Part shown: one piece after another, positions 1 through 30,166 of the stretch
Numbering within the stretch: the stretch's first letter is position 1
Layout of the letters: the number at the start of each line of letters is the position of its first letter
Notes under the pieces: model-generated
The model's database searches: none
The model's input: only the letters and a program-made list of their open reading frames with translations
What the model was told of the DNA's origin: nothing
From: a virus
Length of the DNA stretch: 30,166 nt
IMG/VR virus record: IMGVR_UViG_3300042474_000633
Span: 1-30,166 of that record
Direction: 5' to 3' (one strand)
Position numbers and translations under genes: made by a program

Positions 1-1189
1 TTAACTTACTAAAATCAATCTTATTGTCCTCACCATAACTAAACATATTAGAAAACTCAAATCTAATCGGTTTCCAATAAATGTTTCTTAAAGTTTCCTC
101 ATGTGTAATTCTACTATTGACATCTCTGTTTATCTTTTCTAATTCACCTAAGTCTTTTGCATCAACAAACGGCATCATTCTTTCCACATACTCATTTATT
201 AAAGAGTTTTGGTAGTTTATATCTGCAATGTTTTCAAAGTCTAATTTATTACCTCTATCTCCTGTTTTCTTTTTTGATAGAGAGTCTGTTCTAATAATTG
301 TAAAGTCATCAACACCATATTTCATTTTGATTTCCGCAATTACCTTTTTAGTGTCCGCAGTATCGGTGTTTGACAATCTTACTCTTAAACGAGGATGTTT
401 TGGCATATCATTTACAACTGGAACTTTACCATTGTCAATATCCATAGTATAATAACCATAGTCATTTTGAATGTCAATTTCCTCATAGGTCATTGTGTCT
501 AAATCCCATGCTAAAAATCCATGTCTATCCAATGTTTCACCAAAGTTTTGTTGTAATAGAGAACCTGCGTAAACTACCTTACAACCTTTCGGACTTATCA
601 TTTCTTGACGCTTATGAATATCACCTAATAAGGCTAAATCAAAACCATCAAATATATCCGTTGTAAAATGTCTACTACTTACCACATATCCAATATCAGT
701 TTGAGAATTATCAACAGGTCCGTGGAATAAAGCAATCTTTTTATTACCAAACATTTTGTCAGCACTAATCCAATTGTCTTTGTTATCTAAAATTGAAAAT
801 ACTGAAAAATCAATACCACCAATAGAAAATACCTGTGTATCTCTTAAATAATAAAAGTCTTTTAATTCTAATGCATCAACCAATGGAGTAAGAACATCCA
901 TTCTATCCATATTGTTCATATTACAATCGTGATTTCCGGTAATAAGAATTGTAGGACAAGTTTTAGCACACTCTTTGAATAACCAACTTATTTCGTTGAC
1001 TAATTCTGGTGACATTTCCAATTTAGCGTGGGCAATATCACCTGCTAAATATATAATTGCATCTTCGGTTCCTCTTTTACGGATTTCCTCAAACATTTTT
1101 TCAAATACCTGTCTATACTCTTTGTGTCTTTTTACATTACGGATGTGAACATCGGCAATGTGGTAAATTGTTTTTAATTTACTACTCAT
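1..1189 (-). CDS. SbcD/gp47-like nuclease fused to start of SbcC/gp46-like ATPase (partial)
   Basis: The ATG at 1189 opens a frame that stays open for 396 codons to the left edge, so the C-terminal part is missing. Residues 1 to about 340 form a calcineurin-like metallophosphoesterase of the Mre11/SbcD/T4 gp47 type: DVH (13-15), GDIAH (50-54), GNHD (85-88), then FHGPVD and GDIHKRQ. This family supplies the nuclease half of the recombination and end-processing complex. T4 gp47 ends near 340 residues, but here the frame continues. Residues about 373-396 read KPIRFEFSNMFSYG and then KIDFSKL, the typical first beta-strands of an SbcC/Rad50/gp46 ATPase just before the Walker A loop. I infer a single-chain gp47-gp46 fusion. 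The Walker A itself lies outside the window. The start overlaps the primase stop as ATGA. Confidence 0.88.
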   Translation of the reverse strand, partial: MSSKLKTIYHIADVHIRNVKRHKEYRQVFEKMFEEIRKRGTEDAIIYLAGDIAHAKLEMSPELVNEISWLFKECAKTCPTILITGNHDCNMNNMDRMDVLTPLVDALELKDFYYLRDTQVFSIGGIDFSVFSILDNKDNWISADKMFGNKKIALFHGPVDNSQTDIGYVVSSRHFTTDIFDGFDLALLGDIHKRQEMISPKGCKVVYAGSLLQQNFGETLDRHGFLAWDLDTMTYEEIDIQNDYGYYTMDIDNGKVPVVNDMPKHPRLRVRLSNTDTADTKKVIAEIKMKYGVDDFTIIRTDSLSKKKTGDRGNKLDFENIADINYQNSLINEYVERMMPFVDAKDLGELEKINRDVNSRITHEETLRNIYWKPIRFEFSNMFSYGEDNKIDFSKL

Positions 1190-2127
1190 AGTGAGTTTAT
1201 TTTGTTTAATAATAATTCTTCGGGAGAAAACTCTTTGGTTTTCTTTAATTCCTCATAGAATTTTTCATACCCCATATCGGCGGCATCTTTATCTTTAAGA
1301 TACATCATTTTTACATGAATACCTTGTTTTCTAAAATATTCGGCAGCTTTAAGTGCCTCATTAATTGCATCGTTGTCCAATGAAATAATAATATCGGTAA
1401 TTCCACTCATAAAGATTTTTTCAACCAATATTCTTGATGGAAACTTACCTAATAACGGAATTGCATTCCTTTTAATTGTGATTGCATCAAATACACCCTC
1501 ACATAGTATAATCGGTTCGTTCCAGTTTACTTGGGAGTCAAAACATATTACATTTTTACTGATTGGAGGATTTTTGTATTTCATTTTGTTCTCTGGATAG
1601 TATGAACGAGAAACAAAGTAATTTAATGTACCATCGGAATTGTATGATGGTATAATTACTCGTTGACCATACAACCCTTCTTTACAATATCCTATGTTAT
1701 ATTTGATTATATCTTTAATACCTATTCCTCTTTGAGTAAGGTAATGTATTGCGTGTTTATATTCTGGATTAAACCCTTTAGGAACCTCACTAAGACTAAT
1801 AAATTCTTTTGGTAGGGAAATGAACACCTTTGTATCGGCATCCTCTAAAAGTGGGTTATAATTGCTGTCTCCGTATATCTCTCTAATAACCGAAATAACC
1901 TTTCTATCAACATCTAACTTTTTTAATAATGAGGTCAATTTCTTACCACCACTATTGCAAGTCCAACAATGCCACTTTTGGGTTTCCGTATTAACTTGTA
2001 ATTTTTGTTTATGGTGATTACAGAAAGGACAGTAAAATGCCAACTCATTTCCTTTAAGAGTGAGATGACTACCTAAGACACCGGTTAGAGTAGATACGAC
2101 TATATTCTTATCATTTTGCTTCAACAC
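1186..2127 (-). CDS. DNA primase (DnaG/gp61-like, zinc finger plus Toprim)
   Basis: This gene probably makes RNA primers for lagging-strand replication. An N-terminal zinc ribbon is visible as CPFC (33-36) and CWTC (54-57). The middle (about 125-200) resembles the DnaG catalytic N-subdomain, with the YGQRVIIPSYN stretch. A Toprim domain follows: LCEG (E210) and SLDND (D251, D253), the metal-binding acid residues of the family. At 313 aa it is close to phage primases of the T4 gp61 size and has no helicase domain. The start is GTG at 2127 (or TTG at 2124): an in-frame TAA at 2131-2133 excludes any longer form. A promoter-like motif ends only 6 bases upstream, so the message may be leaderless. 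Its stop overlaps the start of the SbcD-like gene. Confidence 0.92.
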   Translation of the reverse strand: MLKQNDKNIVVSTLTGVLGSHLTLKGNELAFYCPFCNHHKQKLQVNTETQKWHCWTCNSGGKKLTSLLKKLDVDRKVISVIREIYGDSNYNPLLEDADTKVFISLPKEFISLSEVPKGFNPEYKHAIHYLTQRGIGIKDIIKYNIGYCKEGLYGQRVIIPSYNSDGTLNYFVSRSYYPENKMKYKNPPISKNVICFDSQVNWNEPIILCEGVFDAITIKRNAIPLLGKFPSRILVEKIFMSGITDIIISLDNDAINEALKAAEYFRKQGIHVKMMYLKDKDAADMGYEKFYEELKKTKEFSPEELLLNKINSL

Positions 2128-2133
2128 GACTTA

Positions 2134-2163
2134 AATATACGACAAATATTTGATATTTCCAAA
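2134..2163 (-). promoter_or_regulatory. Promoter-like motif upstream of primase
   Basis: On the minus strand the sequence reads TTTGG (2163-2159), a 19-base spacer ending in ATATTTGTCG, then TATATT (2139-2134). The same arrangement and spacing recurs at 25255-25284, 27777-27806 and, with TTAGG, at 26614-26643. It resembles the Bacteroidota -33/-7 promoter. A start site about 7 bases downstream would fall on or next to the primase GTG. Confidence 0.7.
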
Positions 2164-2167
2164 TATT

Positions 2168-2593
2168 TTAAGGTCTATTTTCCTCTAAAAACCATTCATT
2201 TGGGATGATTTTGTCTGCATACTTATATCCGTTCTTTTCACACCAATCCCCATAGGTTGTTTTTGAATTTTTGGTGATTTTGTTCTTTGAATTGGAAAAT
2301 ACGAATCTGATGTCCATATTTGGGTTTTGTTCTTTAACCAATAAGTGCTTCTTACGGTCAGCTGCCACAAACCTACCCTTTGTCTCTATTCTAATACCAT
2401 TGGGTAATTTGAAATCGGGGTGATAGTGGTGAACGGATGCAGGAATTATGTATGGAACTTTTTCAGTTTCATATTCTACTTTAATTCCTTGAGATTCTAT
2501 TTGTTGAGATATGGTTTCTTCTAAACCAGACTTAAACCCATATTTTTGTGCAACCCATTTTGGATTGTTCTTTTTTGTAACTTTTTTAGCCAT
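2168..2593 (-). CDS. Endonuclease I, T7 gp3-type Holliday junction resolvase
   Basis: The protein matches T7 endonuclease I along nearly its full length (141 aa against 149). This is a homodimeric nuclease of the PD-(D/E)xK fold that cleaves four-way junctions and branched DNA. Visible landmarks are YGFKSGLEE (E25), YIIPAS (48-53), HPDF (D60), IETKG (E70, K72), DRKKHLLVKEQNP and the C-terminal PNEWFLEE. E25, D60, E70 and K72 correspond to the catalytic residues of T7 endonuclease I (E20, D55, E65, K67), so the enzyme is probably active. It sits 5 bases after the 99-aa ORF and just before the primase promoter. T4-type phages usually use endonuclease VII (gp49) for this job, so a T7-type resolvase here is a module swap. 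Confidence 0.95.
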   Translation of the reverse strand: MAKKVTKKNNPKWVAQKYGFKSGLEETISQQIESQGIKVEYETEKVPYIIPASVHHYHPDFKLPNGIRIETKGRFVAADRKKHLLVKEQNPNMDIRFVFSNSKNKITKNSKTTYGDWCEKNGYKYADKIIPNEWFLEENRP

Positions 2594-2598
2594 TAAAT

Positions 2599-2898
2599 TT
2601 ATTTTGTCCTATCGTTTTTGCCATAAGGCTTAACATCGGTATATCCATTTTTTAAATATGAACTACCACCACCAATTTGTCCACCCGCTATACCATATCT
2701 ACTTTTAGCTGGTGTAATTGCTTCAAATGTTGCAATAGCTTTATCATCTGCAGATTTTGTTCCAGAAAAATCAATACCTACCGAATATTTTGTTTTATCT
2801 TTTGCTTTATTTGCGTCTACTAAATCCGCTGCAGGTTTTCCTTCTTGCCAATCACCTGACTTTTGTTCTTTGTATAATTCTAAAATAGTTTTAGCCAT
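2599..2898 (-). CDS. Hypothetical protein, small, Gly/Lys-rich
   Basis: I do not recognise this 99-aa protein. It is soluble and polar, with no signal peptide or membrane segment. The first 35 residues are charged (LYKEQKSGDWQEG). The C-terminal half holds a glycine-rich stretch (YGIAGGQIGGGSSYLKNGY, about 68-86) followed by a basic tail. It is the last gene before the DNA-metabolism genes and has its own upstream gap with a TATTTATA element, so it is probably expressed late with the tail genes. A minor virion or assembly role is possible, but only position suggests it. Confidence 0.7.
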   Translation of the reverse strand: MAKTILELYKEQKSGDWQEGKPAADLVDANKAKDKTKYSVGIDFSGTKSADDKAIATFEAITPAKSRYGIAGGQIGGGSSYLKNGYTDVKPYGKNDRTK

Positions 2899-2914
2899 AT
2901 CATTTGTTTTTGTA

Positions 2915-2924
2915 TATAAATATA
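2915..2924 (-). promoter_or_regulatory. Candidate late-promoter element (TATATTTATA)
   Basis: The gap upstream of the 99-aa gene carries TATATTTATA on the coding strand, about 16 bases before the ATG. The same TATTTATA core lies in the gaps before the genes starting at 4121, 6084 and 10818. No TTTGG box lies at the -33 distance, which would fit a late sigma that reads only the -10 region. Confidence 0.4.
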
Positions 2925-2927
2925 AGA

Positions 2928-4121
2928 TTATGTATCAAATCGTACAATAAAATTCACAGGAATATCTGGTTCGGACTTAATTGGTTGTGGTAACTTAGCC
3001 ACTGCAACCAAATCACAATTATCATCGTATAAACCAATTGTTGTAATAAATGGTGTTAAGAATGAACCAGTTGAATCAACCGAACCACTTAAATCGTAAT
3101 GTTCAAATCCTGCCTTTTTAGTTCCTATCGAACCGGTATATCCATAATCTAATATATTACCATTTTCTAATGTGGATTTTTTACGAATATATTTTGCTCC
3201 TGGATTAGTTGTTGTTTTGTAAATTTTACCATCTGACCCCGTTACGAATCCTGTTTCTTTTCCAATCTCAACAATTGCCGATGGATTTTGTGATACATTG
3301 AATTCATCTTCATTTACAATTAAAAGATATTCATTTTCATAAATCGTTTTTGTTGATTTATAAGTTATTTCCCAATCATTTTTTAATAAGTCTGCCGAAT
3401 TTCTTGTTAAGACCACCAATCCTTGATTGTAAAAAACATTTCCCATCTTAATACCCTGTGATTCTTCCGGCAAAAATGGTATATCTTCGACTATCACAAC
3501 ACTGGTTTCAATATCCATCGATACTATTTCCAATTGATACCAATCACCATCATAAGACATTGATAGTATATTATTTTCTATATCAAATGTATACGGGTCT
3601 TCTTCTAATAATGAACCAGAATATATGTAATTCGATAAATCTGAAAAATTTATTAATTGATTTTGTATATCGATTTTACCCAATCGTATTGAATCTCTGT
3701 TATCTTGTATATTACCAAATGAATCATCAAAGTATGAAATTTCATTTAATTGATTTAGATTATCTTTTAAAATAACAGAACCCTTTTTAATTCCTTCACC
3801 AACATAAACATTTGGAATTGATATTACTTTTGCACTTCCACTTAAAAATCTTTCCTTAGATAAAAGTGCATCTGTATATGATTTTGTTTTATGTCCTGTT
3901 CTTAATAATGGGTTATCTTCTTGTCCATTATAAAATTGTGCTCTAAGTTGTCCGAATATAGAATTTTTTGGATATAATCCTGATAAGTCTGTTAATTTAT
4001 CATTGGCTTCTAACAATGAAATTTTTGGTTCGGCAATACCTGCAGACCCACTAAAATTCCATTCTTTATAAGCCTTAAACGGCCTTATACTAATATCCGA
4101 CTTTGGTATTCTTTTTAACAT
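2928..4121 (-). CDS. Structural protein, paralogue of the upstream 418-aa protein
   Basis: Probable virion (tail/baseplate) protein of 397 aa, mostly beta-rich with many Ser/Gly/Asn residues and no signal peptide. Its C-terminal half parallels that of the 418-aa protein encoded just upstream: NEYLLIVNEDEFNVSQNPS against SHYFVRANNREFNFSNNPT, and FITTIGLYDDNCDLVAVAK against VYITTVGLYDDANELLAVAK. Both end in a strand-like tail finishing FDT or LDF. The N-terminal half (about 1-200) is not visibly shared, so the two proteins may have a common assembly domain and different exposed domains. The exact place in the particle is unknown. It lies behind a terminator and its own candidate late promoter. 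Confidence 0.8.
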   Translation of the reverse strand: MLKRIPKSDISIRPFKAYKEWNFSGSAGIAEPKISLLEANDKLTDLSGLYPKNSIFGQLRAQFYNGQEDNPLLRTGHKTKSYTDALLSKERFLSGSAKVISIPNVYVGEGIKKGSVILKDNLNQLNEISYFDDSFGNIQDNRDSIRLGKIDIQNQLINFSDLSNYIYSGSLLEEDPYTFDIENNILSMSYDGDWYQLEIVSMDIETSVVIVEDIPFLPEESQGIKMGNVFYNQGLVVLTRNSADLLKNDWEITYKSTKTIYENEYLLIVNEDEFNVSQNPSAIVEIGKETGFVTGSDGKIYKTTTNPGAKYIRKKSTLENGNILDYGYTGSIGTKKAGFEHYDLSGSVDSTGSFLTPFITTIGLYDDNCDLVAVAKLPQPIKSEPDIPVNFIVRFDT

Positions 4122-4127
4122 ATCTAA

Positions 4128-4136
4128 TATAAATAT
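4128..4136 (-). promoter_or_regulatory. Candidate late-promoter element (ATATTTATA)
   Basis: Coding-strand ATATTTATA lies about 6 bases before the ATG of the 397-aa gene and just after the terminator that ends the previous transcript. That placement suggests a restart of transcription. The distance to the start codon is very short, so the leader would be minimal. Confidence 0.4.
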
Positions 4137-4143
4137 CTTAAAA

Positions 4144-4171
4144 CTAAAAACCCACCAAATTAAGGTGGGCC
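4144..4171 (-). terminator. Rho-independent terminator
   Basis: On the minus strand the six-base stem CCCACC/GGTGGG (4169-4164 and 4156-4151) encloses a 7-base loop and is followed directly by TTTTT (4150-4146). It lies between the 418-aa and 397-aa structural genes. The plus-strand flank is also T-rich, so it may work in both directions. Confidence 0.85.
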
Positions 4172-4194
4172 ATAGTTTTTATTTTATTCTCCGA

Positions 4195-5451
4195 TTAGAA
4201 GTCTAATTTAACTTTGATTGCAATCTCCTTATCAAATGATTTTTCAATTGGTTTAGAAGTTTTTGCTACTGCTAATAATTCGTTTGCATCATCATATAAA
4301 CCAACCGTTGTAATATAAACATGCGGGTCTCTTTCAAATAGTGGTTGAACAAATGCACCAACCGAACCAGTTATAAATGTTGGATTATTTGAGAAATTAA
4401 ATTCTCTATTATTTGCTCTTACGAAATAATGAGATGTTGAAACGTTTTCAGTTCTTCTCACTTGGAAATCTGCACCACCACTAATTGCCATCAATAATGC
4501 TACTGAACCTGAGTTATTACCATTGTTTTGGTGATATGTAGAAGTAATTGAATTATACGCTGGAGCCAATTTAATATCTACCGATGAACTTAATGCTGCC
4601 GGGTTTAATAATATGATTCCCATATCTGGATAGAATAAACCATATCCTTGTCCGTTTGGTGCAGTATAGTTTGCAATTGATGCAGTTAATGCTGAACCGA
4701 TATTTAATGAACCACTTACTAAATTATAAACTCTACCCGCGGTTGTTACATTTTCATCACTTCCACCACTATCATCAATTAAAGTAATACTTCTAACTGA
4801 ACCCGATAAATCTATTGAGATATTTCCTGGGTCTAATCTTTCTTTGTATCTTGCTCTATTTACATTGATTGCGTAGAATGATGTCATATTAGTTCCACCT
4901 GCAACTATACCCGCTGCAGAACTACTTAAATATACACTAAAATAATTATCGGAACTATCCAATAATACATTCTTATATTGATTATAAGTTGCCTTTGTTG
5001 GTAAAGTTGAATCATCATTTTGACTTATAGTTGGTGCACCAAATCCTTCCGAATCACCATATGCAATTGAGAATTGAACTTCAGCTGCACCGGCCGATAC
5101 TAATCCATTGTATACATCTAAATAATATTTACCACTTGTAGATGCAACTTGTGTAGACGATGTATAGTTAGCTTTAACATCTAATGAACCGGTATCACCA
5201 CTCCATATTCCAGAAGTTACGATTTCAGTTCTATTAGTTACTTTGTCAATTGTACCAAATTTTTTGTAGATACCATTTGTAATTGTTGTGATATCTGAAC
5301 TGATTTGTTCACCAGTTCCTAAAAATTGGTTTACGATTCTAACTAATTCGTTAGTATCTACTGGAGTGCCTGCGGTGTTTGCTGCACCGGCTAAGTAATT
5401 TGATATATTACTTGCTAATAGGGCTCCTCTACTGTCTCTTATTAATGCCAT
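4195..5451 (-). CDS. Structural (tail/baseplate-associated) protein, 418 aa
   Basis: Probable virion protein. Residues 1-70 are helical (MALIRDSRGALLASNISNYL, then VRIVNQFLGTG), and the remainder is beta-rich with many Ser/Thr/Gly. The C-terminal region (about 335-418) holds NNREFNFSNNPTF, VYITTVGLYDDANELLAVAK and the end IAIKVKLDF. As I recall, such ends occur in structural proteins of environmental T4-like phages, and the 397-aa protein downstream shares them. I infer a common docking or trimerisation domain. It follows the 207-aa structural gene after 9 bases and is closed by a clear terminator, so it ends the main tail transcript. No enzymatic motif is seen. Confidence 0.82.
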   Translation of the reverse strand: MALIRDSRGALLASNISNYLAGAANTAGTPVDTNELVRIVNQFLGTGEQISSDITTITNGIYKKFGTIDKVTNRTEIVTSGIWSGDTGSLDVKANYTSSTQVASTSGKYYLDVYNGLVSAGAAEVQFSIAYGDSEGFGAPTISQNDDSTLPTKATYNQYKNVLLDSSDNYFSVYLSSSAAGIVAGGTNMTSFYAINVNRARYKERLDPGNISIDLSGSVRSITLIDDSGGSDENVTTAGRVYNLVSGSLNIGSALTASIANYTAPNGQGYGLFYPDMGIILLNPAALSSSVDIKLAPAYNSITSTYHQNNGNNSGSVALLMAISGGADFQVRRTENVSTSHYFVRANNREFNFSNNPTFITGSVGAFVQPLFERDPHVYITTVGLYDDANELLAVAKTSKPIEKSFDKEIAIKVKLDF

Positions 5452-5460
5452 AGTATTTTA

Positions 5461-6084
5461 TTATTGAACGTAAGTTACTGTGATTGGAATAGTTTGTGAA
5501 CCACCCGTTTCGTTACCATAAACTGTAATAGTTGTTCTGATAGTTGAAGTTAATGATGGGTTTGGAATAAATTTGAAAGTTAATCCTTTAGCAATTGCTG
5601 CAGTTGCAGATACATCGTCTCCGATAAATACTGGAACTGAACCAATTTCTGATGTTACACCTTCACCGATAATATCACCTGCATTTTTGTTAGATAATAC
5701 AATTGTATATCCTAAACTTCTATTTCCTGCAGGAGATGTGGTCGGAGATAATGCAACCTCACCACTTCTTTGGTTAACTGCCAGATTAGGAACTCCAAAT
5801 TCAACAACCGGAATTCTAGTTGTATTTTTTGGTAAAGTTACTAATTTATACTTCATTACTTGAGTCTCATCCGGATTAGCTTCTAATACAGGCATATTTT
5901 TAATAGCTGCATCATAATAAGCAGAACCCAATGGGTGAGCTGGTTCGTAAAGTGTGTAATCAATCTCATCATCTGCTAATGCAAATTGAGTGATGTTTAA
6001 ACCTTGACCTGCTGCTAATTTTTCTCTGCCTTTTTTGGTAAGAATTGCGTCAACGGTTAATTCTGTGTTACTTAAATATCCCAT
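5461..6084 (-). CDS. T4-like structural protein, LTKKGREKLA family
   Basis: This 207-aa protein begins with YLSNTELTVDAILTKKGREK, followed by LNITQFALADDEIDYTLYEP. From memory, this N-terminal block is common in small structural proteins of cyanophages and other environmental T4-like phages. The rest is beta-rich: a Pro/Gly region (about 85-140) and a C-terminal strand region ending TIPITVTYVQ that looks Ig-like. A virion or baseplate-associated role is likely, but its position in the particle is not known to me. It has its own gap upstream with a TATTTATA element and is followed closely by the 418-aa gene. Confidence 0.82.
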   Translation of the reverse strand: MGYLSNTELTVDAILTKKGREKLAAGQGLNITQFALADDEIDYTLYEPAHPLGSAYYDAAIKNMPVLEANPDETQVMKYKLVTLPKNTTRIPVVEFGVPNLAVNQRSGEVALSPTTSPAGNRSLGYTIVLSNKNAGDIIGEGVTSEIGSVPVFIGDDVSATAAIAKGLTFKFIPNPSLTSTIRTTITVYGNETGGSQTIPITVTYVQ

Positions 6085-6104
6085 AGTATAATATTATCTT
6101 TTGT

Positions 6105-6114
6105 TATAAATATA
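6105..6114 (-). promoter_or_regulatory. Candidate late-promoter element (TATATTTATA)
   Basis: Coding-strand TATATTTATAACAAAAG lies about 20 bases before the ATG at 6084, in the 48-base gap after the 1561-aa gene. It is nearly identical to the site at 2915-2924 (TATATTTATATACAAAAAC). Confidence 0.45.
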
Positions 6115-6132
6115 ATTATTTTAAAATTCCGT

Positions 6133-9100
6133 TTATTCTACCTCCAAAATTGGTTCAGAAGTATTTCTACCCGTTCTATTTACTGTTAATGTATTTGGAT
6201 TAGATACAAACGTTTCAACAGGAGGTGTTCCATCCAATGTTGTTGCTGCAGTATTTTTTGAACCTCTAAAGAAACTATTTTCCAAACCTCTTGTCAAATC
6301 CGATGTATTTCTATAATGTGTTGGTAAATACCCATCCACAGGCACTACTGCAATTATATTACCTTGTACATTGGGAACATTTGAACCACTAAATGGTTGT
6401 ATATTCAATTTAGTTTCAGTATAAGTTTGAATATCGGAAATATAACCACCTCTAGGGTCACCCAATCCATTTGCAGATGCTGTTACGGCAAATTTACTAA
6501 CTATTCTTTCTTTTTCTTCGGTAATTAATTGTACTCTAATTCTTTCCTTTATTTTTCTATTATCTTTATCAAAATAAGTTCTAATTGCATTACCATTCTG
6601 TGCATAAATGCCAAATCCAATCATTTCATATGCAGTTTGACCATATGTTTCAATACCTAAATTAATTTCCGTTGTAATTGTTGGTTCATCTAATCCAGCA
6701 TCTATATTTACTTCTTTTTGATATGATTCGGCATTTGTAATAGTAGTATCATTGTTATCAATTAAACTATCATATTGATATGAATCAGATATTAAATTTT
6801 CTGAAAGGTTTGCATCAACTATACTTTCATATTGATTATTTTCTGCAATCAAACTTTCGGATAAATCCGCATTTACCAATGCATTGTATTGATTATTTTC
6901 AGAAGTCATTATAGTAGTGTCCTGATAATGTATTGTTACTTCTTGTTGATAATCTTCACCTATTGGTCTTTTTCTTGCAACCTTACTTCTTTCTAAAATA
7001 TGTGGTTCAATTAATAAACCAGTAGTTGCTTTAACTCTTGCAGGTAACATTTTCTTAATATCTTCAAACATAGATTTCTCATATAGTTTAATTAAGTTAA
7101 TGTATGCGTATATATCTCTACCATCAAATCTTTGGAAATAATAATTTCTTAATGAATCTAGTCTAGTATAATTTGATTTATTTTCATCTGCAGGGTCACC
7201 AATGTAGTTATCTAAATTCAATCCACCAAGTGATTTAGCTATATCAATGTTCAACTCCTTTGTTGGAGAGAAGAATAAACCAACTCTATTGGAATCAACC
7301 GGTGATTGGTCAAATGCCTTTTTTGTTGCTCTATTTTTATAAGATAAATCCGAAACTAAAGTTTGTGATTCAAATCTAACTTTATTTGTAGAATATCGTG
7401 TCGAACCGGCATCTGGTATTTCTAATACAACCGTTCTATCTATTGCTTCAAATTGATATGGATATGATGTAATCGATGGGAATCCAATTGCAGATGCGGA
7501 ATATGATGCAGATGGGTTTTCTGAAAATATTAATGTTCCATTCGTTATAGACCCACTTTCTAAATCATTTCTATGTAAAGAAGATGAAAAATAAATATTC
7601 GCATCTACATTTAATAATGAAGAAGATACTGCTAAGTTTTTTGGATATTCAAAATCCAATCTAAAGAATAAATCATCAGTAGAAGATGATGTGTGGTTAC
7701 CATTTATCATTTCAGGAAAAGAAACGTGTTCGTAAAATCTTTCTTTATCCAAAGGTGTACTCCATAAACGGAATTCATCCAAAGAACCAGTAAATCCGGA
7801 ACTACCACTTGCAATATAAATGTAATTTCCACCATCCCAACTTGCACTAACATTTAAAATGCTTGCAGAAACCGATTCTTGGAATATAGTTCTTTCTTTT
7901 TCAGATTGTCTTACATTTAATTCAAAACTAGAAGATACACTTCCACTATTTCTACTAACTTCAATACCAAAGAAACTATCATTGAATATTGGTAATAAAG
8001 ATGTAGACATTGAAATTGAACCAGAATAATTAAATACAACTTTACCATATTTAGAATCCGTTGAACCAATAAGATTTACTCCCCATCCACTACCAGATAT
8101 GATATTAAAATTACCACCATATGCCGGTTTCACAAAACATTCTATTGTATCTGGTTTTCTATTTCTTTCGGTATTTTTCCATTCCAATTTAATACTTCCA
8201 GAATTTTGTCCGTAAAACTTAAGTGCAGTAGTTATATTATCAAATTCAAATTTACTTTTACTTGTAGTTGTCACTTCGGGCCCACCAAATTCTAAAATTG
8301 AAAGATTTGATGATGGAATACCATAACATGACATTATTGCATAAACACCACGTCTTGTTCCTTTGTGTTTTAATAAGTAAGGTAAGTTATTTACAATTCT
8401 TCTCCAAACTTCGTATGTTCTTTGTCTTCCAGGATTTGTTTCTTTTATATTTCCATTGGAATCCATACCAAATACATAATTCCAAAGTTGTGAATCAGCA
8501 GCTAAGTTTTTGGCATCCCAATTAAATGATTTTAATACATCAAACAATAACTTATCCGATATTCCGTTTGTTGATTTATAACCAAATTCTCTACTTTTTT
8601 CAATTGATTTTGTGTAATAATAAATGTTGTCAAAGTGTTGGCCTATCATTGTAAAAAATAACAATAAACTTTGATTTTCTGTATTATTTACAATATATTG
8701 TGGTATATTATTTAATACATAGTTTGAATTATTAACATCAAATGATTCAGCAAGTTCTATAATATTGTTATACCAAGGAAGTACACTACCAGTATCGGTA
8801 GATAATAATCTAAAATTACCACTATATGGCCAAGTTATAGAACTACTTGTTGCTAATGTATATTCTGATTTAGTGTATAAGAATTTTTCAAAACCATCAA
8901 ACCCATTTACTATTTGATTTTTCTTTAGAGTTTGTCTTTCAATTTCTTGTGTTGATTGTAATGTTCCAGACCAAGATGCAGTTTGTGCATTTTGAATGGC
9001 GGTTTCATATACTTCTATTAATTGAACTTTGTATATAAAATTTTCTACTCTTTCTTTTGCGGAACTAAAATGTACAAAATTATCCCAAATATATTCGGAA

Positions 9101-10818
9101 TTATTTACATATTGTATGTTTAAATCATCCGTATTAACCAATGAAGAACTTAAATATTCTCCTATCAAATTAGAAGAAGATGATACGGAAGCACTAAGTA
9201 TTAAATCATCTAAAGATTCATAACCTGTTGATTTACCCATAACAAAATCAACATCTACACTAAAATTTGGGCCTTTGATTGGTGGACAATTTATTTCATT
9301 TTGTTGAGATAAAACAACTGTTTCAATTAATGGGTTGGTTAATAATTTAGTAATCCAAAGAGTCGAATTTTCCGTTACATTTGCAGGTAAAGGTGAATAT
9401 AATTTCAATATCAAAGACTCAACTTCTTTAGTAACAATTGTATTTCCTAAATTATCTTCTCCTTTATCGGATAATGTAAAGTTATCTTCTTCCCATGATG
9501 AAACTATTATTTGTTCATCGTTACCAAAGTTTGCAAGGTGTGTTAAATACTTACTTTCCTTTTCTGGTTCTGTGAATTTTAAGTTAGCAACAAATGCATC
9601 AAATAAAGTCTTTTTAAGTATATCTTCATCCAATCTTATACTTGATAATAACAATGATGTTTTTATTTCGTATTCATTGCCAACTAATTCAACTGCACCG
9701 GTTCTATTATATGGTTTTAAGATAACGGTTACATTATCACTCCCAGACCATGTTGGAAATTTGTCAGTTAAATCTTTTAAATTTATTTTAATTTTACCAT
9801 TTGCAGGTAATGATTTAAATAATTGAATTCTACTTTTGTCCTTTGTAATTAAGTCGATATCAACTGAGGAAGCTGCGAATGAATTCCATTCTACATCATA
9901 TTCTAAATTAAAATCTGAAAATGAAGGAACATCTATATTATCAGGAAATATAATTTGAGTAATTGATGGAAAATCATTTACACTATTAAAATTAACAATG
10001 ATATCCGTTTTATTTCCTGTACCATACACATCACTATATGGAACTATAATTAGTTTTTTACTACCATATACTCCTGCAAAATCTTTTTTAAATGATAAAT
10101 CAATAAATCCCTTAGTTGCAGGAACTCTTATTTTATTATCCGTATTTAAATAAAAATCAACAAAATCAGTATTAGATGAATTGAATGGTATATTAACTAT
10201 TGTATCTAAATCCGAGTCTTTTACATTATAGTCGTATTTTGTACTTGTAATAGATACGATTGGTTGTGCGGCTAGTATAGTTTTTTCCATTATAACCGAC
10301 ACAGCGAATCCACCTGTTAATAACTCAGTAGCGGGTATTGATATAAATTTATCACCAACTGTCCACTTCGAAACATCTTTTGAATTTTTTTCTGCAACTT
10401 GTCTATTTGCATAAAATATTTTTAAAATTTTATAATTGTTAGGAAGTGTTCCTTCTACATAGATTCTTAAAGTTGAATTTGTAAGATTAGATTTTAATGT
10501 TTGTTTACCATCCGTATTATTATCCGCTAAAGTTATAGTATCGGTGGATAATATATTATCACCAGAAACTATTTCATATTTTAATTTTAATAAATCACCA
10601 ACTTCATTTTGAAAATTAGATGCAAATATGATTTCGTAATTAACAAAATAATCCGCATTAACCGGTTCATTGGGTTCAACGGGTTGTAATGTCTGGCCCG
10701 GTACAATTGCAATTGGTACAATTTCTATTGGAGTGGGTTCTATTGGGTTAAAAAAAATATTACCACCCGCACCATCACCACCATATTGTAATTCTAAATC
10801 TTCTGTATTTTTGGCCAT
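6133..10818 (-). CDS. Giant baseplate protein, gp7/gpI-like with LamG-like and repeat regions
   Basis: Largest protein of the window (1561 aa), probably a baseplate wedge or peripheral component. Residues 1 to about 430 are beta-rich with Ig-like strands. A helical segment near 700-840 contains WRRIVNNLPYLLKHKGTRRG and then a short YGIP turn, the pattern of P2 gpI/T4 gp7-type tail proteins (LxxHKGTxxG). Around 860-1050 there is a LamG/concanavalin-like jelly roll with the typical GFTGSLDEFRLW strand. Near 1285-1380 lie about five imperfect 19-20-residue repeats. The C-terminal 150 residues are beta-rich and polar. T4 gp7 is 1032 aa, so this is an expanded version, possibly carrying receptor- or glycan-binding functions. 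No frameshift is visible. It follows gp6-like and other baseplate genes. Confidence 0.85.
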   Translation of the reverse strand: MAKNTEDLELQYGGDGAGGNIFFNPIEPTPIEIVPIAIVPGQTLQPVEPNEPVNADYFVNYEIIFASNFQNEVGDLLKLKYEIVSGDNILSTDTITLADNNTDGKQTLKSNLTNSTLRIYVEGTLPNNYKILKIFYANRQVAEKNSKDVSKWTVGDKFISIPATELLTGGFAVSVIMEKTILAAQPIVSITSTKYDYNVKDSDLDTIVNIPFNSSNTDFVDFYLNTDNKIRVPATKGFIDLSFKKDFAGVYGSKKLIIVPYSDVYGTGNKTDIIVNFNSVNDFPSITQIIFPDNIDVPSFSDFNLEYDVEWNSFAASSVDIDLITKDKSRIQLFKSLPANGKIKINLKDLTDKFPTWSGSDNVTVILKPYNRTGAVELVGNEYEIKTSLLLSSIRLDEDILKKTLFDAFVANLKFTEPEKESKYLTHLANFGNDEQIIVSSWEEDNFTLSDKGEDNLGNTIVTKEVESLILKLYSPLPANVTENSTLWITKLLTNPLIETVVLSQQNEINCPPIKGPNFSVDVDFVMGKSTGYESLDDLILSASVSSSSNLIGEYLSSSLVNTDDLNIQYVNNSEYIWDNFVHFSSAKERVENFIYKVQLIEVYETAIQNAQTASWSGTLQSTQEIERQTLKKNQIVNGFDGFEKFLYTKSEYTLATSSSITWPYSGNFRLLSTDTGSVLPWYNNIIELAESFDVNNSNYVLNNIPQYIVNNTENQSLLLFFTMIGQHFDNIYYYTKSIEKSREFGYKSTNGISDKLLFDVLKSFNWDAKNLAADSQLWNYVFGMDSNGNIKETNPGRQRTYEVWRRIVNNLPYLLKHKGTRRGVYAIMSCYGIPSSNLSILEFGGPEVTTTSKSKFEFDNITTALKFYGQNSGSIKLEWKNTERNRKPDTIECFVKPAYGGNFNIISGSGWGVNLIGSTDSKYGKVVFNYSGSISMSTSLLPIFNDSFFGIEVSRNSGSVSSSFELNVRQSEKERTIFQESVSASILNVSASWDGGNYIYIASGSSGFTGSLDEFRLWSTPLDKERFYEHVSFPEMINGNHTSSSTDDLFFRLDFEYPKNLAVSSSLLNVDANIYFSSSLHRNDLESGSITNGTLIFSENPSASYSASAIGFPSITSYPYQFEAIDRTVVLEIPDAGSTRYSTNKVRFESQTLVSDLSYKNRATKKAFDQSPVDSNRVGLFFSPTKELNIDIAKSLGGLNLDNYIGDPADENKSNYTRLDSLRNYYFQRFDGRDIYAYINLIKLYEKSMFEDIKKMLPARVKATTGLLIEPHILERSKVARKRPIGEDYQQEVTIHYQDTTIMTSENNQYNALVNADLSESLIAENNQYESIVDANLSENLISDSYQYDSLIDNNDTTITNAESYQKEVNIDAGLDEPTITTEINLGIETYGQTAYEMIGFGIYAQNGNAIRTYFDKDNRKIKERIRVQLITEEKERIVSKFAVTASANGLGDPRGGYISDIQTYTETKLNIQPFSGSNVPNVQGNIIAVVPVDGYLPTHYRNTSDLTRGLENSFFRGSKNTAATTLDGTPPVETFVSNPNTLTVNRTGRNTSEPILEVE
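6680..6960 (-). repeat. Imperfect tandem repeats inside the 1561-aa gene
   Basis: About five units of 57-60 bases encode related blocks: YQQEVTIHYQDTTIM, NNQYNALVNADLSESLIA, NNQYESIVDANLSENLIS, YQYDSLIDNNDTTI and YQKEVNIDAGLDEPTI. The two NNQY units are the most alike in DNA. The repeats are in frame and may act as a spacer or a repeated beta-hairpin. Confidence 0.8.
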
Positions 10819-10830
10819 TTATTGTTTTTT

Positions 10831-10838
10831 TATAAATA
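10831..10838 (-). promoter_or_regulatory. Candidate late-promoter element (TATTTATA)
   Basis: Coding-strand AATATTTATA followed by an A-tract lies about 12 bases before the ATG at 10818, in the 25-base gap after the 442-aa gene. It is the fourth exact TATTTATA found in a gap ahead of a structural gene. Confidence 0.4.
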
Positions 10839-10843
10839 TTTTA

Positions 10844-12172
10844 TTATCTAAAATTTTCTGCTCTACCCGCTCCACCATCCATTCGTTCTCTACCATCATT
10901 TGGGTCACCACCTATATATCTTCCTCCACTATTGCCACCACCGAATCCTCCACCTCCTCCACCACCACTATTTCCACCGCCGGTTCCTCCTCCTGTGGGT
11001 ATTACATATCCACATGTTGGTGAATTTGATGTAATTAATGATTCATATGAACCACCACTACCATCTGCATATTTTCCATATTGGTCATATCCTTTACACA
11101 ATGTTGAAAGTAATGTACCTTTTGCCGGATATTTTATTCCCAAATTAGAATCATCAAATACCGTAACTTCTCCCGTCGGTGAATAAACATTTACTTTAGT
11201 TTCTGTAAATGTTGAAAACGATTCTAAATTATTTTGTACTTGTTTTTGCAATTCAGTTATTGCAAATTCTTTTGGTAATTGTTTTGTTTCAACACTTCTT
11301 CTTTTCAATACTTTGGAATTGTTATCAATACAATTATTTAAAATCTTTTGAATTTCAGACAACATCACATTATAATCATAAACTTCAAAATCATCAAATC
11401 TAGTTTCAGATTGTTTTCCAAAAGTAGATTCACCAACATTATAATATTTGTTAGTTAAATAATATTGCACGGATAATTTAAAATCTTCAAATATTTTTGT
11501 TCTAAAAGTATCAAATTTAGTTAATCCAAAGTCTTTTCTTAAAATTGCAAAAAAATCTTTACCAAATTTAGTTTCTAAGTATGAATCTATTTTATTTAAA
11601 AAAGAATTTTCATATGCATTTAAAGAATCTAATATAGAAGTTTTATAATATAAAAAATCTTTATTTAAACTTTTAAGATTTTTAAATTGTGTAGTAGTTA
11701 TTGAATTGATATTAGAATCTTTAGTTTTTAAAGGTAAAATTCTTATTTCATTTCTAGATGGTGAAACTTCTTGTATCCAAACTCTTGTTAATTCATTTTC
11801 ACTACCTACTTTTTGTTTTACAAAATTTATATTAACTTTAAGAATACCATTTGTAAATCCCAAATCATTTAATAATTTTTCAATATTGATTGCAAGTTCT
11901 TTTTGACCCTGTTTATTTGTAATGTTGTAAAGATAACTTTGAATATCACCCTTTTTAATGTATGCAACATTATTTCCTGATTTATGTGGTAATAGATTAT
12001 TATTAATATCATAAACCGATACTTCCATAACATCATATTTACTATTACCAAAATCTGATTTTTCTATTTCATTTTTAGATAGTATAAATAAGTCTTTATC
12101 ATCAATAAACTTTCCTTCGTTTGTTGAATTATTATTGATTGAATCAATGTTTGTATATTTTGTAATACTCAT
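10844..12172 (-). CDS. Probable baseplate/tail protein with glycine-rich C-terminus
   Basis: I do not recognise a family for this 442-aa protein. Residues 1-130 look beta-rich (DVMEVSVYDINNNLLP, then GILKVNINFVKQK), the middle (about 155-330) is helical with many charged and aromatic residues, and the last 50 residues are glycine-rich (GGGTGGGNSGG, then GGGFGGGNSGG). Cysteines near 362 and 387 flank the tail. It sits among baseplate genes, so a virion role is likely. Glycine-rich loops occur in T-even adhesins (gp38), but here the glycine tract is one terminal, low-complexity tail, so an adhesin role is only a guess. The start lies 13 bases after the coiled-coil gene. Confidence 0.75.
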   Translation of the reverse strand: MSITKYTNIDSINNNSTNEGKFIDDKDLFILSKNEIEKSDFGNSKYDVMEVSVYDINNNLLPHKSGNNVAYIKKGDIQSYLYNITNKQGQKELAINIEKLLNDLGFTNGILKVNINFVKQKVGSENELTRVWIQEVSPSRNEIRILPLKTKDSNINSITTTQFKNLKSLNKDFLYYKTSILDSLNAYENSFLNKIDSYLETKFGKDFFAILRKDFGLTKFDTFRTKIFEDFKLSVQYYLTNKYYNVGESTFGKQSETRFDDFEVYDYNVMLSEIQKILNNCIDNNSKVLKRRSVETKQLPKEFAITELQKQVQNNLESFSTFTETKVNVYSPTGEVTVFDDSNLGIKYPAKGTLLSTLCKGYDQYGKYADGSGGSYESLITSNSPTCGYVIPTGGGTGGGNSGGGGGGGFGGGNSGGRYIGGDPNDGRERMDGGAGRAENFR

Positions 12173-12185
12173 AATCTATTTAAAT

Positions 12186-13295
12186 TTAAAAACCACCATA
12201 AGATTTAGGATGTGCAACCTTCAATGCAGTTGTAAACGATTTTGTTTCAGACGTACCATCCGCTCTTTGTACAGTTATATTAAGTGCGGCTTTATAAAAA
12301 GTTGTACTATCTCTTTTACCATAACTTACATTTTGTGGTGTGGCCACAAAATCAATCTCTTCGGTTGACCCTGCAGTTATTTTAAAATCAGTCTTAGGAA
12401 TTGAAAACCATCTTTGGTTTCTATCCCATGTTGCACTTATTTTAATAGTTACCGGTTCCAAATCATTATTGGTTATTTTTAAATTCTTACCATTAACCCA
12501 TTCTTTTGCATCATCTCTTGCATTCTTAATTTTATAAGACATTACTGGGTCATTTGCTGAACCTTTTGCTGTAAAGTTTGTACTTACTATTTTATTAATA
12601 ATAGTACCACCTTGTGATTGTGTGGTTGTTTCTAAATCTTTTTGCTGTCTTACTGCACCTAATTGAGCTTGTAAACCTTCAATAATTGCATTTAGAGAAT
12701 TTATTTGTTGAATCAATGCTTCAATCTGTGCTTTGAATCCTGTCTTTTGTGATTGTAAAGATGCTCTCAAAATACTTTCATCAACTGACTTTTGTAATGA
12801 TGTAGAAATTTGACTAGCAAAATCCTCAATCGTTGCATTTAAAGTTTCAATTTGATTAACTAATAAATCATTAGTTTGTTCAATACTTAATCTATTATTT
12901 ATTTCAGTTTGAACTTGTGATTCTAATGTAGATATTCTGGAATTAAGAACTACTATATCTCCATTTAATTTTGTAACTACCTTTCTTAAATCTTCATTTT
13001 CTGCAACTTTTTCGTTATATACGGGTCTTGGTACTAAATCTAAATTTGTATTTGGTATGTTTGGTAATAATTCTTTAACTTCAATATCTACCGCTTTTAT
13101 CAATTCCTCATTATCGTATTTATCTTTTGTTAAACCTTTAAATACCAATGATGATGCTATGTTTGTATTATCTACAACATTAACACCATATTCGTTTCTG
13201 TTAATTGCAGCTGAACCCGATACACTTAAAATTGACTCTATTTGTTTATCTTTCTCCTCTTGTAGTTTTATTGATATTGCCTCTAAATTGGTCAT
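12186..13295 (-). CDS. Coiled-coil fibre-like protein with C-terminal Ig-like domain
   Basis: Probable elongated baseplate protein (369 aa). Residues about 115-225 form a long heptad-rich coiled coil (LNSRISTLESQVQTEINNR, then IEALIQQINSLNAIIEGLQA). A Thr/Gln-rich linker follows, and the C-terminal 115 residues form a beta-sandwich of Ig-like character (LKITNNDLEPVTIKISATWD, then FKITAGSTEEIDFVATP), the pattern of immunoglobulin-like repeats with a polar turn and an ITAGS..EI strand. The architecture suggests a trimeric or dimeric stalk with a terminal head, like short fibres or whiskers, but I see no direct homology to T4 gp9, gp11 or fibritin. It overlaps no neighbour and lies 4 bases after the DNRLRE-like gene. 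Confidence 0.75.
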   Translation of the reverse strand: MTNLEAISIKLQEEKDKQIESILSVSGSAAINRNEYGVNVVDNTNIASSLVFKGLTKDKYDNEELIKAVDIEVKELLPNIPNTNLDLVPRPVYNEKVAENEDLRKVVTKLNGDIVVLNSRISTLESQVQTEINNRLSIEQTNDLLVNQIETLNATIEDFASQISTSLQKSVDESILRASLQSQKTGFKAQIEALIQQINSLNAIIEGLQAQLGAVRQQKDLETTTQSQGGTIINKIVSTNFTAKGSANDPVMSYKIKNARDDAKEWVNGKNLKITNNDLEPVTIKISATWDRNQRWFSIPKTDFKITAGSTEEIDFVATPQNVSYGKRDSTTFYKAALNITVQRADGTSETKSFTTALKVAHPKSYGGF

Positions 13296-13299
13296 TTAT

Positions 13300-14376
13300 T
13301 TAAACTATTTCAAATATTAATTTTTCATCTATAATAGTGGATATATTACCTTCAATTATTTTTAATTTTAATAAATACATTCTATTAATTGGTAATGTGT
13401 TTAAATCCATTATAAAATAATTAGATGTTGAATCACAACTAACTTTTGTATATTCTCCAAATGGAAATATAATTTCACCGGTTTTATAATCTTCGATTTG
13501 ATAAAATATATTTGTAATATATTTACTTTGGTCATATGCAAATGTTGTTCCAAAAGATTTTAAAGGATACATATCTCTTCCTTTTATTCTTATTTTTACT
13601 TTTGTATTTGCAAAATATTCTTTTTTAAGATTTGTAATTACAACCTTATATCCATCTTCCGCAGAACCCGTTACAGGTAATAAACTTCCAGTTATAAATG
13701 TACTATCATCCCAAACTAACTCCAATTTGGGTTCGTATATTGTATTTGTTTCTTTTGAAAAGAATTTTAATAAACCATAATCTAAATCGTTGTTTTCTAC
13801 ATCAATACTATGTCTAACTATAAACCCATTATTCTTCAAAGAACCACTAATCCATTGGTGCATTATATTGGTCACATTCATTCTAATATCATCCGGCTCA
13901 TTACTAAAAGATTGTGTTGCTGAACCTGTAATAAACCACGTTCCACCTTCGGCATTTGCTGAACCCGTTGTTCCTGTTGTAAATACTGCAGTACCCGCCG
14001 TTACATTATCTTGCCATGTATTTATCCCATCTCTATATTTCCAACTAATTCCGTCTGATGTTATATTGTCAAATTTTGTTCCCGTACCCATTGTCCAACT
14101 TTGAGAAACCGCGTTTGCATAAATTGAATACTCCAATGGAATTTCTTCTGAATTGGCAGAACGTAATACTAAATATGCTTGCCAACTACCCGTTCCTATT
14201 GATGTTATTTCTGACTTAATTGAACCTGTATCAAATTTGATTAAAGTTCTCGCTATATCTTTTGAAGAACCATAATAAAGTTTACCTACTTCTAATATCT
14301 CATCTCTACCTGTATTTTGTTCAGGTTGTTGAAGATATATACTCGCGTCAAATGACGATGTAAAAAATTTATGCAT
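13300..14376 (-). CDS. Baseplate-region protein with DNRLRE-like beta domain
   Basis: The first 235 residues of this 358-aa protein fit the DNRLRE-type jelly roll found in surface-binding and carbohydrate-associated proteins: DASIYLQQP near the start, RTLIKFDTGSI (43-53), AYLVLRSANSEEIPLEYSIY, the MNVTNIMHQWISGSLKNNGF helix-turn, LLKFFSKET and PKLELVWDD. The C-terminal 120 residues are a separate beta domain (KVKIRIKGRDMYPLKSFG, then YFIMDLNTLPINRMYLLKLK). It occupies the T4 gp8 neighbourhood, directly after gp6, but I see no gp8 motif. It probably binds a surface glycan or stabilises the baseplate. Its start overlaps the gp6-like stop by one base. Confidence 0.75.
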   Translation of the reverse strand: MHKFFTSSFDASIYLQQPEQNTGRDEILEVGKLYYGSSKDIARTLIKFDTGSIKSEITSIGTGSWQAYLVLRSANSEEIPLEYSIYANAVSQSWTMGTGTKFDNITSDGISWKYRDGINTWQDNVTAGTAVFTTGTTGSANAEGGTWFITGSATQSFSNEPDDIRMNVTNIMHQWISGSLKNNGFIVRHSIDVENNDLDYGLLKFFSKETNTIYEPKLELVWDDSTFITGSLLPVTGSAEDGYKVVITNLKKEYFANTKVKIRIKGRDMYPLKSFGTTFAYDQSKYITNIFYQIEDYKTGEIIFPFGEYTKVSCDSTSNYFIMDLNTLPINRMYLLKLKIIEGNISTIIDEKLIFEIV

Positions 14377-16394
14377 TATAAAGCCCTCCCTTTTATGTCT
14401 TTGTTAGGATATTTTACTTCGAATACACATGGGTCTAAAGATGGATATACAATCTTACCTTTAGTTGCATCTTCTATATTATATCTATTTGTTGAATAAT
14501 TTCCGTCTCCACCACATAAATTTGAAATTTTTACCGATGGAACACTCATAACACCTTCTACATTTGCCAATATTAATTCTATTTCTGAAATGTTGATTGG
14601 TTTATTAAATGTCCAGTTGTCAATTTCAAAATATCTTTGAATTTCTGACAAACAATTTGTAAGAACTTCTCTTTTATTATAATTTGAATGAGTTATAATT
14701 TCAAAATCTACTCCAATGTTTACTATAAATCCATTTATAATATTCACACCATCGGTTAACATTCTATACTCACCTAAATAAGTTTTAAGATTTTCTTTAA
14801 CCGCTTGATTTAAATTAGTTAATTTTTTATTATTATCATATCCCAATACATACATATTAATTGCAAATGGATTGTTTACTTCACCAATAGATGTTTTCTT
14901 TTGAGTAAGATATTTAACTAATTCTTTTTGAATATCTTGTTTTGATAAACCTTTAATAGATTCTACTAAATTTGCAAATTCCGTAATATTTTTAGGATTT
15001 GCAAGAATTGATGAAGGACTATTATTGTCTACTTCACCATCCGGACTTACATATACTTTTGCAACACTACCATATCTTTCTGGCATCGACATTGCTCTTA
15101 CGATGTAGTCTTGTCTTGTTACCGCTCTATTTTGTGAACCAAATGTAGCTAATGCATTTTGTCTTATTTCTTCAATTGATTCCGAATCTCTACCACCCGT
15201 TGCAGCTTCTAAGTTTTCAACTGCTACGGATGATTTTATATCATTATATGCATTTAATTTATCATCCGGAATGGATAATAAATCGTCTTCAAATTCTATT
15301 AATCTAATTCTTGTTAAATCTTTTTGATTTATATTTGAATTAACGCCACCACCTACTAAATATTTTATAGTTAATGATGTGTTGATAGGTGCAATTCCAA
15401 ATGTATTTGTTTTTAAAAAATTAGACGGGTCTATTCCCTGATTTAATCTATTAACCGAATTTGCCAATCCTAATCCAACATTTTTTGGATTTGGTAAAAT
15501 AATTCCATCATCCAATCTAACATCACCACTTCCAAATTGTAAATCCATTGTGTTGTCGGAATTTACTTTTACACTAAATCTATATGGAACTTTTTTAATT
15601 TCCAAAATATATGGAACCACCGAAGATGATTCACTCAAATTTCCACTATTTGATTCCGTATTTGGTTTTTCTATAAAAACACTTTCTTGTGCTAAATACG
15701 GAACTTCATACCACTTAGTATTACCCCCATCGGATGTTACTGATGTGATTTGTATTATATTAGTGTCAGAAAGAGTTGTAGTAGGATAATCCGTATCATC
15801 TCCAAATGTAACAACCGTTGAAATCTCTTCTGCAGATATTGCTTTTACCTTTTTACTCACTAAATATCTAGATGGAACACCATCAGGCCCTCTTTCATAA
15901 ACTTCCATTTCTCTTCCTTCTGGTGACGAAAAGTCAACTGCATCAACAGTTCTAAATATTATAGATGCATTTGTAGTTGATTCAACTTCCATACCATCTT
16001 TAATTCTTAAATAAAAACTTTCATCTGGTCCATTGTTTACACCAATTCCTGTTCCAGGTAATAATTGATATACGGTTAATTCTGTAACTGCCGGTGATAT
16101 AACTTTTGGTTTATATCCCATTTGTTGTGCCAATGACATAACGTTCTTTCTTTCAGTTGCATGTGACAACATGGATTCTTTCAGTTGTACATCTTGATAG
16201 AAAGATAACATATCTCCAATGGCCGCAGCCTGGTCAATAAATATCGTACCAGGAGAGGCCTCAGAAAAATCGGCGTATTGATTTGGGAAGTATGTTTTTG
16301 TAAAATCTACAAGATTTTGCTTTAGTGTTGCAAAATCTTTACCAACATATGATAATTCTTTATTTCCTATATTATTTAAAGGTTTAATGGCCAT
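14376..16394 (-). CDS. Baseplate wedge protein gp6/gpJ-like
   Basis: At 672 aa this is nearly the length of T4 gp6 (660). The N-terminal part carries the family signature: SYVGKDFATLKQNLVDFTKT, then DFSEASPGTIFIDQAAAIGD and YQDVQLKESMLSHATERKN, followed by AQQMGYKP. The centre has the baseplate-J-like strand region (LQFGSGDVRLDDG, then LTIKYLVGGGVNSN) and ESIEEIRQNALATFGSQNRAVTR split across 400-430, where a helix leads into the GpJ core domain. The C-terminal region ends in FEVKYPNKDI. gp6 homologues join neighbouring wedges into the baseplate inner ring and contact gp25 and gp7, both present here on either side. Start lies 2 bases after the gp25 stop. Confidence 0.93.
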   Translation of the reverse strand: MAIKPLNNIGNKELSYVGKDFATLKQNLVDFTKTYFPNQYADFSEASPGTIFIDQAAAIGDMLSFYQDVQLKESMLSHATERKNVMSLAQQMGYKPKVISPAVTELTVYQLLPGTGIGVNNGPDESFYLRIKDGMEVESTTNASIIFRTVDAVDFSSPEGREMEVYERGPDGVPSRYLVSKKVKAISAEEISTVVTFGDDTDYPTTTLSDTNIIQITSVTSDGGNTKWYEVPYLAQESVFIEKPNTESNSGNLSESSSVVPYILEIKKVPYRFSVKVNSDNTMDLQFGSGDVRLDDGIILPNPKNVGLGLANSVNRLNQGIDPSNFLKTNTFGIAPINTSLTIKYLVGGGVNSNINQKDLTRIRLIEFEDDLLSIPDDKLNAYNDIKSSVAVENLEAATGGRDSESIEEIRQNALATFGSQNRAVTRQDYIVRAMSMPERYGSVAKVYVSPDGEVDNNSPSSILANPKNITEFANLVESIKGLSKQDIQKELVKYLTQKKTSIGEVNNPFAINMYVLGYDNNKKLTNLNQAVKENLKTYLGEYRMLTDGVNIINGFIVNIGVDFEIITHSNYNKREVLTNCLSEIQRYFEIDNWTFNKPINISEIELILANVEGVMSVPSVKISNLCGGDGNYSTNRYNIEDATKGKIVYPSLDPCVFEVKYPNKDIKGRAL

Positions 16395-16396
16395 TA

Positions 16397-16834
16397 TTAA
16401 TTATTTACATTTATTTGAAGTGTGTCTGATAAATTTGGATTTGATGTTAATGAAAATTTTATGTCCAAAAATATTTTATTATTGTCAATATCATTATCAT
16501 CGTAATCAAATATTATTTCATTTATCGTTATATAAGGCATCCAAATTGAAACTGCATCTAATATTACATTTTCAATTTTATTTTCAATCAATTCTCCATC
16601 AATTTGTTCAAATATTAGTTTCCATATATCACATCCAAATTCTGGTTCCATAATTCTTTCACCCTTATGAGTTAGAATTAAATTTTTTAAAGAATCTTTG
16701 GCTTGAGTCAATGTAGTATAATTAACAGCAAAAATACCATTAGAATCCGATGTTCTATTTACACCAATTCCTAATACTTTATAATTATTTTGTGTTAAGT
16801 CGGTAACATTAACTTTACCAAGTTCTATTGCCAT
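16397..16834 (-). CDS. Baseplate wedge protein gp25-like (gpW/gp25 family)
   Basis: Small wedge protein of 145 aa (T4 gp25 is 132). The family core is clear: SLKNLILTHKGERIMEPEFG (48-67), followed by CDIWKLIFEQID. In contractile systems this region carries the conserved EPR-type motif at the sheath initiation site; here it reads MEPEFG, so the Arg is replaced by Glu. A strand (YITINEIIFDYDD) and LDIKFSLTSNP complete the fold. gp25 starts sheath polymerisation and packs against gp6, the next gene. The 4-base spacing to its neighbours supports a single wedge operon. Confidence 0.93.
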   Translation of the reverse strand: MAIELGKVNVTDLTQNNYKVLGIGVNRTSDSNGIFAVNYTTLTQAKDSLKNLILTHKGERIMEPEFGCDIWKLIFEQIDGELIENKIENVILDAVSIWMPYITINEIIFDYDDNDIDNNKIFLDIKFSLTSNPNLSDTLQINVNN

Positions 16835-16837
16835 TTA

Positions 16838-17329
16838 TTAAAATCTTTTAACTAATTCTGAGTAATTTCTCGTCAATGCTTTTATAGTTGCATCTTGTAA
16901 TCCATCACCGGTTGATTCAAAATTTGGAACATTTGATGGTACATTTACCTCTCTAAAATCCATTGTTTCCCACTCACTTTCATCAACTCTTAATTCCGGT
17001 TTAATCATATCAAGTACACTTCCAACTGCCTGAGCACCTTCTTTCCTTTGTTCAGATGTAAATGGTTGGGTCATATTCAAAATCTCATTTATCATTGGGT
17101 CTTTTGAAAATTCCTTTGTAGGTCTTTGTGATTGTTGAATTGGTTGTTGTCTTTTAACCGGTGTAGAATTAACTTCCGTCATTTCTTTTAATGATGGTGT
17201 TGTTTTCTTTTGTGAGTTTAATGTAACTGCACCAGATTTAATTAGTTTAACAAGTTCTTCTTTTACTTGTAACTTAACTTCGTTTTTAACAACTTCTTTA
17301 ATTAAAGTTAGTAAAATTTCTGATTTCAT
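16838..17329 (-). CDS. Hypothetical protein in wedge operon
   Basis: I do not recognise this 163-aa protein. Residues 1-32 form a charged amphipathic helix (LLTLIKEVVKNEVKLQVKEE). Residues 35-75 are low-complexity, rich in Gln, Thr, Ser and Pro (QQPIQQSQRPTKEF). The remainder mixes helix (DPMINEILNM, then AQAVGSVLDMIKPEL) with a polar loop, and ends in a helix (DATIKALTRNYSELVKRF). It lies between the 417-aa protein and gp25 with tight spacing, so it may be a small baseplate hub or wedge connector or a scaffold. It occupies roughly the place where T4-like phages can carry gp53, but no LysM-like motif is visible. Confidence 0.75.
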   Translation of the reverse strand: MKSEILLTLIKEVVKNEVKLQVKEELVKLIKSGAVTLNSQKKTTPSLKEMTEVNSTPVKRQQPIQQSQRPTKEFSKDPMINEILNMTQPFTSEQRKEGAQAVGSVLDMIKPELRVDESEWETMDFREVNVPSNVPNFESTGDGLQDATIKALTRNYSELVKRF

Positions 17330-17353
17330 AATAATTGTTTATATATGTTTAGT

Positions 17354-17362
17354 AATAAATAT
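17354..17362 (-). promoter_or_regulatory. Weak candidate late-promoter element (ATATTTATT)
   Basis: Coding-strand AAATATTTATTAC lies about 25 bases before the ATG at 17329, in the 46-base gap after the 417-aa gene. It differs by one base from the TATTTATA core of the other gaps. Confidence 0.25.
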
Positions 17363-17375
17363 TTGATTTAATAAT

Positions 17376-18629
17376 TTATCCAATAACTTTATATCCAGTC
17401 CAATTTAATATTGCAGGTGCAGGTGGAGCTGGTGGGGTATATTGTGCCAATACGGACATATTGCCCGATGTTCCCATCAAATGAAACTTAGCCAAATTGA
17501 TAAATGGGTCTATGAATATATTCGTTGGAAAAGAGAAAACAAATGTTGGTGGTATAAACCATATATTAGGTATGTTTGGTAATCTATCTAATATAATTTG
17601 TTCTGCCAAATCTCTTAACTCTTCCTCAGTTGGTATTTGTTCCTCTATTTGTTTTTTAATTTCTTTTATATTTGGAATTTTTGGAATAGAAACATACAAA
17701 GATAAATCTATTTCAGGAATCAATCCCTCTGCGGTATCTTTAACATACTTTACAACCTCTTCCTTAGTGGGTGTTGGTTTTGGAATACTATTCTTTACAA
17801 GTTCAATTGCATTCACTATTGGAATAACAAATGGTTGTAATACCATTTCTTCAATCGGTGGTATTATTTGTTTTTTTATTTCTTCAACTGCCTGTTCTAT
17901 TAACTTCTCTTTGGCTTCTTCTATTAATTTCTTTTTACTTGGTAATTTTGGAAATGGAAATTTTATAGCTTTCTTAATTTGACTACCAATTGCAGGTTTT
18001 TTCTTTTTGGCCTCTTTTAATTTTTTAATTATTTCAATTGCACTTTTAACTATTGGATTATTTTTGATATCTGGTGCAACTACTTCCTTATTTATTATTT
18101 TCATTGCAGTTTCATATAGTGGAATCGTTATTGGTGGAAGTGGTGGTATACCTGGAATAGTAACCGATTGTTTTTTAAGTTCTTCCTCTAATATTTTCAA
18201 AGCTTCAACTTCTGCTTTATTTTTAGCTGCAGAAACTGCAAGTGATGTTGGATTGGGCCCAATATTTTGAATTGTGCCGGGTGCAGGTACAGTAGATGCC
18301 CAACCCAATGGTTTTAATAAAGGATTTGGTATAGGTGCCATTTCACCTCCCAACCAGTATGCATCAAATGCTGCCGGATAAATCTCCTCTAATATATTAA
18401 AATTATCACCATCACTTTCTTGTGCTTTTTTCATTGCATTTTTGATAGCATCGGACATTCCTTTGACATTACCATTCACAACAGGAACTCCGTATATGTT
18501 ATCACCACCTCTTTTTATACATTGGTCATACTCATTTGCATAGAAATCAGCAAATGCTTCCGTATCGGCAGAAAAACGACCAGAAATCATTGATTCTAAA
18601 ATATTCTTTTTAAATATTAACCAAGACAT
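17376..18629 (-). CDS. Tail/baseplate protein of unknown family, Pro/Lys-rich helical middle
   Basis: The 417-aa product is probably structural by position, between the spike gene (1 base away) and the gp25 operon. Residues 1-115 look globular (FADFYANEYDQCIKRGG, then AAFDAYWLGGEM) and may form the conserved part. Residues about 140-350 alternate long Lys/Glu/Ile-rich helices with proline turns (PGIPPLPPITIP, EEIKKQIIPPIEEM, PTPTKEEVVKYVKD), a repeated helix-Pro pattern unlike its neighbours. The C-terminus is hydrophobic and Pro/Ala-rich (YTPPAPPAPAILNWTGYKVI). The length and periodicity suggest an extended or hub-filling element. I cannot name it; a tape-measure or hub function is only a guess, and it is short for a tape measure. 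Confidence 0.75.
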   Translation of the reverse strand: MSWLIFKKNILESMISGRFSADTEAFADFYANEYDQCIKRGGDNIYGVPVVNGNVKGMSDAIKNAMKKAQESDGDNFNILEEIYPAAFDAYWLGGEMAPIPNPLLKPLGWASTVPAPGTIQNIGPNPTSLAVSAAKNKAEVEALKILEEELKKQSVTIPGIPPLPPITIPLYETAMKIINKEVVAPDIKNNPIVKSAIEIIKKLKEAKKKKPAIGSQIKKAIKFPFPKLPSKKKLIEEAKEKLIEQAVEEIKKQIIPPIEEMVLQPFVIPIVNAIELVKNSIPKPTPTKEEVVKYVKDTAEGLIPEIDLSLYVSIPKIPNIKEIKKQIEEQIPTEEELRDLAEQIILDRLPNIPNIWFIPPTFVFSFPTNIFIDPFINLAKFHLMGTSGNMSVLAQYTPPAPPAPAILNWTGYKVIG

Positions 18630-18630
18630 A

Positions 18631-19839
18631 TTACTTACTTAAGAAATTATTAGACGATAACATATCCCTTAATTTGGATTTAATTACATCAAACTCAAAT
18701 CTATTAGAAGGGCCTTGGAATGTAGGGCCTGATGGTGTTGCGTATATTTGTTTGTTTATTGCATCAATTAATTCTCCCATTAGTTTTATCAACTCACCAC
18801 CCAATACCATTTTTTGAACATCTGCACCCGCATCTCCTGCACCAGTATTCTTACCTAAAAATATCTTACCATTTTCCGAATTAAGAAATATTTGATTAGC
18901 TCCTTCGGAATGTATTGTTATATTTTGTTTATTATGTATATAAACTTCTTTTTCAGCATCTATTGAATAATTACCATCAGTTATTACACCAGTATTTCCC
19001 TTTCCGAATATAATAAACTCCGATGCCTTTGCAGAAAGGATTACTCTATCCGAATTTACGAACAATTGATTGCCTGTTAACTTTTCTGAATTTGGATATT
19101 CCTTGAAAGCTACTTTTGTTTTACTTATATTTTCTTTAAATGGAACTTTAACTTTATTGGATGTAAAATATACGGATGTTCCATCTTTGTTTATATCTTC
19201 ATCAACCAATTCACCAATCTTTTTAGAATCTAATTCAGGATTTTGTTTGTTACGAATGAATATAGAAGGTGATGAAGTTTTACCATCTTCCGTTAAATGA
19301 AATTCTGAAAATCTTATAGTATTACCAACTCTACCACTTAAAATTGTATCTCCTGATTTAGCATTTAGAAATTTAATTTTTTCGTTTATTTCATAACCTA
19401 TGTTAGATTTTTTATTTTCATTATTAGTTTTACCACCCGTTTTTGTTTGTGATGAATATGCCGCGGCAGAGTTTGTACTTCCATCCGTATCAACCGGTCT
19501 AGTTGCTGTGTAAGTTACTTCGTCTCTTCTATAATTTGAATATGGTGTATTGGTATATGGTAACCAAAATGTCTGATTAAACATTTTAAATATAACAATC
19601 GTTTCACCTTTTATTGGAAATGTAAAATTGTTTTTGTCAAATGGGAATGCATAATCTTCAACTTCAAAAGTATCTTCAAATTCATAAGTTATCGCACCAT
19701 ACATTCTAGCATCTAAATCAGAAAAATCTTTATTATCATTATGTATGGAAACTATATCTTCTTTATCTTTTGTAAAAAATTTAGAATTTGTAGGATAAAC
19801 ATTATTGACAATAGCTAAAAATGATTTAATTTCAGTCAT
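18631..19839 (-). CDS. Baseplate spike protein, gp5/gpV-like, no lysozyme domain
   Basis: Central puncturing spike candidate of 402 aa. The N-terminal 110 residues resemble the gp5/gpV OB-fold: a first strand block, then FPIKGETIVIFKMFNQTFWL (about 74-93), the typical place where gpV proteins have PxxGExVxV. The centre and C-terminal half form a triple beta-helix-like pattern of short alternating strands: DRVILSAKASEFIIFGKGN, then YSIDAEKEVYIHNKQNITIH and QIFLNSENGKIFLGKN. The last 60 residues form a helix (LGGELIKLMGELIDAINKQI) and a tail ending SSNNFLSK. T4 gp5 (575 aa) has a lysozyme domain between the OB-fold and the helix; none is visible here. Its stop lies 1 base before the next gene. 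Confidence 0.87.
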   Translation of the reverse strand: MTEIKSFLAIVNNVYPTNSKFFTKDKEDIVSIHNDNKDFSDLDARMYGAITYEFEDTFEVEDYAFPFDKNNFTFPIKGETIVIFKMFNQTFWLPYTNTPYSNYRRDEVTYTATRPVDTDGSTNSAAAYSSQTKTGGKTNNENKKSNIGYEINEKIKFLNAKSGDTILSGRVGNTIRFSEFHLTEDGKTSSPSIFIRNKQNPELDSKKIGELVDEDINKDGTSVYFTSNKVKVPFKENISKTKVAFKEYPNSEKLTGNQLFVNSDRVILSAKASEFIIFGKGNTGVITDGNYSIDAEKEVYIHNKQNITIHSEGANQIFLNSENGKIFLGKNTGAGDAGADVQKMVLGGELIKLMGELIDAINKQIYATPSGPTFQGPSNRFEFDVIKSKLRDMLSSNNFLSK

Positions 19840-20243
19840 TATAATTTAGTTTTAATTTCTTCAATTTCTATTTGAATATCGGTTAATTTTTCTTTATTTT
19901 TTTCTTCTACTTGATTTATAGTATCTTCCATATCTGCAAGTAATTGTTCTTTTTCATGTTCACTTAACCAACCATCTTCACCAATACCTTTGGCTTCTGC
20001 AGCAGCAAGTCTTTGTGCAATAGTTGCAAGTTTAATTAAATGGTCATCGTTTTTAACTGATACCTCAATCAAATCTTTTATGATAGGGGCTATAACAGTT
20101 GCTTCACCTACATTACGAATTAATTTTCTCAATGATTCTATTAATTCAGAAATGTTTTTCTTTTTGTTTTGTTGATTTTCGTATATATCTTTAAATAATG
20201 ATGATAAGTTTTTACCATCAAATAATTGAAATTCGTTTGCCAT
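19839..20243 (-). CDS. Hypothetical helical protein upstream of the spike gene
   Basis: I do not recognise this 134-aa protein. It is highly charged and almost entirely helical, with an N-terminal FQLFDGKNLSSLFKDIYENQ motif, a middle helix (IKLATIAQRLAAAEAKG) and an acidic C-terminal coiled coil (MEDTINQVEEKNKEKLTDIQ). There is no signal peptide, membrane segment or enzyme motif. It is the first gene of the tail cluster and overlaps the spike start by one base (TAATG type), so co-translation is likely. A role as spike assembly chaperone, hub connector or small structural protein is inferred only from position. Confidence 0.75.
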   Translation of the reverse strand: MANEFQLFDGKNLSSLFKDIYENQQNKKKNISELIESLRKLIRNVGEATVIAPIIKDLIEVSVKNDDHLIKLATIAQRLAAAEAKGIGEDGWLSEHEKEQLLADMEDTINQVEEKNKEKLTDIQIEIEEIKTKL

Positions 20244-20266
20244 TTTATATGTTTATGTACTAATAA

Positions 20267-21961
20267 TTATTTACTTATTAAAAACTTACCCAAAACCAAA
20301 TAATCCATATCACAATTTAAAAATGTCCATATTGCTTTTTGTGGGTCATTTGTCATTGTGTGGTCTTTTAAATTAAATGATGTATTCAATAGAATGGATG
20401 TTCCTGTTAGTTTTTCGAACTCCTTTAATAAGTCATAGTAAAGTGGGTTATCTTCTCTTTTAAGTGTCTGTATCCTTGCAGAATTGTCAACATGGGTTAC
20501 TGACGGAATGTTTACATCCTTTTTAACTTTGACAACTTGATTCATATAAGGAACATCTTCTTCTGATAGAAAATACTTTTGATAATCTTCAATTGTAACC
20601 GATGGAGCAAATGGTCTAAACATTTCTCTCTTTTTGACAACCTTATTAATTCTATCTCTAACATCTTCCAAATGTGGATTGGCTAATATAGAACGATTAC
20701 CCAATGCTCTTGCACCAAATTCAGTTCTACCTTGAAACCAACCTATAATGTTACCTTCATTAATTAACTTTGCAACCGATTTACACAACATCTCATTGCT
20801 ATCGAACATTTCAACTTTACTTCTATTATTTTGTAATATAATTTTAAGTAATTCAGGACTACTCCACTCCTCACCTAAATATGGAGATTGATTATCACCA
20901 CCTTTTACTTTTGGATTACCTAATATAATATGATGTTGATATAAACACGCACCGATTGCAGAACCCGAATCCGATGGAGCAAATGGAATCCAAACATTTT
21001 TGATATTTGTATGTTTTTTAATTTTACCATTAGCAGTTCCGTTATATGCACACCCACCACCTAATACTAAATTTTCACATTCCCAAATATTAGTAATTCT
21101 ATTGATAATAAAATATAATGCACTTTCATACCACTTTTGCAATGAGGCAGCTAGGTCTTTATGATGTTGTTCAATTGGTTCATCTTTAAATCTTGGTGGA
21201 AATCCAATTAAATCAATAAGTTTTTCATTAAACATATCATTATCCGATGTATGCCATGTAAAGTAAGACATATCCACCTTTACAATATCGATTTCACCAC
21301 CAGTAGTAACAACTTTATCAAATATATTATATTTTTCATTATCACCATATGGGGCCAATCCCATCACTTTATATTCACCTTCGTTTGGTTTAAATCCTAA
21401 ATAAGCAGTGAATGCCGAATAAATCAACCCCAAAGAATGTGGAAATTGTAATGTTTGTATTTTATGAAACCCGTTACTATCACACATTGTGGCGTATACC
21501 GAATGTCTTTCACCAACTCCGTCAATTGACAACCCTATTGTTGTATCAAATGGTGATGTATAATATGAAAGTGCCAAATGTGATAAATGATGTTGAGTAT
21601 ATGTGATAATTCCATCATAACCAATGGATTTCAATATTTTTTTTAAATTACCTTCGGTTTCATTCCATCTTTTATTAAACTTTCTCCATTTCATTGGATA
21701 TCTTAAACCACCCCATTTACCTATTGTTTCTCTAACTCTTTCATATTTGTCATTTGGGGTTTCATACCAACAAACCATATCAACTTCATCAATTGTTATT
21801 TTTGTGTATTCTAAACACCATTGGATTGCTTTAAATGGAAAAGAACTATCGTGTTTTTCACCAGATAGTTTCTCTTCTTCAATGGCACATATTACTTTAC
21901 CATCCACTAATAGTGTTGCAGCTGAATCGTGATAAAATGCAGATAAACCTAATTGTATCAT
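20267..21961 (-). CDS. Carbamoyltransferase, NodU/CmcH/TobZ family
   Basis: Full-length O-carbamoyltransferase (564 aa, normal for the family). Family members use carbamoyl phosphate and ATP to make a carbamoyl-adenylate and pass the carbamoyl group to a hydroxyl. Kae1-like domain landmarks: GLSAFYHDSAA (H11, D12), EEEKLSG then KHDSSFP, QHHLSHLALSYY (H124, H125, H128, probable metal ligands), YLGFKPNEGEYKVMGLAPYG and LVLGGGCAYNGTANGK. The C-terminal YrdC-like part has GWFQGRTEFGARALGNRSIL, MFRPFAPSV and SILLNTSFN. No key motif is missing, so it is probably active. The acceptor is unknown: sugars on surface glycans or hydroxymethylated DNA bases are known or proposed options in this family. 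It follows the sigma gene by 2 bases and precedes the tail genes. Confidence 0.95.
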   Translation of the reverse strand: MIQLGLSAFYHDSAATLLVDGKVICAIEEEKLSGEKHDSSFPFKAIQWCLEYTKITIDEVDMVCWYETPNDKYERVRETIGKWGGLRYPMKWRKFNKRWNETEGNLKKILKSIGYDGIITYTQHHLSHLALSYYTSPFDTTIGLSIDGVGERHSVYATMCDSNGFHKIQTLQFPHSLGLIYSAFTAYLGFKPNEGEYKVMGLAPYGDNEKYNIFDKVVTTGGEIDIVKVDMSYFTWHTSDNDMFNEKLIDLIGFPPRFKDEPIEQHHKDLAASLQKWYESALYFIINRITNIWECENLVLGGGCAYNGTANGKIKKHTNIKNVWIPFAPSDSGSAIGACLYQHHIILGNPKVKGGDNQSPYLGEEWSSPELLKIILQNNRSKVEMFDSNEMLCKSVAKLINEGNIIGWFQGRTEFGARALGNRSILANPHLEDVRDRINKVVKKREMFRPFAPSVTIEDYQKYFLSEEDVPYMNQVVKVKKDVNIPSVTHVDNSARIQTLKREDNPLYYDLLKEFEKLTGTSILLNTSFNLKDHTMTNDPQKAIWTFLNCDMDYLVLGKFLISK

Positions 21962-21963
21962 AC

Positions 21964-22662
21964 TTAAATTTTTATATCCCCATATTTGTCAAATTCATTA
22001 TATAATTCCATTTGTCTTTCTTTCATTTTGTTGACAACTTTGGTAATATAATGAGTAGGGTGACCTGTCATTTCTCTAATAAGTAAATATAATGATTTTT
22101 TATTAAAGTTTTCTATATAATTTGCTCTTCTAAATAATTCTAATACTGAGTCTGCTATTTGCATATCTCTTTTCTTTGGAAAGTAATTTTCTAAATGTTT
22201 ATCCCAATATTGTAACATTCTAATATTAAATGTTCTATGTTCTTCATTTCTTTCTTCTTCTCTAAAATTATTTTCAGTATCAAATGATTCGGGTAAACCA
22301 GACATTATATCCGTATCTTTATATCTTTTATAATTTGCATTATTATTTAAAATAAGATAGTTTCTTGCAACAATTGTAAAGTAAGAAAATGCCTTTCCCT
22401 TACCATTTTTATACATATGAATTTTTTCAATCATAAATGCAACGACTTCCGACATTACATCTTTTGGGTCGTCATCAAAATAAGTAAATTTCCATTTATT
22501 ATAAACTATCTCTGCAAGTTTATCAAATGCAGATGCAATTCGTTCTCTATATAATTTATCTTTAATATATTGGTCATCGGTTAAATTATATTCAATAATA
22601 GCGTCTTCCGTATCTTTTGAAAAATATTGTCTGTTGGGGCCCCTTTTTTTTCTAATTGGCAT
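21964..22662 (-). CDS. gp55-like RNA polymerase sigma factor for late transcription
   Basis: A 232-aa sigma-70 family protein resembling T4 gp55. Residues about 75-135 contain the sigma region 2-like core: VMSEVVAFMIEKIHMYKNGK, then AFSYFTIVARNYLILNNNAN and YKRYKDTD, matching the SYFxxVAxNYxI pattern of gp55-like sigmas that bind the beta' clamp and melt the -10 region. No sigma region 4 is obvious. A C-terminal helical region has KSLYLLIREMTGHPTHYITK, which may be an HTH-like segment. T4 gp55 is 185 aa and reads TATAAATA with gp33 and the sliding clamp. The start overlaps the upstream gene by 11 bases. Its presence fits the TATTTATA elements before the tail genes. Confidence 0.85.
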   Translation of the reverse strand: MPIRKKRGPNRQYFSKDTEDAIIEYNLTDDQYIKDKLYRERIASAFDKLAEIVYNKWKFTYFDDDPKDVMSEVVAFMIEKIHMYKNGKGKAFSYFTIVARNYLILNNNANYKRYKDTDIMSGLPESFDTENNFREEERNEEHRTFNIRMLQYWDKHLENYFPKKRDMQIADSVLELFRRANYIENFNKKSLYLLIREMTGHPTHYITKVVNKMKERQMELYNEFDKYGDIKI

Positions 22663-22927
22663 TTTGTTGTATTTTGAATTTTTCGATAGTTTCTTTAATT
22701 TGATAAAATATAGAACCTACTTCATCATCCTTCTCAAACATTTCACGACTATCTATTAATCGTAATGCCTCCAGTAATGCTTCGTTTCTTTCCAATTCCG
22801 TTTGTAAAAAAATATCATTTTCTTCAATGATATCTTCGTATTTTTCCAATTTATTTAAAATATTATAAATTGCAAATGATAATGCAACTACTAATACTGA
22901 TAATATTGAGATTATTGTGTATAACAT
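22652..22927 (-). CDS. Small membrane-anchored coiled-coil protein
   Basis: A 91-aa protein with one N-terminal membrane segment (about residues 3-24, IISILSVLVVALSFAIYN) followed by a charged, acidic helical tail (KLEKYEDIIEENDIFLQTEL). There is no cleavable signal site or lipobox. The tail would probably lie in the cytoplasm or periplasm depending on orientation, which I cannot decide. It overlaps the sigma gene by 11 bases and starts 2 bases after the deformylase stop, so it is co-expressed with them. Its function is unknown. An i-spanin-like subunit is possible in shape, but no partner lipoprotein or other lysis gene is seen nearby. Confidence 0.75.
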   Translation of the reverse strand: MLYTIISILSVLVVALSFAIYNILNKLEKYEDIIEENDIFLQTELERNEALLEALRLIDSREMFEKDDEVGSIFYQIKETIEKFKIQQNAN

Positions 22928-22929
22928 AA

Positions 22930-23565
22930 TTAAACGATTTCGTATCCTTGTAAAAAATATTTGTTTGCATTTTTGAATTTAATTTCAACCATTTCACCTT
23001 CTTTGGATTTCATTACAATTTTATCATTTCTACCATATGTTTGTCTTTTGACAACTTGTGTATTATAAACTCTATCTTTAATTGTAAATCCGTCTAAATG
23101 GTCTATTTCGTGTTGAACAATTACGGTCATCATAGTTTCTTTTGAAATTGATTCATTTTGCTTATCCCCATCAGGATTAATTTCAAATGTTAACTCACCT
23201 AAGTTATCGGTAACTACAACAATTTTGGAAGCTCTAATAGTTCTAACAGGCCTTTCAATAGTTGATGGTATTGATAAACAACCTTCAAAGAATAAAAATC
23301 CCTCTTTTGATTTTTCTTTAATAATTGGATTTACTAAGAATAATTCCTCATCACCAAAGCGAATTAAACATGCTCTTTTTTTAATTCCAATTTGTGTTGC
23401 AGAAATTCCTAATCCTGGGTGTTTTATCAAGGTTTCACTTAATTGTAATCTTAATTCATCAGATTCTTGTTGTGTAATTTCTGTTTTAGGTGTCGGTGTT
23501 TTTAGATACTCCGTAAACTCTTTTGTTGTTAGTCCGTTAGAACCTTTGTCTACTATTAATTTCAT
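22930..23565 (-). CDS. def: Peptide deformylase
   Basis: Removes the formyl group from N-terminal methionine of new proteins. All three family motifs are present: GLGISATQIG (51-60), EGCLSIP (94-100) and QHEIDHLDG (151-159). C96, H152 and H156 should bind the metal and E153 is the catalytic base. The length (211 aa) includes a longer N-terminal lead-in and about 50 residues after the HEIDH helix, so unlike the shortest marine phage deformylases this one is not truncated. Phage deformylases are known from cyanophages, where they are thought to keep host organelle-like protein processing running during infection. It lies between the two oxygenase genes and the sigma operon genes with gaps of 10 and 2 bases. 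Confidence 0.96.
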   Translation of the reverse strand: MKLIVDKGSNGLTTKEFTEYLKTPTPKTEITQQESDELRLQLSETLIKHPGLGISATQIGIKKRACLIRFGDEELFLVNPIIKEKSKEGFLFFEGCLSIPSTIERPVRTIRASKIVVVTDNLGELTFEINPDGDKQNESISKETMMTVIVQHEIDHLDGFTIKDRVYNTQVVKRQTYGRNDKIVMKSKEGEMVEIKFKNANKYFLQGYEIV

Positions 23566-23575
23566 TTTTTTATTT

Positions 23576-24103
23576 TTATATTAATGTTTTAGTTTGTTTT
23601 TTAGAATAATTAGTTTTTTTCCAATGTAGAAAAAATTGTAAAACTCTTTCATTTTCATTACAAATAAGTTCATCTCTCCAATGTATTATTTTATCGGAAT
23701 CCATTAATATAATACCATCACCAACATTTGTATTAAAATTTACATTTTTATTATCAATTTCTGCCCATAAAGGCCATTCTTTATTTATGGTGGATTCTAA
23801 ACATATGGACATAGTTATATTGATATCGGTTCTATCTTTATGTTTTGCTAAAAATGATTTATTTTTATATTCTCTGACGTATGTATTTGTATCTATCAGG
23901 TCAATAGTATTCAATGTTTCTAAAACTTTGGGTTTCAATTTATCCAAATAAATATTAAATTTATCGGAAGGTCTGAATCCAAATGTATTTGGTGTAGTTC
24001 TAATATCATCAAAAGATTTTGTTTTAGATTTTTCCAAATCAAATTGGGTTGTCAAAAATTTACACTCTTTTTCTGAAAGAATATTGGGTATCAAATATAT
24101 CAT
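23576..24103 (-). CDS. 2OG-Fe(II) oxygenase (second of tandem pair)
   Basis: A small dioxygenase-like protein of 175 aa with the double-stranded beta-helix pattern. Candidate ligands are H88 and D90 in FLAKHKDRTD (HxD), H141 in IIHWRDEL as distal histidine, and R153 in NERVLQFFLHW as the 2-oxoglutarate-binding arginine. The first residues (IPNILSEKECKFLTTQFD) match the N-terminal start of the neighbouring oxygenase, so the two look like diverged duplicates. The substrate is unknown: prolyl or other protein residues, a nucleobase or a small molecule are all possible. It lies 3 bases after its neighbour and 10 before the deformylase gene. Confidence 0.85.
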   Translation of the reverse strand: MIYLIPNILSEKECKFLTTQFDLEKSKTKSFDDIRTTPNTFGFRPSDKFNIYLDKLKPKVLETLNTIDLIDTNTYVREYKNKSFLAKHKDRTDINITMSICLESTINKEWPLWAEIDNKNVNFNTNVGDGIILMDSDKIIHWRDELICNENERVLQFFLHWKKTNYSKKQTKTLI

Positions 24104-24106
24104 ATA

Positions 24107-24667
24107 TTATATTAATGTTTTTTTAAAATTTTCTATTGGTGTTACTTTAAACCAATTAACTAATGAGTATCTTGTTCCTGATATTATGGGTTTTACTCTA
24201 TGTGTTAAATGTGAATAAAAAATAAATAGATTGCCCACCCCTTTTTCTAATGTTATTTCATTATCATCCTTATCTTTTATTTGTAGTTCACCTCCAGTAT
24301 ATTCATCATTTAATTGTATAACCATTGAACAATATCTTTCTTGATAGACTCCATCTGCAGAATCTTCGTGCCAATTATAATATCCGTCTGTTGTGTATTC
24401 TGTAAATTGAAACATATTATTTGTAAAATCAATTTCATAACCTTTTACATTTACTTCTTTTTTAAAAATATTAATTAATTTTTCATTTAAATTTGGAAAA
24501 TCTAAACTATAATCATAGAAAAAAACATTTGATTTTCTACTTTTTAGATTCAACCTTTTAGTATCTGATACCAATGCTGGTTTCAATTCTTTGGTTAATG
24601 AAAATTGTAACAAATCTTCACATTCTTTTTTTGATAGAAAATTTGGTATAGTAGTATAGTTTATCAT
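24107..24667 (-). CDS. 2OG-Fe(II) oxygenase, prolyl 4-hydroxylase-like
   Basis: A 186-aa member of the P4H-like 2-oxoglutarate/Fe(II) family. NWHEDS gives H100 and D102 (HxD), SHLTHRVKPI gives the distal H156, and GTRYSLVNWF gives R166, the usual 2OG anchor. The strand preceding the distal His (GGELQIKD, then GNLFIFYSH) is typical of this group. Such enzymes are widespread in T4-like marine phages, mostly with unknown substrates. The N-terminal IPNFLSKKECEDLL repeats the beginning of the next oxygenase, supporting gene duplication. It belongs to the run that begins with the promoter-like site at 25255. Confidence 0.93.
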   Translation of the reverse strand: MINYTTIPNFLSKKECEDLLQFSLTKELKPALVSDTKRLNLKSRKSNVFFYDYSLDFPNLNEKLINIFKKEVNVKGYEIDFTNNMFQFTEYTTDGYYNWHEDSADGVYQERYCSMVIQLNDEYTGGELQIKDKDDNEITLEKGVGNLFIFYSHLTHRVKPIISGTRYSLVNWFKVTPIENFKKTLI

Positions 24668-24680
24668 TATAATAATGTTT

Positions 24681-24926
24681 TTATTTTTTCAATCCGTACT
24701 TAATCCATTTATACCATACTCTTTCGTGAATATAATATTGAATGGGTTTATAAATCAATTCTGCTACACCAAATGTTGCTCCTACTTTAATTGAACCACT
24801 TATTAACCACATTAATAAGAAACCAACTATGGTACTTATAATACGATATGAGATAGTTTTTGCAATGTGTCTTTTACGCTCTACTACCATCTTTCTCAAT
24901 TTCACCTTTACGAATTTTAGTTCCAC
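24681..24926 (-). CDS. DUF2061 small membrane protein
   Basis: The core RHIAKTISYRIISTIVGFLL, followed by KVGATFGVAELIYKPIQYYI and HERVW, matches the DUF2061 family: a basic start, two short membrane helices (about residues 28-45 and 49-64) and a conserved YxHERVW end. Its function is unknown. The frame opens at 24926 (81 aa), but the internal ATG at 24890 is more likely: it leaves a 69-aa protein that begins just before the conserved block and overlaps the upstream nucleotidyltransferase by 17 bases instead of 53. DUF2061 proteins occur in bacteria and phages; any link to sulfate activation is from memory and not supported in the sequence itself. Confidence 0.88.
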   Translation of the reverse strand: MELKFVKVKLRKMVVERKRHIAKTISYRIISTIVGFLLMWLISGSIKVGATFGVAELIYKPIQYYIHERVWYKWIKYGLKK

Positions 24927-25233
24927 TAATTACTTCAATATTAGTAGGAGGTTCGTGGTATATAACCTCATATCCAACACCTCTACCATAGTTTACACTT
25001 TCAACGTCTGGAATAATTGATAACAATATTTTATCCCAATTGTTTGTAAAAAATGGTTCTTTTTGTAATTCTTGTAATACTTCTTGTGCTGATTTTGGAT
25101 TATTTTCATCCTTTTGTACATCTCTGATTGCAACCCAACAATTCTTTCCTTTTTCTAATTGTTGATTGATTAACCACTCATGACCTTTGTGCCATGTTTG
25201 CCACCTTCCGATGAATAATGCATATTTTTTCAT
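24874..25233 (-). CDS. Cytidylyltransferase-like nucleotidyltransferase (HxGH family), short
   Basis: The start MKKYALFIGRWQTWHKGHEW carries the HxGH signature (H15-K-G-H18) of the nucleotidylyltransferase superfamily, close to the GRFQPxHxGH form of NMN adenylyltransferases. Near the end ISGTKIRKGE (102-111) matches the ISxTxxR motif. These enzymes join a nucleoside monophosphate from a triphosphate to a phosphorylated substrate. At 119 aa it is shorter than usual NMNATs (160 or more) and lacks the C-terminal helical part, but both nucleotide-binding motifs are kept. Candidates are an NAD salvage enzyme or a related cytidylyltransferase. It is the first gene after the promoter-like site at 25255-25284. 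Confidence 0.88.
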   Translation of the reverse strand: MKKYALFIGRWQTWHKGHEWLINQQLEKGKNCWVAIRDVQKDENNPKSAQEVLQELQKEPFFTNNWDKILLSIIPDVESVNYGRGVGYEVIYHEPPTNIEVISGTKIRKGEIEKDGSRA

Positions 25234-25254
25234 AAATTATAATTTCGTATTTTC

Positions 25255-25284
25255 AATATACGAAAATAATTTTAATTTACCAAA
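25255..25284 (-). promoter_or_regulatory. Promoter-like motif upstream of the nucleotidyltransferase-sigma operon
   Basis: Coding strand: TTTGG (25284-25280), 19 bases ending ATTATTTTCG, TATATT (25260-25255), about 21 bases before the ATG at 25233. It heads the gene run that includes the gp55-like sigma and the carbamoyltransferase. Confidence 0.7.
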
Positions 25285-25286
25285 TA

Positions 25287-26378
25287 TTAATAAGTTTTAA
25301 TATTTTCATGTTCACTTCTTAGTCTAGATAACTCTCTAACATTACCACCCTTAGTTGATAACCAATAATTAACGGCCTTTGGGTTATTTATCCATAAATT
25401 TCTTTTATTCCAAGGAAATTCTGGATGCATATATTCTTCCCATTTTAAATCTGGAAGATTTTCTTCTACATTTTCAGAAGTAGGTGTATCATCAACCACA
25501 ACATTAGTAGATTCAACATTTGTATCTTCTTCTTTTTTGTTAGTCTCATTTTTTTCGTTTTCGTTAACAATATCATCTCCGTAAACCTCATATAATCCTA
25601 ATTTTTGGTTATTTTCAACCATTTCCGATAAAAGTTCTTCTCTTGTTTTATTTTTTGGTAAAACTAAACCATTAAATGCTATAATAAGTGCAACGGCCAA
25701 TGGGTCAAACACTATTACAATCAAAAATATAAAGAATTTGACTACTTTTTTTAATTCTACACCAAAAACTTCAGCTATAAACCTAAAACCACCCACTTCT
25801 TTCTCCAAATCTAAGTTAGAAACCTTAATTTTGTTGATTTCATCGTTATTTTTAGCATTTTGGTCTTGCAAATCACTAATTTTTTTATTAATTTGAGCAG
25901 TTTGTCTGTCTTTTTGGTCAATTGAACGTAAAAGACGAGAATTTACCTTACCTTTGTCTAAAATTGTGTTTTGTGTTGAAGATAATTGACCTAATTGAGT
26001 ATTAAGTTGAGTAATTTGTGCAGTATTTTGGTCAATTTTTGTAGTATAGACTAAAACCTCTCTATCAACCTGTTGTAATTTTAGGGACTGAGATTGAAAT
26101 GCATTAGAAAGATATCCAAATATACCAGCTGAGGTGATTAACATCAGTAATGCAACGGCAGAGGTCAAATACCACTTATTAAATCCCTTTATGTTTTCCC
26201 ACTCTTGTTTGAGATAAGTTGCTGCTACTAATTTAGCAAACTCCAGTGCACCGGCCATTACCATAACAGATACGGCTGCTCCACTAAATAGAACACCCAA
26301 ACCCGTTACGGAGAAGTAAGCTGCACATCCGGCAATAATTAGTGCAGAAAATCCGACTAAATATTTAAGCCAATTCAT
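25287..26378 (-). CDS. Large membrane protein with internal coiled coil
   Basis: A 363-aa protein with probable membrane segments at about 5-27, 29-53, 70-91 and 212-238, and a long coiled coil between the third and fourth (about 95-195: LQQVDREVLVYTTKIDQNTA, QINKKISDLQDQNAKNN). With four segments, both ends and the coiled coil would be placed so that the coil projects on the opposite side from the tail. The C-terminal 120 residues are acidic, low-complexity (NEKNETNKKEEDTNVES) and then end in a conserved-looking block (WEEYMHPEFPWNKRNLWINN). It forms an operon with the 58-aa ORF (start directly follows TAA). I do not recognise the family. Inner-membrane anchoring or superinfection-exclusion roles are only possibilities. 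Confidence 0.82.
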   Translation of the reverse strand: MNWLKYLVGFSALIIAGCAAYFSVTGLGVLFSGAAVSVMVMAGALEFAKLVAATYLKQEWENIKGFNKWYLTSAVALLMLITSAGIFGYLSNAFQSQSLKLQQVDREVLVYTTKIDQNTAQITQLNTQLGQLSSTQNTILDKGKVNSRLLRSIDQKDRQTAQINKKISDLQDQNAKNNDEINKIKVSNLDLEKEVGGFRFIAEVFGVELKKVVKFFIFLIVIVFDPLAVALIIAFNGLVLPKNKTREELLSEMVENNQKLGLYEVYGDDIVNENEKNETNKKEEDTNVESTNVVVDDTPTSENVEENLPDLKWEEYMHPEFPWNKRNLWINNPKAVNYWLSTKGGNVRELSRLRSEHENIKTY

Positions 26379-26555
26379 TTATCTATTGATTCTGGTTAAT
26401 TCGGCAACACGTTCTACTATCTTTCTTGCATCTTCCAAAGTAGTGTGAGCAACCGATGGTGTCATTGATTGTGCACCAGTAATCCCGTTTTGTAAAATCC
26501 TCAACTTTCCGTCTAAAGATTCTAATAACGTTTGTATTTTTTCGTTGTATATCAT
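26379..26555 (-). CDS. Small hypothetical protein, 58 aa
   Basis: A short ORF from ATG at 26555 to TAA at 26381-26379, with the next gene's ATG starting at the following base (TAAATG). It reads MIYNEKIQTLLESLDGKL and ends VERVAELTRINR. Most of it would be helical, with a Gly/Ser/Thr/Pro turn in the middle (GITGAQSMTPSVAHTT). No function is recognised. Its tight coupling to the large membrane protein gene and the lack of any other gene in this 256-base stretch support that it is real. Confidence 0.7.
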   Translation of the reverse strand: MIYNEKIQTLLESLDGKLRILQNGITGAQSMTPSVAHTTLEDARKIVERVAELTRINR

Positions 26556-26578
26556 AGTAATAAGTATTTATTTGTAAT

Positions 26579-26612
26579 AAAAAAGGTAGAAGTGTTTAAT
26601 CTCCTACCTTTT
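26579..26612 (-). terminator. Rho-independent terminator after HSP20
   Basis: On the coding strand AAAAGGTAGGAG (26612-26601), loop ATTAAACA, then CTTCTACC and TTTTTT (26592-26579). The 8-base stem has one G-T pair and is extended by A/T pairs. It lies 23 bases past the HSP20 stop and directly downstream of a promoter-like motif, so it may also act as a leader attenuator for the 58-aa ORF. Confidence 0.9.
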
Positions 26613-26613
26613 C

Positions 26614-26643
26614 AATATACGAAAAATAACTGAATTAACCTAA
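26614..26643 (-). promoter_or_regulatory. Promoter-like motif directly before the terminator
   Basis: Coding strand: TTAGG (26643-26639), 19 bases ending TTATTTTTCG, TATATT (26619-26614). It overlaps the end of the HSP20 gene. It shares the 16-base core with the other three sites; only its -33 box differs by one base. Confidence 0.55.
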
Positions 26644-27021
26644 TTTTGGGGTTAATTTTTTTGGTTTGGACTCTTCCTTTCTTTCAATAGTAATTAAGAG
26701 AATACCATTTTTAATTTCAGCTTTTGCTTTTCTGCCATCGAAGTTTTTACCTACGTTAACTCTTTCTTCAATGTCTGAAATTAATTGATTGAAAGGATTT
26801 TCTTTGTCCTCTTGTGTTTTTTTGGCTTTGATTTCAATCTTGTCCTCAAAACAATTGATTTCAATATCATCAGGATTGTGTCCTAATACTGATAATGCAA
26901 TTGTTGCAGATTCATCTTTAATGTCTACTGCAAATTTGTTTTGAACATACGTTGTTCTTTCTTTTGGTTGTTCGATTGGAAAAAATTCATCGAACAATTT
27001 ACTGTAATCAATCATGTACAT
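26635..27021 (-). CDS. Small heat shock protein, HSP20 family
   Basis: ATP-independent chaperone of 128 aa with an alpha-crystallin domain (about residues 28-118). The core features are FAVDIKDESATIALSVLGHN, then DDIEINCFEDKIEIKAKK and the closing AEIKNGILLITIERK (GxLxI/V motif). A short basic tail ends KPKKLTPKLG, resembling the C-terminal IxI/V-type anchor region without a clear IxI. HSP20 genes are common in T4-like phages of marine cyanobacteria, probably protecting host or virion proteins during infection. Start could be ATG at 27021 or the third codon ATG at 27015. It lies behind the HD gene with a 77-base gap and is closed by a strong terminator. Confidence 0.93.
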   Translation of the reverse strand: MYMIDYSKLFDEFFPIEQPKERTTYVQNKFAVDIKDESATIALSVLGHNPDDIEINCFEDKIEIKAKKTQEDKENPFNQLISDIEERVNVGKNFDGRKAKAEIKNGILLITIERKEESKPKKLTPKLG

Positions 27022-27082
27022 AATATAAATGTTTTTAGTTAATAATATCTTATATAGTCCAAATATTATACCAATGAACTAC

Positions 27083-27098
27083 TTTTGACATTTTGACA
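27083..27098. repeat. 8-bp tandem repeat TTTTGACA x2
   Basis: The plus strand reads TTTTGACA twice in a row, immediately beyond the HD gene stop, at the beginning of the 77-base HSP20 leader region. On the coding strand this is TGTCAAAA twice. It may be an operator or a chance repeat. The same gap holds TATATAAG but no -33 box at the usual distance. Confidence 0.5.
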
Positions 27099-27746
27099 TT
27101 AAATTTCGTTATTTTGTCTTTCGATGATTGTAGACATATGGTCTGCCCAATGCATGATAAATTGAAGTTTGTAAACTAATTGCTTTTTCAAATCGTGACC
27201 TGCTAAATACTTTTGATTATCTTCATCATACATACCATCGGTAAGTTTGATTGCGAAATACTCTTTCTCATTATATTGAATACCATAATGATTCAATGTA
27301 AAGAAAGTTCTATCGGTTAAGGTCATATATGGAATATTCTCATTACGAACAAATAAAGTTCCGTATTTCTTTTGAGACCACTCTTCCTGGTTTGGTAAAT
27401 AATGTAGTTCTGCTTTAACACCCAACTTTCCTAAGTCGTGATGTAGACAACTAAATATTAATTCTTCTTCGGTGAAATCAATCTCTCCACCTTGCATTAC
27501 GAATAGGTCTCTCATTTTAAGAGCGTTCTTACATACGTTAAAGATGTGGTCTATATACCCACCTATATATGCGTTATGATAGTGTTTTGAGCCAGATGCG
27601 GCAGATAGTGTAAGATTAACACCCAATTCTTCTTCGGAATACATATGGAGTAATTTCTCCAATCTTTCTCCTGTGAAATATTTTTTAATTATACCTATAA
27701 ATCGGTCATAATTTGCTTTTAATTCTTGTTCTGTCTTTTGTTTCAT
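27099..27746 (-). CDS. HD-domain phosphohydrolase-like protein
   Basis: A 215-aa protein with an HD fold: H67 in YIDHIFNVC, the HD pair H103-D104 in CLHHDLGKLG (100-107), and the distal D202 in MHWADHMST, the four-ligand pattern of metal-dependent HD phosphohydrolases (H...HD...D). Possible substrates are nucleotides, dNTPs, cyclic nucleotides or (p)ppGpp; the sequence does not tell which. The N-terminal 50 residues are a helical extension with a basic start. It has its own promoter-like site at 27777-27806, about 30 bases before the ATG, and lies just downstream of the radical SAM gene. Confidence 0.87.
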   Translation of the reverse strand: MKQKTEQELKANYDRFIGIIKKYFTGERLEKLLHMYSEEELGVNLTLSAASGSKHYHNAYIGGYIDHIFNVCKNALKMRDLFVMQGGEIDFTEEELIFSCLHHDLGKLGVKAELHYLPNQEEWSQKKYGTLFVRNENIPYMTLTDRTFFTLNHYGIQYNEKEYFAIKLTDGMYDEDNQKYLAGHDLKKQLVYKLQFIMHWADHMSTIIERQNNEI

Positions 27747-27776
27747 AATTTAGAGTTTAATTGTTTATAATACTCT

Positions 27777-27806
27777 AATATACGACAAATAATTGACATT
27801 ACCAAA
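27777..27806 (-). promoter_or_regulatory. Promoter-like motif upstream of the HD gene
   Basis: Coding strand: TTTGG (27806-27802), 19 bases ending ATTATTTGTCG, TATATT (27782-27777), with the ATG at 27746. It begins 2 bases after the radical SAM stop and is the closest match to the primase site, sharing ATTTGTCGTATATT. Confidence 0.72.
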
Positions 27807-27807
27807 T

Positions 27808-28872
27808 TTAAATTATTGTTTTTTTATTGTCCAATAATTCATACATATTATGAAATACAAATGGATTGGTTGCAACCTTTTTAAATTGTTTTAAAAATAA
27901 TGTATGTTCTGGATGTGTATCATTACCAACATCAATTAATTTAAATTGGCCATCACTAAATGTTCCCCAATTTGTTATTCTACCAAAAAATACTTTAGTT
28001 TTATTTTTGAATATGGAATATATTAAATTTAAAAATGTTTCCATTTCATTATAATTTGATTGTTGGGCCACAAAAGAACATTTAACACTCTGTAAAGATT
28101 TTATAGTTGAAATAAAATTTAAATTTGAAATCAGATTATGCCAATTGCCTCCCAACCTTGTTACATTTTCGTAAGTATATTGAGCACCAGCATCTATACT
28201 AATTTCACAACTATGAACATATTTATGTATATTTGGCATACTATCCCACATTTCTTTATTCCACAAACTGGCGTTTGTATGTAGATGAATTGATTTTAAA
28301 TTTGGATATTTTTTTGGATTAAAATTTCTTAAAAAATTTCTATATGAAACAGATGCAAATGGGTCAGCTGTACCAGAACAATAAATTGTTTCAATTGAAT
28401 CGGAATATGCATTTTCTATTTCTTCTATTGTAAGATTTACACTTTTTATTTTATCACTATTTGCAACAATCATATCCACTCTACATGATGGACATTTATA
28501 ATTACAAGTTCTATCAAATGACATTTGAATTATTTTAGGGCCGGTAGGAATTATACCAGTTTGTGTATCGTAATTCATTTTCATTTCATCACTCAAATTA
28601 TCTATGTGGATAACTGGACCGGAAATACTTTTATTTAATGATATTAATCTAGCTAAAAATGGACATTGTGTTTTATCACAATAACGATACGAACCATCCA
28701 TTACAGATTTTCGTATTTCGATAGCTTCATCTGAATTCCATAATTCTTTTATGGGAACCCCATTGGGTAATTCTTTTTTCAACCAACTTGCACAACACAT
28801 AAAATTTTTATTTTCATGTATTTCTAATGCCTCAAACGGAACCGTACAAACATATTGTTTTAAATCTATCAT
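27808..28872 (-). CDS. Radical SAM protein with N-terminal SPASM/twitch-like cluster
   Basis: A 354-aa radical SAM enzyme. DRTCNYKCPSC gives C123, C127 and C130, the CxxxCxxC that binds the SAM-cleaving Fe-S cluster. Before it lies a cysteine-rich block typical of SPASM or twitch domains: C9, then C26-C27 in FMCCASW, the WNSDEAIEIRKSVMDG helix, and C65 and C70 (CDKTQCP). Such auxiliary clusters normally follow the radical SAM barrel; here they precede it, as in the N-terminal-twitch radical SAM proteins I recall from phages and metagenomes. The reaction is unknown: peptide, sugar or nucleotide modification are all possible. Its start overlaps the SGNH stop by one base (TAATG). Confidence 0.9.
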   Translation of the reverse strand: MIDLKQYVCTVPFEALEIHENKNFMCCASWLKKELPNGVPIKELWNSDEAIEIRKSVMDGSYRYCDKTQCPFLARLISLNKSISGPVIHIDNLSDEMKMNYDTQTGIIPTGPKIIQMSFDRTCNYKCPSCRVDMIVANSDKIKSVNLTIEEIENAYSDSIETIYCSGTADPFASVSYRNFLRNFNPKKYPNLKSIHLHTNASLWNKEMWDSMPNIHKYVHSCEISIDAGAQYTYENVTRLGGNWHNLISNLNFISTIKSLQSVKCSFVAQQSNYNEMETFLNLIYSIFKNKTKVFFGRITNWGTFSDGQFKLIDVGNDTHPEHTLFLKQFKKVATNPFVFHNMYELLDNKKTII

Positions 28873-29540
28873 TATATTAATTTATCTATATCACATATTG
28901 AATTAATAGTTTTTCTTAATGTATCGTCACCAATCATTTCTAAAAACTTATTCGCTAATTGTTCATGTCCTAATTCCGAATAATGTGCATCTTTCATTAA
29001 ACCATTAGTTTCATTGGTAATTGTAGAAAATCCACTATCACCCCATATTTTAATACCCATATCCCAAAAGGGTGTCCATTGAATCAATATCATACCTTTA
29101 AATAACCAATTTAAAAACTTTACTCTATCATATAATTCGTATTCATATCCCAATAAAGAACGATTTACTAATATTTCTTCTATCGTATTTTTGGATATAA
29201 ATGGTATATTTTGTTTAAATCTGCTATTAGGTATAATAGTAATAAATCCTTTAATAGAATCTGCTAATCTAAACCTATGGATTGTTGACCAACCAATGAT
29301 AACTATATCTTCTTTACTAATTTTAGGGGCCTGTTTTAATACTCTTTCAAATATAGTATCATTATCTATTCCACCAATACCAAAATGTTTTACATCTACT
29401 CTCAGTTCATTTGCTATAATATCACTAAAATGTTTAGGAACATACCCTTTCCAATTACAATAGTCCGCATCCCAATTACCCAATGTTTTATTATCAAATG
29501 GTGTAGAAAAAGAATCACCAAATATCCACAATTTTTTCAT
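28872..29540 (-). CDS. SGNH/GDSL-family hydrolase
   Basis: A 222-aa protein with the family blocks. Block I is LWIFGDSFS (4-11) with candidate nucleophile S10, followed by GIGGIDNDTIFER (block II-like, GxxxN), VIIGWSTIHR (block III region, without the standard Asn) and KDAHYSELGHEQLA (block V, D184 and H186). Members are esterases or acyltransferases acting on sugars, lipids or peptidoglycan acyl groups. There is no signal peptide, so it probably acts inside the cell, perhaps on an activated sugar or acyl donor. Start overlaps the sulfotransferase stop as ATGA and its stop overlaps the radical SAM start, so the three genes are translationally coupled. Confidence 0.87.
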   Translation of the reverse strand: MKKLWIFGDSFSTPFDNKTLGNWDADYCNWKGYVPKHFSDIIANELRVDVKHFGIGGIDNDTIFERVLKQAPKISKEDIVIIGWSTIHRFRLADSIKGFITIIPNSRFKQNIPFISKNTIEEILVNRSLLGYEYELYDRVKFLNWLFKGMILIQWTPFWDMGIKIWGDSGFSTITNETNGLMKDAHYSELGHEQLANKFLEMIGDDTLRKTINSICDIDKLI

Positions 29541-30166
29541 ATTAATTTATTTGATTTTTCTTCTATTCTTACTTTTTTATATGGTGAATTAATCCACTCA
29601 TCAATACAACTTTGATTATATTCTATCTCACAATATTCGTTTAATCTTTTTATTGTTTCAATATCTTTGTCGACAAATAAATCTTCATAATAAAATAGTG
29701 GATATCCCATGTCGGAAATGGATTTTAGGCCGCTTGCAGCCGATTCTAAATGATGTGTTAATTCTATTATAGTATCCTCATCATCCTCTGTTAATTCATA
29801 ATATTTTTGTGTATGCCAATTTTGTAAAGGTGTTCTATTTTTAGATATTTTCAGATGGTATGTTAATGATTCGGCTTGTAATCTTTTATTTTTTCTTTCT
29901 AATACTATTATTTTATCAAAAAATGAATAAAACCATTCCCAATAATCTTCTACACTTTTAAAAGATTCATATGGGTAATTATCACTATCTATAAATGTTT
30001 TTATTAATATGTTTTTTTTATTTATTATTTCATCAATTCTTTTTAGTTGGTTGTATGTATCCTCTCTATCTGGATTTATAAAATTAAATGGTTCAAAGAA
30101 AGAATCATATTTTTTACGTTCTCTAGCTAAACAACACTTTAAATAATAAAACGTTGATGTGGAACC
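29537..30166 (-). CDS. Sulfotransferase-like protein (N-terminus beyond window)
   Basis: A frame of 209 codons is open from the right edge to the TGA at 29539-29537; the start codon lies outside. At the edge it reads GSTSTFYYLKCC, then SFFEPFNF, resembling the GSTxL/PAPS 5'-phosphosulfate-binding loop and the following FEPFN segment of sulfotransferases. Further on, KIIVLERKNKRLQAESL resembles the 3'-phosphate-binding strand-helix (vLxRxNxxxQAxSL). The C-terminal 90 residues are helical and end VRIEEKSNKLI. I infer transfer of sulfate from PAPS to a hydroxyl, perhaps of a glycan. The family assignment rests on these two motifs, so it is less certain than its neighbours. The stop overlaps the SGNH start by ATGA. 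Confidence 0.75.
   Translation of the reverse strand, partial: GSTSTFYYLKCCLARERKKYDSFFEPFNFINPDREDTYNQLKRIDEIINKKNILIKTFIDSDNYPYESFKSVEDYWEWFYSFFDKIIVLERKNKRLQAESLTYHLKISKNRTPLQNWHTQKYYELTEDDEDTIIELTHHLESAASGLKSISDMGYPLFYYEDLFVDKDIETIKRLNEYCEIEYNQSCIDEWINSPYKKVRIEEKSNKLI

Follow-up and report, generated by a model that had tools for sequence, protein, structure and literature searches.

The window analysed here, a viral contig of 30,166 bases taken at its full length, carries at its right edge three overlapping genes for enzymes of different chemistries, and the question raised by this locus is what joins them. An initial annotation had read them as a sulfotransferase, an SGNH hydrolase and a radical SAM enzyme, produced in fixed ratio and acting in a shared pathway. 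The genes and their surroundings are listed below, where the tag is a C-terminal motif described in a later section.

29537..30166, minus strand: sulfotransferase-like protein ST-a, 209 aa in the window, start beyond the edge; tag ..EEKSNKLI at 29540-29563
28872..29540, minus strand: SGNH-like hydrolase, 222 aa, with Ser10 at 29511-29513 and His186 at 28983-28985; tag ..CDIDKLI
27808..28872, minus strand: N-twitch radical SAM enzyme, 354 aa; tag ..DNKKTII at 27811-27831
28483-28506, minus strand: CX3CX2C motif of the radical SAM enzyme, with N-terminal auxiliary cysteines within 28663-28848 (cysteine conservation)
24874..27746, minus strand: untagged flanking genes (HD-like, Hsp20, coiled-coil, nucleotidyltransferase-like), serving as contrast set
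24107..24667, minus strand: 2OG-Fe(II) oxygenase, PF13640 at E 6.8e-16; tag ..NFKKTLI
23576..24103, minus strand: 2OG-oxygenase-like protein, phrog_2954 (a PHROG labelled ferrochelatase) at E 6.3e-22; tag ..KQTKTLI

Identity and context of the three genes

The radical SAM protein matched NF033640 (N_Twi_rSAM) over residues 7-288 at E 1e-13, scoring 51 bits versus a curated cutoff of 170 bits, so that it is a divergent member. C123, C127 and C130 of the CX3CX2C motif, together with C9, C26, C27, C65 and C70, were invariant among 21 relatives. CX3CX2C and N-terminal cysteines are thus shared with the N-terminal-twitch family, but the window protein carries the tag, which was absent from five inspected bacterial relatives of 31-39% identity. 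The window SGNH protein had no Pfam, PHROG or NCBIfam match of its own; relatives clustered with it matched Lipase_GDSL (E 4.4e-6), and the residues typifying an SGNH hydrolase, G8-D9-S10, N60 and H186, were invariant in 14 sequences. ST-a, of which a full copy of 220 aa with the N-terminus MRIAIVCNGRSGSTS is encoded at L002 8674-9336, had no Pfam match, and a profile search returned the LPS sulfotransferase NodH at 0.019 and CurM at 0.028. The best fold match of its AF2 model (pLDDT 87), and the sole one below 0.001, was SULT1B1 with PAP (E 4.2e-4, TM 0.48); K67, R102, S111 and E172 were invariant among 38 relatives and the [RS]-x-GS loop was present. The radical SAM and SGNH assignments were thereby borne out and that of the sulfotransferase moderately so, the profile and fold matches arguing weakly to moderately for a PAPS sulfotransferase. 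The final residues of the ST-a model had a pLDDT of 59, against 87 for the model, which fits an exposed tail.

The overlaps joining the three genes were found as annotated, with ATGA at 29537-29540 between ST-a and SGNH and TAATG at 28872 between SGNH and radical SAM. Of 809 proteins of these phages that do not belong to the tagged families, 127 have comparable overlaps; being routine, the overlaps are by themselves no proof of a shared pathway or of fixed-ratio production. The shared pathway finds its support instead in the common C-terminal tag and in co-occurrence with a protein that we call PREC. The radical SAM gene was located in 25 viral loci at 58-100% identity in a first scan and in 205 loci in a profile scan. 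ST-a lies directly upstream in 21/57 and directly downstream in 19/57 distinct radical SAM genes, some having both, and the presence of SGNH beside radical SAM varies across loci. A dedicated pathway of the sulfotransferase, SGNH and radical SAM enzymes would agree with the adjacency and overlap of their genes, but is very improbable, since this order was found only in the present lineage (window/L002 and L005, with the SGNH-radical SAM part in L004) and the genes form part of a larger set that carries the tag. On this synteny, the three genes are ruled out as a conserved unit.

That genes upstream of the sulfotransferase lay beyond the window proved correct. Contig L027, 100% identical to the right end of the window across 6,013 bases, extends 13.4 kb further and revealed, in order toward the window, a tagged Cys4 protein, PREC, SGNH, a 2OG oxygenase, a second SGNH-like protein, a 2OG oxygenase, ST-a, SGNH, radical SAM, HD, Hsp20, coiled-coil and nucleotidyltransferase-like genes, with the end of PREC about 2.7 kb past the window edge. 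We conclude that a larger operon-like island, built around PREC and present in large uncultivated phages, has the trio at its 3' end. Further into the window, the protein at 23576-24103 has PHROG matches in common with its paralogue at 24107-24667, which matches 2OG models. A NodU-type carbamoyltransferase gene (20267-21961) and the Hsp20 gene (26635-27021) lie near virion genes.

A C-terminal tag on unrelated enzymes

In 102 loci with 1,432 distinct proteins, a survey of C-termini revealed a common ending, roughly K-x-[ST/K]-[LI]-[IL]-COOH, on most enzymes of the island, which come from at least six families without homology to each other. The tagged families comprise 2OG oxygenases, two sulfotransferase-like families, SGNH, tryptophan halogenase (PF04820, 4.2e-81), radical SAM, a Cys4 protein of about 95 aa, a SPASM radical SAM family and a DUF6734-like family; SET-domain proteins are among the small families that carry it. 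In L147, L211 and L241, unrelated enzymes have variant endings in common, -F or -V, which looks like a joint shift of the tag.

The tag was present in 464/623 members of tag-rich families and in 20/483 members of other multi-member families from the same loci, a comparison that is circular because the tag-rich families were picked by tag presence. For this reason, an unselected test by distance was made, in which 422 of 661 genes within four genes of PREC were tagged versus 50 of 445 at least ten genes away. None of 94 members of the families of the untagged flanking genes in the window had the tag. Two long contigs carried it on 19/239 and 16/285 proteins, 11 of the 19 falling within one 10-kb run, and stretches of five isolate phages, 2OG/halogenase clusters included, on 1/224 proteins. 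Both long contigs of this phage group (180.8 and 238.2 kb; L114 3823-11409 and L118 19153 to L119 9300) hold a predicted tmRNA and about 25 tRNA genes. A tmRNA origin of the tag was rejected, as the predicted tag peptides of the phage tmRNAs end in ..NVAVA and ..YAVAA instead.

Roughly half of the tagged genes overlap the following start, and the final Ile favours ATA (0.70 vs 0.48), as would be seen if the common C-terminus merely reflected a signal in the DNA for translation initiation of the following, overlapping gene. The ATA preference is expected where this codon overlaps the next start. Both AGY and TCN codons are used for Ser(-3), and the Leu, Thr, Lys and Ser codons of the tag are near background. 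The strict tag is kept in 82/121 genes of tag-rich families with the next start more than 30 nt off and persists in nine genes that face a convergent neighbour, whereas just 26/127 overlapping genes outside the tagged families have it, some of them island genes in small families. Codons and spacing thus largely exclude a translation-coupling artefact, which we regard as extremely improbable, and the tag is selected as amino acids, at the protein level.

The tag tracks PREC. At halogenase-anchored loci of at least 10 kb, a tagged halogenase was accompanied by PREC in 13/13 cases and an untagged one in 0/36; the split is complete (13/0/0/36, p = 4e-12), with the proviso that tagged sequences are related, so that p-values overstate independence. 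One of the 13, L147, has the loose tag form only (KNQLF), and PREC also accompanies the most divergent tagged halogenases (L147 and L148, 42-50% identity). Among radical SAM-anchored loci, PREC is missing only where the sequence upstream of the radical SAM gene is shorter than 5 kb. The isolate phages inspected that have the same enzyme families have neither tag nor PREC.

Short C-terminal signals are known elsewhere, as cargo peptides of encapsulins and microcompartments and as C-terminal degrons. The tag, a short hydrophobic stretch at the very end of the protein, could likewise be a signal unrelated to PREC, directing the loading of enzymes into the capsid or some other compartment, or their degradation by a host protease. 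This is unlikely, as a signal for packaging or degradation in general would be expected on other proteins too, but the tag is found on modifying enzymes only and goes with PREC. The likeness to cargo peptides lies in a short C-terminal motif common to unrelated enzymes; in contrast to those systems, no shell protein was identified here.

Domains and tail of PREC

PREC, of about 500 aa, consists of a glutathione-synthetase-like ATP-grasp fold, a Hint/intein fold and a Cys/Trp/Tyr-rich tail of about 29 residues. It has 229 viral relatives and had no match in 50,697 isolate phage records, nor in 84,980 species genomes in a scan dependent on short exact peptide patterns. In a viral fold library, none of the matches listed spans the whole protein; these concern about the Hint part or align poorly. 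The AF2 model (pLDDT 81, tail disordered) matched Hint domains (Hedgehog at 5.6e-8, BIL, many inteins) and glutathione synthetases (2.4e-5 and 6.6e-5), the latter assigned to the N-terminal part from domain order and size. E22 and N24 of the putative ATP-grasp domain are invariant.

D462, H479, N480 and C482 were invariant in 40/40 diverse sequences, H479 and N480 being the terminal His-Asn pair that C-terminal cleavage by a Hint domain would require. The equivalents of intein Cys1 and block-B His are non-catalytic in these 40 sequences (H/I/V at 303 and C/S/A/T at 401, in a register taken from the motif pattern and not from a structural alignment), so that PREC has the Hint fold but lacks the N-terminal nucleophile and block-B His of splicing. 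With His-Asn kept and the N-terminal catalytic residues lost, it looks like a domain that would cleave C-terminally only. Inteins, bacterial intein-like, Hedgehog and pretoxin HINT domains have the same fold; PREC differs in the loss of the Cys1 and block-B His positions in its main lineages and in the fusion to an ATP-grasp fold, and canonical Hint copies are found in side lineages only. L210/L211 have one canonical Hint domain, and L217 (3179-5917) and L227 (3218-5956) have three in tandem, with 2-3 residues between.

The tail, with a mean length of 29 residues, contains 21% Cys, 8.5% Trp and 8.9% Tyr and is also rich in Gly, Pro, Ser and Asn. Mean pairwise identity is 0.53 for the ATP-grasp part, 0.49 for Hint and 0.46 for the tail (0.32 without shared Cys). 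The C-terminal segment is variable, Cys/aromatic-rich in most lineages and without such a tail in some. PREC tails mostly end in K-[LIV] (PPKL, ESKL, EKV; e.g. L015 5908-7398), like a shortened tag. In L030 (10001-11746), the Cys-rich segment is followed by an S74-like fibre-chaperone end, as judged by sequence similarity, and in L148 (7632-9269) such an end (PF13884, E 6.5e-4) replaces the Cys-rich tail. Tagged enzymes are present in L210, L217, L227 and L148 though PREC has no Cys-rich tail there.

Proposed docking, modification and release

Tag, PREC and enzyme set together suggest that the island is an undescribed viral assembly line that modifies PREC. In the scheme that we favour, with a probability of roughly 0.45, the tag docks the enzymes on PREC, the tail is modified and Hint releases it, as in a RiPP-like pathway. 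The tag would be a docking signal bringing every island enzyme to a single receptor, for which the best candidate is the folded N-terminal part of PREC, a component without the tag and never missing. Radical SAM, oxygenase, halogenase and sulfotransferase enzymes would then modify the Cys/Trp/Tyr/Asn/Pro-rich tail, as would SGNH, SET or glycosyltransferase-like enzymes where present; the tail residues are plausible targets of this enzyme set. The degenerate Hint domain would cleave after His-Asn by Asn cyclisation and so free the tail. This docking scheme accounts for why the enzymes are tagged, why tag and PREC occur together and which chemistries the enzyme set has. Receptor-tag co-evolution would be expected to leave genome-specific covariation of the tag letters, for which an overall statistical test gave a weak signal that is not counted in support.

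Lineages without the Cys-rich tail are unexplained by docking and leave room for PREC being a virion component, a tail-fibre tip or adhesin decorated by the tagged enzymes during assembly; neighbouring fibres may be decorated instead, and the particle would display a chemically diverse receptor-binding surface. The S74-like ends in L030 and L148 point this way, as do fibre-like genes adjoining some islands and cyanophage halogenases near structural genes. We hold both versions possible but somewhat doubtful, because the N-terminus of PREC is an enzyme-like ATP-grasp fold and no fibre, and related phages have fibres and the same enzyme families without tag and PREC.

ATP-grasp ligases activate carboxylates, in several families those of peptide C-termini, so that PREC may use the tagged C-terminus as a substrate motif. 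It is conceivable, albeit quite unlikely, that PREC ligates tagged enzyme C-termini to itself or to each other and that Hint later cuts; the result would be a covalent viral multi-enzyme conjugate.

The docking scheme resembles known RiPP pathways, borosins included, in which an enzyme is fused to its own C-terminal core peptide: PREC combines a large N-terminal part with a short variable C-terminal peptide, and tailoring enzymes are encoded alongside. It differs in that Hint takes the place of a separate protease, that the folded leader is an ATP-grasp fold and that the short recognition motif sits on the enzymes, not on the leader; moreover, the system is in phage. No description of such a system was found in the open-access literature. 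Genes for 2OG oxygenases, halogenases and sulfotransferase-like proteins abound in large aquatic phages; cyanophage 2OG oxygenases and halogenases make up 76 and 20 of 153 in a published table (PMC10452541). These belong to the same families as the island enzymes, but those inspected have no tag and no PREC. The tag would mark which enzymes work together, and PREC is a candidate target in the same island, which allows specific tests. If docking is true, it is a new way of organising post-translational modification, with a portable recruitment tag; if false, a terminal signal common to unrelated viral enzymes still demands explanation.

Concerning hosts, the structural genes are similar to those of phages of Flavobacterium and Microcystis. 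A tagged radical SAM fragment of 66% identity, which is a remnant or a chimera, was found at one end of a contig that had been assigned to Sediminibacterium by binning (L261 7118-7354) and gives a weak hint of a host in Bacteroidota.
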